A stretch of DNA of 64,000 nt from Rhodococcus sp. ARC_M6. Its GTDB lineage: Bacteria > Actinomycetota > Actinomycetes > Mycobacteriales > Mycobacteriaceae. The stretch is taken from the NCBI RefSeq assembly GCF_022810305.1, contig NZ_JALGQH010000003.1:62001-126000 (forward strand), in the 5' to 3' direction. Made by a program: the position numbers and the translations under genes. The notes beneath the pieces are model-generated. The model searched no databases and was not told where the DNA came from. It saw only the letters and a program-made list of their open reading frames with translations. How positions within the stretch are numbered: the first letter of the stretch is position 1; each line of letters starts with the position of its first letter. Positions 1-64,000 of the stretch are shown here, piece by piece.

Positions 1-746
1 ATGTCAGCTTCACCCTCGAGGCCGGCGAATGTCTTGCAGTCGTGGGGGAGTCGGGCGCAGGTAAATCGACGGTCGGCCGCATTGCACTCCGGTTGATCGA
101 ACCCGATACCGGCTCGATTACGTTTGACGGCGTCGACGTTCGGGCGGCCAAGCCGGCTGAACTACGCAAGATGCGTCGTGGGATGCAGATGATTTTCCAG
201 GATCCGCACAGTTCACTCAATCCACGAATGACAGTGGTGGATGCAGTAATCGAACCGCTTGTCGTCCATACCGACATGGACCGGGCTGCGCGCGAGAAGC
301 TGGCGACGCAGATGTTGGGCAAAGTCGGTATCGGCTCACGCTATTTCGGTAGATATCCAGCGGAATTGTCGGGTGGGCAGCTTCAGCGCGTGGCTATTGC
401 GCGTGCATTGACGTTGAATCCCAAGATGATCGTCTGCGATGAGCCCGTTGCAGCACTAGATGTTTCGGTTCGTGCCCAGGTGCTCAATCTCCTGCGAGAC
501 CTTCAGGAGGAACTAGGACTTGCCTATCTCTTCGTGTGCCACGACTTGGCATTGATCGAAGTCATCGCGGACCGTGTACTGGTGATGGCGCGCGGCGAGG
601 TGGTCGAGAGTGGGCCGGTGGCAGACATCTTCCGGAATCCGCAGCAGGAGTACACCCGGTCCCTGCTCGAAGCGATCCCCGTACCGGTGCCACGTTCGGC
701 GCGCGAACGGGACTTCGGCGTGGTTCCTGTGGAAACCGTGGGATGA
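1..746 (+). CDS. ABC transporter ATP-binding protein, OppF/DppF type (5' partial)
   Basis: The reading frame is open from base 3 and enters from outside the window, so the true start is missing. The protein has the full set of ABC ATPase motifs: Walker A GESGAGKST at the left edge, a Q-loop with FQDPHSSLNPR, signature LSGGQLQRVAIARAL, Walker B MIVCDEP, and H-loop VCHD. The SLNPRMTV stretch after the Q-loop and the C-terminal segment with PQQEYTRSLLEAIP are typical of the oligopeptide/dipeptide/nickel importer ATPases, which power uptake at the inner face of the membrane. Its permease and binding-protein partners must lie to the left. The GTG at 42 is an internal Val codon just before Walker A, not a start. 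The substrate cannot be told from this subunit. Confidence 0.9.
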   Translation, partial: VSFTLEAGECLAVVGESGAGKSTVGRIALRLIEPDTGSITFDGVDVRAAKPAELRKMRRGMQMIFQDPHSSLNPRMTVVDAVIEPLVVHTDMDRAAREKLATQMLGKVGIGSRYFGRYPAELSGGQLQRVAIARALTLNPKMIVCDEPVAALDVSVRAQVLNLLRDLQEELGLAYLFVCHDLALIEVIADRVLVMARGEVVESGPVADIFRNPQQEYTRSLLEAIPVPVPRSARERDFGVVPVETVG

Positions 747-756
747 CGGGGATCTG

Positions 757-1470
757 ATGAACTCGGCACCTAATGCAGTCACGCCAGAGCAGTCCCGAAC
801 GGTCCTGAGGGCCACGGATGCTGGTGATTTCTTGATGAGCGACTACCTGGGAGGGCATTCGGACGGCTCGGACGACGGTGGCTTTCAGGCCTATCTCGTC
901 GGGCAGAAAGCGCCGGTACTTCGGCCGCACTACCACGAGGTCGATCAATTTCAGGTTGTATTGGACGGTGACGGCCGCTTGGGTAGACACGCAATAGGCT
1001 CGGGCACGGTGCATTACAGCGATGCGTACACGGTGTACGGCCCGATCTTCGCCGACGGCCCGGATGGTCTGTCGTACTTCACCCTGCGACTCGATCCTGC
1101 CGTCGGACTGAACTACATGCCCGAGTCGCGAGTTAAGGGTGAGACTCGTGCCGGTGAGCATTTCACCTGCAGCGTTGAGGAGAAGTTCAGTGGTACAGGT
1201 GAGTTGAATCTACTGGCCCGCACTCGTCGTGGTGCTTCGGCATTCGGTGTCGCGCTTGTCCCGGGCGTGGCGCTAGCGGCCGAGGCGTTGCGTCCGTGTG
1301 AGGGCCGAGGATACGTTGTGGTGCTCTCCGGTACAGCCGACCTGGGTGGTCGATCACTGCCGACCGGAAGCCTGATCCCGTTCGAGACCGCGCTGGATGT
1401 GAAAGGCGTTACCGCACAATCCGAACAGGTCCGTCTGGCGATAGTCGCATTTTCGACGCAAGTCGACTGA
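757..1470 (+). CDS. Cupin-like protein of unknown function
   Basis: A 237-residue protein starting at ATG 757, 10 bases after the ABC ATPase stop, so probably its last co-transcribed partner. The frame is open further upstream (to 610), but that part overlaps the ATPase. A cupin-style metal site is suggested by RPHYHEVDQFQV near residue 60, followed by beta-rich sequence and a second half that repeats the general pattern, so a bicupin of the ureidoglycine/gentisate type is possible. No catalytic assignment is justified. Its place beside a small-molecule importer suggests a role in handling the imported compound. Confidence 0.6.
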   Translation: MNSAPNAVTPEQSRTVLRATDAGDFLMSDYLGGHSDGSDDGGFQAYLVGQKAPVLRPHYHEVDQFQVVLDGDGRLGRHAIGSGTVHYSDAYTVYGPIFADGPDGLSYFTLRLDPAVGLNYMPESRVKGETRAGEHFTCSVEEKFSGTGELNLLARTRRGASAFGVALVPGVALAAEALRPCEGRGYVVVLSGTADLGGRSLPTGSLIPFETALDVKGVTAQSEQVRLAIVAFSTQVD

Positions 1471-1477
1471 CGACTGC

Positions 1478-2206
1478 TCAAGGCGTCCCACCGAGCTGGT
1501 CTGCGGCAGTTCGGAGTAACTGGCCGTAATGAGCGAAGTAGTCTTCCGTGACTCGTGTTTCGGGCCCGCTGATCACTACCGCGCCGATCGGAGAGCCTGA
1601 TACATCGAGGATCGCTGAAGCGAGACTGGTTGATCCCTGCTGTACTGCACCGGCGCTGACGGACCATCCGCGAGAGCGAATCTCTTGGTATTCCTGAGGA
1701 CTCAGCAACAAATGTGGTTCGCTCGAACCGTTTTCGCGTTCTTGCTGTGTGAGATAGGCGTGGATCACGCGTCCGGAAGCGCTGGTCTCGGGCGCGTGTA
1801 CCTGTCCTACCTTCAGCGCTGTACGGACCATCTGGTTGCCGTCGACTACGCCGAGCACGATCATGTGTTCGTTCTCTGCAACGGCGAGATGAACGCTCTC
1901 TCCGGTTGCATTGCGGAGCTCTGTCATGACCGGTTGTGCGCGTGCTGTAAGTGACGAGCCGTTGTAGACCTGGCCGGCGACGACGACGCAGCGAGTGGAG
2001 AGTTCCCACCGGGGTGGGGCGTCGCCGGCGGGGCGAATCCATTGGGCTTCATGAAGAGTCGCCAGGGTGCGCTGCATGGCGCTCTTGTCGATGTCGAGTA
2101 GGCGGGCGAGCGCTGTCAACCCGATAGGTTGATGGGCTGCGATGGCCTCGATGACGTGAAGACCACGCGTGAGACCACCGATTGTCTTGACTGAGATCTG
2201 GCTCAC
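1478..2206 (-). CDS. IclR-family transcriptional regulator
   Basis: A 242-residue regulator with an N-terminal winged helix (GLTRGLHVIEAIAAHQPIGLTALARLLDIDK, here spanning about residues 10-40) and an IclR effector-binding domain containing ETSASGRVIHAYLT and the C-terminal GAVVISGPETRV. The GTG at 2206 is chosen because it gives a normal IclR length; upstream codons in the open frame lack IclR similarity. It is divergent from the aldolase/acyl-CoA dehydrogenase operon, with GATAC repeats between them, so it is the most likely local regulator of that operon. IclR proteins usually sense a small acid related to the pathway they control; that ligand is not known here. Confidence 0.88.
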   Translation of the reverse strand: MSQISVKTIGGLTRGLHVIEAIAAHQPIGLTALARLLDIDKSAMQRTLATLHEAQWIRPAGDAPPRWELSTRCVVVAGQVYNGSSLTARAQPVMTELRNATGESVHLAVAENEHMIVLGVVDGNQMVRTALKVGQVHAPETSASGRVIHAYLTQQERENGSSEPHLLLSPQEYQEIRSRGWSVSAGAVQQGSTSLASAILDVSGSPIGAVVISGPETRVTEDYFAHYGQLLRTAADQLGGTP

Positions 2207-2216
2207 CCCTATTGTT

Positions 2217-2252
2217 GATACAGAATTGATACACAGTATCGCATAGAGATAC
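2217..2252. promoter_or_regulatory. GATAC repeat cluster, candidate IclR operator
   Basis: In the 121-base divergent region the motif GATAC occurs at 2217-2221, 2228-2232 and 2248-2252, and inverted as GTATC at 2236-2240, so that GATAC-ACA-GTATC forms a perfect 13-bp inverted repeat at 2228-2240. This lies between the IclR start and a TATAAT on the plus strand. It is inferred to be the regulator's binding site. Confidence 0.45.
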
Positions 2253-2253
2253 T

Positions 2254-2259
2254 TATAAT
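2254..2259 (+). promoter_or_regulatory. Perfect -10 element TATAAT for the catabolic operon
   Basis: TATAAT occurs on the plus strand 69 bases before the chosen GTG start of the aldolase gene, immediately after the GATAC repeats. No good -35 hexamer sits 16-18 bases upstream, as expected for an activator-dependent or regulated promoter. Confidence 0.4.
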
Positions 2260-2327
2260 GCAACAGATCTCGTGAAATTACCTTCGACGTGCAATTTTCC
2301 GAACCTGCGAAGTATCGAGAGGTCGAT

Positions 2328-3083
2328 GTGAAGAAGTTCAAGCCGTCTGTGGCGCAACTGATCCCGGATCTGACGCCGGCGGAACAGATTGTCGTTCTTG
2401 CCCGTGCACTGTGGAATGAGGGTTATCGGGATCATCTCGCCGGACACATCACATACAACCTCGGAGACGGCACCATGTTGTGCAATCCGTGGCTTCTGAC
2501 CTGGGAGGAGATTCTCCCGGCCGACATCATCCGCATCGATCTGGACGGCAAGGTCCTTGAAGGTGATTGGCCTGTTCCCTTGGGGATTCCGCTGCATCTT
2601 GCACTGCACCGAGCGCGGCCGGATGTGGGTATCGCGTTGCACAATCATTCCGAATTCGGCACGGTCTGGGCAGATTTGGGCGAGGTTCCACCAGCCTACG
2701 ATCAGAGTTCGAGCCTCGGTGGCGGTGAAGTGGTCCTCGTCGACGAATACGAAGGTGCCGTCGACAGCATGGCTGCGGCTGAATCCGCGATACGGTCGAT
2801 CGGTCAGGCTGATCGGGCACTTCTCGCCGGGCATGGCGTCTTCGTAACCGGGAGCACTGCCGCGGCTGTCTACCTCCGAGCGGTCGCACTCGAACAGCGT
2901 TGCAAGAACGCCTGGATGATTCGAGTAGCCGACGGGCCGTCGAAGACATCGTTGCCCAATTGGTGGCTCGATCGTATGGCCGGAAGTGACGGCAACAGCT
3001 ACTACGGGTTCTGGGAATCGGCAGTGCGGGCCGTCCTGCGTTCCGACCCTGAGCTTTTCGAAAGCATCGAATCGTGCAACTGA
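2328..3083 (+). CDS. Class II aldolase/adducin-family protein
   Basis: A 251-residue protein with the class II aldolase fold: SxxxxGNxx-like region HLAGHITYNL, the metal-binding pair in ALHNHSEFGT, and GHGVFVTGSTAAAV toward the C-terminus carrying the third His. The family includes Zn-dependent sugar-phosphate aldolases, decarboxylases and dehydratases. GTG 2328 is preferred over GTG 2289 because GAGAGG sits 5 bases before it. It is the first gene of the operon that continues into two acyl-CoA dehydrogenases. It may cleave or rearrange the pathway substrate, but the actual reaction is unknown. Confidence 0.82.
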   Translation: MKKFKPSVAQLIPDLTPAEQIVVLARALWNEGYRDHLAGHITYNLGDGTMLCNPWLLTWEEILPADIIRIDLDGKVLEGDWPVPLGIPLHLALHRARPDVGIALHNHSEFGTVWADLGEVPPAYDQSSSLGGGEVVLVDEYEGAVDSMAAAESAIRSIGQADRALLAGHGVFVTGSTAAAVYLRAVALEQRCKNAWMIRVADGPSKTSLPNWWLDRMAGSDGNSYYGFWESAVRAVLRSDPELFESIESCN

Positions 3084-3128
3084 GGGCAAGGCGCTCTGCC
3101 ATCAACAGTGGAATCGGAACGGATGATC

Positions 3129-4307
3129 ATGGACTTTGAACTCGACGCGAGCCAACGAGCCTGGCGTGAAGAGGTACGCGCATTTCTCGCTGAGAACGTC
3201 ACGTCGGAACTACGTGCGGAGATGGTCGAACACGATCTCGAGTTCATTGGCGGAGAACTCACTGCATTCCGCCGAAAGATCGGAGCCAAGGGATGGTTCG
3301 GACTGAACTGGCCTGAGGAATTCGGCGGACTCGGGCTGGGAGCGGTTTACCAGCATCTGTTGGTCAGCGAATTCGAGTACTGGGGTGTGCCGGGCCCTGA
3401 TCTGACGGTCACCTCCGTGGCTCCGATGATCATGCGTCACGGCACTCGGCAGAATCGGGAGGAGTTCCTTCCACCTATCGCTCGAGGCGAGTTGACCTGC
3501 GCAGTCGGGTATTCCGAACCGAATGCGGGTACCGACCTGGCGAGTTTGAAGACACGGGCAGTACGTGAGGGTGACGAGTGGGTGATCAACGGTTCCAAGA
3601 TCTGGAACAGTATGGCGCAGCGCGTCACTCACGAATGGCTGTGTGTCCGTACCAATACCGAAGTGCCCAAGCACAAGGGAATTTCGGTGATCATCGTACC
3701 GATCGATGCGCCGGGCATCGTGATTCGTCCGATCACGGCATGGTCCGGATATCGAACCAACGAGACGTTTTTCGACAACGTCCGTGTCCCCGTGACGAAC
3801 TTGATCGGTGAGGTCGACAAGGGCTGGAAGTACATCACCGGCGCATTGGACCTGGAGCGAGGTGCACTCACCAATGCGGGCGACCTCCGACGAGCGGTCG
3901 ACGATCTGTTGATTCTCTCCCGCGAGATCCGTGAGGACGGAACGCGACCCGTCGACAGCGCAGACATACGACGCAAACTTGCGCAGTTGGACGCCGATGT
4001 CGAACTCGCACAGCTCATGGGTTTCGAAGCTTCGTCACTGTTGGAAAGCGGAACTATTCCGTCGGTGCTCGTGAGCACGGAGAAGGTGTTCTCCAGTGAG
4101 CTCAGACAAAGGATCGCTGACATCGGAACGTCGATGCTCGGTTCAGCCGGGTTGATTGCGGGTTCCGATTCGAATGCCGTGATGGCGGGTAAGTTCGAGC
4201 GTTTGTACCGCGCTGCCCCATTGCTTCGATTCGGCGCCGGCGCAAACGAGGTTCTGCGAGACGTCATAGCGCAGCGCGGACACGGCCTGCCGAGTTACGG
4301 ACGCTGA
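3129..4307 (+). CDS. Acyl-CoA dehydrogenase, FadE26-like (subunit A)
   Basis: A 392-residue flavoprotein with the acyl-CoA dehydrogenase N, middle and C domains. GYSEPNAGTDLASLKT is the conserved FAD/substrate motif and FGAGANEVLRDVIAQRGHGLP ends the protein as in FadE26-type sterol enzymes. ATG 3129 is chosen; GGAACGG lies 6 bases before it, and GTG 3108 and ATG 3123 are alternatives. It is followed 39 bases on by a second, divergent acyl-CoA dehydrogenase. Actinobacterial steroid enzymes of this kind are alpha2-beta2 heterotetramers made of two unlike subunits (established for ChsE1-ChsE2 and FadE26-FadE27), so this pair is inferred to do the same for a bulky acyl-CoA. Confidence 0.88.
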   Translation: MDFELDASQRAWREEVRAFLAENVTSELRAEMVEHDLEFIGGELTAFRRKIGAKGWFGLNWPEEFGGLGLGAVYQHLLVSEFEYWGVPGPDLTVTSVAPMIMRHGTRQNREEFLPPIARGELTCAVGYSEPNAGTDLASLKTRAVREGDEWVINGSKIWNSMAQRVTHEWLCVRTNTEVPKHKGISVIIVPIDAPGIVIRPITAWSGYRTNETFFDNVRVPVTNLIGEVDKGWKYITGALDLERGALTNAGDLRRAVDDLLILSREIREDGTRPVDSADIRRKLAQLDADVELAQLMGFEASSLLESGTIPSVLVSTEKVFSSELRQRIADIGTSMLGSAGLIAGSDSNAVMAGKFERLYRAAPLLRFGAGANEVLRDVIAQRGHGLPSYGR

Positions 4308-4346
4308 CATGACCTTGACATTCCTCGACCGCGTAGGAGATCGCTG

Positions 4347-5489
4347 ATGAAACTTGTTGCTACCCAAGACGAACTCGATCTGCAGACGATGGTGAGCGCG
4401 GTACTGGCAAAACAATGTCCGATCAGCCTGGTGCGTGAATTGGCCAAACCGGCGTCGGATGGGATTCCCGACAAGTTGATGGCGGCGCTGGCAGAGGTCG
4501 GTGTACTCGGTGTGGCGGTTGACGAAGAGTACGGCGGTGGCGGTGCGGGGTTGTACGAGCTCGGCGTGTTCTTCCGCGAAGGCGGCCGGGTTCTGTGCCC
4601 GTCAATCGTCTACAGCACATTGCAATTCGGTGTAGCCGTCGGCCGTCTGGCCTCACCGGAGCAACGCAGCCGGTATCTGTCCGGTGTGGCCGGCGGCGAA
4701 CTTCGGGCCACCGTCGCGGCCTGGAATCCGTCCGATGCAGCGGATATCCGTCCCACCGTAACGGCAACGCCGGCTCCGGGTGGATGGCTACTCAACGGCG
4801 CTATCGCCTTTGCCTTGAATACCTCGATCGCGGACGTGGTTCTGTTGACCGCTCGTACGACGGTGTTTGCCGAACCCGAGCGACTGATCGGCGCCTTCGT
4901 AAACCCGGCCGACGCGGGCTGGAACAGTGTCATGCTCTCGACAATGTCCGGCGAGAAGGTCAGTCGTGTTGAACTGGTCGATGTCTTTGTACCGGACGAC
5001 GCGGTTTCTCTCGGCGAGAGTGGGAATGGGCTGAGCCGCGACGACGTCCGGTGGGTTGCGGATGCGGCGGTTGCTCTGCAATGCATGGAGATGGTGGGGG
5101 GTGCCGCCGCAGTCTTGGAACGGACGGTGAACTACGTCGCCCAGCGCGAGCAGTTCGGGCGATCAATCGGCAGTTTTCAAGCCGCGCAACACATTATCGC
5201 GGATATACACATTCTGATAGAAGGCGCCCGGTTGGCGGCTACGCAGGCGGTCTGGTGGACTGCCCGCGGAGAATCGGCCACACGTGCAGTTGCAATCGCA
5301 AAAATGCACTGCAACGAAGCGTACAAGCGTGCGACGCTCGACGGTCATCAGTTGCACGGCGGAATGGGGTATGTCCTCGAGACTGACCTGCATCTGTGGT
5401 CCGAGCGAGCAAAGGTTACGGAAATACGTTTCGGCACAGCTGATATCGCTGCCACCTGGTTGCAGAAGGAGCTTGGTCTTGTCCCATGA
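4347..5489 (+). CDS. Acyl-CoA dehydrogenase, FadE27/29-like (subunit B)
   Basis: A 380-residue acyl-CoA dehydrogenase starting at ATG 4347 after a good AGGAGA ribosome site. It has the C-terminal helical motif REQFGRSIGSFQAAQHIIADIH and HQLHGGMGYVLETDLHLWSERAK, the usual end of the second subunit in steroid-type heteromeric dehydrogenases. The N-terminal half is less conserved than in the neighbour. It overlaps the next gene by 11 bases, so the genes are co-translated. It probably forms a complex with the 3129-4307 product and introduces the alpha,beta double bond in an acyl-CoA of unknown structure. Confidence 0.87.
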   Translation: MKLVATQDELDLQTMVSAVLAKQCPISLVRELAKPASDGIPDKLMAALAEVGVLGVAVDEEYGGGGAGLYELGVFFREGGRVLCPSIVYSTLQFGVAVGRLASPEQRSRYLSGVAGGELRATVAAWNPSDAADIRPTVTATPAPGGWLLNGAIAFALNTSIADVVLLTARTTVFAEPERLIGAFVNPADAGWNSVMLSTMSGEKVSRVELVDVFVPDDAVSLGESGNGLSRDDVRWVADAAVALQCMEMVGGAAAVLERTVNYVAQREQFGRSIGSFQAAQHIIADIHILIEGARLAATQAVWWTARGESATRAVAIAKMHCNEAYKRATLDGHQLHGGMGYVLETDLHLWSERAKVTEIRFGTADIAATWLQKELGLVP

Positions 5490-6690
5490 ATCGCACGCGG
5501 AATCACGTCAGGCTCTCCAAGACCTGCGAATCCTGGATCTTTCTCGGTGGGTAGCTGGTGAGTACGCCACAAAGATGTTTGCCGACTTCGGTGCGGACGT
5601 GGTGAAGATCGAAAAGCCTGGCACCGGAAGCCTGACACGGTCGTGGGGGCCTTTCCCTGGAGATGTCCCCGATCCGGAACGAAGCGCTCTCTTCCTTCAT
5701 CTGAACACCAACAAGAAGTCTCTGGCTCTGGATCTGGAATCGGACTCGGACCGCGAGGTACTGCTGGGCCTCGTCGAAACTGCCGACGCAGTTGTGGAGT
5801 CCTTTCGGCCGGGTCACCTGGAGATGCTGGGCCTGGGCCCGGATGTGTTGCAGGCGAGAAACCCTCGTTTGGTGATCACACGAATCAGTGCATTCGGTCA
5901 GACTGGGCCGTACCGGGATCGTGAAGCGACAGGATTGGTTCTTCAAGCTGCCGGTGGGCCGATGAACGCGACCGGCGGAGCGGATCGTGCCCCGTTGCGA
6001 AAGCCTGGTCTGCTCGAGCACTACACGATCGGCCGTACCGCCGGAGAGGCCACGATGGCAGGGCTGTTCAGTGCGCGGCGTACTGGCGGGGGATCGGTGA
6101 TCGACGTATCCGGTCAGGAGGTTCTGCTCGCGGGAGCGGATCGTCGAGCGTCGTATCTGGTGTCTGCGGCCTATTCCGGCATGAATGCCCCGCGCGGAGT
6201 CCGTAGTCCGCATCGGCACGGCGTGACTTTCACCGGACCGTTCCGGGCCAGTGACGGTTTCGTGATGCTGTACGTGACCAATCAGGCCTTCTGGAATCGG
6301 CTGGTCGACATCGTGGGCGAGCATGATCGTGAATTTCATTCGCGCTATCACGGGCGCGAAACGATTGTCGGTACCGATCGTGAGGAGTTCATGGACTACG
6401 TCATCGAGTGGTTTGCGGTGCGCCCGAAGGTGGCGATCATGGAGCGGTGTGAAGCGGCGCGTATCCCCGTCACTGCGTATCTCGACGTCTCGGAACTGCT
6501 TCGCCACGAGCATTTTCGTAGCCGGGATGCATTCGTTCGTGGTTCGCATCCTGTTGCCGGCACGTTGGACTACACCGGAGCGCCGTGGCGGATGGCCAAC
6601 GGGTTCCGGTTGCGCCACACCGCGCCGACACTCGACCAACATGGGCCAGAGATCCGTGAGTCTCTCACGACTGCAGGAGGATCCGAATGA
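5479..6690 (+). CDS. Type III (CaiB/BaiF) CoA-transferase, first of pair
   Basis: A 403-residue family III CoA-transferase: LRILDLSRWVAGEYATKMFADFGADVVKIE at the N-terminus and ITRISAFGQTGPY in the middle are diagnostic. The TTG start at 5479 is chosen because AAGGAG lies 7 bases upstream; it overlaps the dehydrogenase gene by 11 bases. The segment where the catalytic Asp is normally found, just before the small Gly/Ala helix, reads LLEHYTIGRTAGEA (about residues 178-191) with no obvious Asp. The next gene, a paralogue, keeps one at the matching place. It may therefore be a non-acylated partner subunit. Expected role: moving CoA onto the pathway acid. Confidence 0.85.
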   Translation: MSHESHAESRQALQDLRILDLSRWVAGEYATKMFADFGADVVKIEKPGTGSLTRSWGPFPGDVPDPERSALFLHLNTNKKSLALDLESDSDREVLLGLVETADAVVESFRPGHLEMLGLGPDVLQARNPRLVITRISAFGQTGPYRDREATGLVLQAAGGPMNATGGADRAPLRKPGLLEHYTIGRTAGEATMAGLFSARRTGGGSVIDVSGQEVLLAGADRRASYLVSAAYSGMNAPRGVRSPHRHGVTFTGPFRASDGFVMLYVTNQAFWNRLVDIVGEHDREFHSRYHGRETIVGTDREEFMDYVIEWFAVRPKVAIMERCEAARIPVTAYLDVSELLRHEHFRSRDAFVRGSHPVAGTLDYTGAPWRMANGFRLRHTAPTLDQHGPEIRESLTTAGGSE

Positions 6691-7958
6691 ACTACCCACT
6701 CGAAGGTATCCGCGTCGTGGACTTGACCGTCGTATGGTCGGGTCCGGGGGCGACCGCGTTGTTGGGCGACCTGGGTGCGGAAGTGATTCGCCTCGAAGGG
6801 AACAATCGGGTCAGCAGGCAGGTCTCGGCGAAGACTACGAAGGAGTCGATCGCGCAGACCGGCTACCACGGTGGCACATATCCGGACAAAGATCCCGGCG
6901 AGCGGCCTTACGACCGTACTGCGCTGTTCAACTGGCATTCCCGGAACAAACTGTCGGCGTGTATGAACCTCGACACCGAGGGAGGTCACGCTGCGGCGAT
7001 CGAGCTGATCAAAGTCAGTGACGTTCTGGTGGAGAATAATTCGAACGGCACGTTGGAGAAGTTGGGGCTGGGACACGAGCGCCTGCTCGAGATCAATCCA
7101 CGGTTGATCGTCGCTCGAATGCCTCCGCTCGGTATGACCGGTCCGATGAGTGATTACCTCGGTTACGGGCCCAACTTCAACTCGCTGGTAGGCATAGCGG
7201 CGATGGACGGTTACGAGGGTGAGGAGCCGGATTCGGCCGGAGAGAACTACCACATGGACGAGGCGGCGCCGGCGGGGCTGGCCTTCGCCGTGATGGCGGC
7301 GCTCTGGGATCGGGAGCACACGGGCGTCGGTGGTCTTGTCGAGTTCGCACAAGCTGAAAATGTCATGGCGGAGATCGGTGAGTTCGTACTCGACGCACAG
7401 GTCAACGACAGAATTCCGGAGATACTCGGAAATACGGATCCCCATGTGCTGCAGGATGTTTTCCTCAGTGCGGACGACGATGTCTGGGTTGCGATCTCCG
7501 TACGAGACGATCGGGACTGGGCGGCGTTGGCAGGAGTGATCGGTGGCGACGGTTTCGCCGCGTCCGGTTCGGATGCTTCCGTCCGACATTCGAATTCAGT
7601 GAGTATCCGGGATCGCATTTCTCGATGGACTCGCGAGTTGAGCGCGGACAGTATCGTTCGTGATCTGCAAGAGTTGGGAATCCCTTCGGGCATGGTCATG
7701 AACGAGTGCGCCGTACTTGCAGATCCTCACCTCCGCGAACGTGAGTGGTTCCAGGAACGATCACATCCCGCGGTGGGAACCCATCGTTATCCGGGACATC
7801 CCTGGCGGGCTGAGGGATTCGATGTGGCTTTCGGCCGAGTGCTTCCGGGATTCGGTGAGGACAACGAGTACGTCTACAAGGAGATTCTCGGATACTCCGA
7901 CGAGAAGTATGCCGAACTCGAGGATTCCGGACTGGTAACCGATCATCAAATAGCTTGA
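6687..7958 (+). CDS. Type III (CaiB/BaiF) CoA-transferase, second of pair
   Basis: A 423-residue family III CoA-transferase overlapping its neighbour by 4 bases (ATGA). N-terminal IRVVDLTVVWSGPGATALLGDLGAEVIRLE and the RLIVARMPPLGMTGPMSDY segment define the family. Here a likely catalytic Asp is present in YHMDEAAPAGLAF (Asp191), in contrast to the upstream paralogue. Two type III transferases in tandem inside a beta-oxidation operon suggest either a heterodimer or two acids activated in sequence. Donor and acceptor are not predictable from sequence. Confidence 0.86.
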   Translation: MNYPLEGIRVVDLTVVWSGPGATALLGDLGAEVIRLEGNNRVSRQVSAKTTKESIAQTGYHGGTYPDKDPGERPYDRTALFNWHSRNKLSACMNLDTEGGHAAAIELIKVSDVLVENNSNGTLEKLGLGHERLLEINPRLIVARMPPLGMTGPMSDYLGYGPNFNSLVGIAAMDGYEGEEPDSAGENYHMDEAAPAGLAFAVMAALWDREHTGVGGLVEFAQAENVMAEIGEFVLDAQVNDRIPEILGNTDPHVLQDVFLSADDDVWVAISVRDDRDWAALAGVIGGDGFAASGSDASVRHSNSVSIRDRISRWTRELSADSIVRDLQELGIPSGMVMNECAVLADPHLREREWFQERSHPAVGTHRYPGHPWRAEGFDVAFGRVLPGFGEDNEYVYKEILGYSDEKYAELEDSGLVTDHQIA

Positions 7959-7970
7959 GAGAGAACGACT

Positions 7971-8495
7971 ATGACTGAAAATATGATCTTGATTCCCGAC
8001 TCGGAATCTCTGGTTCCCGATGAAGTCGCAGCGCGAATCGGGGATGTTGTCTCCGAGGTCACCGGTGCCGTCGTCGCCCGGGATTGGCAACGGTGGGCTG
8101 TGTCCGTCGGTGAGACCAACCTGTTGTACTTCGACGGTGGCTATGCTCGCGCCCACGGGTATCGCGATATCGTCTGTCCTCCACTGTATCTGCAGTACGC
8201 GATCCTCGGGGTGACTCCGATTTCGGAGCTCAGAGTGGATGGATCTTCCGGTGCAGCCTCCGGAAATCTGGTTTTCCCATTGTGCCCCAAACGTATGGCA
8301 GGAGGAGAGAACACCACGTTCTTCGGACCAGGCTATGACGGCGACGTGGTCACCAGCGTGCGCGTCGTGGACTCGGTGGAGGAGAAGCGTGGACGGTCCG
8401 GCCGGTTCGTGCTGGTGACCTGGAAAACCATCTATACAAATCAGAACGACGAGGTGCTGGCCGAGGCCACCACCTCGATGATCGCGCGTCCGTAG
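7971..8495 (+). CDS. FAS1-like/MaoC-type hydratase subunit (N-terminal hot-dog type)
   Basis: A 174-residue single hot-dog protein of the FAS1-like dehydratase N-terminal type. It has DVVCPPLYLQYAIL-like sequence in its first half and AGGENTTFFGPGYDGDVVTS, the usual region that packs against a catalytic MaoC partner. It lacks the catalytic N/H pair, which is carried by the next gene. Separate small subunits forming a heteromeric enoyl-CoA hydratase are known for steroid degradation (ChsH1-ChsH2), and this pair is inferred to act the same way, hydrating the product of the dehydrogenase pair. Confidence 0.78.
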   Translation: MTENMILIPDSESLVPDEVAARIGDVVSEVTGAVVARDWQRWAVSVGETNLLYFDGGYARAHGYRDIVCPPLYLQYAILGVTPISELRVDGSSGAASGNLVFPLCPKRMAGGENTTFFGPGYDGDVVTSVRVVDSVEEKRGRSGRFVLVTWKTIYTNQNDEVLAEATTSMIARP

Positions 8496-8505
8496 CGAGG
8501 GAGAG

Positions 8506-8970
8506 ATGGCAGTCATGTCACCGCAGGTGTATTTCGACGACGTAGCGACCGGCGATTCGATCCCGGTTCTACACGTGAGCGTCAACCAATTGCAGATGTT
8601 CCTCTTCAGTGCAGCCACATACAACGGGCACCGAATCCACTACGACCGTAGCTGGGCTGTAGACGTCGAGGGGTATCGGGACGTTGTTGTGCAGGGGCCG
8701 CTCCAAGCGGCGCTGCTTGCCCGGGTCGTCACAGACTGGATCGGTGGCGCTGGATCGTTGGTGAACTTCTCGGCATCCAACCGGGCCGTTGCTTTCCCCG
8801 GGGAACCGTTGGAGTTCACGGGTACCGTGACCGGCAAGCGCAACGAGAACGGAAGGGCGCTGGTCGATCTGGAGCTCGCGGGTGTACGTGAAGGCTCGGT
8901 CCTGATGCCGGGAACGGCGACTGTGTGTTTGCCTCGTAGACCCGAATTTCCGTCGATGGGAGTTTCCTGA
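8506..8970 (+). CDS. MaoC-like enoyl-CoA hydratase, catalytic subunit
   Basis: A 154-residue MaoC/HTD2-type hot-dog protein. TYNGHRIHYDRSWA (Asn40, His42, His45) is the active-site signature seen in mesaconyl-CoA and related hydratases, and VVVQGPLQAALL forms the following helix. ATG 8506 follows a GAGGGAGAG ribosome site and the stop codon overlaps the next start by one base. Together with the preceding hot-dog gene it should add water across the double bond of a bulky enoyl-CoA, giving the beta-hydroxyacyl-CoA that a thiolase-fold lyase could split. Confidence 0.82.
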   Translation: MAVMSPQVYFDDVATGDSIPVLHVSVNQLQMFLFSAATYNGHRIHYDRSWAVDVEGYRDVVVQGPLQAALLARVVTDWIGGAGSLVNFSASNRAVAFPGEPLEFTGTVTGKRNENGRALVDLELAGVREGSVLMPGTATVCLPRRPEFPSMGVS

Positions 8971-10172
8971 TGGCCGGTCTGCGCGGTGAGGCTGCGATCG
9001 TCGGATTCTGTGAATTGCCGGCGCAACGTAAGCAGACTCGACCGGAACAGTTCACGATCGAGCAGTGGGCGATGCTTTCCAAAATGGCGATCGACGATGC
9101 CGGGCTCGAGGCATCGCAGATCAACGGTCTTGTCACACACGGGATTGCGGAATCCGAGATGTTTGCTCCGGCCACGCTCTCCGAGTATCTCGGAATTCCG
9201 CTGAATTTCGGTGAACGCGTCGACCTCGGTGGTGCCACGGCCGCCGGAATGGTGTGGCGCGCTGCAGCTGCCGTCGAATTGGGTATCTGCGACGCGGTGT
9301 TGGTCATCGTTCCAGGCTCGTTCATGACCCCGAAATCTCGAATTCAGCCTGCTGTGGATCCGGGGTACCTCGGCGCCTCGAGCGGCAAGTTCGGTTCTCC
9401 TCAAGCGGAATTCGAGATTCCGTACGGCAATCTCGGTCAGAACGCGCCATACGCGCAGATTGCTCAGCGGTATGCCGCGGAATTCGGGTATGACGAGCGA
9501 GCTACCGCAAAGATCGCGGTGGACCAGCGGACCAATGCCTGCGCTACCCCCGGCGCCGCGTTCCACGGAAAGCCGATCACCATCGAAGACGTGTTGGCGA
9601 GTCCGATGATTGCAGACCCCATTCGGATGCTCGAAGTGGTCATGCGCGTCCAGGGCGGGGCAGGTGTCGTTGTCGCCAATGCGGATATTGCACGCCGTGG
9701 TCGCAATCGGCCGGTCTGGATCAAGGGATTCGGTGAGCACGTGTCCTTCAAGACGCCGACTTACGCAGAAGACATGGTGCGGACGCCCATTGCGAAGGCC
9801 GCAAATACTGCGTTCGACATGGCCGGTATCTCACGTTCGGCAGTGGATATGGCGTCGATCTACGACTGCTACACGATCACGGTAGTGATGAGCCTCGAGG
9901 ACGCGGGCTTCTGTGAGAAGGGGAAGGGTATGGAGTGGGTGTCTTCGCGGGACCTGACCTTCCGTGGTGACTTCCCGCTGAATACGGCCGGCGGCCAATT
10001 GTCCTTCGGGCAAGCCGGAATGGCTGGTGGAATGCATCATGTGTGCGACGGTGTCCGTCAGTTGATGGGTAGGTCCGGTGACGCACAGGTCGACGACTGC
10101 AATACCGCTTTCGTCACCGGCAACGGCGGCATCATGAGTGAACAAGTTGCGTTGATCCTCCAAGGAGATTAG
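8970..10172 (+). CDS. Thiolase-fold lipid-transfer-type protein, probable aldolase
   Basis: A 400-residue protein of the SCP-x/Ltp thiolase-like family, starting at ATG 8970 with a one-base overlap. It keeps the thiolase fold segments (VDLGGATAAGMVWRA at 84-98, NTAGGQLSFGQAGMAGG at 338-354) but where degradative thiolases have the nucleophilic Cys it has Gly-Ala-Thr (88-90). It has the YDCYT motif at 298-302. In Ltp2, a steroid retro-aldolase, Cys catalysis is also lost, Tyr residues act instead, and a DUF35 partner is needed; a DUF35 gene follows here directly. It is therefore inferred to cleave a beta-hydroxyacyl-CoA rather than thiolyse a ketoacyl-CoA. Confidence 0.82.
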   Translation: MAGLRGEAAIVGFCELPAQRKQTRPEQFTIEQWAMLSKMAIDDAGLEASQINGLVTHGIAESEMFAPATLSEYLGIPLNFGERVDLGGATAAGMVWRAAAAVELGICDAVLVIVPGSFMTPKSRIQPAVDPGYLGASSGKFGSPQAEFEIPYGNLGQNAPYAQIAQRYAAEFGYDERATAKIAVDQRTNACATPGAAFHGKPITIEDVLASPMIADPIRMLEVVMRVQGGAGVVVANADIARRGRNRPVWIKGFGEHVSFKTPTYAEDMVRTPIAKAANTAFDMAGISRSAVDMASIYDCYTITVVMSLEDAGFCEKGKGMEWVSSRDLTFRGDFPLNTAGGQLSFGQAGMAGGMHHVCDGVRQLMGRSGDAQVDDCNTAFVTGNGGIMSEQVALILQGD

Positions 10173-10174
10173 TG

Positions 10175-10591
10175 ATGTCGATCGAAAAGCCGTTTCCGGA
10201 ACCGACGCCCGTTTCTGCTCCGTTCTGGGATGCGTTGCGAGAGAGAAAGATCAAAATTCAGTATTCGCCGTCTTCGGAAGAGTTTGTGTTCTACCCGCGT
10301 GTTTTGGCCCCCCGTACGCTGGCTGACGACCTCGAATGGAGTGAAATCAGCGGGATGGGCACGCTGTATACCTACACGGTTACAGACCGTCCGACAGCGC
10401 CGCCGTGGTCGGATTCGTTGCCACAATTCCTGGCGGTTGTGCAGTGGGACGAGGGTCCACGGTTCAGTACCGAATTGGTGGATGTCGGTGACGTGGAACT
10501 GAGCGTAGGTATGCGCGTGGAACCCGTATTTTGTGACTATCCGGAGCGGGACATCACGCTGCTTCGATATCGGCCGGTTGCGGCGGCGTGA
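10175..10591 (+). CDS. DUF35 OB-fold protein, probable aldolase partner
   Basis: A 138-residue DUF35 (acyl-CoA-associated OB-fold) protein. ATG 10175 is chosen over GTG 10172 because AAGGAG stands 7 bases before it. The N-terminal helix plus ribbon (FWDALRERKIKIQYSPSSEEFVFYPR) is present, but the cysteines of the usual Zn ribbon are replaced (SPSSEE). The OB part has GTLYTYTVTDRP and VGMRVEPVF. DUF35 proteins bind thiolase-fold enzymes and are required by Ltp2-type aldolases. Its position directly after such a gene supports a complex. Confidence 0.83.
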   Translation: MSIEKPFPEPTPVSAPFWDALRERKIKIQYSPSSEEFVFYPRVLAPRTLADDLEWSEISGMGTLYTYTVTDRPTAPPWSDSLPQFLAVVQWDEGPRFSTELVDVGDVELSVGMRVEPVFCDYPERDITLLRYRPVAAA

Positions 10592-10599
10592 GTGTCGAT

Positions 10600-11253
10600 T
10601 CAGTTGTCGTGCTTGCGAAGCTCGTTCGGTGTCAGTGGTTTCGGCTTCTTCCGTCGTGCGCGCCCCGCTGAGGACTTATCCATGGCGAGTCGGGACATGT
10701 TCTCCAACATCCAGTTTGCGCGATCTCGCTCGGATTCGTAGTACATTTCCGACCAACGCAATACGAGTTCTGGATAGGCCCAGCCGGGCTCTTCGGAAGC
10801 GCCTTCAGCATCAGCGATGGCGCGTATTCGCATCTTCTCCGCTTGGTCTCGATGCTCGGTGAGAGCGGATTGCAACTTGTCCGGGTCTGCTAGATGACCG
10901 AGCCACATTCGAAGCATGACACCGTGTTTGAGTACAGCGGGTTCGACGGGGGATTCGTTCGCCCACAGCGCCGCAGCATCGGTTCCAGCCGGTGTGATTT
11001 TGTAGAGTCGCTTACTTTTGACGTCGTTGGTACTCACGACGCGCGATGTTGCAAAGCCGTGCGCTTCGAGGCTTTTGAGTTCGCTGTAGATCTGACTGTA
11101 CGACGGAGCCCAGTAGAAGAATCGAAGGCTCCAGTCTGCCCACTTCTTGAGGTCGTATCCCGAAAGTTCGGATCCGAAGGACAACAGACCGAGAACAGCC
11201 CAACTCGTGGGTCTCAGGGAGGGCACATCCGTGGGCGTTTCGTCCTTGGCCAT
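10600..11253 (-). CDS. PadR-family transcriptional regulator
   Basis: A 217-residue PadR regulator: N-terminal winged helix with SWAVLGLLSFGSELSGYDLKKWAD and SYSQIYSELKSLEAHGFATSR, then a Vir_act_alpha_C-type helical dimerisation domain, and a basic tail (RARRKKPKPL). It converges with the DUF35 gene, ending 8 bases from it, and is divergent from the acyl-CoA synthetase gene over a 69-base A/T-richer intergenic region that includes the short palindrome AAATATTT at 11300-11307. It probably represses the synthetase gene and itself, a common PadR arrangement. Effector unknown. Confidence 0.88.
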   Translation of the reverse strand: MAKDETPTDVPSLRPTSWAVLGLLSFGSELSGYDLKKWADWSLRFFYWAPSYSQIYSELKSLEAHGFATSRVVSTNDVKSKRLYKITPAGTDAAALWANESPVEPAVLKHGVMLRMWLGHLADPDKLQSALTEHRDQAEKMRIRAIADAEGASEEPGWAYPELVLRWSEMYYESERDRANWMLENMSRLAMDKSSAGRARRKKPKPLTPNELRKHDN

Positions 11254-11322
11254 GATCGAAGAATACCCGTCGGTAGGCTATTGCAAGTAGTTCTGTTAGA
11301 AATATTTTGAAAAGGACTATTA

Positions 11323-12867
11323 GTGCAGATGCGGGGAAACCGCTCACCGGGAGGTCCATCGAATCCTGCACCGAGTGAATGCTTGAATGCAGACATGCAG
11401 CGTGATTTTCCCGCGCGGACGCTCGACGAGCTCTGCTTGGTCTTGGCGGAGCGGTACCGAGACCGGGTGGCTTTGCTCGACGGCCACCGGGAAATCACTT
11501 ACGGCGAACTTGCAGACCACGCCTTACGAGTTGCGTCCGTGCTCGCGAATTCAGGTGTGCAACCGGGAGATCGTGTGGTTCTCACCGGCCGGAACTCCAT
11601 GGATTGGGTCTGCATAGCCCTGGGGATCCTCTGCGCCGGTGCAACAGTCGTTCCCATCGGGCATGGTGTCAGCGGCATGGAGTCCTCCCGAATTCTGGAT
11701 GTCACAGTTCCGGCGTTGGTCATCGACGACTCCCGGATCGTGGACATCATGCGCTCTGCGAAAATCACACCGCCTCGAGTCGGCCGGCCGTTTGCCGAGC
11801 ACGACGATGTGGCTCTGATTCTGTCCACGTCTGGTTCGACGGGTGCGTCCAAACAGGTTCCCATGACCCACGGACAGTTGACACGGTTGTACTCCGCAGT
11901 CGCAGACAGGCTCGGGTTGACGAGTGCGGATCGTGTGATCGGTGCCGTCCCGTTTGCCCATTCGTTCGGATTCAACGGAGTGCTGTTGACTGCAATGGCT
12001 GCTGGAGCATCAGTCCGGGTGGTCGAGCAGTACGACCGATCAGACCTCGCCGATGTCATAGTCCGCGACAGAGTCAGTGTGATGATGGGTCCGCCGACCA
12101 TTCTGTTCGATCTCGTGAACAGTGGAAGGGAGGACATCGGAACGGTATGCCGGATGGCAGTGAGCGGGGGTTCCGAGGTTCCGCTCGATCGCATGCGAGC
12201 AGCCTGCCGGGAGCTCGGTATCGCAAGCATGTTTGTCGGCTACGGACTTACCGAAGCATGCGGAACCGTCGCTATCGGCAGCATTGTCGAGGGTGGGTCG
12301 GGTTCGCTCGCGATGCTGACTCCCATTGACGGCCTTGATATCCGGATTGTCGACGATTACGGCTACCCACTCCCGCCGGATGTCGACGGTCACGTTCTCT
12401 GCTCCGGCTACAACGTCATGCCCGGCTACCTCGAAGCGGGCGAAGTCGCGGAATCGACGATCGACAACACTGTGGACGGCGACGGATGGTTACGGACCGG
12501 AGACATCGGCTGGACGGATGACGACGGACATCTCTATGTCGTTTCGCGTGCCAAAGACATGGTGATCGTCAGCGGGTTCAACGTGTACCCACAAGAAGTC
12601 GAGACGGTCTTGTTGCAGCATCCCCTGATCCTCGAAGCTGTCGTGATCGGAGTGGCCGACGAACGTCAGGGCCAACGACTTGTCGCGTGCGTGATTCCGA
12701 TTCCCCGCCGCCGCGTCGATTCCGATGATCTGATCGATTTTTGCCGTGAACGATTGAACGCGTACAAGGTGCCGCGTGTCTACGTCGAATTGGAAATGCT
12801 GCCGAGAACGCACACCGGGAAACAGTCTCGAGAAGAGCTTCGGAAGCAGATTTCGGAACGGCTCTGA
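11323..12867 (+). CDS. AMP-forming acyl-CoA synthetase (FadD-like)
   Basis: A 514-residue ANL-superfamily ligase with ATP motif LSTSGSTGASKQVP (a variant of the usual TSGTTG), A8-type VGYGLTEACGTV, adenylate motif WLRTGDIGW and the C-terminal catalytic Lys region RTHTGKQSREEL. The GTG at 11323 has AAAGGA 6 bases upstream; ATG 11395 would remove a poorly conserved 24-residue leader and is a reasonable alternative. It likely activates the free acid that enters the 2.3-10.6 kb operon, as an ATP-dependent route beside the CoA-transferases. Regulation by the divergent PadR protein is inferred. Confidence 0.87.
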   Translation: MQMRGNRSPGGPSNPAPSECLNADMQRDFPARTLDELCLVLAERYRDRVALLDGHREITYGELADHALRVASVLANSGVQPGDRVVLTGRNSMDWVCIALGILCAGATVVPIGHGVSGMESSRILDVTVPALVIDDSRIVDIMRSAKITPPRVGRPFAEHDDVALILSTSGSTGASKQVPMTHGQLTRLYSAVADRLGLTSADRVIGAVPFAHSFGFNGVLLTAMAAGASVRVVEQYDRSDLADVIVRDRVSVMMGPPTILFDLVNSGREDIGTVCRMAVSGGSEVPLDRMRAACRELGIASMFVGYGLTEACGTVAIGSIVEGGSGSLAMLTPIDGLDIRIVDDYGYPLPPDVDGHVLCSGYNVMPGYLEAGEVAESTIDNTVDGDGWLRTGDIGWTDDDGHLYVVSRAKDMVIVSGFNVYPQEVETVLLQHPLILEAVVIGVADERQGQRLVACVIPIPRRRVDSDDLIDFCRERLNAYKVPRVYVELEMLPRTHTGKQSREELRKQISERL

Positions 12868-12873
12868 GGCGCG

Positions 12874-12898
12874 ATTCGCATCACGCGATGATGCGAAT
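12874..12898. terminator. Bidirectional hairpin at convergent gene ends
   Basis: ATTCGCATCA (12874-12883) pairs perfectly with TGATGCGAAT (12889-12898) across a 5-base loop, 6 bases after the synthetase stop. It includes the stop codon of the convergent exonuclease gene. There is no T-run on either side, so termination is inferred from position and symmetry. Confidence 0.5.
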
Positions 12899-13561
12899 AG
12901 GCCACTGGTCGTCGACGTCTGACGCGTCTTTGCCCTGATCCTTCAGGTACTGCGCAAAATCGCGCTGGCGTTCGCCGTGCCAATCCGCTTGATCGACCAT
13001 GAGATCCAGCTCGGCGAGTTCGGGAAAACGAACCGCCAGTGCGTGCGCGAGGTGAGCTGCGGCCATTGCGTCAGCCTCCGCCTCATGCGCGGATTCGAGT
13101 GCAATTCCGTAGAATTCGCATACCGCGGCCAAGCTCCGTTTTCCCTTGCGGAATTTATCCATCGCACGATCGATGACGTAAGGGTCGATAACCAGGCCGG
13201 GAACCAGAGCGGGCTTGCCGATTCGAAGACCCTCCGCGTGCATGACCGTGAGGTCGTAGGACGCATTGAACGCAACGACGGCGTGGTCGCGGGCCCAGGA
13301 ATTGTGGAGGGCCTCTCGAATTTCTTCGTAGCCCTCGGCGTAGTTCTGCCCGTGCTCGGCCGCGTACTCGGTGGTGATGCCGTGAATTGCGATAGCACCG
13401 GCCGGGATGTCGACGCCGGGATCGAGGAGCCAGGTGCGTGTTTCGACCTGAGATCCGTCCACGACAGCAACGCAGGCGCTGACGATCCGGGCTGTGGATG
13501 GATCGCGCCCGGTGGTCTCGAGGTCGAACGCGCAGATCGGGCGATCTGACCAGCTACTCAT
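12881..13561 (-). CDS. DnaQ-like 3'-5' exonuclease (DEDDh family)
   Basis: A 226-residue exonuclease of the DNA polymerase III epsilon type. The four acidic residues and the general base of the DEDDh family are visible: Asp13 and Glu15 in FDLETTG, Asp103 in NASYDLTV, and His159 with Asp164 in HEAEADA. It lacks extra domains, as in the stand-alone actinobacterial DnaQ homologues involved in proofreading-like trimming or RNA/DNA end processing. It is a single gene between a convergent neighbour and a hairpin, so it has its own promoter. It is not linked to the catabolic genes. Confidence 0.9.
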   Translation of the reverse strand: MSSWSDRPICAFDLETTGRDPSTARIVSACVAVVDGSQVETRTWLLDPGVDIPAGAIAIHGITTEYAAEHGQNYAEGYEEIREALHNSWARDHAVVAFNASYDLTVMHAEGLRIGKPALVPGLVIDPYVIDRAMDKFRKGKRSLAAVCEFYGIALESAHEAEADAMAAAHLAHALAVRFPELAELDLMVDQADWHGERQRDFAQYLKDQGKDASDVDDQWPIRIIA

Positions 13562-13618
13562 CGTGGGCCTTTCGGTGCAAAGATCATGTCCGGATCACTA
13601 TGCACCGAGGTACCGACA

Positions 13619-13647
13619 CGGTGTCCGATCGCTCTCGTCGGACACCG
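13619..13647 (-). terminator. Hairpin terminator downstream of the SDR gene
   Basis: CGGTGTCCGA (13619-13628) and TCGGACACCG (13638-13647) form a perfect 10-bp stem with a 9-base loop, starting 11 bases after the stop of the minus-strand dehydrogenase gene. There is no U-tract, which is common for actinobacterial terminators. Confidence 0.55.
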
Positions 13648-13658
13648 CGCCGACTACA

Positions 13659-14573
13659 TCAGACAGCAGATTTCTCGGCTACCGCCTTTTCGACGAAACG
13701 ACGAGTCTGATCGAAGGCCGCATGCACCTGGACAGAATCGGTCATGTCACTGATCTCGGCCCAACGCTCTGCGACGACCTCGGGGGAGAGCGCATCCTGG
13801 GGGATGTAGACGCCCTGCGACTCCTCCATACGAGCGATAGCAAAGACACCCGCGCCGGCACTGAGGATCGTCTTGGTGGGGGCGTCGTCGGAGACCATGA
13901 ACAGCGCGCCGGGTGAAATCGACTCGGGGGCGAGGAGAGCGAGAGTCGCCTCGTCGAGAAGATCCTCGGTCATGCGGGTCGCAGCCGTCGGCGCGAGGGA
14001 GTTGACGCGAATGCCCTTGCGCTCGCCTTCGATGGAAAGCACGTTCATCAAGCCGACGACGCCGGACTTGGCGGCGCCGTAGTTGGCCTGACCGAAGTTG
14101 CCGTAGATGCCCGAAGCGGACGTCGTCATGAGGATGCGGCCGTAGTTCTGCTCGACCATGTGCGGCCAGACTGCCTTGGAGCAGATGACGGAACCCATGA
14201 GGTGAACGTCGATGACCTTGCGGAAGTCGTCGAGCTCGGCCTTGATGAAGGACTTGTCGCGCAGGATTCCGGCGTTGTTGATCAGAATGTCGACGCGCCC
14301 CCACTTCTCGATTGCGGCGGCGACCATGGCGGCAACGGCGTCGGGGTTGGTGATGTCGCAGTGATCGGCAATCGCTTCGCCGCCCAGTTCGATGATTTCC
14401 GCGACGACCTTGGCTGCTGCGGTGTCGGCGCCGCCGCTGCCGTTGACGGAGCCTCCCATGTCATTGACGACGACGCGTGCGCCACGTGACGCGAGTGCCA
14501 GCGCGTGGGCGCGGCCGAGGCCACCGCCGGCGCCGGTGATGATTGCGACCTTGCCTGAGAAATCCAACGACAT
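13659..14573 (-). CDS. Short-chain dehydrogenase (HSD17B4/MFE-type 3-hydroxyacyl-CoA dehydrogenase-like)
   Basis: A 304-residue classical SDR: NAD(P) motif TGAGGGLG at 13-20, the NDMGG segment at 37-41, NNAG at 99-102, and the catalytic Ser-Tyr-Lys in SASGIYGNFGQANYGAAK (Tyr165, Lys169). The long form of the cofactor loop and the C-terminal extension resemble the dehydrogenase part of peroxisomal multifunctional enzyme 2. ATG 14573 is chosen, dropping 19 upstream codons that lack SDR similarity. It is divergent from a TetR regulator that probably controls it. It is likely to oxidise a 3-hydroxyacyl-CoA or steroid alcohol; the substrate is not certain. Confidence 0.85.
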   Translation of the reverse strand: MSLDFSGKVAIITGAGGGLGRAHALALASRGARVVVNDMGGSVNGSGGADTAAAKVVAEIIELGGEAIADHCDITNPDAVAAMVAAAIEKWGRVDILINNAGILRDKSFIKAELDDFRKVIDVHLMGSVICSKAVWPHMVEQNYGRILMTTSASGIYGNFGQANYGAAKSGVVGLMNVLSIEGERKGIRVNSLAPTAATRMTEDLLDEATLALLAPESISPGALFMVSDDAPTKTILSAGAGVFAIARMEESQGVYIPQDALSPEVVAERWAEISDMTDSVQVHAAFDQTRRFVEKAVAEKSAV

Positions 14574-14595
14574 GGGAAAACCTCTCTGATCTGGG

Positions 14596-14609
14596 ATACT
14601 ACTGAGTAT
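14596..14609. promoter_or_regulatory. Inverted repeat, candidate TetR operator
   Basis: ATACT-ACTG-AGTAT is a perfect inverted repeat in the 79-base region between the divergent SDR and TetR genes, 23 bases from the SDR start. GATAC-like half-sites recur nearby (GGTATC at 14623-14628). It is inferred to be the autoregulatory TetR site. Confidence 0.45.
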
Positions 14610-14652
14610 TACTATGCCAAAGGGTATCAACAGTCAAGGTAGGGAACGGTGA

Positions 14653-15267
14653 ATGATGAGTGCTGATGTGCCGGATATGCGCTCCGTGATCATCAGGGCA
14701 GCGGCCGACGCTTTTGCTGCCGACGGCTACGCCTCGACCACGATCGACGATCTGGCAGACCGCATCGGCGCTACCAAAGGTCTTGTCTATTACCACTTTC
14801 GGTCGAAGTTCGACATCTACCTTGCAGTTTTCGAGCACGGTATGAACCGGCTCCGGGCCGAGATCGACGAGGAAGTGAGTGCGGGGGGAACCGGACTCGA
14901 GCGGCTTCAAGCTATGTCGCGGGCGCATCTGATCAATCTGATGACTCATCTCGGCCATCATCACGCGATCCATCAAGGCGTGCGCGGGCAGATGAGTTCG
15001 GCGCTCAAACCGCGGCAGCGGCAGGCGCTGGTGGAGTTGAATGCTCTCCGACTCGACTACGAGAACCTGTTCGAAGAGGTCATGGCTGAAGGTGTCGCGG
15101 ACGGTTCAGTTCAGGTGTCGTCGCCGCGAATGGCCGCAAAAGTCCTGCTCAGCAGCCTCAATGGCGTCGACCTCTGGTATCGGCATCGCGAAGGTCAGGC
15201 GCTCGCAGAAACCGAGGCGCTGGCCGACGAGATCGTGGAGTTGTTGATCGGAGGCCTACGCGCCTGA
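14653..15267 (+). CDS. TetR-family transcriptional regulator
   Basis: A 204-residue TetR regulator. The N-terminal helix-turn-helix is clear: RSVIIRAAADAFAADGYAST, TTIDDLADRIGATKGLVYYHF and SKFDIYLAVFEHG, within the first 60 residues. The C-terminal half is an all-helical ligand domain. ATG 14653 is directly followed by another ATG (14656); either is possible. It is divergent from the SDR gene with an inverted repeat between them, so control of that gene is likely. TetR proteins of this type in actinobacteria often respond to acyl-CoA esters. Confidence 0.88.
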   Translation: MMSADVPDMRSVIIRAAADAFAADGYASTTIDDLADRIGATKGLVYYHFRSKFDIYLAVFEHGMNRLRAEIDEEVSAGGTGLERLQAMSRAHLINLMTHLGHHHAIHQGVRGQMSSALKPRQRQALVELNALRLDYENLFEEVMAEGVADGSVQVSSPRMAAKVLLSSLNGVDLWYRHREGQALAETEALADEIVELLIGGLRA

Positions 15268-15312
15268 AACCGACTGTTGTATTGGTCGGATGTTGCGCCC
15301 AGAGTGTGAGCC

Positions 15313-15777
15313 ATGATGAAGACGGAGATGCCTGATCCCGAGCAGATGTTGCAGATCGCGATTGCTCAGGCAGAGTGGGGGAAACGGGAAGGCGGAATTC
15401 CGATCGGCGCGGCGCTCTTCGCCTCCGACGGGACCCTCCTCGGTAGCGGCCGTAATCGCCGCGTTCAACACGATGATCCTTCGGTGCACGGTGAGACCGA
15501 TGCATTCCGGGCCGCAGGACGCCAACGTGATTATCGGTCGACCACCATGGTGACGACGCTCTCACCGTGTTGGTACTGCAGTGGGTTGGTGCGTCAGTTC
15601 AATATCGGTTCGCTGATCGTCGGGGAGAGCGTGACGTTCACCGGTGGACATGAGTGGCTTCGCGAAAACGGTGTGTCGGTCACGGTTCTCGCCGATCGGC
15701 GCTGCATCGAGCTGATGGCCGAATTTATCGAGGCCAAGCCAGACCTGTGGAACGAAGATATCGGCACCGCGCCCTGA
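15313..15777 (+). CDS. Nucleoside/cytosine deaminase family protein
   Basis: A 154-residue CMP/dCMP-type zinc deaminase. The zinc ligands and catalytic Glu are visible: His59 and Glu61 in VHGETDA, and Cys86 and Cys89 in SPCWYCSG. The HGETDA version and the LWNEDIG C-terminus resemble yeast-type cytosine deaminase (FCY1) rather than tRNA adenosine deaminase, which would have HAE and PCxxC with different spacing. It would hydrolyse the amino group of cytosine or a related base in the cytoplasm. ATG 15313 or 15316 can start it. It stands alone 45 bases after the TetR gene. Confidence 0.85.
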   Translation: MMKTEMPDPEQMLQIAIAQAEWGKREGGIPIGAALFASDGTLLGSGRNRRVQHDDPSVHGETDAFRAAGRQRDYRSTTMVTTLSPCWYCSGLVRQFNIGSLIVGESVTFTGGHEWLRENGVSVTVLADRRCIELMAEFIEAKPDLWNEDIGTAP

Positions 15778-16082
15778 AAGGTGTATTCACGGTTGGTGAT
15801 TCCCGCGCTCGGTTTGTCCAATGCCTGAAGGCGGGGTAAAGTGTGGGCGTCGTGTGCGGTCAGGGCTCGGTGTTCGAGAGCTACTGACGTTCGAGCAAAA
15901 CTCGGGGAAGAGGAGGTGTGGCTTGTAATGCGAGGCCAACCTCCGAGTACCAACTGAAGCTACCGCGCACCAGGTCACTGGATGTTTCGCCGTAGCTTCA
16001 TCGTGCGTTCATTGGTTTCTGCTCCGTGGTCCATTGCGTCCCGGGAGCATTGCCGTTCACTTCCTTTGAAAGCTGTTGCAGC
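15778..16082 (+). other. 305-base gene-free leader before corA
   Basis: No convincing protein gene occupies this stretch. It contains AGGAGG at 15911-15916 followed by short open frames: ATG 15928-15957 (9 codons, with two adjacent Pro codons) and GTG 15918-15995 (25 codons). GGAGGTGTGGC can partly pair with GGCCAACCTCC just downstream, which would hide the AGGAGG. This may be an untranslated corA leader, but no known Mg2+ riboswitch was recognised. Confidence 0.35.
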
Positions 16083-17234
16083 ATGCCCGAATTCAAGTTT
16101 TCCCGGTCAGCTTTGCCTCGTCGTTCTGCCGGTTTCGGTGAATCGCGTTCCGGTCACAACCGCGGTGCTCGCGTCGTCGTGAAGCCGTCGTCGGTCGATG
16201 TCGTCGCGCCGGTTGAATCCACCATCGTCAACAGTGGTGTGTATCGCGACGGTGAGCGGATCGCCACGCCGTCGACGTTGGCCGAAGCGCTGTCGTGTCT
16301 TCCGGACTCGCAGTCAATGGCCTGGATCGGTATGTATCGGCCCGACGATGCTCAGTTATACGCCGCAGCAAAGCATTTCGATCTTCACGAGTTGGCAGTC
16401 GAGGACGCGATCGTTGCGCATCAGCGGCCCAAACTCGAGCGATACGGAGAAACGCTGTTCGTTGTCCTGCGCGCCGCTCGGTACCGCGACGAGACCGAGC
16501 GCGTCGAATTCGGTGAGCTGCATATCTTTTGCGGTCCCAACTTCATTCTCACAGTTCGCCACAGTGAGTCCCCGGATCTCTCCGCGGTGCGGACCAGGAT
16601 GGAGAGCGATCCCGATCTGCTTCGACTCGGTACCGAGGCAGTTCTCTATGCAATCCTCGACGCCGTGGTCGACGGATACGCGCCCGTCGTCGCCGGTTTG
16701 CAGAACGACATCGACGAGATCGAAACCGAAGTTTTCAGTGGTGACCCCGGGGTATCGCGTCGTATCTACGAGTTGACCCGAGAAGTGATCGAATTTCAGC
16801 GGGCCACACGGCCACTGCTGGGCATGCTTCGAGGATTGTCGGCCGGATTCGACAAGTACCACACAGATGAAGAGTTGCAGCGCTATCTCCGCGACGTCAC
16901 CGACCATGCGACGACGGTTGTGGAGCAGGCCGACGGATTCCGTCAGCTCCTCGGCAATATCTTGACCGTGAACGCAACGTTGGTGTCGCAGAACCAGAAT
17001 GAAGAAATGCGAAACCTCACGCATGCGAGCTACGCGCAGAACGAGGAAATCAAGAAGGTCTCGGCGTGGGCAGCTATTCTCTTCGCCCCGACCTTGATCG
17101 GAACCGTGTACGGAATGAACTTCGACGACATGCCGGAACTGCACTGGCAGTTCGGGTATCCGTTTGCGCTTTCGATGATGGTGTTGACGTGCGGAACTCT
17201 GTATACGGTCTTCAAGCGCCGGGGCTGGCTCTAA
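16083..17234 (+). CDS. corA: CorA-type magnesium/cobalt transporter
   Basis: A 383-residue CorA protein: a large acidic cytoplasmic domain, a long helical stalk (about 200-300), then two C-terminal membrane helices with the signature YGMNF between them, followed by a basic end (FKRRGWL). This is the normal pentameric Mg2+ channel layout in the inner membrane. ATG 16083 is chosen over the upstream GTG at 16026 because the extra 19 residues have no family similarity. The N-terminal 35 residues are basic and disordered. It is preceded by a long leader and ends 4 bases before a long palindrome. Confidence 0.92.
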   Translation: MPEFKFSRSALPRRSAGFGESRSGHNRGARVVVKPSSVDVVAPVESTIVNSGVYRDGERIATPSTLAEALSCLPDSQSMAWIGMYRPDDAQLYAAAKHFDLHELAVEDAIVAHQRPKLERYGETLFVVLRAARYRDETERVEFGELHIFCGPNFILTVRHSESPDLSAVRTRMESDPDLLRLGTEAVLYAILDAVVDGYAPVVAGLQNDIDEIETEVFSGDPGVSRRIYELTREVIEFQRATRPLLGMLRGLSAGFDKYHTDEELQRYLRDVTDHATTVVEQADGFRQLLGNILTVNATLVSQNQNEEMRNLTHASYAQNEEIKKVSAWAAILFAPTLIGTVYGMNFDDMPELHWQFGYPFALSMMVLTCGTLYTVFKRRGWL

Positions 17235-17238
17235 CCTG

Positions 17239-17282
17239 CTGTGCGCCTTTATTAACCGCCGGCGGTTAATAAAGGCGCACAG
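17239..17282. terminator. 44-bp perfect palindrome, copy 1 (bidirectional terminator/repeat)
   Basis: Two 22-base arms (17239-17260 and 17261-17282) are exact reverse complements with no loop; the inner part contains TTTATTAACCGCC. It lies 4 bases after the corA stop and 4 bases before the stop of the convergent lipoprotein gene. A near copy occurs at 28345-28396 in another convergent gap, so it is a repeated element suited to stopping transcription from both sides. Confidence 0.8.
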
Positions 17283-17286
17283 TGTT

Positions 17287-17898
17287 TTACAGTTCTGCGA
17301 TACACACCGTGAAGTTTCGCTCCGGATACTGGAGTCCCGAATCGGCTTCGCCGCCGCAGTCCGTGTACGAGCTGGAATTCTGCAGAATCTCTACTACCCG
17401 AACCGGATTGGTTCCGCCGCTCGACGAGCAATCGATACGGACCGGCTGATCGTCATTCGAGTCGGTGCCCATGTCGATGCAGCCACCGACAACCCAGTCG
17501 ACATCCAGGCACACAGCGCCTTGCTCGTCTCCGGCAAACGTTTCGTAGTACGCAGAATCGACATCACTGGCACAGTCGTCGGACGTCGGCGCTTTGGAGA
17601 CCACCTTGTAGTTGGATTCCATGCTTCCGCACACTGCATTCTCGATATTGGCGTCGTGGGCGGTACCACTGAGCTCGACGCAGTCGCCGATCGCCACATC
17701 GATGTCGACGTCGCCGCCGTCGTCGACGCCTTCTTGACCGTTGATCTTGGAGGTGGTGGGGATCGTCGTCTCAGTCACTGCGGATGATGATTCCGCGATG
17801 GCCTTGGGCTCGATATCTGAACTGCAACCGACCGTGAAAGCTGCGATGGCTGATGTCGCGATCACCGCCGCACACAGTCGGCGCACGATTTCGGACAT
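17287..17898 (-). CDS. Secreted lipoprotein, LppU-like
   Basis: A 203-residue exported lipoprotein. The signal peptide runs VRRLCAAVIATSAIAAFTVGC with lipobox FTVGC (Cys at about 25), then a Ser/Thr-rich linker and a globular domain with several regularly spaced Cys (CVELSG, VCGSM, DDCASD, VCLDVDWVVGGC, DCSSS, DCGG, VCIAEL) that probably form disulfides. This fits the LppU-type lipoproteins of mycolate-containing actinobacteria. Function is unknown; it is expected to be anchored on the outer face of the membrane. It has its own promoter in the gap shared with ligC. Confidence 0.8.
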   Translation of the reverse strand: MSEIVRRLCAAVIATSAIAAFTVGCSSDIEPKAIAESSSAVTETTIPTTSKINGQEGVDDGGDVDIDVAIGDCVELSGTAHDANIENAVCGSMESNYKVVSKAPTSDDCASDVDSAYYETFAGDEQGAVCLDVDWVVGGCIDMGTDSNDDQPVRIDCSSSGGTNPVRVVEILQNSSSYTDCGGEADSGLQYPERNFTVCIAEL

Positions 17899-17988
17899 GG
17901 GGTCCCCCTACTGTTCGATCTTGGATTGTCGGGACCTATTCCAGTACATCGGTAGTCGAATTGCGAACCGGACTGTCAGGATGGGTGG

Positions 17989-19035
17989 GTGGACCTTCCT
18001 CTGATGCCGCCGCTCGCCCCCATGCTGGCCAAGGCTGCGGCCGCCGTGCCGGTTCAGCCCGAGTCCGGTGAACCGACATGGTCGTACGAACCGAAATGGG
18101 ACGGCTTTCGGGCAATCATCTTTCGAGACGGCGACGACGTGGTCCTCGGATCGCGCGGAGGCAAAGACCTGGCTCGGTACTTTCCGGAAATGGTCGACGC
18201 CGTCCGGGCCGAACTACCTGAGCGCTGCGTCGTGGACGGCGAACTAGTAGTTCCCCGGGACGTCGACGGGGTGACACGTCTGAGCTGGGAAGCGTTGTCG
18301 GAGCGTATCCATCCGGCGGCAAGTCGAGTGGCCCTTCTCGCCGAGCAGACACCGGCACAATTTGTCGGGTTCGATCTCTTGGCGTTAGGTGATCGGGACA
18401 CCTCGGTCGGGGACTTCGGGGAACGACGGAAGCTGTTGGTCGAAAGTATCGGCGGGGGTCCGAGTTGCCACGTCACGGCGGCGACATCCGACGCCGGCGA
18501 AGCGATGCGTTGGTTCGAGATGTTCGAAGGTGCCGGTCTGGACGGTGTGGTCGCCAAGAAGCTCGTCGGGCCTTACCTGCCGAACAAACGCGAGATGATC
18601 AAGGTCAAGCATGCCCGGACTGCGGATGTCGTACTGCTGGGCTACCGTCCGCACAAGAGTCAACCCGGTATCGGTTCCATGCTCCTGGGCTTGTTCGACG
18701 GTTCCGAATTGAAGATGGTCGGTGGCGCTTCCGCGTTCACCGCAGCAAGACGTATCGAGTTGCTGGCTGAACTCGAACCGCTGCGCGTCGGTGACGACGT
18801 CGTAGCGGAGGGCGAGGCCAGCAGATGGCGGTCGGCCGCTGATCGTTCCTGGATACCGCTCCGTCCCGAGCGGGTGCTGGAAGTGGCGTACGACCAGATG
18901 GAAGGGGCGCGTTTCCGGCATGCCGCGCGGTTCCTGCGTTGGCGTCCGGACCGGGTGCCTGACGAGTGCACATTCGATCAGTTGGAGGTTCCCGTGCGGT
19001 ACGACTTCGCAGATGTCCTTGCAGGCGGTGTGTGA
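17989..19035 (+). CDS. ligC: ATP-dependent DNA ligase LigC
   Basis: A 348-residue ATP-dependent DNA ligase. Motif I EPKWDGFRA carries the adenylated Lys36, motif III appears as DGELVV, motif IV as DGVVAKK, and motif V as IKVKHARTAD. The OB domain follows with LLGLFDGSELKMVGG. The GTG at 17989 gives MDLPxMPPxxPMLAK, the usual LigC N-terminus. Size and sequence agree with mycobacterial LigC (Rv3731) rather than LigB or LigD. It overlaps the downstream primase-polymerase gene by one base. In mycobacteria LigC and Prim-PolC act together in short-gap base excision repair, independent of Ku. Confidence 0.9.
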   Translation: MDLPLMPPLAPMLAKAAAAVPVQPESGEPTWSYEPKWDGFRAIIFRDGDDVVLGSRGGKDLARYFPEMVDAVRAELPERCVVDGELVVPRDVDGVTRLSWEALSERIHPAASRVALLAEQTPAQFVGFDLLALGDRDTSVGDFGERRKLLVESIGGGPSCHVTAATSDAGEAMRWFEMFEGAGLDGVVAKKLVGPYLPNKREMIKVKHARTADVVLLGYRPHKSQPGIGSMLLGLFDGSELKMVGGASAFTAARRIELLAELEPLRVGDDVVAEGEASRWRSAADRSWIPLRPERVLEVAYDQMEGARFRHAARFLRWRPDRVPDECTFDQLEVPVRYDFADVLAGGV

Positions 19036-20075
19036 TGGCGAGTCCGGCAGAAGAACTGGATGTCGACGGTATCGCGGTCCGTCTCTCCAGCCCCGACAAG
19101 ATCTACTACCCCAAGCTCGGCACCGAGGGCGGCACCAAACGTCATCTGGTGGAGTACTACCGGACCGTTGCGCTTCAGGGTGCGGCGCTGCGAGCACTCA
19201 AGGATCGACCCACGCATCTCCAACGGTTCCCCGACGGAATCGAAGGCGAAGAGGTGTATCAAAAACGGTTGCCCGCCAAGCGTCCTGAGCACGTGGAATC
19301 GTGTGAGGTCACCTTCCCGTCCGGGCGAAAGGCCGACGTATTGCGGGTGCAGAGCGCCGCAAACATCGTGTGGGCGGCAAACCTCGGAACCATCACGTTC
19401 CACCCGTGGGCCGTCAAGTGTCCTGACACCGATCATCCGGATGAGCTTCGAATCGATCTTGATCCGCAACCCGGAACGGACTTCGCCGACGCCGTTGCGA
19501 TCGCGGATGAGGTGTTGCGTCCGCTGCTCGAGGAACTCGGGTTGGAAGGCTTCGCCAAGACCTCTGGTGGGCGTGGGGTACACGTCTACATTCCGCTCGA
19601 ACCGCGCTGGGATTTTGTCGAGGTTCGACATGCCGGCATCGCCCTGGCCCGAGAGATGGAGCGCCGCAGTGGCGATCGAGCGACGACGGCCTGGTGGAAA
19701 GAGGAGCGCGGTCAACGGATATTCGTTGACTTCAATCAGAATGCTCGGGACCGAACCATTGCCGCTGCGTATTCTGCGCGCAAAACTCCCATAGCGACGG
19801 TATCCACCCCGGTGACCTGGGAAGAATTACGCGACGTGCATCCCGACGATTGCACGATTGCCACGGTTCCGGGCCTACTGACCAAGCGCGGTGATCCGAT
19901 GGCTGCCATGCACGACAAGGCATTTTCCCTCGAAATCCTGCTCGAAATGTACGAGAAGGACCTCGCTGCGGGGCTGGGTGATCTTCCGTATCCACCGAAC
20001 TACCCCAAGATGCCGGGTGAACCGAAACGCGTGCAGCCGAGCCGAGACCGAGATAGACCGCACGAAGACGGGTAG
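19035..20075 (+). CDS. LigD-type primase-polymerase (Prim-PolC-like)
   Basis: A 346-residue stand-alone polymerase domain of the archaeo-eukaryotic primase fold. The catalytic acids are in RIDLDPQPG (Asp141, Asp143), the nucleotide-binding SGGRGVHVYIPL follows, and DFNQNARDRT carries the third acid. ATG 19035 shares a base with the ligC stop codon, so the two are translationally coupled. The family fills short gaps, preferring ribonucleotides, and the partner ligase seals the nick. The orthologue order is the same as mycobacterial Rv3731/Rv3730c. The N-terminal bases before 19035 in the same frame belong to ligC and are not coding. Confidence 0.9.
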   Translation: MASPAEELDVDGIAVRLSSPDKIYYPKLGTEGGTKRHLVEYYRTVALQGAALRALKDRPTHLQRFPDGIEGEEVYQKRLPAKRPEHVESCEVTFPSGRKADVLRVQSAANIVWAANLGTITFHPWAVKCPDTDHPDELRIDLDPQPGTDFADAVAIADEVLRPLLEELGLEGFAKTSGGRGVHVYIPLEPRWDFVEVRHAGIALAREMERRSGDRATTAWWKEERGQRIFVDFNQNARDRTIAAAYSARKTPIATVSTPVTWEELRDVHPDDCTIATVPGLLTKRGDPMAAMHDKAFSLEILLEMYEKDLAAGLGDLPYPPNYPKMPGEPKRVQPSRDRDRPHEDG

Positions 20076-20123
20076 CGTCTGAAACGGATATATCGGAACA
20101 GTCAGTGCATCGTGGGGGTTGGC

Positions 20124-20654
20124 ATGGATCGCCGGATTTATCGAATAGTCGCGTCGGCCGCCGGTGGTGCGGCCGTCGCAGCCTCAGTAATGCTGATCGC
20201 AGGTTCCCCCGCATCGGCCGCCACGTTGGACTGTGCGGCCAGGGGTGGCGATCGCAACGGCCAGGATCAAACAATGGTGGACGGCCACTCCGCGTGCCGG
20301 GCGGTGGTCGATCCCACCAGTTCAGCGATCTCTCACGTCGAGCAAGACGGAATCGGAGCCGCTGACGCCAGAGACGGGGGTCTGGCTGCCGGTTTCGGAC
20401 TGTTCGGCGGGGTAGGCGCGGCGGAGGCACGTGGCGGAATGCTTGCGGCATTTGCCTTCGGGCCGGACTCGCTTGCGCTCGGCCGCACCACGTCGTCGCC
20501 CTTCTCGGTGGTTCTGAGTGGTCCCGGTGGCCGAGCCGCCGTCGGAGACGCTGACGTGGGAGCGATCTGTGACGGCGGTCCCACTCTGGTTTTCAACGTT
20601 GCCACAGGTCAGGGGTGTTTCAGTGACGGAACATCGACCTGGACGCTGCCGTGA
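20124..20654 (+). CDS. Secreted protein of unknown function (DUF6764-like)
   Basis: A 176-residue exported protein. The signal peptide is clear: basic start (MDRRIYRIV), hydrophobic AAVAASVMLIAG, and an Ala-X-Ala cleavage site at SPASAA. The mature part is rich in Gly and Ala with repeated short turns (GFGLFGGVGAAEARGG) and three or four Cys, suggesting a beta-solenoid-like fold. ATG 20124 is chosen; GTG 20112 is an upstream option. It resembles small secreted actinobacterial proteins of unknown role. The gap to the next gene holds a Crp-like site. Confidence 0.65.
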   Translation: MDRRIYRIVASAAGGAAVAASVMLIAGSPASAATLDCAARGGDRNGQDQTMVDGHSACRAVVDPTSSAISHVEQDGIGAADARDGGLAAGFGLFGGVGAAEARGGMLAAFAFGPDSLALGRTTSSPFSVVLSGPGGRAAVGDADVGAICDGGPTLVFNVATGQGCFSDGTSTWTLP

Positions 20655-20679
20655 CTGTGACCAGCGCTACAGTTCACAT

Positions 20680-20695
20680 CGTGACACCGGTCACA
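20680..20695. promoter_or_regulatory. Crp/GlxR-type site
   Basis: CGTGACACCGGTCACA matches the Crp/GlxR half-site rule GTGA-N6-TCAC exactly. It lies 64 bases before the esterase start at 20759 and 26 bases after the preceding stop. A plausible cAMP-receptor operator for the esterase-dodecin run. Confidence 0.45.
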
Positions 20696-20758
20696 AATAT
20701 GTAAAGCTGTAGTGGTCGATCAGGCGGTTTGTCTTGATCTACGGGATCGGAGGACGCG

Positions 20759-21970
20759 ATGACTGCCAATGCTCGACGCGGTTCACTCGCACACGCAGAG
20801 GTGCCCGCTCGAACCGAACTGCATGTGGATCGGCGATTCCTGCCGCTGGCCGACCGATTCTTTGCGATGTACCGGCAACCGCAGCAAGGCGGCGGCGCGC
20901 TGGTTGCGTACCAGGGCGGCGAGAAAGTACTCGACATCTGGGCCGGATACGCCGACCGAGATCGTCGTTGGGACCACGACACCGTCGCACTCTCGTTTTC
21001 CACCGGTAAAGGTGTGGCCAGTACCGTCGTACATCGGTTGGCCGAGCGTGGGCTCATCGACTACGACGCACCGGTAGCTCAGTACTGGCCGGAATTCGGA
21101 GCGGCCGGCAAAGAGAAGATCACCGTCCGTGAATTGATGTCGCACCGAGCCGGGCTACACAAAGTGCGTGGTCTGATGCCGCGTCCGCTCGATCTCATGA
21201 ACTACGACGCCGTCGTAGCGGCGTTGGCGGCCAGCAAACCGGATCCGCGTCGGCTCAAGGGCCCCGGCTATCACGCTGTGACGTACGGCTGGCTGGTCGC
21301 CGAATTGGTTTCCCGGGTGACGGGTATGCCCTTCACGGATGTTGTCGATGCCGAAATCGCGAAGCCGCTCGGAATTGACGAGTTCTGGTATCGCGTACCT
21401 GAATCCGAGCGAACACGCATCGCAAAGCTGTTCCCGCACATCAATCCTGCCGGTCTCAACTGGGCGTTTGCTTCAACTGTGCTCTCTCACGTCGGACCGA
21501 CCCGCGGACTGGCCGAGGCGGCGATGCCCGACGGATTCGACGTCATGGTGCGCAACCCGGCGGTACACGACGCGGTGATGCCGGGCTGGAACGGCGTGTT
21601 CAGCGCCCGGGCCCTGGCAAAGATGTACGGCGCCATCGCAAACGGCGGCATGATCGACGGGAAGCGGTTTCTGAAGGAATCGACCATCGAACAGATGGCA
21701 ACGATCCAGACGCGTGATCGTGACTACGTGCTTGCGGTGCGGCCCAACTGGGCACTCGGGTATCACCCGCCGATCATTGCTGCGCGTCGACAACCGCGTA
21801 ACGCCATCGGACACTACGGTGTTGGCGGTTCGGGAGCGTATGCAGATCTCGACAGCGGTCTCTCGTTGGGCTTTACTACCAACAGGCTGGGTAGTGCGGT
21901 GACAGCGCTGGGTGATCTTCGATTGGCACGATTGGGTGCTGAGGCGCAGGAGTTGGCACGGCGGTCCTGA
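20759..21970 (+). CDS. Serine hydrolase of the beta-lactamase/EstB family
   Basis: A 403-residue class C beta-lactamase-fold esterase. The catalytic SxxK is SFSTGKG (Ser81, Lys84) and the Tyr of the YxN-like motif is in VTYGWLV (Tyr176). It has no signal peptide, and the first 20 residues are not hydrophobic. This resembles mycobacterial LipE-type esterases rather than true beta-lactamases. It would hydrolyse an ester or lactone in the cytoplasm; the substrate is unknown. GGAGG lies 5-9 bases before ATG 20759. It is followed closely by a dodecin gene. Confidence 0.87.
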   Translation: MTANARRGSLAHAEVPARTELHVDRRFLPLADRFFAMYRQPQQGGGALVAYQGGEKVLDIWAGYADRDRRWDHDTVALSFSTGKGVASTVVHRLAERGLIDYDAPVAQYWPEFGAAGKEKITVRELMSHRAGLHKVRGLMPRPLDLMNYDAVVAALAASKPDPRRLKGPGYHAVTYGWLVAELVSRVTGMPFTDVVDAEIAKPLGIDEFWYRVPESERTRIAKLFPHINPAGLNWAFASTVLSHVGPTRGLAEAAMPDGFDVMVRNPAVHDAVMPGWNGVFSARALAKMYGAIANGGMIDGKRFLKESTIEQMATIQTRDRDYVLAVRPNWALGYHPPIIAARRQPRNAIGHYGVGGSGAYADLDSGLSLGFTTNRLGSAVTALGDLRLARLGAEAQELARRS

Positions 21971-21987
21971 CAACTGAAGGGAACATC

Positions 21988-22206
21988 ATGAGTAGCAACG
22001 TGTATCGCGTGACGGAGATTGTCGGTTCGTCCACGGAAAGCAGTGACGCGGCAATCCGCACGGCAATCGCCCGGGCCAACGAGACTGTGCGCAATCTCGA
22101 GTGGTTCGAGGTTGTGGAAACTCGCGGTCACATCGAGAACGGTGTGGTGGCCCATTTTCAGGTCACGTTGAAGGTCGGATTCCGAATCGACAGCGGCGAA
22201 ATCTGA
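21988..22206 (+). CDS. Dodecin family flavin-binding protein
   Basis: A 72-residue protein, the normal dodecin length, with VYRVTEIVGSS at the start and the FEVVETRGHI strand plus HFQVTLKVGFRI, which form the dodecameric shell that stores riboflavin, FMN or CoA. It begins 17 bases after the esterase stop and ends 15 bases before the next gene, so the three are likely one transcript. Dodecins buffer free flavin in the cytoplasm. Confidence 0.9.
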   Translation: MSSNVYRVTEIVGSSTESSDAAIRTAIARANETVRNLEWFEVVETRGHIENGVVAHFQVTLKVGFRIDSGEI

Positions 22207-22221
22207 GTTTCGAGGTGATGT

Positions 22222-23103
22222 GTGGGTGTTGACCTTTCGGCCGCAATCCAATTCATGGCCGGCCATGCCCGGACCGTCGATCGGCATCGTCTGAATCTTG
22301 TGCTCGGGCAGGGAAATCGCGACGCGGCACTGGCAGCCGTCGACGGCTATCGGAACCTCGACGGTGGATACGGCTGGGGCCTCGAACCTGATCTGCGTTC
22401 GGTATCCAGTCAGCCGGGAGGTGCACTGCACGCCTTCGAGGTGTTTGCAGATGTCGGTGCGCCGACGCCGCAGGCGCACCAACTGTGCGCCTGGCTGCAG
22501 TCGGCCTCGCTCGCCGACGGTGGCCTGCCGTTTGCACTTCCGATTTCGGATCCGGCGGCGTGCGCTCCGTTCTGGGTGAGTGCCGATCCGAGCGCATCGT
22601 CGTTGCAGATCACCGCAATTGTGTGCGCTGCTGCGGCGAGGGTCGCCGAGTTCGATCCCGTGGTGGCGCAGCATCCATGGTTCGGTGCGGCAGTTCGATT
22701 CTGTCTCGATGCGATCAACAATGCCGAGGTCCGGGGCGCTCTCGAGTTGGCGTTCGCGCTGCAATTTCTCGATGCGATTCATCGGCAGTATCCCGAGGCC
22801 GAATCGTTGACAGAGAGGCTCGGTGCTCGGATTCCGCGGAACGGCGTGGTTCACGTCGAGGGCGGTGCGACGGGGGAGAACATGCGGCCACTCGATTTCT
22901 CTCCGTTTCCCGGTGGCCCCTCGCGTTCCCTTTTCGATGCGGCAGTGATGTCCGCTGAACTGTCGTCCCTGGCGTCCCGGCAGCAGGCCGATGGTGGGTG
23001 GAGCGTGGATTTCGACAGCTATTCACCGGCCGCGACGCTGGAATGGCGTGGTCATGCCACGGTGAAGGCCATTTTCGTGTTGAAATGCAATGGAGTCGTC
23101 TGA
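22222..23103 (+). CDS. Hypothetical protein with squalene-cyclase/prenyltransferase-like toroid repeats
   Basis: A 293-residue protein beginning at GTG 22222. It has repeated alpha-helical pairs with turns of the QW/terpene-cyclase type, such as NLDGGYGWGLEPDL, LADGGLPFALP and RQQADGGWSVDF, at roughly 70-100-residue spacing. This is the pattern of an alpha/alpha toroid. The DXDD or other cyclase acid motifs were not seen, so an enzymatic terpene role is not supported. Context is an esterase and dodecin upstream. Confidence 0.6.
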   Translation: MGVDLSAAIQFMAGHARTVDRHRLNLVLGQGNRDAALAAVDGYRNLDGGYGWGLEPDLRSVSSQPGGALHAFEVFADVGAPTPQAHQLCAWLQSASLADGGLPFALPISDPAACAPFWVSADPSASSLQITAIVCAAAARVAEFDPVVAQHPWFGAAVRFCLDAINNAEVRGALELAFALQFLDAIHRQYPEAESLTERLGARIPRNGVVHVEGGATGENMRPLDFSPFPGGPSRSLFDAAVMSAELSSLASRQQADGGWSVDFDSYSPAATLEWRGHATVKAIFVLKCNGVV

Positions 23104-23181
23104 CAACGATTCTCGCGCCGAATTGGAACACGTTATAGTCTGGACATAGATGTGCTCGTGTTTCAGGGATAGGGGAAAGCT

Positions 23182-24864
23182 ATGGCGTATGTGATCACGC
23201 AGCCGTGCTGCAACGACGCCTCGTGTGTTGACGTGTGTCCGGTCAACTGCATTCATCCGACACCGGACGAAGCGCAATTCGCGACCACCGAAATGCTCTA
23301 CATCGACCCCGACACCTGCATCGACTGCGGTGCGTGTGTGGACGAGTGCCCGGTCGAGGCCATTTTCCCCGACAACGAGCTCAGTGAAGCTGACGCGCCG
23401 TACCTCGCAATGAACGCGTCGTACTTCGAAAAGCATCCGATGGGTCCGGACTGGCCCGAGCCGATCAAGATGGCCAAGATCGATGCCGAACTGGGAACAC
23501 TGAAGGTTGCTATCGTCGGCTCCGGTCCAGCAGCCTGTTACGCCGCAATGGAACTGACCGGCAAGCCTCGCGTCGAGGTCGACATCTTCGATCGCCTGCC
23601 CACTCCGTACGGATTGGTTCGCGCGGGCGTTGCCCCGGATCATCCGGGCACCAAGGGCGTCACCGACCAGTTCCGCGCCGTCGTCGCCAAGAAGACCGTG
23701 CATTGCCATTTCAATGTCGAGGTGGGAAACCACATCTCGCATGCCGAACTGCTCGAGCATCACCATGCAGTGATCTACGCGGTCGGTGCAGCCGGCGACC
23801 GCAAGCTCGATATCCCCGGTGAGGATCTGCCGGGAAGTCACGCCGCGACAGAGTTCGTGGCCTGGTACAACGGTCACCCGAGTTACGCCGACCGCACGTT
23901 CGATCTGTCCGGTGAGCGGGCCGTCATCGTCGGCAACGGAAATGTCGCCCTCGACGTCGCACGCATTCTGGTTACGGATCCCGACGTGCTTGCAAAGACG
24001 GACCTTGCCGACCACGCGCTGGAAGCGTTGCGTAAGAGCAATATTCGTGAGGTTGTCATCCTGGGTCGTCGCGGTCCGGCTCAGGCCGCTTACACCAACC
24101 CCGAGCTGTTGGCGCTTGGTCTGATGGCCGACGTCGACGTGGTGGTCGATCCGGCCGAGGCCGAACTCGACGACGCCAGTCGCGCATTTGTCGAGAGCGA
24201 CGCAGCAGAACCGTCGGTGCTGCTCAAGGTCAAGCAAGCGCAGGAATTCGCGTCGCGCACCGCTGATCCCGCACGCAAGCGCATCGTGCTGCGGTTCCTC
24301 GCCTCGCCGGTGGAGATTCTCGGAGACGGTGCTGTGGAGCAGGTACGCATCGTGAAAAACGAGCTGGTAGCAACGCCGACGGGTCAGCTTTCGGCGCGAG
24401 CCACCTCGGAAACCGAAACCATCGACACCGGACTGGTCCTACGGTCCGTCGGCTACCGCGGAACTCCCGTCGCAGATCTGCCGTTCGACGAAGCGCGGGG
24501 TGTCATTCCCAACGAGAACGGCCGTGTCATCGATACGGAATCCGGAGCTCCGATACCGGGTGTCTACGTTGCAGGCTGGATCAAGCGCGGACCCAGCGGC
24601 GTGATCGGTACGAACAAGTACTGCTCGGCCGAGACCGTGTCGATGATCTTCGACGACTTTGCCAGTGGTCGACTTGCAGCTCCCGAAGCTGATTCCGAGA
24701 AGCTGACGGTCCTCCTCGCGGATCGCTCGCCGGATCAAGTGGATTATCAGGGGTGGCAGCGTATCGACAAGGCAGAACGCGCTTCCGGTGCTGCCGTGGG
24801 GCGCCCCCGAACCAAGTTCATCTCCATTGAATCGATGCTCGCAGCCTCTCGCGCCGAGAGCTGA
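23182..24864 (+). CDS. fprB: Ferredoxin/ferredoxin-NADP+ reductase fusion (FprB)
   Basis: A 560-residue two-part redox protein. Residues 1-70 are a bacterial-type ferredoxin with one cluster of Cys near 9-23 and a second CxxCxxCxxxCP set (CIDCGACVDECP). The rest is an adrenodoxin-reductase-like flavoenzyme with an FAD motif (IVGSGPAACYAAM, about 113) and an NADPH motif (VGNGNVALDVARIL). The C-terminal GWIKRGPSGVIGTNK closes the FAD site. The fusion matches mycobacterial FprB. It passes electrons from NADPH through FAD to iron-sulfur clusters, feeding P450s or other oxygenases, and could serve Cyp125 although it is not in the KstR cluster. Confidence 0.93.
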   Translation: MAYVITQPCCNDASCVDVCPVNCIHPTPDEAQFATTEMLYIDPDTCIDCGACVDECPVEAIFPDNELSEADAPYLAMNASYFEKHPMGPDWPEPIKMAKIDAELGTLKVAIVGSGPAACYAAMELTGKPRVEVDIFDRLPTPYGLVRAGVAPDHPGTKGVTDQFRAVVAKKTVHCHFNVEVGNHISHAELLEHHHAVIYAVGAAGDRKLDIPGEDLPGSHAATEFVAWYNGHPSYADRTFDLSGERAVIVGNGNVALDVARILVTDPDVLAKTDLADHALEALRKSNIREVVILGRRGPAQAAYTNPELLALGLMADVDVVVDPAEAELDDASRAFVESDAAEPSVLLKVKQAQEFASRTADPARKRIVLRFLASPVEILGDGAVEQVRIVKNELVATPTGQLSARATSETETIDTGLVLRSVGYRGTPVADLPFDEARGVIPNENGRVIDTESGAPIPGVYVAGWIKRGPSGVIGTNKYCSAETVSMIFDDFASGRLAAPEADSEKLTVLLADRSPDQVDYQGWQRIDKAERASGAAVGRPRTKFISIESMLAASRAES

Positions 24865-24868
24865 CGAT

Positions 24869-24930
24869 TGCAGGTTCGGGACCGCCTCACTCCACCTGTT
24901 CGGTGAGTGACCACTGTCCCGAACCCTGCA
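24869..24930. terminator. Long imperfect hairpin between convergent genes
   Basis: TGCAGGTTCGGGAC (24869-24882) pairs with GTCCCGAACCCTGCA (24916-24930) with one bulged base, and an inner CACTC/GAGTG stem is possible. It begins 5 bases after the fprB stop and covers the last codons of the convergent transporter. Tentative bidirectional terminator. Confidence 0.35.
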
Positions 24931-26674
24931 GTTCGAGTTGGCGATTGTGAAAAACGTTCAGTGTGCTGCGATGACCCACGCTGACGACAATGCTGTCGGG
25001 CAACTCGTCGCGGAGCATTCTGTACAACGAGTATTCGAGCCCTTCGTCGATCGCGGACGTTGCCTCGTCGAGGAACACGGTCCGGGGGTGGACCAACACA
25101 ACCCGCGCGAACGCCAGTCGCTGTTGTTCGCCGGGTGAAAGAATCCGGGTCCAATCGGCCACCTCGTCGAGTCGGCCGGCCAGATGAGCGAGTTGCACCT
25201 TGTCCAGGACCGCCCGGAGTGTGCCGTCGGCGGCGGCCTGCTGATCCGGATACGCCAACCCCGCGCGCAGCGAGCCGAGGGGCAGATACGGGCGTTGTGA
25301 GAGGAAAAGGGTTTCGCCGGTCGGTCGCTTCACGGATCCGTTCGCATACGGCCACAACTGCGCGAGACTGCGTAGCAGGGTGGTCTTGCCGCTGCCCGAC
25401 GCACCTTTGACCAGTAGGGCGTCGCCGGAATCCAGAGTCAGGTCAAGTTCGGAGATCAGGGTTTCACCGGAAGGCACGCGCACGTCGAGACTTCGGATGA
25501 CGAGTTGGTCGCCGGACTCGGAGACGTCGAGTACCGGTAGTGTGCGAGCACGCTGATTGGCGTCGGCGAGGCCGGTAAGGCGAATAAGGGTGGCCCGGAA
25601 ACTCGCGAATTCTGCGTACGACTCACGGAAGAAGGACAGCGAATCATGTACTTGGCCAAAGGCTTGCGCGGTCTGCATGACGTCGCCGAAGGTCACCTGA
25701 CCTTTGAACAACCGCGACCCCTGCACCAGGAAGGGGAAGATGACAGCGGTCTGATTCACCGCCAGATTGAAACCGCTGAATTTGAGCGTCCGAAAAACGA
25801 TGGCCCACATGTTGCGGATAACGGCGGCGAAACGCGTTCCCAGCGTCCGGCGTTCGACGTTCTCGCCGCGATAGAAGGCGATGCTCTCACCGTATTCGCG
25901 CAGACGCACCAAGGCGTAGCGGAAGGTTGCCCCTAGCTTCTCGTTCATGAAGTTCAGCATGATCAGCGGACGGCCGATCCAGAACGCGAGCGCGGTGCTC
26001 ACCAGCACATAGATGTAGACCAGGAAGATCATGGCCCGCGGGATCTCGGTACCGAAAATGGTCAGCGGTCCGGAGAGATCCCACAAGATTCTGGTGAAGC
26101 TCACGATCGACACCATCGCGGTGACCGCACCCATCGACAGCGTGTCCGAGGATGCCACGAAAGTTGTGATGTCCGTCTGGATGCGCTGATCAGGATTGTC
26201 GATCGGGTCCGCCAGAAAATTTCCTCGGTAGTACGCCCGGCCGTCGAGCCAATCGTCGGTCAGTTGATCGTTGAGCCAGGTACGCCACTTGATCTCGAGG
26301 GTTTGCCCCATCAGGTAGGTGACCAGAGAAGTTACGACGTGGATGACCGCCAGAATGGCGAATACTCCGAGGTAGTGCCAGAATCCGGCTTCGTCGAGGT
26401 TTTGGATGGTGTCGTAGAAATCCTTGTACCAGTAGGAGAACAACACGGTCACGCGGACACCGAAGACGGTGAGTAACAATAAAACTGCGAGGATCAGCAT
26501 CGGGACCGGGGTGCGACGGGGATTGAAGTACGGCCACGCCATCCGTCGAAACTGGCGTCCCCAGCGGGTGAAACGCGCGAGCAGCACCACCACGATCGCA
26601 AAGACGACTGCCGAGATCACGTAGGCCTTGGCCAGCCACAGCGCGCTGTCCGGTACGGCGCTGCTCCAGTTCAC
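24887..26674 (-). CDS. SbmA/BacA-like ABC transporter (permease-ATPase fusion)
   Basis: A 595-residue protein: an N-terminal SbmA/BacA-type membrane domain with about six helices and the family motif EIKWRTWLNDQLTDDW, then a complete ABC ATPase (Walker A KGASGSGKTT, signature ILSPGEQQRLAF, Walker B RTVFLDEATSAID, H-loop GHRS). This arrangement matches Rv1819c, an importer of hydrophilic compounds including vitamin B12 and bleomycin-like peptides. GTG 26674 is chosen because GGAGG lies about 7 bases before it and the first helix follows at once. It is the sole gene in its transcript. Confidence 0.88.
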   Translation of the reverse strand: MNWSSAVPDSALWLAKAYVISAVVFAIVVVLLARFTRWGRQFRRMAWPYFNPRRTPVPMLILAVLLLLTVFGVRVTVLFSYWYKDFYDTIQNLDEAGFWHYLGVFAILAVIHVVTSLVTYLMGQTLEIKWRTWLNDQLTDDWLDGRAYYRGNFLADPIDNPDQRIQTDITTFVASSDTLSMGAVTAMVSIVSFTRILWDLSGPLTIFGTEIPRAMIFLVYIYVLVSTALAFWIGRPLIMLNFMNEKLGATFRYALVRLREYGESIAFYRGENVERRTLGTRFAAVIRNMWAIVFRTLKFSGFNLAVNQTAVIFPFLVQGSRLFKGQVTFGDVMQTAQAFGQVHDSLSFFRESYAEFASFRATLIRLTGLADANQRARTLPVLDVSESGDQLVIRSLDVRVPSGETLISELDLTLDSGDALLVKGASGSGKTTLLRSLAQLWPYANGSVKRPTGETLFLSQRPYLPLGSLRAGLAYPDQQAAADGTLRAVLDKVQLAHLAGRLDEVADWTRILSPGEQQRLAFARVVLVHPRTVFLDEATSAIDEGLEYSLYRMLRDELPDSIVVSVGHRSTLNVFHNRQLELQGSGQWSLTEQVE

Positions 26675-26970
26675 CGTGCACCTCCGTCGTGAAAACGGAA
26701 AGCCGATCCCGTCAGATGCGGAAGCTAATTGCGGGTTCACCGAAATGCGTGCCGTCAAACGTGCGCACCCACGGTAGCTACGGTCCAGCGAACGCTCGTA
26801 TTGCCCGATTTCCCGTTTTGTGTGTTAATAACAAGGGGAATGTGAGGTTTGCTCCCGATCGTGCCTGTTGGCCGTTAAGCGGAGAACAGGGACGTTGGCG
26901 TCGGCACCAGGCGGGTGCCGACGCCGCCTCGCATGCATGCGTGTGCACGTGAACGAACGAAAGAAGTGAC
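26675..26970 (+). other. 296-base intergenic region between divergent genes
   Basis: This region serves two divergent genes. On the plus-strand side it contains a 12-bp perfect hairpin (GGCGTCGGCACC at 26897-26908, GGTGCCGACGCC at 26914-26925) 46 bases before the transpeptidase start, then GCATGCATGC (26932-26941). The middle part has an A/T-richer TTGTGTGTTAATAAC patch that could hold a promoter. No gene is seen. A structured leader for the cell-wall gene is possible. Confidence 0.35.
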
Positions 26971-27897
26971 ATGGTCAGCAAACGAGTACGTCGGACGTCA
27001 CGGATCGCTGTGGCAATTGTCGGGGCAGTGGCGGCCGGACTCGCTCTTGCCGGACCTGCCACGGCCTTCCCGCTTTATCCGGGCGGACCGGATGTTCCGG
27101 TACCCGTCGTTGTCGGCATTCCAGGCTTGGATCCGGCGATGCCCGGCTTCCTGGGTACTCCGGCGCAGATTCCGGTCCCGCCCATCGGTGTCCCCAACTT
27201 CTCGGCGCCGTCGGTCAACCCGTACAACGGTGAGCGCGTCGGAATTGCCCAGCCCGTCATCATTCGATTCAACGAAGCGATCGGTGACCGTGCTACCGCG
27301 GAACGCGCAATTCGCGTCACGACCAACCCAGCTGTCGACGGTAGCTTCTACTGGATCAACGACAGCCAGGTGCGCTGGAAGCCGGCGCAGTTCTGGCCGG
27401 CCAATATCTCCGTGACCGTCGACGCCGGAGATTCGCACTCCACGTTCAACATCGGTGATGCACTCGTCACCGTCGCCGACGACAACACCAAGCAGATCAC
27501 CGTCACACGCAATGGTGAAGTGGTTCGCACCATGCCGACGTCTTTCGGTAAGCCCGGCCACGAAACCCCGAACGGCACCTACATCGTCGGCGAGCAGCTG
27601 CGCGATATGTACATGGACTCGTCCACTTACGGCGTTCCGATCGACTCGCCCGAGGGCTATCGCACCTACGTCGAGTACGCGTCACGAATCTCCTACAGCG
27701 GCATCTTCGTTCATGCGGCGCCCTGGTCGGTAGCGCAGCAGGGGTTCACCAACGTGAGCCACGGTTGCCTCAATGTCAGTACCGAGAACGCCAAATGGTT
27801 CTTCGACAATGCCGGCAAGGGTGATCCGGTGATCGTGCAGAACACAGCCGGCGGAGTCCTCAGCGGCACTGACGGATTGGGCGACTGGAACCGCTGA
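26971..27897 (+). CDS. L,D-transpeptidase (YkuD family)
   Basis: A 308-residue secreted cell-wall enzyme. A signal peptide with AAGLALAGPATA is followed by a Pro-rich linker (about 35-80), an Ig-like domain, and a YkuD catalytic domain with His248 and the active-site Cys266 in SHGCLNVS. This layout matches mycobacterial Ldt proteins, which form 3-3 cross-links between meso-DAP residues of peptidoglycan. It is secreted and likely soluble or loosely bound. Its regulation may involve the hairpin-containing leader. It is followed by a clear terminator. Confidence 0.93.
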   Translation: MVSKRVRRTSRIAVAIVGAVAAGLALAGPATAFPLYPGGPDVPVPVVVGIPGLDPAMPGFLGTPAQIPVPPIGVPNFSAPSVNPYNGERVGIAQPVIIRFNEAIGDRATAERAIRVTTNPAVDGSFYWINDSQVRWKPAQFWPANISVTVDAGDSHSTFNIGDALVTVADDNTKQITVTRNGEVVRTMPTSFGKPGHETPNGTYIVGEQLRDMYMDSSTYGVPIDSPEGYRTYVEYASRISYSGIFVHAAPWSVAQQGFTNVSHGCLNVSTENAKWFFDNAGKGDPVIVQNTAGGVLSGTDGLGDWNR

Positions 27898-27909
27898 CAT
27901 CTTTCGACG

Positions 27910-27947
27910 AAGGCCCGGTGCGAGAAGTATTCGCACCGGGCCTTTTT
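27910..27947 (+). terminator. Rho-independent terminator
   Basis: AAGGCCCGGTGCGA (27910-27923) pairs with TCGCACCGGGCCTT (27931-27944) over a 7-base loop, followed by a run of T to 27947. It starts 13 bases after the L,D-transpeptidase stop codon. Confidence 0.9.
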
Positions 27948-28016
27948 CGTATCCGGACGAGGCGTACGTTTCGCGGCGGCGATGGGTGAGTGTGTGCGGA
28001 CGCTAGTCTGTGCGGC

Positions 28017-28343
28017 ATGACCGTCGCTCGCTCGCTACTGCTGTTCGTCCTTGCCGCCGTACTCGAAATCGGTGGGGCATGGTTGGTGTGGCAGGGGATT
28101 CGTGAGCACAAAGGCTGGATCTGGGTCGGCCTCGGCGTGATCTCGCTGGGTCTCTACGGTTTGGTTGCGACTATGCAACCCGACGCCAATTTCGGTCGAA
28201 TCCTGGCTGCCTACGGTGGAATATTCGTTGCCGGTTCATTGCTCTGGGCGGTGGTGATGGACGGCTTCCGGCCGGACCGTTTCGATATCGCCGGTGCGGT
28301 GATCTGCCTCGTCGGAGTCGGAGTGATCATGTATGCCCGCTGA
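28017..28343 (+). CDS. UPF0060 (YnfA-like) small membrane protein
   Basis: A 108-residue integral membrane protein with four predicted helices ([70 protein letters not shown]). The [16 protein letters not shown] and DGFRPDRFD loops are the family signatures. It resembles the small multidrug-resistance fold, but substrate and function are not known. ATG 28017 is chosen; nine upstream codons in frame have no similarity. It ends one base before the second copy of the long palindrome. Confidence 0.88.
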
Positions 28344-28344
28344 A

Positions 28345-28396
28345 CTTGCTGTGCGCCTTTATTAACCGCGGGCGGTTAATAAAGGCGCACAGCAAG
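28345..28396. terminator. 52-bp near-perfect palindrome, copy 2 (bidirectional terminator/repeat)
   Basis: 25-base arms (28345-28369 and 28372-28396) are exact reverse complements with a central GG. The core is the same as the element at 17239-17282, but here the stem is longer by the outer CTTG/CAAG. It occupies the gap between two convergent genes, starting 1 base after one stop and ending 4 bases before the other. Confidence 0.8.
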
Positions 28397-28400
28397 AGGG

Positions 28401-29072
28401 TTAAGCCTTTGCCCGAACCACCAGAACAGTGCCCGGGAACTCGGCAGCCAGCTCGCGGCGTGCATGCTTGATGCAGGCCGTGCCGTAGCCCTTCTTACGG
28501 GCCTGCGGAGCGATCCAGATCGCGACATTCACTTCCTGATCGGTGAGCTCACCGAAAACCAGGCCGACGCTCTCCGGAACACCGGCTGAAACATCTTCGG
28601 CGACAAACCAAGCTGCGCTTTCGTCTTCGATGCGGCCCAAGCCCGCTGTCCGCTCCGCTCCGATTCGATCCTCTGCCCACGGAGCGCCGTTCTCGTCGAG
28701 CTGTTCTGCCGAACGTGTAGCGAACAGCGCCGCGTCCTCCGGGCTGGTGCTGAACGGGCGCAGATTGAAGTGCGCGCCGCTGCTGGCCGGACGATCCACG
28801 GTGGTCCATTCCAGGGTGGCGTCGAGGTCCTCGAGTTCGCTCTGGATGCGGTCGCGTGCCGCTTTGGTCAGGGCACTGAACTTGAGGCCCAACACGGCCT
28901 CCGCGTTAGTGGCGGAGGTGCCGAGCAGTTCTGCAACCGTCGTCACGGCAGCCTGATGATCAGCGCTGTCGACGACGGCATCCAGAACCTCATGCCGTCG
29001 TTCCAACGCGCGAACGAGCGCGGCGGTGAGCTCTCGACGGTCCAGGATCTGATCTTGAATGTGCGTCGTCAT
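28401..29072 (-). CDS. GNAT acetyltransferase with GyrA-like N-terminal segment
   Basis: A 223-residue protein. The C-terminal half is a GNAT N-acetyltransferase with the acetyl-CoA loop QARKKGYGTA. The first 85 residues are unlike GNAT and instead resemble the coiled-coil tail region of DNA gyrase A: LVRALERRHEVLDAVVDSAD, VAELLGTSATNAEAVLGLKF and LTKAARDRIQSELEDL follow the order of the GyrA segment in which a helix, a helix-turn with NAQAIL and an RLTGLEREKIE-like helix occur. The fold is inferred from this. Target of acetylation unknown; it may bind DNA or a topoisomerase. Confidence 0.7.
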   Translation of the reverse strand: MTTHIQDQILDRRELTAALVRALERRHEVLDAVVDSADHQAAVTTVAELLGTSATNAEAVLGLKFSALTKAARDRIQSELEDLDATLEWTTVDRPASSGAHFNLRPFSTSPEDAALFATRSAEQLDENGAPWAEDRIGAERTAGLGRIEDESAAWFVAEDVSAGVPESVGLVFGELTDQEVNVAIWIAPQARKKGYGTACIKHARRELAAEFPGTVLVVRAKA

Positions 29073-29192
29073 AAAGACTCCTTGCTGTTCGAGGCTGCAA
29101 ACGTAGTGTCGTGCGGACCGTTACGACTCAATACTGCGTCACTTCTCCGCAGATGGCACCCGTTGGTCTCACGACACGAGGTGGCACGCGTC

Positions 29193-29684
29193 TCAGGGCT
29201 GTTTCAGCGGCTCACACACGATCACCGGGATGACTCGATCCGTCCAGGCTTGGTAGTTGTCGAAGTCGGCGTACATCGCGGTCAGTTTCGGCCACAGCTG
29301 TGTGCGTTCCTCATCCGTCGCAACGCGGGCCTTCATCGACCGGGTCCGCGACTTGATCTGCACCGTCACCACGGGATCGGCCTTGATGTTGAGGTACCAC
29401 ATCGGGTTCTTGGGGAGCCCGCCTTGCGACGCCACCAGAATCACATTGTCGCTGTCCTCGAGAAACAGCAACGGACTGATGCGCTCCTCGCCGGACTTGC
29501 GGCCCGTTGTGGTGAGCAGACAGATCGGCAGTCCGCGTCGCAACGCACTGCCGACCCGCCAAGTGCTGCCCAGCTTTCCACCAGTCGCTCGATACATCGC
29601 GACGTTTGCTTTCGACATCCACTTGATGATGGTGACCGTCGCCGGTGCGTCGAGTCCCTTGGGTTTAGCTGGGGGAGTGCTCAT
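29193..29684 (-). CDS. Deazaflavin (F420)-dependent nitroreductase, Ddn family
   Basis: A 163-residue split-beta-barrel protein of the Ddn/F420 family, with the cofactor-binding motifs LLTTTGRKSGEERISPLLFL and ASQGGLPKNPMWYLNIKADP. In M. tuberculosis Ddn (Rv3547) lies beside fadA5/cyp125 as here. Such proteins use reduced F420 to reduce quinones or nitro compounds; the natural substrate in sterol-degrading Rhodococcus is not established. It starts one base after the fadA5 stop (29686), so it is read with fadA5 on the minus strand and is probably KstR-controlled. Confidence 0.9.
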   Translation of the reverse strand: MSTPPAKPKGLDAPATVTIIKWMSKANVAMYRATGGKLGSTWRVGSALRRGLPICLLTTTGRKSGEERISPLLFLEDSDNVILVASQGGLPKNPMWYLNIKADPVVTVQIKSRTRSMKARVATDEERTQLWPKLTAMYADFDNYQAWTDRVIPVIVCEPLKQP

Positions 29685-29685
29685 T

Positions 29686-30945
<1,260 letters not shown>

Positions 30946-30955
30946 TCAATGTAAG

Positions 30956-30969
30956 TAGAACGTGTTACA
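30956..30969. promoter_or_regulatory. KstR-like operator (cyp125 side)
   Basis: TAGAACGTGTTACA fits TNNAAC-N2-GTTNNA and lies 56 bases before the cyp125 GTG start. This and the box at 30879 give each divergent gene its own operator. Confidence 0.8.
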
Positions 30970-31024
30970 CATCACGGATACGCATCACCCCGGTGATGAA
31001 AAGGCTCAGGCTAGGAGAGACGTA

Positions 31025-32275
31025 GTGGCACAGCCCGCATTGCCCGAGGGATTCGACTTCACGGACCCTGATATCTACGCGGATCGGATGCCTTTCGAGG
31101 AATTCGCCGAACTGCGGAAGACCGCCCCGGTGTGGTGGAACCCGCAGCCGCCCGAGGTCGGTGGATTCCAGGACGAGGGTTACTGGGTCGTCAGCCGGAA
31201 CGAAGACGTCCGCGACGTCTCGCAGCGCAACGACGTCTTCTCGACGCACGAGAACACGGCGATTCCGCGCTTCGCCGACGACATCCCGCGTGAGAACGTC
31301 GAGATGCAGCGCTTCATCCTCATCAACAAGGATGCTCCGGAGCACACCAAACTCCGCAAGCTGGTTTCCCGCGGCTTCACGCCTCGGGCCATCAACAGCC
31401 TGCGTGAAGAGCTGACCGAGCGCGCCGAGAAGATTGTGAAGGCAGCTGCCGAGAGCGGTGCCGGCGACTTCGTCACCCAGGTCGCGTCGGAGCTTCCGCT
31501 TCAGGCAATCGCCGAACTTCTCGGTGTGCCGCAAGAAGACCGCGTGAAGCTCTTCGACTGGTCCAACCAGATGACGTCGTACGACGACCCCGAGTTCGAC
31601 ATTGATCCGAATGTCGCATCCATGGAGATCCTCGGCTACGCCTACCAGATGGCCGACGCACGCAAGAAGTGCCCGGCTGACGACATCGTCACCAAGCTCA
31701 TCGAAGCTGACATCGACGGAAATGAGCTCTCCCCAGAGGAATTCGGCTTCTTCGTGATCCTGCTTGCGGTCGCGGGCAACGAGACCACTCGCAATGCCAT
31801 CACACACGGCATGGTCGCGTTCCTCGACAATCCCGACCAGTGGGAGCTGTACAAGAAGGAACGTCCGAGTACCGCTGCTGACGAGATCGTTCGTTGGGCA
31901 ACCCCGGTTACGTCCTTCCAGCGCACCGCGCTCGAGGACACCGAGGTCGGTGGCCAGAAGATCAAGAAGGGCGACCGCGTAGTGATGATGTACGCATCGG
32001 CCAACTTTGACGAAGACGCCTTCGAGAACCCGACCAAGTTCGACATCATGCGCGATCCCAATCCGCATGTCGGCTTCGGTGGCACCGGTGCGCACTACTG
32101 CGTCGGAGCGAACCTTGCACGCCTCGAAATCGATCTGATTTTCAATGCGATTGCCGACCATCTTCCGGACATCACCAGGCTCGGCGACCCCCGTCGCCTG
32201 CGTTCCGGTTGGCTCAACGGCATCAAAGAGTTTCAGGTTGATTACAAGACTGCCGGTTGTCCGGTTAAGCACTGA
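31025..32275 (+). CDS. cyp125: Steroid C26-monooxygenase, cytochrome P450 Cyp125
   Basis: A 416-residue P450 of the CYP125 family. It has the I-helix AGNETTR (250-256), the ExxR pair at DEIVR (286-290), and the heme loop FGGTGAHYCVG with Cys359 as the iron ligand. GTG 31025 is chosen because AGGAGA is 6 bases upstream and the N-terminus QPALPEGFDFTDPDIY fits the family; 21 upstream codons are not conserved. The enzyme hydroxylates the terminal methyl of cholesterol or cholestenone and carries it on to the C26 acid, starting side-chain degradation. It needs ferredoxin and reductase partners; fdxD is in this locus. Confidence 0.95.
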   Translation: MAQPALPEGFDFTDPDIYADRMPFEEFAELRKTAPVWWNPQPPEVGGFQDEGYWVVSRNEDVRDVSQRNDVFSTHENTAIPRFADDIPRENVEMQRFILINKDAPEHTKLRKLVSRGFTPRAINSLREELTERAEKIVKAAAESGAGDFVTQVASELPLQAIAELLGVPQEDRVKLFDWSNQMTSYDDPEFDIDPNVASMEILGYAYQMADARKKCPADDIVTKLIEADIDGNELSPEEFGFFVILLAVAGNETTRNAITHGMVAFLDNPDQWELYKKERPSTAADEIVRWATPVTSFQRTALEDTEVGGQKIKKGDRVVMMYASANFDEDAFENPTKFDIMRDPNPHVGFGGTGAHYCVGANLARLEIDLIFNAIADHLPDITRLGDPRRLRSGWLNGIKEFQVDYKTAGCPVKH

Positions 32276-32324
32276 AACTAGCTCTATACTGAGTTAGTAA
32301 CCGGCGAGTAGGTTTGTGTAGGTT

Positions 32325-32449
32325 GCGGGAGCAAGGTTCATCGCTCCCGCCCACACAGAACTACAACTGAACGTTTCGGATGGCCCTTAATCGGGTAATT
32401 CGGAACTAGAGCGGCGTCTGTGGGATCCCTCATCTCCCGCAGGCGCCGC
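32325..32449 (+). terminator. Two successive hairpins downstream of cyp125
   Basis: First, GCGGGAGC (32325-32332) pairs with GCTCCCGC (32343-32350), with extra GTGT/ACAC pairing outside. Second, GCGGCGTCTGTGGGAT (32411-32426) pairs imperfectly with 32432-32449 and is followed by TTTG. They fill the 202-base gap between cyp125 and the convergent VOC gene. Confidence 0.55.
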
Positions 32450-32477
32450 TTTGTAGTTTCAACCGACACTGGGAGTT

Positions 32478-32858
32478 TCAGCCGCCGTAGGGTTTGGTGA
32501 TCGCTTCGAGGAAGTGGCCCGACGGGTCGAGGAAGTACACGCCGCGTCCACCGTCGTTGGTGTTGAAGCCCGTGCTCGACTGGCGTGGATCCGTCCAGTG
32601 ATCAAGTTTCAAGTCTGTGATCCGCTGGTAGATGCCGTCGAAGTCCTTCTCGGAGACCAGGAATGCGTAGTGCTGAGGCGCTAGCTCGGCGTCCCTCTCA
32701 ACTTGGACGAAATCCAAGGAAACTCCATGATCGAGCTCGACGGCAAGAAAGTGCCCAACCTCTACCGGTCCGGGCAGGCCGAACATGTGGGTGAAGAACC
32801 ACGCCGACTCTTGACGGTCCAGCGCGGCGACAATGGTGTGGTTGAACGAAATGGTCAT
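32478..32858 (-). CDS. Glyoxalase/VOC-family protein
   Basis: A 126-residue single VOC-superfamily protein: SFNHTIVAALD with the first metal His, HGVSLDFVQ, HYAFLVS with another His, and HFLEAITKP at the end with the terminal Glu. ATG 32858 follows AAGGGG at good spacing; the 37 upstream codons of the open frame are not conserved. It is transcribed on the minus strand downstream of the KSI-like gene but separated from it by a strong hairpin. Glyoxalase, dioxygenase or isomerase activity is possible. Confidence 0.75.
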   Translation of the reverse strand: MTISFNHTIVAALDRQESAWFFTHMFGLPGPVEVGHFLAVELDHGVSLDFVQVERDAELAPQHYAFLVSEKDFDGIYQRITDLKLDHWTDPRQSSTGFNTNDGGRGVYFLDPSGHFLEAITKPYGG

Positions 32859-32983
32859 CTGTTGACCCCTTGCGATAGGACGCCTCCATGCCTGCGGTGA
32901 GTCAGGCTTCGCTAGATCAGCCTGGTGCAGTCCGCCATCGACACGCGACGCTGATACCCAGGAAACCATGTCAAACCATGCGG

Positions 32984-33032
32984 CGCAACCTCGTACGGCC
33001 CCGGTCGATGACCGGGGCCGTACGAGGTTGCG
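32984..33032 (-). terminator. 23-bp perfect hairpin terminator of the ltp/KSI operon
   Basis: The arms 32984-33006 and 33010-33032 are exact complements with loop GAT. The stem includes CAACCTCGTACGG and GGCCCCGGTC. It is the strongest hairpin in the window and sits 74 bases downstream of the KSI-like stop on the minus strand, following the 33-base repeats. No U-tract follows. Confidence 0.75.
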
Positions 33033-33036
33033 TGTT

Positions 33037-33128
33037 GATTCAGACCTTGCGAGCAGTCTTCACGTTGTCGATTCAGACCTTGCGAGCAGTCTTCACGTTG
33101 TCGATTCAGACCTTGCGAGCAGTCTTCA
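33037..33128. repeat. 33-bp tandem repeat, 2.8 copies, copying a gene's 3' end
   Basis: The unit GATTCAGACCTTGCGAGCAG (first 20 bases) plus TCTTCACGTTGTC occurs at 33037-33069 and 33070-33102, then partly at 33103-33128. On the minus strand each unit contains the last six codons and TGA stop of the KSI-like gene, so the true 3' end is followed by two further in-frame copies of itself. Confidence 0.9.
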
Positions 33129-33516
33129 TTGCACGATCAACTTCCCAGAACGCGCGCAACGATTGGATCTTTCCCTCGTCGTTGACGCGGTACACGAAGA
33201 CGCCCTCAGCATCGATCATCATGCCGCCGACACTGGTCCGGATCTTCCCGATGTTGACGTTCTCATTGCCGCACACCAGAGAATCGTCGATGAGGAACTC
33301 GAGCGAATCGGCGGTGGCAATGGTCATGTCGTAAAACTTGGAGATGGCTTCGCGGCCGTGGTGACCCTTGCCTTCGGGATCGAAACCCGAAGGGCCGACG
33401 GGATCTTCGACCCAGCCGTCCTCGGCGAAGAGTGCAAGCCACTCGTCCTTGTTCTTGGCGATTGCTGCAGCGCGGGAGGCGTTGCCGGCGATGCGGGCGG
33501 GGTGCTCAGTGGTCAT
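33106..33516 (-). CDS. SnoaL/NTF2-fold protein, ketosteroid-isomerase-like
   Basis: A 136-residue NTF2-fold protein. The segment GWVEDPVGPSGFDPEGKGHHG follows the bacterial ketosteroid-isomerase pattern in which the catalytic Asp lies in VEDPVG, and SLRAFWEVD recalls the KSI C-terminal strand. This suggests double-bond isomerisation in a steroid or steroid-CoA, but the family also includes polyketide cyclases and proteins with no known reaction. It is the last gene of the minus-strand operon of double-DUF35, ltp4, ltp3 and an LLM enzyme, 8 bases after that enzyme. Its 3' end is tandemly repeated. Confidence 0.8.
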   Translation of the reverse strand: MTTEHPARIAGNASRAAAIAKNKDEWLALFAEDGWVEDPVGPSGFDPEGKGHHGREAISKFYDMTIATADSLEFLIDDSLVCGNENVNIGKIRTSVGGMMIDAEGVFVYRVNDEGKIQSLRAFWEVDRAMKTARKV

Positions 33517-33524
33517 CGTGTCCC

Positions 33525-34388
33525 TTACTTGATGTACTGGTCGGCGAACTTGCGCAATGATTCCTGCTTGGCTTCGAGCGGAGCATCAAACGCGATGCCG
33601 TCGAAAGCCCAAGGAACCGTGATGATGTCGGTTACCCCGGCCTCTTCGAGTTCGGCGTAGCCGGACTTGCCGAAGCGGTCGATGCACACGGTCTGGATCT
33701 CGAACGGCTCGTTCTCGCGGCCGTATTCGGTGCGAAGCTCTTTCAGTCGTGCGATGACGCCGACCAGATCGTCGAACTTGATCATCGCCGACGTCCACCC
33801 GTCGCCGACGCGAGCGGCACGCTTGAGCGCCACCTCGGTGTGCCCGCCGACGTAGAAGGGAACCGGTTTGGTGGGTGTCGGACTCATCTGGAGACGATCG
33901 AAATCGAAGAACTCGCCATGGTATTCGACCATTCCGCCGCTGAGGATCAGCTTGATGACGTCGATCATTTCGTCGACACGCGCGCCGCGACGCTTGTACG
34001 GAGCCCCGCACCACTCGAACTCTTCCGGTGCCCAACCGATTCCGACACCGAAGCCGAATCGGTTGTTCGTCAGTGCCGCAACCGATCCGACCTGACGAGC
34101 CAGGAGGACGGGGTTGCGGCTACCGAGCTTGAGAACCTGCGTGTAGAACTCGATCTTCTCGGTGACAGCGCCCATGGCGGCAGCAGCGATGAGTGGATCA
34201 ACCCAGGGGGTCTCGGCATTCCACATTCGAGACCCGTCCGCGGTGTACGGGTAGTCCGCCGTCTGGGTTTCCATGAAGAACAGTGAATCCGGCAGAGCAA
34301 TCGACGAGTAGCCGCACTCCTCAGCGGTTTTGGCAATACCAGGCAACTGATCCAGGGGGATCATGGCAACCCCGACGGTGAACTTCAT
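33525..34388 (-). CDS. LLM-class F420-dependent oxidoreductase
   Basis: A 287-residue bacterial-luciferase-like TIM barrel. NNRFGFGVGIGWAPEEFEWCG and PFYVGGHTEVALKRAAR are conserved F420 or flavin binding segments of the actinobacterial family. It lies 12 bases after ltp3 in the same operon and before the KSI-like gene. A second such enzyme is encoded divergently at 37709-38746. The role in side-chain degradation is not known; it could reduce or oxidise a CoA-bound intermediate using F420. Confidence 0.85.
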   Translation of the reverse strand: MKFTVGVAMIPLDQLPGIAKTAEECGYSSIALPDSLFFMETQTADYPYTADGSRMWNAETPWVDPLIAAAAMGAVTEKIEFYTQVLKLGSRNPVLLARQVGSVAALTNNRFGFGVGIGWAPEEFEWCGAPYKRRGARVDEMIDVIKLILSGGMVEYHGEFFDFDRLQMSPTPTKPVPFYVGGHTEVALKRAARVGDGWTSAMIKFDDLVGVIARLKELRTEYGRENEPFEIQTVCIDRFGKSGYAELEEAGVTDIITVPWAFDGIAFDAPLEAKQESLRKFADQYIK

Positions 34389-34400
34389 ATTTACTACCCC

Positions 34401-35582
34401 TTAGTTGGTGGGGCGATCGGAACCGACCACCCACATCGAGAAGTACTGCGAACCTCCGCCGTACGCATGGCCGAGGGCCTTGCGTGCTCCGGCTACCTGG
34501 TGTGCGCCTGCACGGTTCATGACCTGGATGGCAGATTCCGCGAAACGGATCATGCCCGAAGCGCCGATCGGGTTCGACGAGAGAACGCCACCCGACGCGT
34601 TGACCGGCAGCTTGCCACCGATCGCAGTCTCGCCGGCTTCCGTCAGTTTCCAGCCCTCACCTTCGGCCGCGAAGCCGAGGTTTTCGAGCCACATCGGCTC
34701 GAACCAGGAGAACGGCACATAGATTTCGGCGCAGTCGATCTCGTTGATCGGATCGGTGATTCCGGCGGCTTTCCACAATGCTGCCGCTGCGTCGCGGCCG
34801 GCTTGCGGGTTCACCTGGTCGCGGCCGGCGAAGAACGTCGGCTCCGTGCGCATGGCTGTCGCATGAATCCAGGCCACGGTGCGGCCGTCAGCTTCGACCT
34901 CAGCGGCAGCCTCTTCGTTGCCGATCACCAGAGCGCAAGCGCCGTCCGAAGACGGGCAGGTCTCGTCGAAACGGATCGGATCCCACAACATCTGCGAAGC
35001 CTGCACCGAATCGAGTGTGATGTCCGGCTGCTGGAGATGTGCGTACGGGTTGAGGCTTCCGTTGAGCCTATCCTTCACGGCCACAATGGAACCGATGTGT
35101 GAAGGAGCGCCCGATCGGCGGATGTACGAACGGACGTGCGGTGCGAAGTAGCCGCCGGCTCCGGCGCCGACGGGCATCGTGAACGGAACGGGAGTGGACA
35201 ATGCCCACATGGCGTTGGACTCGGACTGCTTTTCCCACGAGACAGTCAGAACCCGCTTGTGCACACCCGACTTCACCAAGCTAGAGGCGACGATGGCGGT
35301 CGAGCCACCGACCGACCCGGCCGTGTGAACGCGGAGCAACGGCTTTCCGTTGGCGCCCAGAGCATCCGCCATCGCGAGCTCCGGCATCATCGAGCCCTCG
35401 AACAGGTCGGGGGCCTTGCCGATAACGATGGCGTCGATGTCGTCCCAGCCGACCTGAGCGTCTTCCATGGCGCGGTCGACGGCCTCGCGGACCAGTCCGG
35501 CCATCGAGACGTCGTGCCGCTTCGCGACGTAGTGCGTTTGGCCGGTGCCGAGCACGGCTGCGAGTTGAGGCGATCCGGCCAT
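34401..35582 (-). CDS. ltp3: Thiolase-fold aldol-lyase Ltp3
   Basis: A 393-residue SCP-x thiolase-like protein, the same length as M. tuberculosis Ltp3 (Rv3523). LRVHTAGSVGGSTAIVASS replaces the thiolase nucleophile region, with no Cys. GVLSSNPIGASGMIRFAE and ALGHAYGGGSQYFSMWV finish the fold. In Rhodococcus, ltp3 and ltp4 have been shown by mutant studies to be needed for C24-branched sterol side chains, acting as aldol-lyases. It overlaps ltp4 by one base, so they are likely made together. Confidence 0.9.
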   Translation of the reverse strand: MAGSPQLAAVLGTGQTHYVAKRHDVSMAGLVREAVDRAMEDAQVGWDDIDAIVIGKAPDLFEGSMMPELAMADALGANGKPLLRVHTAGSVGGSTAIVASSLVKSGVHKRVLTVSWEKQSESNAMWALSTPVPFTMPVGAGAGGYFAPHVRSYIRRSGAPSHIGSIVAVKDRLNGSLNPYAHLQQPDITLDSVQASQMLWDPIRFDETCPSSDGACALVIGNEEAAAEVEADGRTVAWIHATAMRTEPTFFAGRDQVNPQAGRDAAAALWKAAGITDPINEIDCAEIYVPFSWFEPMWLENLGFAAEGEGWKLTEAGETAIGGKLPVNASGGVLSSNPIGASGMIRFAESAIQVMNRAGAHQVAGARKALGHAYGGGSQYFSMWVVGSDRPTN

Positions 35583-36646
35583 CAGTTACGTCCCTCCAAT
35601 ACTGCTACCAGGTTCTGCTGCAGCGCAGGTCCACTGGTTGCATGAGCCAACGCGCGATTTGCGTTGCCGTCGATAATTGCCTTGGCTGCGTAGCCGATTC
35701 GTTCCAAGCCACCCGCGAACATTGCGTTGCCGCTCAGTGAGCCACCCGACGGATTGATCGTCGTGGCGTCGGTGAGACCGATCGCCTCACGCAGGATCAA
35801 CTCCTGGTGGGTGAACGGTGCATGCAGTTCCGCGACGTCGATATCTGCGACATTTCCGCGGGTGGCAGCCTTGGCTGCTGACGCGGTGGACGCCGAAATC
35901 GTGAGGTCTCGGCCACCGAGATTGGCGGAGTCGATGCGGTGCTCGATACCGGTGATCCACGCCGGGCGTTCGCACAGGTCCCGGGCGCGGTTACCTGAGG
36001 CCAGGACGATGGCTGCGGCACCGTCAGTGATGGGCGCACAATCGTGCATACGCAACGGATCTGCCAAAAATGGGCTGGCGAGCAGAGATTCAGCGATTAC
36101 ATCGCCGGAGAGCTGTGCGTTGGGATTGTTCTTCGCGTTGCGACGGCTACGAACGGCGACGTCTGCCATTTCTTCCGCTGTCCACTTGCCCGCGTCGAGA
36201 CCGAGACGAGCCTGGAGGCCGGCGATGGCGACAGAGTCCGGCCACAGCGGCGCAACGAGGTACGGATCAAGCTGCATTGCAAGGATTTTGCGTAGGTTGC
36301 CGGCCGATGACTTGCCGAAACCGTAAACCAATGCGGTCTCGACCTCACCGGTCATGATCTTGACCCAGGCTTCGTAGAGCGCCCAAGCCGCATCCATCTC
36401 GACGTGAGATTCGTTGATCGGGGGAACTGCGCCGATGGCGTCGATCGCCGAAATGAACGAGAACGCGCGACCAGCGAGGTAGTCGGACGAGCCGGAGCAC
36501 CAGAAACCGATATCGGACTTGGTGATTCCCAGTTCCGAGTACAGCTGATCGAAGCAGGGGGTGAGCATTTCGACGCCATTAGTGGTGCCGGTTGTTTCAC
36601 GAACGTGCGGGGCCTGCGCGAAGCCCACGACGGCGATGTCTGTCAT
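35582..36646 (-). CDS. ltp4: Thiolase-fold aldol-lyase Ltp4
   Basis: A 354-residue thiolase-like protein, the length of M. tuberculosis Ltp4 (Rv3522). Like Ltp3 it lacks the nucleophilic Cys (INESHVEMDAAWALYEAW in that region), which favours C-C bond cleavage by retro-aldol chemistry. NPSGGSLSGNAMFAGGLERI is the C-terminal substrate loop. It lies 11 bases after the double-DUF35 gene and overlaps ltp3. With Ltp3 it is required for sterols carrying C24 methyl or ethyl groups, such as campesterol and sitosterol. Confidence 0.9.
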   Translation of the reverse strand: MTDIAVVGFAQAPHVRETTGTTNGVEMLTPCFDQLYSELGITKSDIGFWCSGSSDYLAGRAFSFISAIDAIGAVPPINESHVEMDAAWALYEAWVKIMTGEVETALVYGFGKSSAGNLRKILAMQLDPYLVAPLWPDSVAIAGLQARLGLDAGKWTAEEMADVAVRSRRNAKNNPNAQLSGDVIAESLLASPFLADPLRMHDCAPITDGAAAIVLASGNRARDLCERPAWITGIEHRIDSANLGGRDLTISASTASAAKAATRGNVADIDVAELHAPFTHQELILREAIGLTDATTINPSGGSLSGNAMFAGGLERIGYAAKAIIDGNANRALAHATSGPALQQNLVAVLEGRN

Positions 36647-36657
36647 GTGTCCGCCCT

Positions 36658-37629
36658 TTACAGGTGATGCTTGTAGGTGTCGTACTCGGCGTCGGGCTCA
36701 CCCGTCGGCCGGAAGTACTCGATATTTTCGAGGCCGTAACCCCACTCCTCGCGAGGCTTCCACTTCGCTTCGACGCGCATACCCATCCGAATGTCTGCCG
36801 CATCGCATTCGAGGATCAGATGCAGGAATGCGATGTCTGCGCCGTCGAGAAGGACGTAGGCAGCGACATAGGGCGGCTTGATCTTCTGGCCGAGGAACGG
36901 GACGTTGACGATGCAGAACGTGGTGATGATGCCGCGGTCCGGCAACTCCACCTGCTCGACCATGGGGCGCCCGTTGGTCGGGTTGGTTCCGCGCGGCGGA
37001 ATGTACACCTTGTCGTTCGGCCCGGAGCGGCCGCCGATCAGCTTGCCTTCTGCCAAGCCGCGCAGGTAGAAACTTTCGCCGAGCGATGCCGTATGCATGA
37101 AATCGAGCGAGATTGGGGTAGTAATCATCGTGACCGGATCCCCTTCGGAATCCAGTGTCGCGACACCATTTTCGGTTTCACCCGGTTCGAAGCACTCGAT
37201 ATCCTGGATCTGCCCGACACGCTCGGCTGCCCAGCGGGCGCGAACCCGCATACCGGTGCTGATCGCATCCGACGAATCGACGTCCACAGCATGGAGCATC
37301 GTGGAATCTGCGCCGTCGAGCTTGATGAGAGCCCACGCAAACGGCTTGGCGAGAGGCTGACCGTCGTAAGGTTCGGCATTCCACGTCCAGCTCACCACGG
37401 TGCCGCCGTCGGAAACTCCGACGAACTCCGTGAGAGGTTCTGCGGTAATCGGATCAAATTCCTGCGGTGGTACAAACACACGGCCGTCGGAGCCGAGAGC
37501 CCCGATCACCTTGCGATTACGTAGCGCACTCACGAACGCGCCAATGGTCGGACCCGTTGATCGGGTGTAGTTGAATTCCAGCTTTAGTGGTGCGCTCAGT
37601 GGCTTCTCTGCCACCCCGCTCTTTCCCAT
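36658..37629 (-). CDS. Double DUF35 protein (Rv3521-like), aldolase partner
   Basis: A 323-residue protein made of two DUF35-like units in tandem. Unit 1 has GRVFVPPQEFDPITAEPL and LDGADSTMLHAV with GMRVRARW; unit 2 has DKVYIPPRGTNPTNGRP and LLDGADIAFLHLI with GMRVEAKW. Neither unit has the Zn-ribbon cysteines. It is the first gene of the ltp4-ltp3 operon. ATG 37629 is chosen: the 14 upstream codons would run into the KstR-like box. As single DUF35 proteins support Ltp2-type aldolases, this double one may hold Ltp3 and Ltp4 or both active sites of a dimer. Confidence 0.85.
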   Translation of the reverse strand: MGKSGVAEKPLSAPLKLEFNYTRSTGPTIGAFVSALRNRKVIGALGSDGRVFVPPQEFDPITAEPLTEFVGVSDGGTVVSWTWNAEPYDGQPLAKPFAWALIKLDGADSTMLHAVDVDSSDAISTGMRVRARWAAERVGQIQDIECFEPGETENGVATLDSEGDPVTMITTPISLDFMHTASLGESFYLRGLAEGKLIGGRSGPNDKVYIPPRGTNPTNGRPMVEQVELPDRGIITTFCIVNVPFLGQKIKPPYVAAYVLLDGADIAFLHLILECDAADIRMGMRVEAKWKPREEWGYGLENIEYFRPTGEPDAEYDTYKHHL

Positions 37630-37644
37630 GGTCACAAGATCGAG

Positions 37645-37658
37645 TAGAACAGGTTCTA
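37645..37658. promoter_or_regulatory. KstR operator between the ltp operon and the LLM gene
   Basis: TAGAACAGGTTCTA is a perfect match to TNNAAC-N2-GTTNNA and a near-perfect palindrome. It is 16 bases from the double-DUF35 start and 51 bases from the LLM start, so it can repress both. Confidence 0.88.
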
Positions 37659-37708
37659 GTGAATGTGGCAAGAGTCACGACTGATCACCGGTGATACGGA
37701 GGCGCGAG

Positions 37709-38746
37709 ATGAAGCTTGGGTTGCAACTCGGATACTGGGGTGCACAGCCGCCCACGAACGCCCCGGAGTTGATCGAGGCCGCCGAAGGCGCGGGTTTCGA
37801 CGCCGTCTTCGCCGCCGAATCCTGGGGGTCGGACGCATTCACGCCGTTGGCGTGGTGGGGATCCCGGACCGAGAAAGTGAAACTGGGTACGTCCGTCGTG
37901 CAAATTTCCGCACGGACGCCAACGAGCTGCGCGATGCACGCACTCACGCTCGACCACCTCAGTGGCGGTCGAACAATCCTGGGGCTGGGCGTATCCGGAC
38001 CCCAGGTCGTCGAAGGCTGGTATGGCCAACCCTTCGAGAAGCCACTCGCGCGCACTCGCGAATACGTGTCGATCGTCCGCCAGGTTCTCGCCCGTGAGGC
38101 GCCCGTGACCAGTGCGGGACAGCACTACCCTCTGCCCTACAACGGACCCGGCAGTTCGGGCCTCGGCAAGCCGCTCAAGCCCATTACGCACCCCGTGCGC
38201 GCAGACATCCCCATCTGGCTCGGCGCCGAAGGCCCGAAAAACGTTGCACTCGCGGGAGAAATCGCCGACGGTTGGCTCGCGATCTACTACACCCCGCGTC
38301 TCGCGCCCATGTACAACAAGTGGCTCGACGAAGGCTTCGCTCGGGAGGGCGCGCGTCGCACCCGCGAAAACTTCGAGGTAGCCGCCACCTGCCAGGTCGT
38401 CGTCACCGATGATCGCGCCGCCACCATTGATGCTCTCAAGCCGATGACCGCCCTGTACGTCGGCGGAATGGGCGCCCCGGAGTTGAACTTTCACGCCCAG
38501 GTCTACAAGCGCATGGGCTACGAGAAAGAGGTCGACGAGATCGGCCGCCTCTTCATGTCCGGCCGAAAGGAAGAAGCCGCTGCCGTCGTCCCCGACGAAA
38601 TGGTCACGGAAACCATGATTATAGGCAACATCGACGAGGTACGTGCCGACGTCAAGCGTTGGGAGGATGCCGGCGTCACCATGCTGCTGGTGACCTGCCG
38701 CAGCGCCGATCATGTGCGCTCACTTGCGGACGCAGTGCTGGGCTGA
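37709..38746 (+). CDS. LLM-class F420-dependent oxidoreductase (Rv3520c-like)
   Basis: A 345-residue LLM flavin/F420 enzyme close in length to Rv3520c (347). GYWGAQPPTNAPELIEAAE starts the barrel; DHLSGGRTILGLGVSGPQVVEGWYG, IPIWLGAEGPKNVALAGEIADGW and ETMIIGN are typical for the family. ATG 37709 follows GGAGG at 6 bases. It is divergent from the double-DUF35 gene over a shared KstR box. The reaction is unknown; its conserved place beside ltp3/ltp4 points to a role in sterol or sterol-acid metabolism. Confidence 0.88.
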   Translation: MKLGLQLGYWGAQPPTNAPELIEAAEGAGFDAVFAAESWGSDAFTPLAWWGSRTEKVKLGTSVVQISARTPTSCAMHALTLDHLSGGRTILGLGVSGPQVVEGWYGQPFEKPLARTREYVSIVRQVLAREAPVTSAGQHYPLPYNGPGSSGLGKPLKPITHPVRADIPIWLGAEGPKNVALAGEIADGWLAIYYTPRLAPMYNKWLDEGFAREGARRTRENFEVAATCQVVVTDDRAATIDALKPMTALYVGGMGAPELNFHAQVYKRMGYEKEVDEIGRLFMSGRKEEAAAVVPDEMVTETMIIGNIDEVRADVKRWEDAGVTMLLVTCRSADHVRSLADAVLG

Positions 38747-38780
38747 CGCCACCCCTTGGCCGCCCCTGCCCAGTCCCGGT

Positions 38781-38871
38781 CTGCACTCGACGGGACCTGC
38801 ACTCGACGGGACCTGCACTCGACGGGACCTGCACTCGACGGGACCTGCACTCGACGGGACCTGCACTCGAC
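38781..38871. repeat. 16-bp tandem repeat, about 5.7 copies
   Basis: The unit CTGCACTCGACGGGAC is repeated without change at 38781, 38797, 38813, 38829 and 38845, and a sixth copy from 38861 breaks off after 11 bases into a hairpin. It begins 34 bases after the LLM enzyme stop. It is not a CRISPR: there are no spacers. Confidence 0.95.
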
Positions 38872-38925
38872 CGCGTGAACGTATCGCTTCCCTTGCTGGA
38901 CAGAGGGAGCGATACGTTCACGCGG
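38871..38925. terminator. 18-bp hairpin upstream of the AbiEi-like gene
   Basis: CCGCGTGAACGTATCGCT (38871-38888) pairs perfectly with 38908-38925 over a 19-base loop in which TCCC/GGGA can extend the stem. The core GTGAACGTATCGCT recurs in the hairpin at 39958-40008. It is probably a terminator for the LLM gene. Confidence 0.7.
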
Positions 38926-38991
38926 CTGTGGATTGCCGGTAGGCCTGTGGATAACCCCCATGACGGACCGGTTCGAACTCAGCGATGCCTC

Positions 38992-39963
38992 ATGATTCCT
39001 ACTATGCGAAGGGGACGATGGGGCGACGATCCGAAATTGTTGGACGCCGCGAGTATGGATGGTGTCATCCGAGTTGCCGAACTGAGCCGATTGGGTGTTT
39101 CCGATTCTGCAATCGCGGGGCGATGCAGAAAAGGGGGAACCTGGCAGAGGTTGCTTCCCGGAATTGTGCTGTTGGGTAACGGTTACCCGAGCCCACGTCA
39201 ACGAACAATTGCCGCGCTCATGTTCTGCGGCAGGGGGTCGATGGTCACCGGCAAAGCGGCGATGGCGCAATTCGGCTATCGAACGCACTCTGGCGACGTT
39301 CAGATCCTGATGCCCATGCATCGCCGCGTGCAATCCACTGATTTTGTCGTAGTCGAACGTACCGTCAGGCTTCCGACGCCATTGACTCGCAGTGGAATCG
39401 ATTGTGCGCCATTGGTTCGCGCAGTGCTCGATGCAGCACGACGAACCAAGACGCTCGACACTGCTCGTGCACTGATTGCGGAAGTAGTTCAGCGAGGTGA
39501 TGTCTCAGTTCGTGACCTGTCCAAAGAGCTCGAGGCTGGCAGTATCCGGGGGAGTGCTCTGCCACGAGAGGTCCTGCGCGAGGTCGACGCGAATGTCCAT
39601 TCGGTTCCCGAAGCGGAGGCGCGCAAACTTTGGGAGCGTAGTGGGCTTCCCGAGATGGTCTTCAATCGTGAAATTTGCGATGCGGGTGGGAAGTTCATCG
39701 CTATGCCCGACGGTTGGATCGATTCGGTTGCTTTCGCGTGGGACATCGATTCGCTGGATTGGCATCTTTCGCCCGCTGACTACCGAGCGACGCTTGAGCG
39801 TCGGACGCGTATGCAGAACGCCGGAATCGTCGTCCTCCCGACGGTCCCGAGTGCATTGAGGGAATCGCCCGACCGCGTCATGGCCGATCTGTGCTCGCAT
39901 TTCGCTCTGGCCGCCTCGCGTCCCCGCCCGAAGGTATCAATCAGTGCCCGGCCCGGCGGGTGA
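38992..39963 (+). CDS. AbiEi-like antitoxin/nuclease-domain protein
   Basis: A 323-residue protein. Residues about 12-55 (DGVIRVAELSRLGVSDSAIAGR) form an AbiEi-type N-terminal winged helix as seen in type IV antitoxins. The C-terminal third resembles a Vsr/DUF559 restriction-endonuclease-like fold: VFNREICDAGGKFIAMPDGWID, FAWDIDSLDWHL and MQNAGIVVLP. No AbiEii-type toxin gene is adjacent. The family is common as solitary genes in actinobacteria, with unknown role. ATG 38992 is chosen (ATG 39004 is possible). The stop codon falls inside a hairpin. It splits the sterol regulon. Confidence 0.7.
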   Translation: MIPTMRRGRWGDDPKLLDAASMDGVIRVAELSRLGVSDSAIAGRCRKGGTWQRLLPGIVLLGNGYPSPRQRTIAALMFCGRGSMVTGKAAMAQFGYRTHSGDVQILMPMHRRVQSTDFVVVERTVRLPTPLTRSGIDCAPLVRAVLDAARRTKTLDTARALIAEVVQRGDVSVRDLSKELEAGSIRGSALPREVLREVDANVHSVPEAEARKLWERSGLPEMVFNREICDAGGKFIAMPDGWIDSVAFAWDIDSLDWHLSPADYRATLERRTRMQNAGIVVLPTVPSALRESPDRVMADLCSHFALAASRPRPKVSISARPGG

Positions 39964-40008
39964 ACGTATCGCTGCCACGGTCTGACAAGGGTAGCGATAC
40001 GTTCACCC
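39958..40008. terminator. 16-bp hairpin over the AbiEi-like stop codon
   Basis: GGGTGAACGTATCGCT (39958-39973) pairs with AGCGATACGTTCACCC (39993-40008). The TGA stop of the gene lies inside the left arm. The core GTGAACGTATCGCT is the same as in the hairpin at 38871-38925. It lies between convergent genes, so it can act in both directions. Confidence 0.75.
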
Positions 40009-40052
40009 GACAGGGGGTGGGGGAAAGGAGGGGGAGGGGACTGCAGGAGCGC

Positions 40053-40877
40053 TCAGGCGCCCTTGAAGTTGGGTGCTCGCCTCTCACCGAAGGCTCGGGG
40101 GCCTTCCTTGGCGTCAGCACTCATGAAGACCGTCTGGCCCAACTTCGAGTCGATCTGGAATGCGGCTTCCTCATGCATTCCCTCGGTGTCGCGGATGGTC
40201 TTGAGGATGGCCTGGACGGCGAGAGGGCCGTTGGCGGCGACGAGTTCGGCAAGTTCGAGTGCCTTGTCCAGTGCCTGACCGTCCGGGACGACGTGACCGA
40301 TGAGGCCCATTTCCTTGGCTTCCGGCGCCTCGATGTGGCGGCCGGTCAGCAGGATGTCGGCAGCAATCGTGTACGGAATCTGGCGGACCAGACGCACTGC
40401 TGAGCCGCCCATGGGGAAGAGGCCCCACTTGGCTTCGGAGACACCGAACTTGGCGCTCTCGCCGGCGACGCGAATGTCGGTCCCCTGAAGGATTTCGGTG
40501 CCGCCCGCGATGGCAGCGCCCTCGACGGCAGCGATGAGTGGCTTGGTGAGGCGACGGCCCTTGAGGAGGCCCTCGATCTTGGACATGTCGACTCCGCCCT
40601 CGGCGAAGGCGTCTCCGGGGGGCTTGGCGGCCATGTTCTTGAGATCGGCGCCGGCGCAGAAATCGCCGCCCGCTCCGGTGAGGACGGCGACGCGGATGTC
40701 GGGGTCGTTGTCGACCTGATTCCATGCGTCGACCATGATTGCCATCATCTCGCCAGTGATGGCGTTCTTGCGTTCGGGGCGGTTCATGGTGATGATCAGG
40801 ACGTGACCGCGCTTCTCGACGAGGGCGTGCGGCGCTGTTTCCGAAGTGTCGGATTTTTCGGTCGTCGTTGAGGACAC
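40053..40877 (-). CDS. echA19: Enoyl-CoA hydratase EchA19
   Basis: A 274-residue crotonase-fold hydratase. [12 protein letters not shown] and the oxyanion/active-site segments [13 protein letters not shown] and [19 protein letters not shown] are visible, and [20 protein letters not shown] carries the second acid region. GTG 40877 is chosen because AGGAG is 7 bases upstream; the 21 codons before it run into the promoter. In M. tuberculosis EchA19 (Rv3516) hydrates the alpha,beta-unsaturated CoA esters of the cholesterol side chain. It is divergent from fadD19 over a KstR-like box. Confidence 0.9.
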
Positions 40878-40932
40878 TGATGACTCCTGGGCGGTTTGTG
40901 AGCTGGCTCTCAAATTGGGTCTTGCCAGAAAC

Positions 40933-40946
40933 GGTAACACGTTCTA
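40933..40946. promoter_or_regulatory. KstR-like operator between echA19 and fadD19
   Basis: GGTAACACGTTCTA keeps AAC-N2-GTTNNA with a weaker left flank. It ends 11 bases before the fadD19 GTG and 56 bases from the echA19 start, so a short or leaderless fadD19 transcript is likely. Confidence 0.75.
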
Positions 40947-40957
40947 CTTTGAACGGT

Positions 40958-42631
40958 GTGGCCCTTAACATCGCAGACTTCGTAGAGCACTCGATCGACC
41001 TCAATCCGGACCGGGTGGCACTGGTCTCAGATGCCGGAGAGGTGACATACGCGCAACTGGAAGACCGTGCCAACAGGCTCGGTCACTACCTGCTCGAACA
41101 TGGCGTCAAGCCAGGTGACAAGGTCGGCATCTACTGCCGCAACGTCAGCGAGGCCATTGAAGCCATGGTTGCAATCTTCAAGATCCGGGCGGTGATGGTC
41201 AACATCAACTACCGCTACGTCGAGAACGAGTTGCAATACATCTTCGACAATTCGGACATGGTTGCTCTGGTTGCAGAACGTCGCTATGCCGACAAGATCG
41301 CAAATGTCCTTCCGAACAGCCCCCTCGTCAAGTCTGTTGTCGTTGTCGAAGACGGCACCGACATCGACTACTCGTCGTTCGGTATCGAGTACGAAGCAGC
41401 TCTGGCGCAAAGTTCCGGCGAGCGTGATTTCGGGCCGCGTAGCAACGACGACATCTTCATGCTCTACACCGGTGGCACGACCGGTAACCCGAAGGGCGTC
41501 ATGTGGCGTCACGAGGACTGGTGGCGCGTACTCGGCGGCGGAATCAACTTCGTCACCGGCGTTCCCGTCGAAGACGAGTACGAGATGGCGAAGGTCGGCG
41601 CTGCCAACCCGAGCATGATTCGTTACCCGATCCCGCCGATGATCCACGGTGGTTCTCAGTCGGCAGTTTTCCACAGCCTTTTCGGCGGCGGAACACTGCT
41701 GATGCACCCGGAGTTCGACGCACACGAGGTGTGGAAGAACATCGACAAGTACAAGATCAACCTGATCTTCATCACCGGCGACGCAATGGGTCGTCCGATG
41801 CTCGACGCTCTGATCGCCGGAAACCCCGAAACCGGTGAACCTTATGACCTTTCGACGCTCTACGTGATGGCCAGCAGCGCTGCTCTGTTCTCTCCGAGCA
41901 TCCAGGAGCAGTTCCTCGAATTGCTTCCCAACCGTCTGCTCACCGACTCCATCGGCTCTTCCGAGACCGGTTTCGGTGGCCTGGCAGTACTCGCCAAGGG
42001 GCAGAAGCACACCGGCGGTCCGACGGTCAAGATCGATGCCTCCACAACGGTTCTCGACGACGAGGGCAACGAGGTCGAGCCCGGTTCCGGCAAGCGGGGA
42101 ATGCTTGCACGCAAGGGCAACATCCCGCTCGGCTACTACAAGGACGAAGTCAAGACGGCAGAAACGTTCCGCACGATCAACGGTGTGCGGTACTCGATCC
42201 CGGGTGACTACGCACAGGTCGAAGCCGACGGCACGGTCACGATGCTCGGCCGCGGTTCGGTATCGATCAACAGTGGTGGCGAGAAGGTTTACCCGGAAGA
42301 GGTTGAAGGCGCACTGAAGTCGCACCCCGACATCTTCGACGTGCTTGTCGTCGGTGTTCCGGACGAGCGATTCGGTCAGCGCGTTGCCGCAGTTATCCAG
42401 GTACGTGAAGGTACGTCGCCGACACTGAGCGACATCGCCACCGCGGCTCGCAAAGAGATTGCCGGATACAAGATTCCGCGCAGCGTGTGGTTCGTGGACC
42501 AGGTCAAGCGCAACCCGGCCGGAAAGCCCGATTACCGTTGGGCCAAGGCCGAAACCGAGTCGCGTGAGGCCGATGACCACAATGGCAATGGTGCTCCCGA
42601 GGCAGCAGCAACAGAAAGTGTAGACGCCTGA
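40958..42631 (+). CDS. fadD19: Steroid-CoA ligase FadD19
   Basis: A 557-residue acyl-CoA synthetase. It has the P-loop YTGGTTGNPKGVMWRHED, the adenylation motif SSETGFGGL, GDYAQVEADG and the C-terminal Lys region KRNPAGKPDYRWAK. The N-terminus LNIADFVEHSIDLNPDRVAL matches the sterol FadD19 family. The GTG at 40958 is chosen; 30 upstream codons overlap the operator and echA19. In Rhodococcus, FadD19 is needed for C24-branched sterol side chains, activating the 26-oic acid made by Cyp125. It shares one base with the next gene. Confidence 0.93.
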   Translation: MALNIADFVEHSIDLNPDRVALVSDAGEVTYAQLEDRANRLGHYLLEHGVKPGDKVGIYCRNVSEAIEAMVAIFKIRAVMVNINYRYVENELQYIFDNSDMVALVAERRYADKIANVLPNSPLVKSVVVVEDGTDIDYSSFGIEYEAALAQSSGERDFGPRSNDDIFMLYTGGTTGNPKGVMWRHEDWWRVLGGGINFVTGVPVEDEYEMAKVGAANPSMIRYPIPPMIHGGSQSAVFHSLFGGGTLLMHPEFDAHEVWKNIDKYKINLIFITGDAMGRPMLDALIAGNPETGEPYDLSTLYVMASSAALFSPSIQEQFLELLPNRLLTDSIGSSETGFGGLAVLAKGQKHTGGPTVKIDASTTVLDDEGNEVEPGSGKRGMLARKGNIPLGYYKDEVKTAETFRTINGVRYSIPGDYAQVEADGTVTMLGRGSVSINSGGEKVYPEEVEGALKSHPDIFDVLVVGVPDERFGQRVAAVIQVREGTSPTLSDIATAARKEIAGYKIPRSVWFVDQVKRNPAGKPDYRWAKAETESREADDHNGNGAPEAAATESVDA

Positions 42632-43746
42632 TGCGCTCTGATCTGGCCGACAAGTTCGGCGTCGAATATCCGATCGTCGGCTTTACGCCGTCGGAACATG
42701 TTGCGGCAGCTATCAGTCGCGCGGGCGGCTTGGGAGTGCTGGGGTGCGTTCGGTTCAACGATCCCGCAGAACTCGAAGCCGTACTGACTTGGATGGACGA
42801 GAACACCGACGGTAAGCCGTACGGCGTCGACATCGTCATGCCGGCAAAGGTTCCCACCGAGGGCGGCGCTGTCGATCTGGACAAGCTGATCCCGGCGGAG
42901 CACCGCGCCTTCGTCGATCGCACACTCGCAGACCTCGGCGTACCGCCGCTGTCCGATGATGTCGAGCACAACACCGGCACGTTGGGTTGGCTGCACTCGG
43001 TGGCACGTTCGCACGTCGATGTCGCTCTGGGCCACCGGATTGCCCTGATCGCGAACGCACTCGGCTCACCGCCGAAGGACGTCATCGATCAGGCCCACGC
43101 CAAGGGTGTTCCGGTCGCGGCTTTGGCGGGAACGGTCGAGCATGCTCGTCGCCACGTCGAGAACGGCGTAGACATCGTGATCGCTCAGGGCTACGAGGCG
43201 GGTGGGCACACCGGCGAGATCGCGTCGATGGTGTTGGTTCCCGAAATCGTCGACGCACTAGGCGACAGTGCGCCTGTGTTGGCTGCCGGCGGTATCGGCA
43301 GTGGGCGTCAGGTTGCGGCAGCGTTGGCCTTGGGTGCCCAGGGCGTCTGGATGGGGTCGTACTGGCTCACCACGTCGGAGTACAAGCTGGGCAGCGCTTC
43401 CGGTGAGGGCCCGTCGGCTATTCAGCGGGCACTGCTCAAGGCGACGTCGTCGGATACGGTGCGTTCACGGATCTACTCGGGCAAGCCGGCGCGGTTGCTC
43501 AAGACGAAGTGGACCGAGGCTTGGTCCCAGCCCGACGCCCCGGCGGCTCTGCCGATGCCGTTGCAGAATCTTCTGGTCAGTGATGCGCATCAACGTATTT
43601 CGGCGTCGGATAACCCTGACGTCGTGGCAATGCCCGTCGGTCAGATCGTGGGACGGATGAACGAGATCCGCCCGGTCGCCGAAGTCATGGCCGAGTTGGT
43701 TTCCGGATTCGAGGAAGCGCGAGCCCGCTTGGACTCTATGAAGTGA
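42631..43746 (+). CDS. Nitronate monooxygenase/2-nitropropane dioxygenase-like flavoprotein
   Basis: A 371-residue FMN-dependent TIM-barrel protein of the NMO family, starting at ATG 42631 overlapping the fadD19 stop codon. The FMN-binding motifs are GYEAGGHTGE (about 190), VLAAGGIGSGRQVAAAL and GAQGVWMGS. In actinobacterial sterol catabolism, such flavoproteins (for example IpdC) act as CoA-ester reductases or dehydrogenases rather than on nitronates. Co-transcription with fadD19 suggests a role acting on a sterol acid or its CoA ester; exact chemistry unknown. Confidence 0.82.
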   Translation: MRSDLADKFGVEYPIVGFTPSEHVAAAISRAGGLGVLGCVRFNDPAELEAVLTWMDENTDGKPYGVDIVMPAKVPTEGGAVDLDKLIPAEHRAFVDRTLADLGVPPLSDDVEHNTGTLGWLHSVARSHVDVALGHRIALIANALGSPPKDVIDQAHAKGVPVAALAGTVEHARRHVENGVDIVIAQGYEAGGHTGEIASMVLVPEIVDALGDSAPVLAAGGIGSGRQVAAALALGAQGVWMGSYWLTTSEYKLGSASGEGPSAIQRALLKATSSDTVRSRIYSGKPARLLKTKWTEAWSQPDAPAALPMPLQNLLVSDAHQRISASDNPDVVAMPVGQIVGRMNEIRPVAEVMAELVSGFEEARARLDSMK

Positions 43747-43779
43747 CTGCTTCCATGAAGTAAGCAGCACTCTGAAGCG

Positions 43780-43823
43780 CATGAGAGGCCCTCGACCAGG
43801 AAATCGGTCGAGGGCCTCTCATG
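43780..43823. terminator. Bidirectional hairpin terminator
   Basis: CATGAGAGGCCCTCGACC (43780-43797) and its exact complement at 43806-43823 form an 18-bp stem with an 8-base loop. It lies 33 bases after the stop of the NMO-like gene and 7 bases from the stop of the convergent small gene. Confidence 0.8.
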
Positions 43824-43830
43824 TGTAGTT

Positions 43831-43986
43831 TCAGCCGGCTAAATCGTCAGGTCCGACGCTGTCCGACAACCATTCCCCGCGACTGAGCACGCCGTCGTCG
43901 CGGCGACGTGCAATCACGAAGATAACCAGGGCTGCAGCAGCAACGAGCGCAAGGATGCGTGATGGTGTCAGGTTCGGATTCTTCAT
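43831..43986 (-). CDS. Small membrane protein, hypothetical
   Basis: A 51-residue protein: a short polar start (MKNPNLTPSR), one hydrophobic helix ILALVAAAALVIFVIA, then RRR and a charged C-terminus with an acidic end. A single-span membrane protein with cytoplasmic Arg cluster is likely. ATG 43986 is chosen as the start; the longer frame upstream overlaps fadD17. It lies downstream of fadD17 on the same strand, so it may be the last gene of that operon. Function unknown. Confidence 0.5.
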   Translation of the reverse strand: MKNPNLTPSRILALVAAAALVIFVIARRRDDGVLSRGEWLSDSVGPDDLAG

Positions 43987-44054
43987 AGATGCAATTTTGC
44001 CTCGAGAACCGCCGGCGTGGGGGAGAGAGTGTCGTAAATCTATCCGGGCGAGCT

Positions 44055-45731
44055 CTACTGAGCCGACAGTGCGGCGTCCTCGCGGACACATTCCCCCTCG
44101 CTCCGCTCGACCGTGGTTTTTTCGAGGGTGAGGGCCCGCTCCGGCGTGAGTAATTGGAAGTCCTTTTCGCCCCGCTGACGGATCCACACCGGATCAGCGG
44201 TGTTCCACCGCTCGGCGCTCTGCGTTCGAGTGACTACCTTGAACGTCGCGGTTCGCGGGAATTCACTACAGACCCGAATGAGAGTCGGTTTCTGTTTCGG
44301 GCCGAGTTCGGGACGCGAATCTATGTAGGCGGCAACCGCTTCGGGGTCGAAGTTCGAGACATCGCCTACCGGGATCACGGACACCATGACGCGGTCTCCG
44401 ACATCACTGTCTGGAACGGCGTAGACGGAGACATGCGCAAACCCGGGGAATCCGGTGAGCGCACGCTCGATGGGCGCCGCGCCGATGTTCTCACCGTCGA
44501 CGCGCAACCAACCTGAACTGCGACCGGCGAAGTAGACGTAGCCGTCGGCGTCGGCGTAGGCGAGGTCGCCACTCCAGTACTGCCCGCCTCGCATGCGCTC
44601 GGCGTCGGCTTCGGGATTCTTGTAGTAGCCGGCGAAGGTGCCCGGTCCGGTGACGTTGACCATTTCGCCGGTTGCCTCGTCGGCGTTGGTGATTCGGCCG
44701 TCGGAGTCGAATTGTGCAGGCGGGCAGGGGACTCCGGTGTCGGGATGGAGAATCTTCACGCTGTCCGGCAACAGTCCGAGGGCGCCGGCGCGGGGGACCG
44801 GCGCCGCACCGATCGAAACGCCGCCTTCAGTGGAACCGAAGCCGTCGATGACACGCGCGCCGAAGCGTCGGACGAACGTGGCGACCGCCGGAGCGGAGCC
44901 TTCGTTGCCGTACATGATCTTGAGTGTGTTGTCGTGATCGTCAGGATGCTCGGGAGTCGACGCAATGAACGAGAGAGGTTTACCGACGTAGTTGGAAAAC
45001 GTGATCCCGAACTTGCGGACGTCGGGCAGAAAACCTGAGGCAGAGAACTTGCGACGCATGCCAATTGCGCACTTGCGGTGAAGTGCGATCGCCCAGGCGG
45101 CCATGATCGCGTTGGAGTGGAACATGGGCATCGCCATGTAGACGACATCTTCCGGACCGAGCCCGAAACGATCACCGAGCATGATCGCGGGACCCGCGAT
45201 CTTGTGGTGGGTGCAGCGGACAGCCTTGGGGTCGCCGCTCGTTCCGGAAGTGAAGATGAGCATCAGGAGGTCGTCGGGCGCCGCAGCAACCGGGAGTTGC
45301 GGCGAATCGACGAAGGGTGCCAGCAGTTCCTGCCACTGCGGTGAATCCACATTGAAGACACGAACATCACCGAGATCGACGCCGTCGAGCAGATGTGCCT
45401 GACTGTCTTCCGTGAAGATGATCTGGCAGTCGGAGAGTTCGACGTCGCGAGCCAACGCGGGGCCACGCCGCGTGGTGTTGAGTCCGGCTGCGACGGTGCC
45501 GGAAAATGCCGCGGCACCGAGCAGAAGGGAGAACTCGGGAATGTTGTCCATCAACAGCCCGAAGTGTCGGGGGCTGTCGTGATCGAGAAGTGAATCGAGC
45601 AAGGCGGCGCGGTCGAACGAGTACTGAATGTGCTCACGCCAACTGAGGACCTGATCCTCGAAGCTGATGCCGTACGTGTCGATCTCGCTGACTCCGAGGA
45701 GTAGATCGGAAACAGTGGGGCTCTCACTCAT
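44055..45731 (-). CDS. fadD17: Steroid acyl-CoA synthetase FadD17
   Basis: A 558-residue AMP-forming ligase with LIFTSGTSGDPKAVRCTHH, MPMFHSNAIMAAW, VIDGFGSTEGGVSIG, GDLAYADADGYVYFAGRS and the C-terminal region PRTATFKVVTRTQS. The N-terminal TVSDLLLGVSEIDTYGISFED matches FadD17. It is about 55 residues longer than the mycobacterial protein, with an extra acidic C-terminal tail. Reported FadD17 enzymes activate steroid acids with shortened side chains, so it may act on intermediates after the first beta-oxidation round. It is third in the fadE26-fadE27-fadD17 operon. Confidence 0.9.
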   Translation of the reverse strand: MSESPTVSDLLLGVSEIDTYGISFEDQVLSWREHIQYSFDRAALLDSLLDHDSPRHFGLLMDNIPEFSLLLGAAAFSGTVAAGLNTTRRGPALARDVELSDCQIIFTEDSQAHLLDGVDLGDVRVFNVDSPQWQELLAPFVDSPQLPVAAAPDDLLMLIFTSGTSGDPKAVRCTHHKIAGPAIMLGDRFGLGPEDVVYMAMPMFHSNAIMAAWAIALHRKCAIGMRRKFSASGFLPDVRKFGITFSNYVGKPLSFIASTPEHPDDHDNTLKIMYGNEGSAPAVATFVRRFGARVIDGFGSTEGGVSIGAAPVPRAGALGLLPDSVKILHPDTGVPCPPAQFDSDGRITNADEATGEMVNVTGPGTFAGYYKNPEADAERMRGGQYWSGDLAYADADGYVYFAGRSSGWLRVDGENIGAAPIERALTGFPGFAHVSVYAVPDSDVGDRVMVSVIPVGDVSNFDPEAVAAYIDSRPELGPKQKPTLIRVCSEFPRTATFKVVTRTQSAERWNTADPVWIRQRGEKDFQLLTPERALTLEKTTVERSEGECVREDAALSAQ

Positions 45732-45791
45732 AACTGCATCATGGTCGTTTCGTCGAGGATCAGGTCGGTAGTTTCCACTCGGTGGGACGAA

Positions 45792-46913
45792 TCAAGCGGG
45801 AACGCTTGCCAATTCCTTACCGAGAATGCGCAACTGGTCGGTGGCGCTTCCCAGGAAGAACTCTTGGCGCTTGGCCGCGAGGAAGTACCGGTGAACCGGG
45901 TGATCCTCGTCCAGTCCGACGCCGCCGTGAACGTGAACAGCAGTGTGTGCGACTCGATGCCCGGCGTCGGCTGCCCAGAACTTGGCGGTCTGGACTGCTT
46001 CAGCGGCCGGTAGGCCTTCACTCAGGCGCCAGGCAGCAGCCCACAGCGTCAGTCGAACGCCTTTGACGTCGATATATCCGTCGGCGAGGCGCTGCGCTAC
46101 AGCCTGGAAACTGCCGATCGGACGGCCGAACTGAACTCGCTCGCGTGCGTACTCGGCGGTCAGTTTCAGCGCCTGATCAAGGACGCCGTATTGGTACGCA
46201 CTGGAACCGAGTCGTGCGCGTTCGACGATCCAGTCTGTGATCTCGGCGCCCTGAGCCGGCGAGCCGAGGACTCGGGCGTCGGAAAGCTGGACCGAATCGA
46301 AGTCGACCTGGCCGACGCTGCCGAAATCGACCACGGACTCGCGTGTGATCGTGACACCGGAATCGCTGGGCTGCACCAGGAATACGACAACGCCGTCGTC
46401 GGTCAGAGCCGGTACCAGGAAGAGATCGGCGACCGGTGCGCTATCGACGATGATCTTGGATCCCTGGAGGGTCCAACCGTCGGCGGTCCGGGAGGCGTGG
46501 GTGGTCGGAAGGGCCGGATTGTCGTTGAACTCCTCGGCCAATGCTGCCGTGAGAATCTTTTCGCCGGAAGCCGCCGGTGCAGCCCACTCGACGCGTTGTG
46601 CGTCGTTGCCGAATTCTGCAATTGCGCTGGCAGACGTCATGATCGAGGTCAAGAACGGCACAGCGGCTACGCCGCGGCCCAATTCGACCAGAATGCTGCA
46701 CTGCTCCAGAACGCCGAATCCGTCGCCGCCGACCGACTCCGGTAGCGCGGCGCTGAGCACGCCGGAGGAAGCGAGGGTGGTCCAGAGTGCCAGATCGGTC
46801 CGGTTTTCGGCTGCGTCGAGTACCCGCAGACGATCATTGGTGACCAGTTCGCTGACAATTCCGCGGGTGAGGCCAGCCAGATCGTTCTGGGCCTCTGTCA
46901 AGGTGAAATCCAT
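45792..46913 (-). CDS. fadE27: Acyl-CoA dehydrogenase FadE27
   Basis: A 373-residue acyl-CoA dehydrogenase, the same length as Rv3505. C-terminal motifs ERVQFGRPIGSFQAVAQRLAD, HVHGGVGLDEDHPVHRYF and FLGSATDQLRILG are visible. It is the smaller partner of FadE26: in mycobacteria they form an alpha2-beta2 enzyme (ChsE4-ChsE5) that oxidises the CoA ester of the intact C26 side chain. It lies 14 bases after fadE26 and 60 bases before fadD17. Confidence 0.92.
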   Translation of the reverse strand: MDFTLTEAQNDLAGLTRGIVSELVTNDRLRVLDAAENRTDLALWTTLASSGVLSAALPESVGGDGFGVLEQCSILVELGRGVAAVPFLTSIMTSASAIAEFGNDAQRVEWAAPAASGEKILTAALAEEFNDNPALPTTHASRTADGWTLQGSKIIVDSAPVADLFLVPALTDDGVVVFLVQPSDSGVTITRESVVDFGSVGQVDFDSVQLSDARVLGSPAQGAEITDWIVERARLGSSAYQYGVLDQALKLTAEYARERVQFGRPIGSFQAVAQRLADGYIDVKGVRLTLWAAAWRLSEGLPAAEAVQTAKFWAADAGHRVAHTAVHVHGGVGLDEDHPVHRYFLAAKRQEFFLGSATDQLRILGKELASVPA

Positions 46914-46927
46914 GTCTCGAACAGTCC

Positions 46928-48109
46928 TTATCGCTTTGAGGGCGGCAAGCCCAGGGCCGTCATGCCGATGATGTCGCGCTGCACTTCGTTGGTTCCGCCA
47001 CCGAAGGTCAGGATCAAAGCGGAGCGATGCATGCGTTCGATTCGTCCACGCAGAAGCGCGCCGGGGGAGTTCTGTCGGATCACCGCGGAAGATCCGAGGA
47101 TTTCCATCAGCAAACGGTAAGCCTCGGTAGCGAATTCGGTGCCGAAGACCTTGTTGGCCGACGCCGCCTCAGGTCCGGGCGAATGGTCGGTCATCGACGC
47201 GATTTCCCAGTTCATGAGCTTGAGGTACTCGGCCTTGGCGTGGACGCGTGCCAGATTGATCTGCACCCATTCCTGATCGATCATCCGTCGGCCGTCGGGC
47301 AGCTTGGTGTTCTGTGCCCACTCCCGGACCTCACGCTGAGCAGTCAGAATCGGACCGGCAGAGGTGAGTGCGACGCGTTCGTGGTTGAGCTGATTGGTGA
47401 TCAGGCCCCAGCCGCCGTGTTCCTGACCGACGATCGACGACGCCGGAACACGTACGTCCTGGTAGTAGGTGGCGCTAGTGTCGGGTCCGGCCATCGTGTG
47501 GACCGGGGTGTACGAGAAGCCTTCGGCGGTGGTCGGGACGATCAGCATGCTGATTCCCTTGTGCTTCTTGGCTTCCTGGTCCGTGCGGCACGCGAGCCAG
47601 ATGTAATCCGCGTACTGGATGAGGCTGGTCCACATTTTCTGGCCGTTGATGATGTAGTCGTCGCCGTCCTTGACTGCGGACGTGCGCAGCGACGCCAGGT
47701 CTGTGCCGGCGCCGGGTTCGGAGTATCCGATCGCGAAATGCAGTTCGCCGCGCGAGATCTTGGGAAGGAAGAAATCCTTCTGCTCTTGTGTGCCGAAGTG
47801 CATGATTGTCGGTGCCACGGAGTTGATCGTCAGGAAGGGCACCGGAGCGCCGGCAATGGCCGCTTCGTCGGTGAAGATCAGCTGATCCATCGCGGAGCGT
47901 TCCTGCCCGCCGTATTCCTTGGGCCAGCCGAGCGTGAGCCAGCCGTCCTGCCCCATCTGTGCGACAACCTCGCGGTAGACGTTGCCTTCGCCGTACTCGC
48001 CGGTGGTTGCGGCGAGAGCCTCGCGGCGAGCCGGTGTCATCAGTTTGGCGAAGTAGGCACGTAACTCCTCCTGAAGCGCTTGTTGCTCAGGGGTGTAGGT
48101 GATGTGCAT
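46928..48109 (-). CDS. fadE26: Acyl-CoA dehydrogenase FadE26
   Basis: A 393-residue acyl-CoA dehydrogenase of the FadE26 family with GYSEPGAGTDLASLRT, KMWTSLIQYADYIWLACRT and the C-terminal FGGGTNEVQRDIIGMTALGLP. ATG 48109 is chosen with GGAGAGG at 6 bases. It is the first gene of the fadE26-fadE27-fadD17 operon and is divergent from fdxD, with KstR-like boxes between. With FadE27 it inserts the first double bond into the sterol side-chain CoA ester. Confidence 0.92.
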   Translation of the reverse strand: MHITYTPEQQALQEELRAYFAKLMTPARREALAATTGEYGEGNVYREVVAQMGQDGWLTLGWPKEYGGQERSAMDQLIFTDEAAIAGAPVPFLTINSVAPTIMHFGTQEQKDFFLPKISRGELHFAIGYSEPGAGTDLASLRTSAVKDGDDYIINGQKMWTSLIQYADYIWLACRTDQEAKKHKGISMLIVPTTAEGFSYTPVHTMAGPDTSATYYQDVRVPASSIVGQEHGGWGLITNQLNHERVALTSAGPILTAQREVREWAQNTKLPDGRRMIDQEWVQINLARVHAKAEYLKLMNWEIASMTDHSPGPEAASANKVFGTEFATEAYRLLMEILGSSAVIRQNSPGALLRGRIERMHRSALILTFGGGTNEVQRDIIGMTALGLPPSKR

Positions 48110-48145
48110 TGTTGCCTCTCCGGTCGAGATACAAATCGTTTGTTT

Positions 48146-48159
48146 TGACACAAGTTCTA
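48146..48159. promoter_or_regulatory. KstR-like operator (fadE26 side)
   Basis: TGACACAAGTTCTA has a good right half (GTTCTA) and one mismatch in the left half. It lies 37 bases before the fadE26 start on the minus strand. Confidence 0.6.
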
Positions 48160-48243
48160 TCTACAAGGCCAGTGATGCAGTCTGTGACGTCGACTGATCG
48201 AAGGTGCCTGTTTTCACTACTTTTTCGAATCATTGCACAGGAC

Positions 48244-48257
48244 TGGAACAGGTTCTA
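48244..48257. promoter_or_regulatory. KstR-like operator (fdxD side)
   Basis: TGGAACAGGTTCTA fits TNNAAC-N2-GTTNNA exactly. It lies 96 bases before the fdxD start. Confidence 0.82.
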
Positions 48258-48352
48258 GTGTTACGGGAGGAACGGTGTGCATCGCAGCCCCGAAGCGGCT
48301 GTTCCGGACCTGTGTTCGTACATACGTATTTGAGTAGAGAAGAGGAACGTTC

Positions 48353-48544
48353 ATGGAGGTCAGGGTTGATCTGGACCGTTGTGAGGCAAACGGGGTGTGC
48401 GTCGGTATCGCCCCCGATATTTTCGACCTCGACGACAACGAGGAGCTCGTGATCAGTTCCGCACGTCCGTCGGAGGATCGATGGGAAGATGTTCGGTCCG
48501 CCATCGCGCAGTGTCCGCGTGCGGCGCTGACCGAGCATCCCTGA
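48353..48544 (+). CDS. fdxD: 3Fe-4S-type ferredoxin FdxD
   Basis: A 63-residue single-cluster ferredoxin, exactly the size of Rv3503c. Three Cys ligands are visible (Cys10, Cys16 and Cys54 in CEANGVC and QCP); at position 13, where a 4Fe-4S ferredoxin has its extra Cys, there is Asn, so a 3Fe-4S cluster is expected. The acidic middle (DLDDNEEL) is normal for a partner of P450s. It probably delivers electrons to Cyp125 or other steroid P450s. GAGGAAC precedes ATG 48353. Confidence 0.92.
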   Translation: MEVRVDLDRCEANGVCVGIAPDIFDLDDNEELVISSARPSEDRWEDVRSAIAQCPRAALTEHP

Positions 48545-48561
48545 AGGCTATTGCTCAAAAC

Positions 48562-48575
48562 AGGAACACGTTCTA
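48562..48575. promoter_or_regulatory. KstR-like operator before hsd4B
   Basis: AGGAACACGTTCTA matches NNNAAC-N2-GTTNNA with A for the first T. It lies 80 bases before hsd4B and 17 bases after the fdxD stop, so hsd4B can be transcribed separately. Confidence 0.78.
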
Positions 48576-48655
48576 AAGTTGCGGATCTGTGGGTCACGGC
48601 AACTCGGCCGAACGGGATTCGACCCATGACCGCATAGAACCGGGAGAACGCGTCG

Positions 48656-49573
48656 ATGAATGCTGTGAACAGCCCAGAAACCAGTCTCGAAGGCAAGGTC
48701 GCTATCGTGACCGGTGCCGGATCGGGACTCGGAAAGTTCGAGGCCATCGGCCTGGCCAAGGCCGGTGCATCGGTGGTTGTCAACGATCTGGCGCCCAGCG
48801 AGGCCGTCGAAGCAACGCTCGAAGAGATTCGGGGACTGGGCGCCAAGGTCGAGTTCGTCGCCGGAAACGTCGGTGAACGCTCCACTGCCGACGCTCTCAT
48901 GGAGAGGGCCGAAGGCCAGTTCGGCAGCGTCGACATCATCGTCAACAACGCCGGCGTCGTCCGTGACCGGATGCTGTTCAACATGTCCGACGAGGACTGG
49001 GATCTGGTGCTCGAAGTTCACCTGCGCGGGCATTTCCTGTTGTGCCGCAACGCAGCTACGTACTGGCGCGGAAAGTCGAAGGCGGCCGGCGCTCCGGTAT
49101 GCGGGCGGATCATCAATACGTCGTCCGAGGCTGGACTGCTCGGTCCGGAAGGGCAGCCGAACTACGGTGCGGCCAAGGCCGGAATCACCGCGCTGACGCT
49201 GTCAGCAGCTCGCGGACTGTCCCGCTACGGCGTTCGCGCCAACGCGATTTGCCCGCGGGCTCGTACGACGATGACCGAAGGCGTGTTCGGTGACGCACCG
49301 GTCGACGGTATCGATCCGCTCTCGCCTGAGCATGTGGCGTCGTTGGTCTCGTACCTGGCTTCACCGGCGGCGGACGCCGTCAACGGGCAGGTCTTTGTCG
49401 TTTACGGTCCGATGGTTGCCCTGATGGCAGCTCCGGTAGTGGAGCAGCGGTTCGATGCGGACGGCGACGCCTGGTCTCCGGAAGCGTTGTCCGCAGCGAT
49501 GGGTGATTACTTTGTCGATCGAGACCCGGGCAAGATGTTTTCGGCTTCGGCCGCGCTTCGCGCGCTGGGCTGA
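48656..49573 (+). CDS. hsd4B: Short-chain dehydrogenase Hsd4B
   Basis: A 305-residue SDR with TGAGSGLG (19-26), NNAGVVRDRM and the catalytic motif SSEAGLLGPEGQPNYGAAK. The family (Rv3502c) resembles the dehydrogenase of multifunctional enzyme 2 and is thought to oxidise the 3-hydroxyacyl-CoA side-chain intermediate formed by the hydratase. It also resembles the SDR at 13659-14573, which is outside the KstR regulon. Its last codons and stop are copied 21 bases downstream. The C-terminal part after residue 230 is longer than in minimal SDRs. Confidence 0.88.
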   Translation: MNAVNSPETSLEGKVAIVTGAGSGLGKFEAIGLAKAGASVVVNDLAPSEAVEATLEEIRGLGAKVEFVAGNVGERSTADALMERAEGQFGSVDIIVNNAGVVRDRMLFNMSDEDWDLVLEVHLRGHFLLCRNAATYWRGKSKAAGAPVCGRIINTSSEAGLLGPEGQPNYGAAKAGITALTLSAARGLSRYGVRANAICPRARTTMTEGVFGDAPVDGIDPLSPEHVASLVSYLASPAADAVNGQVFVVYGPMVALMAAPVVEQRFDADGDAWSPEALSAAMGDYFVDRDPGKMFSASAALRALG

Positions 49574-49595
49574 GAGCTCTGCGCGCTGGGCTGAG
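49560..49595 (+). repeat. 15-bp direct repeat copying the hsd4B 3' end with stop codon
   Basis: GCGCGCTGGGCTGAG at 49560-49574 is repeated at 49581-49595, offset by 21 bases and in frame. The first copy contains the last four codons and TGA of hsd4B. A read-through of the first stop would meet the second after six codons. Confidence 0.85.
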
Positions 49596-49604
49596 CTTCT
49601 TTGC

Positions 49605-49652
49605 CGCCCCGTTGCCCGCGACACGAAACTCTTTGTCGCGGGCAACGGGGCG
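49605..49652 (+). terminator. 19-bp hairpin terminator of hsd4B
   Basis: Arms at 49605-49623 and 49634-49652 are exact complements (core GCCCCGTTGCCCGCG) with a 10-base loop. It lies 32 bases after the hsd4B stop. There is no U-tract. Confidence 0.75.
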
Positions 49653-49985
49653 ATTTGACTGATCCTTGGTAGAAATAGCGTGTTCGCGTGTCTCGCCGGC
49701 CGGGTTGTTTGCTGGGGATTCCAGTGAGACTCCCGGTCTCGAAAAAACTGGACCGTGTTCTATTTTTACCTTTCGATTTACTGTGCAATTGGGCTCGGTC
49801 GGCAGGATTACCAGTCGACCGTGGTGATTGTTCGACTGCGACGCGATTGCGTCGAGTCCTCCAAAAGTACTAATTTGCACAGTATTTCGAATAAATCTGC
49901 TGGCATCCCGGACACTGAGAGTCTTCGTTGCGGGGGCCGGGCCTTTCTGCGATTTTCAAAATTCACTCGCACCTGTCGCTTTTCT
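49653..49985 (+). other. Gene-free A/T-richer region upstream of the mce4 promoter
   Basis: Between the hsd4B terminator and the mce4 promoter no convincing gene is seen. The region has A/T patches such as GTTCTATTTTTACC (49756-49769) and AAGTACTAATTTG (49865-49877), and a degenerate KstR-like box at 49749. It may be a remote regulatory region or a remnant of a lost gene. Confidence 0.4.
49749..49762. promoter_or_regulatory. Degenerate KstR-like box
   Basis: TGGACCGTGTTCTA has a good right half and one mismatch in the left (ACC for AAC). It is 343 bases before yrbE4A. It might be a secondary KstR site or a chance match. Confidence 0.35.
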
Positions 49986-50014
49986 TTGACAGGTGAACAC
50001 GTTCTAGTTAATAT
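49986..50014 (+). promoter_or_regulatory. mce4 promoter with KstR operator in the spacer
   Basis: TTGACA (49986-49991) and TAATAT (50009-50014) are separated by 17 bases, a near-consensus sigma-70 type promoter. The spacer contains GTGAACACGTTCTA (49993-50006), which fits the KstR box with G for the first T. KstR bound here would block RNA polymerase directly. The predicted start is about 50021, some 70 bases before yrbE4A. Confidence 0.82.
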
Positions 50015-50091
50015 GACGTCAGTCACAAGCTGTCGGGGGCTGGACCAATGAGAACACACAGTACTGCGGCAATCATGGACGAGGAGGACGA

Positions 50092-50856
50092 ATGGTAGAC
50101 CTCGTCGAGGTACCGTTACGAGCGGTCGGTGGCTTCTTTCAGATGTCAGCCGAAACTTTGCGGGCAGTCTTCTCTCGTCCATTTCAGCGTCAAGAATTCA
50201 TCGATCAAGCGTGGTTCGTAGCGCGCGTCTCGATGGTGCCGACCGTGCTGGTCGCCATCCCGTTCACGGTGCTCGTCAGCTTCACCATCAACATCCTGCT
50301 TCGCGAGATCGGTGCAGCCGACCTCAGTGGCGCCGGAGCAGCACTCGGCACCGTCACCCAGGTCGGACCGATCGTGACAGTGCTGATCGTGGCCGGCGCG
50401 GGTGCCACCGCGATCTGCGCAGACCTCTCGGCGCGCACCATTCGTGAAGAGATCGACGCCATGAAGGTGCTCGGTATCAACCCGATCCAGCGGTTGGTCG
50501 TTCCCCGAGTACTCGCGTCCACCGGAGTGGCACTGCTGCTCAACGGCTTGGTCTGCACCATCGGCATCCTCGGCGGGTTCGTGTTCTCGGTCTTCATCCA
50601 GGACGTGAACCCCGGCGCCTTCGTCAACGGCATCACACTTCTCACCGGTTTCGGAGAGCTGATGATCTCGATGGTCAAAGCCGGATTATTCGGCATGATC
50701 GCCGGCCTCGTCGCCTCCTACCTCGGACTCAACGTCAAGGGTGGCGCCAAGAGCGTCGGTGACGCCGTCAACCAGACCGTCGTGTTTGCGTTCATGGCAC
50801 TGTTCGTCGTCAATGTGCTCATCACCACCATCGGCATCAAGTTGACGGCCGGATGA
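50092..50856 (+). CDS. yrbE4A: Mce4 permease subunit YrbE4A
   Basis: A 254-residue integral membrane protein of the MlaE/YrbE family with about five to six helices and the conserved motif EEIDAMKVLGINPIQRLVVPR. GAGGAGGA lies just before ATG 50092. It forms the channel part of the Mce4 steroid importer with YrbE4B; the ATPase (MceG/Mkl) is not in this window and must be encoded elsewhere. First gene of the ten-gene mce4 operon. In Rhodococcus jostii this operon is required for uptake of cholesterol and related sterols. Confidence 0.95.
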   Translation: MVDLVEVPLRAVGGFFQMSAETLRAVFSRPFQRQEFIDQAWFVARVSMVPTVLVAIPFTVLVSFTINILLREIGAADLSGAGAALGTVTQVGPIVTVLIVAGAGATAICADLSARTIREEIDAMKVLGINPIQRLVVPRVLASTGVALLLNGLVCTIGILGGFVFSVFIQDVNPGAFVNGITLLTGFGELMISMVKAGLFGMIAGLVASYLGLNVKGGAKSVGDAVNQTVVFAFMALFVVNVLITTIGIKLTAG

Positions 50857-50908
50857 CGCGCACAAGCAATACCGACACAGCAACTGACGACGGACGGGAG
50901 ACGCACTG

Positions 50909-51760
50909 ATGGCACTGGCAGCAGCAGGACGCTTCCCCCGCACCCGGCGGCAGATCCGATCCGTCTCCCGCGGCATCGACGGCATCGGTGATCAGGCACT
51001 GTTCTTCGCGAAAGCGCTCGGACATGCACCCAAGGCGCTGATGCGCTACCCGCGTGAGACTTTGCGGTTGATCGCCGAGATCAGCATGGGAACCGGCGCC
51101 CTGGCCGTCATCGGTGGCACCGTCGTGATCGTCGGCTTCCTGACACTCTTCACCGGCGGAACCATCGCCGTGCAGGGCTACAGTTCGCTCGGCAATATCG
51201 GCGTCGAAGCACTGACCGGTTTCTTCGCAGCTTTCATCAACGTGCGCATCGCCGCGCCTGTTATCGCGGGCATCGGCCTGGCAGCCACGATCGGTGCCGG
51301 CTCCACGGCGCAGCTCGGCGCTATGCGCGTCTCGGAAGAGATCGATGCACTCGAGACCATGGCGATTCCGTCCATCCCGTACCTGGTCAGCACTCGCGTG
51401 ATGGCCGGCATGATCGCCATCATTCCGCTGTACTCGCTGGCAGTGATCGCGTCGTTCATAGCCAGCCGTTTTGCAACGGTGTTCCTCTACGACCAGTCCG
51501 GCGGCGTGTACGACCACTACTTCACGACGTTCCTGATACCCACGGACATATTGTGGTCATTCGCCCAAGCGATAGTCATGGCGCTAGCCGTCATGCTCAT
51601 CCACACCTACTACGGTTTCAACGCAACCGGTGGTCCGGTGGGCGTCGGCATCGCTGTCGGTAACGCCGTGCGCGCCTCGCTGATCGCGGTAGTCACAGTT
51701 ACTCTTCTCATCTCACTCGCCATTTACGGTGGGTCCGGCAACTTCAACCTGTCGGGATAG
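50909..51760 (+). CDS. yrbE4B: Mce4 permease subunit YrbE4B
   Basis: A 283-residue MlaE-family permease, second of the pair. It has a basic N-terminal tail (FPRTRRQIRS-like) and the family motif SEEIDALETMAIPSIPYLVS in a cytoplasmic loop. It lies 52 bases after yrbE4A and 11 bases before mce4A. The pair makes the inner-membrane heterodimer that contacts the MceG ATPase through the EEIDA loop. Confidence 0.95.
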   Translation: MALAAAGRFPRTRRQIRSVSRGIDGIGDQALFFAKALGHAPKALMRYPRETLRLIAEISMGTGALAVIGGTVVIVGFLTLFTGGTIAVQGYSSLGNIGVEALTGFFAAFINVRIAAPVIAGIGLAATIGAGSTAQLGAMRVSEEIDALETMAIPSIPYLVSTRVMAGMIAIIPLYSLAVIASFIASRFATVFLYDQSGGVYDHYFTTFLIPTDILWSFAQAIVMALAVMLIHTYYGFNATGGPVGVGIAVGNAVRASLIAVVTVTLLISLAIYGGSGNFNLSG

Positions 51761-51771
51761 GGGGCGAGACA

Positions 51772-52953
51772 ATGACTGTTCCCAGTTGGCACAAGAAACT
51801 TGCCGCAGCAGGCCTGATCCTCGGCCTCGTTGCCATCGTGGTCGTAGCACTGACCATGTTCTCGGGCGGCTTCACCAAAAGCACGCCCATCACGGTGACG
51901 TCGTCGCGAGCTGGTCTCGTCATGGAGCCGGATGCGAAGGTGAAACTGCGCGGCGTCCAGGTGGGCCGCGTCGAATCAATTTCGCTCGACGGCGACGAAG
52001 CAAACCTGAAGCTGGCGATGGACCCCGGGCAGATGGAGATGATTCCGTCCAATGCACGCGTGGAGATCAAGTCCACCACAGTGTTCGGAGCGAAGTACGT
52101 CAACATCGTGATTCCGGAGGATCCCTCGACCACGCCCATTCAAGAGGGTGCAGTCATTGCCTCGGACAGCGTCACTGTCGAGTTCAACAGTGTGTTCGAG
52201 CATCTTTCGGAATTGTTGGCCCAAATCGAGCCCGAAAAGCTGAACGCCACCCTCGGCGCAATTTCCACGGCACTGAACGGTCGCGGCGAATCGTTGGGCG
52301 AGGTACTCGAACTCGGTAACACGTATCTGACGAAGATGAATCCCAGCCTGCCGCAGCTGCAAGAGGATCTGGCGAAGGCATCCGATGTCACCAATCTTTA
52401 CGCCGATGTAGCGCCCGATCTCATGCGGATCCTCGATAACGCAACCGCCACCAGCGGTTCGATCGTTGCCGAGCAGGCCAATCTCGACCTGTTGCTGCTC
52501 AACGTGACTGGCCTCGCCAACACGGGCAACAGCCTGCTGACCGACAACGAGAAGGATCTCACAACAGCGTTGAGTACCCTCACCGAAACCACGACGCTCC
52601 TCGCGGAGTACTCGCCCGGCATAACTTGCTTCCTCGTCGGATTGAACGACGGCCGAATCAAATTCGAACCGATGGCAGGTACCGGCGACAAGGCGGCGTT
52701 GATGCTCAGTGCGAGTTTCATGTGGGGTGCGCAGGCGTACACCAACCCGGAATCCCTTCCAAAGGTGGCCGCATCAGGTGGCCCCAACTGTTACGGGCTT
52801 CCGAGCTTCGATCCGAAGGTGGACGGGCAGGCGCCGTTCGCGGTCACCAACACCGGCAACGTCCCCTTCGTGCCCAATACCGAGCTCGAGGTGACCGTTC
52901 CGACGATCTTCCAGTTCCTCTTCGGGGACTCCTACGAACAGGACGGGGAGTGA
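51772..52953 (+). CDS. mce4A: Mce4A substrate-channel protein
   Basis: A 393-residue Mce-family protein. An N-terminal membrane helix (LAAAGLILGLVAIVVVALTMF) is followed by the Mce/MlaD domain (KVKLRGVQVGRVESISLDGD) and a long helical region with tandem hydrophobic heptads, then a C-terminal tail. Six Mce proteins form a heterohexameric tube through which sterols pass from the mycomembrane side to the permease. It overlaps mce4B by one base. Confidence 0.94.
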   Translation: MTVPSWHKKLAAAGLILGLVAIVVVALTMFSGGFTKSTPITVTSSRAGLVMEPDAKVKLRGVQVGRVESISLDGDEANLKLAMDPGQMEMIPSNARVEIKSTTVFGAKYVNIVIPEDPSTTPIQEGAVIASDSVTVEFNSVFEHLSELLAQIEPEKLNATLGAISTALNGRGESLGEVLELGNTYLTKMNPSLPQLQEDLAKASDVTNLYADVAPDLMRILDNATATSGSIVAEQANLDLLLLNVTGLANTGNSLLTDNEKDLTTALSTLTETTTLLAEYSPGITCFLVGLNDGRIKFEPMAGTGDKAALMLSASFMWGAQAYTNPESLPKVAASGGPNCYGLPSFDPKVDGQAPFAVTNTGNVPFVPNTELEVTVPTIFQFLFGDSYEQDGE

Positions 52954-53972
52954 TGAGACCGACAACGGTAAAGCTCCTGATCTTTACAGTCGTCATGTCG
53001 GTGATCTTCGCCGGCCTGGCAATCGTTTTCAGTCAGGTGCGATTCAGTAGCAGCAACGGATTTCAGGCGACGTTCAGCGACGTCTCCGGACTCAAGTCCG
53101 GAGACAAGGTACGGATCGCCGGTGTTCCGGTCGGATCGGTGACCGGTGTTTCCATCGACGATTCCAACCAAGCCGAGATCGAATTCGATGTCGATACCAA
53201 GTATTCGTTGATGGAGAGCACCAAGGCGACGGTGCGCTACGAGAACCTGGTCGGCGATCGCTACATGGAACTTCTCGAAGGCACGGGCTCGACGGAAACA
53301 CTATCGGCAGGCGGCTCGATCCCGGTCGATCAGACCTCGCCGGCACTTGATCTGGATCTGCTCCTGGGTGGGTTCAAGCCACTCCTGCGTGCGCTCGATC
53401 CGCAACAGGTCAACGATCTTTCGGGCGCACTGCTGCAGGTGCTGCAGGGTCAGGGCGGAACGTTGGTTTCCCTTCTGGGCAACACCAATTCGTTCACTAA
53501 CACGTTGGCTGACCGAGATCAGTTGATCGGTGACGTGATCGGAAACCTCAACGATGTCCTCGGCACGATCAACGACAAGGGTGATCAGTTCTCCACCACG
53601 ATCGATCAACTCCAGCAACTGGTCAGCGGGCTGGCAAAGGACAGCGGTCCGATCGGAAATTCCATTTCGTCGATCGCCGGGGCAACAGGCGACCTCGCGT
53701 CGTTGCTGCAGGGAACCCGACCCGACATCCAGACCTTGATCACCCAAACCAACCGGGTGTCGACGCAACTGGATTTGGGTGAGGAAGACATCAATACCGC
53801 TCTCGGGCGTCTGCCGTCGGACTACCAGAAGCTGATCCGAGTCGGAACTTACGGTTCGTTCTTCCAGTTTTACCTGTGTGCCAATACTTTCAAGTTCTCC
53901 GGGCCTGACGGCACCACGATCGTCCTGCCGACAGCAGTTCAGACCACGGGAAGGTGTGCGAAGGTCGAATGA
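52953..53972 (+). CDS. mce4B: Mce4B substrate-channel protein
   Basis: A 339-residue Mce protein with an N-terminal helix (TVKLLIFTVVMSVIFAGLAIV) and the Mce domain (GDKVRIAGVPVGSVTGVSID). The helical part has the typical repeated leucine pattern. ATG 52953 overlaps the mce4A stop; GTG 52950 is an alternative. It overlaps mce4C by four bases. It is the shortest of the six channel proteins here. Confidence 0.93.
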   Translation: MRPTTVKLLIFTVVMSVIFAGLAIVFSQVRFSSSNGFQATFSDVSGLKSGDKVRIAGVPVGSVTGVSIDDSNQAEIEFDVDTKYSLMESTKATVRYENLVGDRYMELLEGTGSTETLSAGGSIPVDQTSPALDLDLLLGGFKPLLRALDPQQVNDLSGALLQVLQGQGGTLVSLLGNTNSFTNTLADRDQLIGDVIGNLNDVLGTINDKGDQFSTTIDQLQQLVSGLAKDSGPIGNSISSIAGATGDLASLLQGTRPDIQTLITQTNRVSTQLDLGEEDINTALGRLPSDYQKLIRVGTYGSFFQFYLCANTFKFSGPDGTTIVLPTAVQTTGRCAKVE

Positions 53973-55027
53973 GCCCTACCCGTGAACGTAATCCTGTCCA
54001 GATCGGTGTGATCGGTGTGGTGCTCGCCGTCGCTACGGTCGGCGCCACACTCCAATACGATCAGCTTCAATTCCTCTCCGGTGGCATCAGCTATTCGGCG
54101 CACTTCAAGGACGCCGGCGGTCTGGTGACCGGCGACAACGTGACCCTTGCGGGTGTGAACGTCGGCAAGGTCAGCAATGTCGAACTCGACGATCAGACCG
54201 TGCTGGTCACCTTCACCGTCAAGGACGGCATCGCACTCGGCGAGCAGACGGCAGCGGATATCAAGACCAATACCGTGCTGGGGCGGAAGTCTCTGGCAGT
54301 TCGGCCCGAGGGCTCGGGACTGCTGCGAACCAGCACCCCGATTCCTTTGGAACGCACAAACTCTCCGTACTCGCTCAACGACGCACTCGGCGATCTAGGA
54401 TCCACCGCGTCCGAACTCGATACGGCGCAGATCAACGACTCACTCAACGCGATCTCGGACACTCTCGCGGACACACCTCCGGAACTACGCGGCGCACTCG
54501 ACGGAATGACCAGGCTGTCGCAGAGCATCAACTCGCGGGACGAGAGCCTGCTTCAGTTGCTGTCGCGCGCCGAGGATGTCACGAAGATTCTCGCTGATCG
54601 CAGTGGGCAGATCGATTCACTGTTGGTCGATGGAAACAAGCTCTTTGCCGAACTCAGTCTGCGGCGTGATTCGATCAGTCAGTTGATCGTCAACACCTCA
54701 GCGGTGTCTCGTCAGCTCTCGGGTCTGGTGCAGGACAACGAGGCTCAGATGGGGCCCACTCTCGAAAAGCTGAATGCCGTGACCGCGAATCTGCAGAAGA
54801 ACAAAGACAACATCGCTGGTGCTCTCGACGGTCTCGGCCCGTACATCACGGCGCTCGGTGAGACCGTTGCCAGCGGGCCGTTCTTCGATGCTTTCATCAT
54901 CAACATTCTTCCCAGTAACTGGTGGAAGACACTGGTGGACACCAGCGTTGATCCTGCGCAAGTCCCCTCGGACCTCGAGGACTTCTTTCCCGGGATTCCG
55001 CCGACAATCAGGGGGCCAGGAGAATGA
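53969..55027 (+). CDS. mce4C: Mce4C substrate-channel protein
   Basis: A 352-residue Mce protein. N-terminal helix VQIGVIGVVLAVATVGATL, then the Mce domain GDNVTLAGVNVGKVSNVELD, a coiled region and a short Pro-rich C-terminus (FFPGIPPTIRGPGE). ATG 53969 overlaps the mce4B stop by four bases (ATGA) and the gene overlaps mce4D likewise. Such strict coupling suits equal amounts of the six subunits. Confidence 0.93.
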   Translation: MSPTRERNPVQIGVIGVVLAVATVGATLQYDQLQFLSGGISYSAHFKDAGGLVTGDNVTLAGVNVGKVSNVELDDQTVLVTFTVKDGIALGEQTAADIKTNTVLGRKSLAVRPEGSGLLRTSTPIPLERTNSPYSLNDALGDLGSTASELDTAQINDSLNAISDTLADTPPELRGALDGMTRLSQSINSRDESLLQLLSRAEDVTKILADRSGQIDSLLVDGNKLFAELSLRRDSISQLIVNTSAVSRQLSGLVQDNEAQMGPTLEKLNAVTANLQKNKDNIAGALDGLGPYITALGETVASGPFFDAFIINILPSNWWKTLVDTSVDPAQVPSDLEDFFPGIPPTIRGPGE

Positions 55028-56322
55028 CGGAGACAACAGCCTCCACCGATCCGCGTAAGAAGTGGATTCTGATCGGAGCCGGCGCCCTCGTGGCATTACT
55101 GGTCGCCGGCGTTGCGTACCTGTTTGTTCCAGGGTTGAGCAAGAACAAGATCTCGGCACACTTCGTCTCGACCACCGGTCTGTACGAGGGCGACGTCGTG
55201 CGGGTGCTCGGCGTCAACGTCGGCAAGGTGACAAAGATCGAACCGCGTGACCGTGACACCTACGTCGAGATGAAGGTCGACTCCGACGTCGCGATTCCGG
55301 CAGATGCCAAGGCGCTCATCGTGGCTCAGAGTTTGGTCTCGGCACGATTCGTCCAGCTGACACCGGTCTTCGCCGGTGGTGAAAAGATGCCCAACGGTGG
55401 CGACATTCCCATCGAACGGACCGCCGTACCCATCGAGTGGGACGAGATCAAGGCGGAACTCGCCAAACTGTCGGAAGCTCTCGGGCCGGAAGGCGTCGAC
55501 GACGAAGGTTCACTGGGACGTTTCATCAACACCCTCGGCGACAATCTCGAAGGTAACGGCGAGTCAATCCGGTCGACACTGCGTGAACTCTCGGACACCA
55601 TGCACACATTGTCGGAGGGGCGGACTGATCTCTTCTCGACCATCCGTAACTTGCAGGCGTTTGTGACCGCGTTGTCGTCGAGCAACGAACAGATCGTGCA
55701 GTTCAGCGGCAACCTGGCCTCCGTATCGAGTGTTCTTGCCAGCAGCTCCGACGAGTTGGGTACTGCGCTCAGCGATCTCGACCTGGCGGTGGGAGATGTC
55801 CAGCGGTTCGTGAACGACAATCGCGACGGCCTGAGCGAATCGGTTGCACGACTGGCCGACGCTACGCAGGTACTGACGGACAAGCGCCCGGAGATCGAAC
55901 AGGTGCTGCATTCCGGTCCGACCTCGCTGGCCAACTTCTACCAGATTTACAAACCGGCACAGGGCAGCATGACCGGCGCGATCGCGCTCAGCAACGTCAA
56001 GAACCCGATTCAGTGGATTTGTGGTTCCATCCAGGCGATCGCCACTACTGAGGCGGAGCGCAGCGCCGACCTGTGTAAGGAATACCTCGGTCCGGTGCTG
56101 AGTTCGCTGGTCATGAATTACCCGGGATTCCTGTTCAATCCGGTGTCCGGTGTTCAAGCCTTCCCGGAGCAGATCGTCTACACAGAGCCAGGTTTGGAAG
56201 CGGTGGCCCAGCCGGCGCAGCGCACTGCGCCGCAGCCGACTGCTGGACCGTTGGACGGTGTGCCGATGACATCTGTTCCCAAGGACCTCACCGAGCTCTT
56301 CAACATGGGGGGAGGCAACTGA
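55024..56322 (+). CDS. mce4D: Mce4D substrate-channel protein
   Basis: A 432-residue Mce protein with N-terminal helix (KWILIGAGALVALLVAGVAYL), Mce domain (GDVVRVLGVNVGKVTKIEPR), long helical part and a Pro/Gln-rich C-terminal tail (QPAQRTAPQPTAGP) before a short end. The tail probably lies in the periplasm. It overlaps mce4C by four bases and mce4E by one. Confidence 0.93.
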   Translation: MTETTASTDPRKKWILIGAGALVALLVAGVAYLFVPGLSKNKISAHFVSTTGLYEGDVVRVLGVNVGKVTKIEPRDRDTYVEMKVDSDVAIPADAKALIVAQSLVSARFVQLTPVFAGGEKMPNGGDIPIERTAVPIEWDEIKAELAKLSEALGPEGVDDEGSLGRFINTLGDNLEGNGESIRSTLRELSDTMHTLSEGRTDLFSTIRNLQAFVTALSSSNEQIVQFSGNLASVSSVLASSSDELGTALSDLDLAVGDVQRFVNDNRDGLSESVARLADATQVLTDKRPEIEQVLHSGPTSLANFYQIYKPAQGSMTGAIALSNVKNPIQWICGSIQAIATTEAERSADLCKEYLGPVLSSLVMNYPGFLFNPVSGVQAFPEQIVYTEPGLEAVAQPAQRTAPQPTAGPLDGVPMTSVPKDLTELFNMGGGN

Positions 56323-57557
56323 TGCGCGCTACACGTAAAGCCGTCGTAGTGACAGTGGCAGTCGGCGTCGCTCTCGGCGCCAGCGGCTGTGAATGGAACG
56401 GGCTGAACTCTGTGCCAATGCCCGGCACACAAGGTCGGGGTGAGGGCGCCTACGAAATTCAGATCGAGATGCCCAATGTGACTACCCTGTCGCAGAATTC
56501 ACCGGTCCGTGTCGACGACGTGGCGGTGGGCAGTGTGTCGGGCATCGAGGTCCAGGGCTGGCATGCCCTGGTGACTGTGTCGCTCAATCCCGATGTTCAA
56601 TTGCCGGCTAACGCAACAGCCAAGATCGGTCAGACCAGCTTGCTGGGTTCCCAGCACATCGAGTTGGCGCCCCCGGTCGAGGAAGAACCGGAAGGACGTC
56701 TCGAGGCCGGAGACTTGATCCCCATCGAACGTGCCGGGGCATACCCGACCACCGAGCAGACGCTGTCCTCGCTGTCGGTCGTACTCAACGGCGGTGGACT
56801 CGCTCAGGTGCAGGACATCACAACAGAACTCAATGCGGCGTTGGTCGGACGTGAAGATTCGGTTCGCGATCTTCTTCCGCAGCTTGATCAGCTCGTGGGC
56901 AGCCTGGACAAGCAACGCGGAGAGATCATTTCGGCGATGGAAGGAATCGACCGGCTGGCGAGCACCGTCGAGGCGCAACGCGACACACTGAACAAGGCAC
57001 TCGACGGTATCCCGCCGGCGCTCGACATCCTGGTGGCTCAACGCCAGGACATCACCAACGCGTTGACATCCCTGGGTGGACTCAGCGACGTAGCGAGTCG
57101 GGTCATCGACGAAAGCGGCGACGATTTTGCCACCAACGTCCGGGCATTGTCGCCGACGCTGAAGGCCCTGGCCGATTCCGGCAACGCACTCACCGAAGTT
57201 CTGGGAGTTCTGCTCACGTTCCCGTTCCCCCAGAACGGAATCAACAACGTCATCCGAGGCGACTATGCCAACTTGGCGATGACGATCGACGTGACATTGC
57301 CCAGGCTCGACGCCAACTTCCTCCTGGGTACCCCGTTGGCAGGATCTTTGGGTGGCCCGGAAGGTGTGCTCGGTAAGCAGGCCGGACTGGCCGGGCAGGC
57401 CGGCAATCCGCTGAGCGATCCACTTCGTCCGGCAGCGGCGCAGACGCCGGAAAAGCAGTCGGCAGAAACGCCGGCCGCAGAACCGAATACCTTGACGATC
57501 CCGGGTCTTCCACCGATCACCATTCCAGGACTTCCTCAGGGGGCACCAGCGCCATGA
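56322..57557 (+). CDS. mce4E: Mce4E lipoprotein of the channel
   Basis: A 411-residue Mce lipoprotein. Instead of a plain membrane helix it has a signal peptide with lipobox GASGC (Cys near 23), as in the fifth gene of mce operons (LprN-like). The Mce domain (NSPVRVDDVAVGSVSGIEV) and helical part follow, then a Pro-rich tail (PNTLTIPGLPPITIPGLPQG). It is the lipid-anchored member of the hexamer. Confidence 0.94.
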   Translation: MRATRKAVVVTVAVGVALGASGCEWNGLNSVPMPGTQGRGEGAYEIQIEMPNVTTLSQNSPVRVDDVAVGSVSGIEVQGWHALVTVSLNPDVQLPANATAKIGQTSLLGSQHIELAPPVEEEPEGRLEAGDLIPIERAGAYPTTEQTLSSLSVVLNGGGLAQVQDITTELNAALVGREDSVRDLLPQLDQLVGSLDKQRGEIISAMEGIDRLASTVEAQRDTLNKALDGIPPALDILVAQRQDITNALTSLGGLSDVASRVIDESGDDFATNVRALSPTLKALADSGNALTEVLGVLLTFPFPQNGINNVIRGDYANLAMTIDVTLPRLDANFLLGTPLAGSLGGPEGVLGKQAGLAGQAGNPLSDPLRPAAAQTPEKQSAETPAAEPNTLTIPGLPPITIPGLPQGAPAP

Positions 57558-58951
57558 TGCTCACAAAGTTCGTCCGCATCCAGCTTGTCATCTTCTCGGT
57601 GCTGACCGTCATCGGTCTGGTCGTGATGGCAACACAGTACGTTCGTGTTCCCGCAATGGTCGGGATCGGACGCTACGACGTCACCGTCGAATTGCCTTCT
57701 ACCGGTGGGCTCTACAAGAACTCCAACGTCACCTTCCGTGGCCAGACGGTCGGCGTAGTGAAGGCTGTCGAGCTGTCGAGCACAGGGGTGAATGCGCAGT
57801 TGTCGTTGGACAGCAGCGTGAAAGTTCCCGACGACGTCGATGCAGCGGTCAAGAGCGTGTCTGCAATCGGTGAGCAGTTTGTCGATCTGATTCCGCATAC
57901 CGACAGTTCGGGTGCGATAGCCTCATCCGGTCATTTGGAGAACGGATCGGTTATCCCGGTCGATCGAACCAGTATCCCCCAGGATGTCGGCGAGATGCTG
58001 AATCAGGCAGATCTGTTGCTGCAGAGCATCTCCGACACCAAGCTGCGGACTGTCATCGACGAGTCCTTCAAAGCCTTCAACGGTGCCGGGCCGGACTTGC
58101 AGAAGCTCATCGACTCCGCACGCTTGTTCGTCGAAGAAGCGAACAACAGTTCCGACGCAACCAAGACGCTGATCGAGCAGGCTGGTCCGCTTCTCGACAC
58201 GCAGATCGTAAGCAGCGATGCCATCCGTTCGTGGACAAGCGACCTGGTGACATTCACGGATCAGCTTCGGGCCAGCGACCCGGATCTGCGGGCAGTTATC
58301 CAGAAGGGGCCGGCGGCGGCTTCCGAGGCCAACGCCCTGCTCCAGGATCTTCAGCCGACACTACCGATCCTCCTGGCAAATCTGGTTTCTGTCGGAGAAG
58401 TCGGTGTCATCTACAACAGTGCTATCGAGCAGATCCTGGTGATCTATCCGCCGCTCTCGGCGGCGCTCGTCACTATCGCCGGTTCGGGTAACCCCGCCGA
58501 CGGCGCGCTCGTCGACTTCCACCTCGAAGTCAACGACCCACCGCCGTGCACCACTGGCTTCCTGCCGGCAGAGGAGTGGCGCAGTCCTGCCGACGAGTCG
58601 CCGATCGCCACGCCGTCGGATCTGTTCTGCCGTGTTGCCCAGGAGTCCCCGATCGCCGTTCGCGGAGCCCGGAACCTGCCGTGTGCAGAGTTTCCGGGTC
58701 GTCGCGGAGCGACGGTGGAACAGTGCAGAAACGGATATGTGCCCTTGGGTACCAATCCGCAGTCCGGGCCGCCCCAACCGGTCACCGCGACCCCTAGTTC
58801 CTACACGTCGGAACCGGGCGTGAGCGCACGTCGGTACGATCCGACTACAGGCACTTACATCGGACCCGATGGAAGGACGTACTCGCAGCCGAAAATGGGT
58901 GCCGGCGGAGACCTCAGTCTCGAAGAGTTCATGAAGGGTCAGCAAGGTTGA
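57554..58951 (+). CDS. mce4F: Mce4F substrate-channel protein
   Basis: A 465-residue Mce protein, the longest here. N-terminal helix (IQLVIFSVLTVIGLVVMATQY), Mce domain (NSNVTFRGQTVGVVKAVELS), helical stretch, and a Cys-containing C-terminal region with DPTTGTYIGPDGRTYSQP, a conserved end of the sixth gene product. It overlaps mce4E by four bases and mas4A by one base. Confidence 0.94.
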   Translation: MMLTKFVRIQLVIFSVLTVIGLVVMATQYVRVPAMVGIGRYDVTVELPSTGGLYKNSNVTFRGQTVGVVKAVELSSTGVNAQLSLDSSVKVPDDVDAAVKSVSAIGEQFVDLIPHTDSSGAIASSGHLENGSVIPVDRTSIPQDVGEMLNQADLLLQSISDTKLRTVIDESFKAFNGAGPDLQKLIDSARLFVEEANNSSDATKTLIEQAGPLLDTQIVSSDAIRSWTSDLVTFTDQLRASDPDLRAVIQKGPAAASEANALLQDLQPTLPILLANLVSVGEVGVIYNSAIEQILVIYPPLSAALVTIAGSGNPADGALVDFHLEVNDPPPCTTGFLPAEEWRSPADESPIATPSDLFCRVAQESPIAVRGARNLPCAEFPGRRGATVEQCRNGYVPLGTNPQSGPPQPVTATPSSYTSEPGVSARRYDPTTGTYIGPDGRTYSQPKMGAGGDLSLEEFMKGQQG

Positions 58952-59694
58952 TGAACGAAGAAGAATCCAAGGCCGGGCAGCGGATACGTCGCCGCGCGTC
59001 TCGGAGCGCCGGTCCGACCGGGACAGACGCCGCCGCAGCGTCGACGGTAGTTCCCGCAAGCAAGCCGGCGGACAAGGTGACAGAGAATCCTCCAACACCG
59101 GTTGGATTGAGTAAGACGGCTCCCGCAGCTGTATCGACACCCGCAGCTGTATCGACACCAGAACTGGTACCGACCGTCGAGCCGGGGACGCTGTCGGCAA
59201 AGGCGCCGGTCTCCCGAAAGCTAATTGGCGGGATCGCTCTTGCTTCGACTGTCGCGATCGCGTTCGGGGTGGTGTCGGTGATCCTGTTGGTAGACAGGAG
59301 CAAAGCCTCCAGTGCCGAAGAGGAGCGGGCCGCATACATAGCGGGTGCACGAACCACAGCGCTTAACCTGACCACGCTGCACTCCGAGACCGCAGGTGCG
59401 GATCTCGACAAATTCCTGGCCGGTACGACCAAGGAATTCCAATCGCAGCTCGACGGTCGCAAGGATTCGTTTGTCAGCGTTCTCGGGCAGGTCGGTGTCC
59501 AGACGGACGGCGAGATCCTCGAGGCCGGGTTGGAGACGGCTGAGGCAAATTGCGGGACATCGCTTGTCGCAGTGCGGGCGATGCAGAAGAACTCCGAGCA
59601 GCCTGAGCCCGAAGAACGCAACTATCGCCTGCGCATCACCATGTGCGATACCGATGGGCAACTCCTTGCCTCGAATGTGGAGTTTGTGCCGTGA
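58951..59694 (+). CDS. mas4A: Mce-associated protein Mas4A
   Basis: A 247-residue membrane-anchored protein: a basic, disordered N-terminus, a direct repeat PAAVSTPAAVSTP, one membrane helix (KLIGGIALASTVAIAFGVVSVI at about 91-112), and a soluble outer domain with a NTF2/VirB8-like pattern. Mas proteins stabilise Mce transporters. ATG 58951 shares a base with the mce4F stop. Confidence 0.88.
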   Translation: MNEEESKAGQRIRRRASRSAGPTGTDAAAASTVVPASKPADKVTENPPTPVGLSKTAPAAVSTPAAVSTPELVPTVEPGTLSAKAPVSRKLIGGIALASTVAIAFGVVSVILLVDRSKASSAEEERAAYIAGARTTALNLTTLHSETAGADLDKFLAGTTKEFQSQLDGRKDSFVSVLGQVGVQTDGEILEAGLETAEANCGTSLVAVRAMQKNSEQPEPEERNYRLRITMCDTDGQLLASNVEFVP

Positions 59695-60233
59695 CCCAGT
59701 CAACGACAGAGGGTGCCCCAATTTCTTCGCCGCCCAAGCGAGTGTCACCACTGACAGTGGTCCTCTGCGTAATCAGTGCAGTAGCAATCGCTTTGGTCGC
59801 GGTATCGGCCTGGCTCTACTTTGGTCCGGGCGGTGCCCGGGACATCGCGGAGATCGATCAGACGAGAGCAGAAGTAGGGCAGGTTTCATCCGATCAGGCT
59901 GTTGCGATGTTCCAATACGACTACAGCAACGTCGACGACCAGTTGCATTCGGCCACAGAAGGGCTGACCGGAGATTTCCGCGGACAGTTCACCGAGCTGA
60001 TCGAGTCGGTGATCATTCCGGGCGCTCAGGAGAAAGCACTGACAGTCCAGGTCGTGGTGCAGGGTACGTCCATACTCGATGCCGGACCGGACACGGCTAC
60101 GACGATGCTCTTCCTCAACCAGATCACCACGTCGAAGGATTCACCCGAAGCAGTGGCGAGTGGCAGTCGCGTCAAGATGGGCTTGGAGAAGCACGACGGT
60201 CGCTGGCTTGTGAACAGCGTCGAACCGTTCTGA
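59691..60233 (+). CDS. mas4B: Mce-associated protein Mas4B
   Basis: A 180-residue protein with a short cytoplasmic start, one membrane helix (LTVVLCVISAVAIALVAVSAW) and an outer domain like Mas4A (YDYSNVDDQLHSATEGLTGDF). GTG 59691 is the start, overlapping the mas4A stop by four bases. It is the last gene of the mce4 operon, followed by a strong terminator. Its orthologue in M. tuberculosis is Rv3492c. Confidence 0.88.
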   Translation: MTQSTTEGAPISSPPKRVSPLTVVLCVISAVAIALVAVSAWLYFGPGGARDIAEIDQTRAEVGQVSSDQAVAMFQYDYSNVDDQLHSATEGLTGDFRGQFTELIESVIIPGAQEKALTVQVVVQGTSILDAGPDTATTMLFLNQITTSKDSPEAVASGSRVKMGLEKHDGRWLVNSVEPF

Positions 60234-60247
60234 CCGATAAACAAAAG

Positions 60248-60283
60248 AACCCGGCCGAGAAAGTTATCTCGGCCGGGTTTTCT
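60248..60283 (+). terminator. Rho-independent terminator of the mce4 operon
   Basis: AACCCGGCCGAGA (60248-60260) pairs with TCTCGGCCGGGTT (60267-60279) over a 6-base loop, followed by TTTTCT. It lies 14 bases after the mas4B stop and may also serve the convergent otsA gene. Confidence 0.9.
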
Positions 60284-60295
60284 CATGTGTACGAC

Positions 60296-61843
60296 TCAGT
60301 TGTTCTCGTCGGGTTCGTTGGCCTCGTCCGGTGCGATCAGTGCCGGTCCGGCAGCGCCGCCGTGTGCAAGCGCGTCGAGGAACGAGCGGGCCCAGCGGTC
60401 CACGTCGTGGGTGAGCACCTGACGACGCAGCGCACGCATGTGGCGTCGACCGTCTTCCTTGGGCTGATTGAGAGCCTTCACCATGGAATCCTTGACGTCG
60501 TCAAGATCATGGGGATTGCAAAGGAACGCTTGGCGCAGTTCTGCTGCGGCACCGGTGAATTCACTCAGCAGTAGTGCCCCGCCCAGATCGCTGCGGCAGG
60601 CCACGTATTCTTTGGCAACCAGGTTCATGCCGTCGCGCAGAGGCGTGACGAGCATGAGGTCAGCGGCAACGAAGAATGCGATCAGCTCGTCGCGGTCGAC
60701 GGGTCGGTGGATGTAGTGGACAACAGGGCGTCCGACTTCACTGAACTCACCGTTGATGCGCGAGACCATCTGTTCGATGTCACCACGCATCTGGACGTAG
60801 CTTTCGACGCGCTCACGACTGGGCGTCGCCAACTGGATCATGACGGTCTCGGCTGGGTCGACCCGGCCGTCGATCAAGAGTTCGTGGAGCGCATTCAAGC
60901 GGACGTCGATGCCCTTGGTGTAATCGAGGCGGTCGATGCCGAGCATGATGTTCTTGGGGTTGCCGATTTCCTTGCGAATCTGCTTGGCACGGTCGCGAAT
61001 TGCCTTGGAGCGTGACCGTTCGTCGAGCTTGCCGGAGTCGATGGAGATGGGGAAGGCGCCGACGCGAACCGTGCGGAAACCCACCTGTACGACACCAAGT
61101 TTGGAGCGCACGCCGACGTTTCCGCGTGAAGTTTGTTGTCCGGCAAGGCGCCTGGCGAGGAACAGGAAGTTCTGGGCGCCGCCGGGGAGGTGGAAGCCGA
61201 TGAGATCGGCACCCAGAAGGCCCTCGATGATCTCGGTGCGCCACGGCATCTGCATGAACAGCTCGACCGGCGGAAACGGAATGTGAAGGAAGAAGCCGAT
61301 GGTGAGGTCGGGACGCAGCATTCGCAGCATCTTCGGGACCAGCTGGAGTTGGTAGTCCTGAATCCAGACGGTGGCGCCCTGGGCGGCAGCTTTGGACGTG
61401 GCTTCGGCGAAGCGTCGGTTGATCTCGACGTACGCGTTCCACCACTCGCGGTGATACTCGGGCTTGACGATGACGTCGTGGTAGAGCGGCCAGAGTGTGG
61501 CGTTGGAGAAGCCCTCGTAGTACTCGTTGATCTCGGTGGCGCTGAGCGGCACCGGGTAGAGCTCGAGGCCGTCTTCGACGATAGGGTCCATATCGGCGTC
61601 GGCAACGCCTGCCCAGCCCACCCAGGCGCCCTGATTGCTGCGCAGGATCGGTTCCAGTGCAGTCACCAAGCCGCCGGGACTGCGCTTCCACCGGGTAGTG
61701 CCGTCGGGGAGTCGCTCGAGGTCTACGGGCAGGCGGTTCGCAACAACGACGAACTCGGCCTGCCCGGACACGGTCTTCTTCGGAGAAGGTGCACTTACGC
61801 TGTCAGAAGGGGTGGGGTTGGCCGATTCCGGACTGACAGACAC
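60296..61843 (-). CDS. otsA: Trehalose-6-phosphate synthase OtsA
   Basis: A 515-residue GT20 glycosyltransferase. N-terminal [13 protein letters not shown], the acceptor loop [21 protein letters not shown], and the nucleotide-binding [12 protein letters not shown] and [15 protein letters not shown] are visible. It joins glucose from UDP- or ADP-glucose to glucose-6-phosphate. GTG 61843 is chosen with AAGGAA nearby; the 33 codons upstream in frame have no family match. Its location at the end of the mce4 operon is conserved in mycobacteria (Rv3490). Trehalose is needed for mycolate transfer and stress protection. Confidence 0.94.
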
Positions 61844-61887
61844 GTGGTTCCTTCTCGTTGGGGAATAGTGAAAGACTCGATCGAGAC

Positions 61888-62067
61888 TCAGTCGACTTTG
61901 CTGACCGGGCTGATGCCGAGCATCGAGAGCAGCATCCTGCACTCGTCGGCGTCCTCCGCGTAGGCAGCAACAACACGCTGCGCCATGCGGGCGGTCTCTT
62001 CGGCCACGGTCTCGATTTCCTCGTCCGCGATCTCGACTTCGGTTTCGACGGTCGTGTTCTCAGACAT
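61888..62067 (-). CDS. Small acidic protein upstream of otsA
   Basis: A 59-residue very acidic protein ([19 protein letters not shown]) with a helical C-terminal part containing [21 protein letters not shown]. It begins at ATG 62067 with AGAGGAA upstream and ends 44 bases before otsA. M. tuberculosis has a small hypothetical gene (Rv3489) in the same place. The role is unknown; co-transcription with otsA is likely. Confidence 0.65.
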
Positions 62068-62223
62068 CATGTTCCTCTCGGGGTTGCCTGCACGTCGCAG
62101 GCAATGGTTCTTACTTGCGACTCTATGAGAACTGGGCACGTCAACGCTAGTTGCTCATGTATTAGGGTCGACTTACTTGATTCGTCGCTCGACCCACTTG
62201 TTCCTGTCAATGCTTGGAGTTTC

Positions 62224-63975
62224 ATGAGTTCGACCTCCGCCAGTACCTCCGCCGATTCGGGTGAATCCGACACCGGTAAACACAATGGTGCTGCGATCTT
62301 GCGACGAGTACTGGTGCGCAACCGGGGACCGTTGACTATCGGCACGGTGCTGGTTTGTGTGCATCAAATCGCTGAAACCGCGGTGCCGATCTCGATCGGT
62401 GTGATCATCGATCGAGCAATCGAGACTTCGGACACCACTGCTCTCATTGTCTCGATCTGCGTGCTCGGCGTGCTGTTTCTGGTGCTCACCGCGGCCTGGC
62501 GGCTCGGTGCGAGGTTCATCGTGAAGGCGATGGAAGAGGAGTCGCATCGGCTTCGGCTCGAAGTCGCCCACCGGATTCTCGATCCGCGAGGCGTGCGAAC
62601 AGACCTCCGCGCCGGTGAACTGCTGACGGTGTCGACCTCCGACGCCGAGCACACGTCGTGGATCGCCGACATCGTCCCGCGGGCCGTTGCGGCATCGACC
62701 GCTGCGGTGGCGTCGGCAATCGCTTTGCTGTGGATCGACGTCCCCCTGGGGTTGGCCGTACTGATCGGCACTCCCGTCATTCTGGGTTTGCTACAACTGG
62801 CTGCGCCGTTGATCACGTCTCGGGCAAAAGGGCAGCAGGAGTCGATTGCACGCGCGTCGGCGACGGCGACGGATTTGGTGAGCGGATTGCGGCCACTTCG
62901 GGGAATCGGTGCGGAGGCATCCGCGTCGGAGCGGTATCGCAAAGTCAGTCGAGATGCCCTCGCCTCGACGATCGATACCGCGCGGGCAACCTCGATCTAC
63001 ACCGGGTTGTCGACGACGATCAGCGCGCTGCTCGCCGTCGCGATTGCCGGTCTTGCGGGCTACTTCGCGCTACAAGGCCGGATCACCGTCGGCGAGTTGA
63101 TCACCGTCGTCGGGTTGGCGCAGTTCTTCATCGAACCGCTCGGACTCCTTGCTTCGCTACCCGGCTATTTTGCGGTGGCCCGGGCGTCGTCGGACCGGTT
63201 GGCTTTGGTCCTCGATGCCGAACCGATATTGAAGGTGGGCGCGGTGACGGACCTCGACGGTACTGATCTGATGCTCGACGGTATCGAGTTTCGCACGCTC
63301 GCCGGAGTCGATTTACACTGTGCGGCCGGTGAATTGCTGGGAATCGTCGCTTACCAGCCGCAGGATGGCGAAGCGTTGGCCGCGGTACTGTCCGGCCAAT
63401 TGGCGTCGGACGAGTATCGAGGTTCGGTCAGCGTCGGCGGAGTGTCTCTGTCCGACATGGACTTGGCGCTTTCCCGGCGCACGGTTCTGGTGGAACCGCA
63501 TATCTCCGATCTCTTCGGTGGCACTCTCGCATCCAATCTCAGGGCCGGCGGCGCACCTCCGGCAGATGTGGCGAAAGCGTTGTCCGCGTCCGCGGCCGCT
63601 GACGTCGTCGACGCTCATCCCGACGGACTGGAACTCGAGGTCACCGATCGCGGAGCCAGCTTGTCCGGTGGCCAACGCCAGCGAGTCGCATTGGCGCGGG
63701 CTCTGCTTACCCGGACGCCGGTGATGGTCCTGCACGATCCCACGACGGCAGTGGACGCGGTGACGGAGGCGTCGATCGCCGAAGGAATTGCGCGGCTGCG
63801 TCATGGACATCCGAGCAATGGGCAGAGCACCACGATCCTGATCACCAGCAGTCCCGCACTGCTGGCAGCGACGGACCGGGTGATCGTCCTGGACCGCGGA
63901 GTTGTGGCCGCGGTAGGCACTCACAACGAACTTGCCGCCACCGACGAGAACTACCGAGGAGCGGTGCTGCGATGA
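62224..63975 (+). CDS. ABC exporter half with degenerate ATP site
   Basis: A 583-residue membrane-ATPase fusion of the heterodimeric exporter class. Six helices are followed by an ATPase domain in which the signature LSGGQRQ (480-486) is intact but the Walker A site reads GIVAYQPQDGEA (373-384, no GKS/T), the catalytic Glu after Walker B is replaced (HDPTTAVD), and the H-loop has Ser-Ser. This is the pattern of the half that supplies only the signature side; the partner begins at 63972. ATG 62224 follows TTGGAG. Substrate unknown. Confidence 0.85.
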   Translation: MSSTSASTSADSGESDTGKHNGAAILRRVLVRNRGPLTIGTVLVCVHQIAETAVPISIGVIIDRAIETSDTTALIVSICVLGVLFLVLTAAWRLGARFIVKAMEEESHRLRLEVAHRILDPRGVRTDLRAGELLTVSTSDAEHTSWIADIVPRAVAASTAAVASAIALLWIDVPLGLAVLIGTPVILGLLQLAAPLITSRAKGQQESIARASATATDLVSGLRPLRGIGAEASASERYRKVSRDALASTIDTARATSIYTGLSTTISALLAVAIAGLAGYFALQGRITVGELITVVGLAQFFIEPLGLLASLPGYFAVARASSDRLALVLDAEPILKVGAVTDLDGTDLMLDGIEFRTLAGVDLHCAAGELLGIVAYQPQDGEALAAVLSGQLASDEYRGSVSVGGVSLSDMDLALSRRTVLVEPHISDLFGGTLASNLRAGGAPPADVAKALSASAAADVVDAHPDGLELEVTDRGASLSGGQRQRVALARALLTRTPVMVLHDPTTAVDAVTEASIAEGIARLRHGHPSNGQSTTILITSSPALLAATDRVIVLDRGVVAAVGTHNELAATDENYRGAVLR

Positions 63976-64000
63976 CGACAATCGAACGCGAACTGCTACC
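63972..64000 (+). CDS. Start of partner ABC exporter half (3' partial)
   Basis: ATG 63972 overlaps the stop of the preceding half-exporter by four bases (ATGA) and opens a frame reading MTTIERELL to the window edge. By position it should encode the partner half with the intact Walker A site. Confidence 0.6.

Follow-up and report, generated by a model that had tools for sequence, protein, structure and literature searches.

We consider the chances about even that a nine-gene run on the + strand of the window (the whole stretch of 64,000 nucleotides that was analysed), at positions 2328-10591, removes two carbons from a bulky acyl-CoA that is probably steroid-24-oyl-like, by successive desaturation, hydration and retro-aldol cleavage, using a Sal-type aldolase together with a DUF35 protein that lacks zinc cysteines.

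Gene content of the locus

The open reading frame map, in which some starts are estimates, showed a compact single-strand run with gaps of at most about 45 nt or small overlaps. The features are the following.

42..746, +, predicted final ATPase of the SBP_5-type ABC importer that lies upstream, likely linked (in L005, Pfam on a permease, an ATPase and the binding protein of the importer)
1478..2200, -, IclR-family regulator, start uncertain (Pfam HTH_IclR and IclR_C)
2227..2241, no strand, dyad TGATAC-ACA-GTATCG between the IclR and class II aldolase genes, putative operator
2328..3083, +, class II aldolase/adducin family protein (Pfam Aldolase_II, 122.7 bits)
3126..4307, +, Acd1, acyl-CoA dehydrogenase subunit with catalytic Glu244 (Pfam, residue alignment)
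4347..5489, +, Acd2, acyl-CoA dehydrogenase partner without the catalytic Glu (Pfam, residue alignment)
5482..6690, +, Cot1, type III CoA-transferase without the catalytic Asp, start approximate (Pfam CoA_transf_3)
6687..7958, +, Cot2, type III CoA-transferase with Asp191 (Pfam CoA_transf_3)
7971..8495, +, Mao1, FAS1_DH/MaoC-N subunit, catalytic His lost (Pfam, 64 bits)
8506..8970, +, Mao2, MaoC subunit with Asn40/His45 (Pfam, 25.7 bits, slightly under the 27-bit Pfam cut-off)
8970..10172, +, Sal-type retro-aldolase with Tyr298, Cys300, Gln343, Gln348, Gln157 and Gly387 (tree, residues, 53% identity to CtSal)
10172..10591, +, stand-alone DUF35 partner without zinc cysteines (best match 9MYR_B, 111.5 bits)
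10600..11253, -, PadR-family regulator (Pfam)
11323..12867, +, AMP-forming acyl-CoA ligase, possibly linked (Pfam)
14653-15267, TetR-like open reading frame, assigned by eye only

An earlier sequence-only reading of this DNA had listed most of these domains, and its observation of the run as a whole is partly confirmed. Pfam backs the class II aldolase, the two acyl-CoA dehydrogenases, the two CoA_transf_3 proteins, the thiolase fold, the DUF35 OB-fold, the AMP-ligase and the IclR and PadR regulators, as well as the two hot-dog hydratase subunits, one FAS1_DH-type and one MaoC-type (the latter just below the cut-off). The third regulator of another family, a possible TetR, was judged by eye only.

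The aldolase and its DUF35 partner

The aldolase shares 53% identity over 403 columns with the Sal aldolase of Comamonas testosteroni (CtSal, 9MYR_A), in comparison to 29% to 32% with Ltp2 types, and in a 29-row tree the two form one clade with support of 100/99, the Ltp2 proteins falling outside. The YDCY motif of Sal is invariant in all 83 aldolase sequences, as are Tyr298, Cys300, Gln343, Gln348, Gln157 and Gly387, and alignment to 9MYR places a Gly at the nucleophile position and equivalents of Gln347 and Gln352, alongside Tyr-Asp-Cys-Tyr, in 83 of 83. Sal is the bile-acid side-chain aldolase of Comamonas, its catalytic residues were established by mutation, and His59 of CtSal blocks flat rings (PMC12329534, PMC11321319). 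The invariance of these mutation-defined residues in the 83 sequences supports a Sal-type cleavage here. The "Ltp-type" lyase of the sequence-only reading is thus the wrong family if Ltp2 was meant. Its "Cys-less" label applies to the nucleophilic Cys, which is missing, but not to Cys300, which lies in the invariant YDCY, in alignment with Cys304, the catalytic cysteine of Sal. A thiolase function was rejected since the nucleophile is lost. The predicted structure (mean pLDDT of 49, from 16 rows) was of low confidence and was set aside. YDCY homologues in cholesterol-degrading Actinobacteria have already been mentioned in print.

The DUF35 gene adjoins the aldolase gene and its product finds its best match in 9MYR_B (111.5 bits), and on both grounds it is the predicted partner of the aldolase. 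The Sal-Shy complex of C. testosteroni (PDB 9MYR) has in common with this system the YDCY motif, the Gln pair, the oxyanion Gln/Gly and a DUF35 partner, but DUF35 is fused to a single MaoC domain in Shy, while DUF35, Mao1 and Mao2 are here encoded by three separate genes. The two also differ in the aldolase itself: the beta2-alpha2 loop bearing His59 in CtSal is two residues shorter here (equal length in 83 of 83) and His59 is gone, and Pro212 stands where CtSal has Arg216, a CoA contact. Furthermore, CtShy has a Cys3His1 zinc site, whereas in all 79 DUF35 partners its Cys31, Cys44 and Cys47 are replaced by residues equivalent to Ser32, Ala46 (Thr in five) and Thr49 (Ser or Asn in 12), no Cys occurs within residues 28-52 of any of them, and the aligned His position holds His in two of 79. 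Without the zinc site and the His59 loop, the pocket would be open to flat ring systems, which CtSal disfavours.

Paired subunits and CoA activation

Three predicted steps, those of dehydrogenase, CoA-transferase and hydratase, each pair a subunit that keeps a catalytic residue with one that has lost it, for the hydratase with respect to its His. Glu244 of Acd1 was found in 76 of 76 sequences, while Acd2 has no Glu at either catalytic column (75 rows), which suggests the pattern of the alpha2beta2 ChsE-type dehydrogenases with the helix-G catalytic Glu in one subunit only; Acd1 has 4X28_A as its best solved match and is 39% identical to a FadE26-like protein encoded at 46928-48151. Mao1 carries Trp, Tyr or Phe at the catalytic His position (82 of 82), while Mao2 keeps Asn40 and His45 (83 of 83), Asn40 taking the place of the Asp of the canonical His/Asp dyad, and its best solved match is an itaconyl-CoA hydratase. 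The catalytic residue of type III CoA-transferases is Asp169; Asp191 of Cot2, present in 15 of 15, lies at about position 167-170 of formyl-CoA transferase profiles, and Cot1 has a Gly aligned with it in the five loci compared.

The benzylsuccinate CoA-transferase BbsEF (9FN0) likewise consists of two adjacent type III subunits, one keeping and one lacking the Asp, and Cot1 matches both of its chains, although slightly less well than other type III enzymes, and the run has no Bbs-type dehydrogenase pair. This resemblance brings up a thiolytic route like benzylsuccinate beta-oxidation, suggested by the paired CoA-transferases, one of them Asp-less, beside a thiolase-fold/DUF35 pair, and by a weak BbsB match (86 bits against 750). 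We regard it as very improbable: the aldolase has Gly for the nucleophilic Cys and Tyr for the His of HDCF, and no hydroxyacyl-CoA dehydrogenase is encoded in the nine-gene run.

CoA-transferases or a FadD1-type ligase were found in 59 of 59 full-length loci. The 11323..12867 ligase has a relative (44%) in L069, and the ligase is present in 3 of the 80 collection loci. The ligase adjoining the core in L046 passes FadD1 (959 against 800 bits) and is a distant relative of FadD17 (566 bits) and CasI (506 bits), both under the cut-off; our search found no literature on FadD1/Rv1750c. A CasG-like ligase, 7.5 kb left of the window and in the same frame as a carboxyltransferase, scores 839 bits against the cut-off of 750 that NCBI sets for steroid-24-oyl-CoA synthetase, and relatives lie close to the cluster in Nocardioides L040 and L048 and in a further four genomes (L233-L236). 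This ligase, lying outside the window, may serve another role, and two stronger CasG matches occur elsewhere in the genome. The SBP_5-type importer directly precedes acd1 in L029, L030, L032 and L139, and is near acd1 in L222.

Conservation, genome context and regulation

The order of the six-gene core is kept in Mycobacterium, Nocardioides, Amycolatopsis and Rhodococcus, and the five partners of the aldolase are present in 56 to 59 of the 59 full-length loci of an 80-locus collection, most of which come from related mycobacteria so that the counts are not independent. The gene-order search in other actinobacteria that had been proposed finds the core syntenic beyond chance in the loci compared. 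The class II aldolase gene lies beside the core in L027, L028, L139, L156, L220 and L223, yet in only 2 of 80 collection loci.

The substrate is suggested to be steroid-like by the steroid-24-oyl-type and FadD1-type ligases, by P450 relatives and by KshA/Ltp2 in carrier genomes. L104 carries a P450 62% identical to that of the window's sterol-type region, and a member of this P450 group is found in 14 of 80 loci. A KshA_C-domain protein and an Ltp2 relative (at least 65% identity) are encoded in each of the 17 group-A carrier genomes tested; the same two occur in P1Y, which lacks the cluster, and in G573, where group B alone is present, so that this test could only refute.

In searching for KstR control we used the pattern TNNAACNNGTTNNA, which we take to be the KstR box motif. 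No such box was found in 1-23 kb of the window; four lie at 23124-48257, compared with an expectation of 0.40 for the window as a whole. The run had been placed outside the sterol regulon, and this holds, though the nearest box is only about 12.5 kb downstream of it. In the collection the motif occurs in 7 of 80 loci, scattered and with no fixed place. The IclR gene is also divergent from the class II aldolase gene in the six loci where that gene lies beside the core. Among 228 loci the dyad pattern GATAYNCAGTATC is exact only in L001 (the window's own place), L028 and L139, and L027 has a one-base variant. A PadR gene stands at the same place after duf35 in L027, L028, L069, L093 and L097. 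Control of the operon is likely exerted by IclR and PadR rather than KstR.

Known relatives and alternative explanations

The sequence-only reading, whose interpretation as a whole is partly supported, had equated the run with ChsE1/E2-ChsH1/H2-Ltp2. The igr operon, which belongs to the KstR regulon, does have in common with it the order of the chemistry, the heteromeric dehydrogenase and hydratase and a DUF35 partner, but Ltp2 has YDHF and lies outside the Sal clade, and its DUF35 is fused to ChsH2 instead of free-standing. Equivalence was rejected on motif, tree and domain architecture, the aldolase being of the C5-chain (Sal) and not the C3-chain (Ltp2) type. Release of a "small carbonyl compound" was likewise not upheld: retro-aldol cleavage of a beta-hydroxyacyl-CoA gives small acetyl-CoA (or propionyl-CoA) and leaves the carbonyl on the bulky part. 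What stands is a separate aldolytic set for acyl-CoAs that lies outside KstR control and brings its own CoA activation, in a host that also has three Ltp2-type genes (100%, 69% and 67% identical to the igr-type query; motifs YDHF, YDHF and YDAF).

A closer relative is paralogue group B, 63% to 68% identical to the aldolase and within its actinobacterial clade. The L145 operon of this group, TetR-DUF35-aldolase-dehydrogenase, has the gene set of the HBC operon kstR3-chsH4-atf1-chsE6 of Mycolicibacterium neoaurum, in which atf1 acts on sterols in vivo (PMC10398937). Group B matches the Atf1 group by the gene content of L145 rather than by a named sequence. Atf1-ChsH4 shares with our locus a stand-alone DUF35 beside a Sal-like aldolase, and group-B loci L144-L147 also lack the DUF35 zinc cysteines, L144-L146 being short-looped as well. 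The HBC order, which L145 fits, differs from that of the window, and the operon as described has one dehydrogenase and KstR3, without hydratase pair, CoA-transferases or ligase (PMC10398937). The run could also be the local Atf1-ChsH4 counterpart, branching off the ordinary breakdown of sterol side chains (cholesterol, phytosterol) to yield C22 steroids. This is suggested by group B being the nearest group with an operon-level function in print, by the sterol-type genes on the same contig, and by the absence of YDCY from the host's four other aldolase matches (YDHF in two, YDCF, YDAF). We find it unlikely, as 15 genomes of the mycobacterial genus g32 carry two matches each, one per group A/B by score, the run, in contrast to the HBC operon, brings dehydrogenase, hydratase and CoA-activation genes of its own, and the first 23 kb lack a KstR box. 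The pathway had been called undescribed, which goes too far at the family level, where the same-clade Atf1-ChsH4 has been described (matched by gene content); of the operon itself no description was found in the literature covered, including the accessible text of PMC11321319, PMC10398937 and PMC12409849 and few subscription journals.

The strongest competitor, possible but less probable than the steroid-like reading, has the same aldolytic chemistry act on an alicyclic or isoprenoid acid other than a steroid (a monoterpenoid ring-opening acid or an abscisic-acid-like one), with a monooxygenase and a hydrolase opening the ring or trimming a ketone. Baeyer-Villiger-like monooxygenase (BVMO) genes occur in 50 and alpha/beta-hydrolase genes in 45 of the 59 full-length loci, mostly of related mycobacteria, while among 19 other Ltp-type loci no BVMO match exceeds 23% identity; neither kind of gene is required for a plain side-chain step, and both count against the steroid reading. 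SDR genes of the mycofactocin-coupled kind also lie beside the core in L139, L029 and L220. The abscisic acid grower R. globerulus AX7B has 98.75% ANI to NBRC 14531, which has the whole cluster (L028), and dehydrovomifoliol and rhodococcal acid are products expected of such chemistry, a Baeyer-Villiger step having been suggested for the latter; the authors call the enzymes unresolved. Against this, the linked ligases belong to the steroid type or come close to it, and it has been argued that a Sal-type site may be too narrow for substrates that bear a tertiary hydroxyl and a branched alpha carbon. In abscisic acid the double bond is present from the start, so that the first cut can do without an acyl-CoA dehydrogenase. 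The abscisic acid degrader P1Y has no orthologue of the aldolase (best matches 32% to 36%), and abscisic acid was rejected as the general substrate on this account, despite the fitting chemistry and R. globerulus AX7B. The literature searched gave nothing on a jasmonate link and, in its accessible text, no gene-level link to MlhB or monoterpene lactones.

Proposed pathway and its meaning

Gene order, residues, clade and synteny are direct observations, and from them we infer the steps of the steroid-24-oyl-like reading. The acid would enter through the ABC system and be converted to its CoA ester by either Cot1/Cot2 or a ligase; an Acd1-Acd2 heteromer, with Acd1 active, would desaturate the acyl-CoA, and a Mao1-Mao2 heteromer, with Mao2 active, would hydrate it. 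The aldolase on DUF35 would then cleave the product, with Tyr298 as the base at the beta-hydroxyl and Cys300 as the acid towards the enolate of the acyl-CoA, to give acetyl-CoA and an aldehyde (or ketone). The change of Arg216 to Pro212 and the absence of KstR control count against this reading.

More tentatively, at about one chance in four in our judgement, the locus may be a self-contained, KstR-independent actinobacterial route in which one locus takes a flat polycyclic acid (of plant triterpenoid or steroid kind) from import and CoA loading through desaturation and hydration to cleavage; three active/silent heteromers would feed the aldolase, its pocket opened, on a zinc-free DUF35, and a monooxygenase and hydrolase would trim the carbonyl in mycobacteria. 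Besides a complete operon, the locus offers a structural switch open to testing (a DUF35 lacking the zinc cysteines, a lost His59 loop), and many Mycobacterium and several Rhodococcus genomes carry the candidate route. Industry uses C22 steroids as starting materials, so that an aldolase preferring other rings could be useful.

Gene organization

In the window, nine plus-strand genes follow one another in series, spaced by about 45 nt or less or slightly overlapping. The run and its flanks are listed below.

Before the IclR gene: an SBP_5-type ABC importer, and a cupin-like ORF judged by eye, without a Pfam match
Upstream of the run, divergent: IclR gene
2328-10591, + strand: class II aldolase, Acd1 and Acd2 (acyl-CoA dehydrogenases), Cot1 and Cot2 (type III CoA-transferases), Mao1 and Mao2 (hot-dog proteins), thiolase-fold protein, DUF35 protein
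3' of the run: PadR gene on the opposite strand, then an AMP-ligase

A perfect dyad, GATAC-ACA-GTATC, lies in the gap between the IclR and aldolase genes (2227-2241); it is identical in R. globerulus (L028), and its left half is altered on an R. qingshengii plasmid.

A motif search of the 64-kb window found four KstR-type boxes, all within 23124-48257 (0.40 expected for the window), and none in the first 23 kb, where the nine-gene run sits. The interval from about 30 to 60 kb is read as sterol-type genes, as judged by eye, by P450 comparison and by a FadD17 scan, which gave 626 bits, under the 850 cut-off. The four boxes share 23124-60000 with P450, FadE26/27-, FadD17- and mce-like genes, mostly recognized by eye.

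Identity of the aldolase

The top solved match of the thiolase-fold protein was 9MYR_A, with 456 bits against 182 for the runner-up. 9MYR is cited in work on the Comamonas testosteroni Sal-ShyDUF35 complex. For its aldolase, CtSal, mutation shows that Tyr302 and Cys304 of the YDCY motif are catalytic; Gln347/Gln352 are suggested to activate the Cys, and Gln161/Gly391 are a proposed oxyanion hole. Ltp2 instead relies on YDHF together with another Tyr (PMC12329534, PMC11321319). The window residues Tyr298, Cys300, Gln343, Gln348, Gln157 and Gly387 were invariant across 83 sequences. In a 29-row tree, which has long branches in two rows, the window aldolase clusters with CtSal and with a protein encoded on a Vibrio plasmid (support 100/99), with the Ltp2s outside this clade; an actinobacterial group (96/93) comprises the window's own group A, the paralogous group B and a Rhodococcus DMU1 protein. 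The window aldolase shares 53% identity with CtSal, 63-68% with group B and 62% with DMU1; with the Ltp2s it shares 29-32%.

A further paralogue in the same genome (L108, contig C11; 33%) has the motif YDCF, the pattern reported for the trypanosome SLP protein (PMC12329534, PMC11321319), and adjoins a DUF35-like ORF with cysteines, as seen by eye. Distant YDCY proteins (44 and 42%) occur on Mesorhizobium and Sulfitobacter plasmids (L142, L143) beside acetoacetate-CoA ligase, zinc-ribbon protein, MaoC, class II aldolase and sugar importer genes; these gene sets may belong to another pathway.

Partner protein and pocket

In CtSal, the beta2-alpha2 loop is described as being pressed into the pocket by the DUF35 zinc finger, a modelled flat ring clashes with His59 on that loop, and efficiency on a cholesterol-type ester is about 260-fold lower (PMC12329534, PMC11321319). 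All three zinc cysteines were absent in 79 of 79 group-A DUF35 sequences, residues 28-52 being wholly without Cys, and the position aligned to the zinc His held His in two of the 79. The corresponding DUF35 stretch also lacks Cys at loci L140 and L144-L147; cysteines persist there in Vibrio and in the majority of the listed relatives that are more distant. The beta2-alpha2 loop was two residues shorter, without His59, in all 83 group-A aldolases, and the tree's group-B rows and its DMU1 protein show the same shortened loop. Loss of the zinc cysteines and shortening of the loop would each open the aldolase pocket. Group B in locus L145 (TetR, DUF35, aldolase, dehydrogenase) is arranged like the HBC operon, in which Atf1 is reported to act on a sterol in M. 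neoaurum (PMC10398937).

Active and silent subunits

Acd1 keeps the helix-G Glu (76/76), and Acd2 lacks Glu at both catalytic positions (75 rows). The His of Mao2 is conserved (83/83), with Asn at the place of the usual Asp, and Mao1 has His at the catalytic position in none of 82. All 15 Cot2 sequences have an Asp that falls at roughly position 167-170 when matched to the formyl-CoA transferase profiles, and Cot1 has no acid aligned with it in the five loci compared. Asp169 is the catalytic residue of that family.

Conservation across genomes

The genome-collection scan kept 80 of 326 loci, mostly mycobacterial, so that the counts are not independent. Among 59 full-length loci, acd1 was found in 58, acd2 in 56, mao1 and mao2 in 59 each, and duf35 in 58. 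CoA-transferases were present in 10 and a FadD1-type ligase in 50, and each of the 59 has one or both; BVMO-like genes were present in 50 and alpha/beta-hydrolases in 45. Nineteen other Ltp-type loci, from other genomes, gave one BVMO-like match (23% identity). Within the window's genus, 5 of the 28 genomes searched gave a match at E <= 1e-120; for the family the figure was 67 of 401 sampled genomes, groups A and B both counted. The R. qingshengii 190158 locus (L139) holds a divergent IclR gene, class II aldolase, 2-hydroxyacid-dehydrogenase-like gene, importer, the core genes, two SDR genes and a BVMO-like gene; the plasmid that carries it is 145 kb long and is classed by typing as mobilizable (MOBP).

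Predicted mechanism and substrate class

A steroid-like acid is favoured by the kinship of the aldolase with Sal and Atf1. It is also favoured by a 1056-aa ORF 7.5-10.7 kb left of the window (contig C85, L005:8341-11511), in which a CasG-type steroid-24-oyl-CoA ligase domain is joined to an acyl-CoA carboxyltransferase domain, and relatives of this ligase lie near the cluster elsewhere (L233-L236, L040, L048). The FadD1 ligase of mycobacterial loci points the same way; it adjoins the core, as in L046:13256-14875, named by the NCBI cut-off. M. tuberculosis has fadD1 as Rv1750c. Further support comes from a P450 of the kind seen in the window's sterol-type region, named CYP125, in 14 of the 80 loci, and from the finding that each of the 17 group-A carrier genomes tested, small genomes included, encodes both a KshA_C-domain protein and an Ltp2 relative; the two are present too in strain P1Y and genome G573, which are without group A.

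The BVMO-like and hydrolase genes at the loci, and the lack of KstR control, argue against a steroid-like acid. The products that Rhodococcus forms from abscisic acid are consistent with such chemistry, which is why this acid was examined. A genome search found no aldolase orthologue in the abscisic-acid degrader P1Y, while R. globerulus NBRC 14531, conspecific with the degrader AX7B, carries the cluster. In P1Y, further genes of the Ltp/DUF35-like kind (L216) lie close to those for an SBP_5-like binding protein, a CoA-transferase and a ligase; they may serve abscisic acid breakdown in this strain. Weighing the evidence for and against the substrate, including the abscisic acid results, we therefore commit to the mechanism, adopting predicted aldolytic side-chain cleavage as our reading of the sequence, and only moderately to a steroid-like acid as the substrate class.
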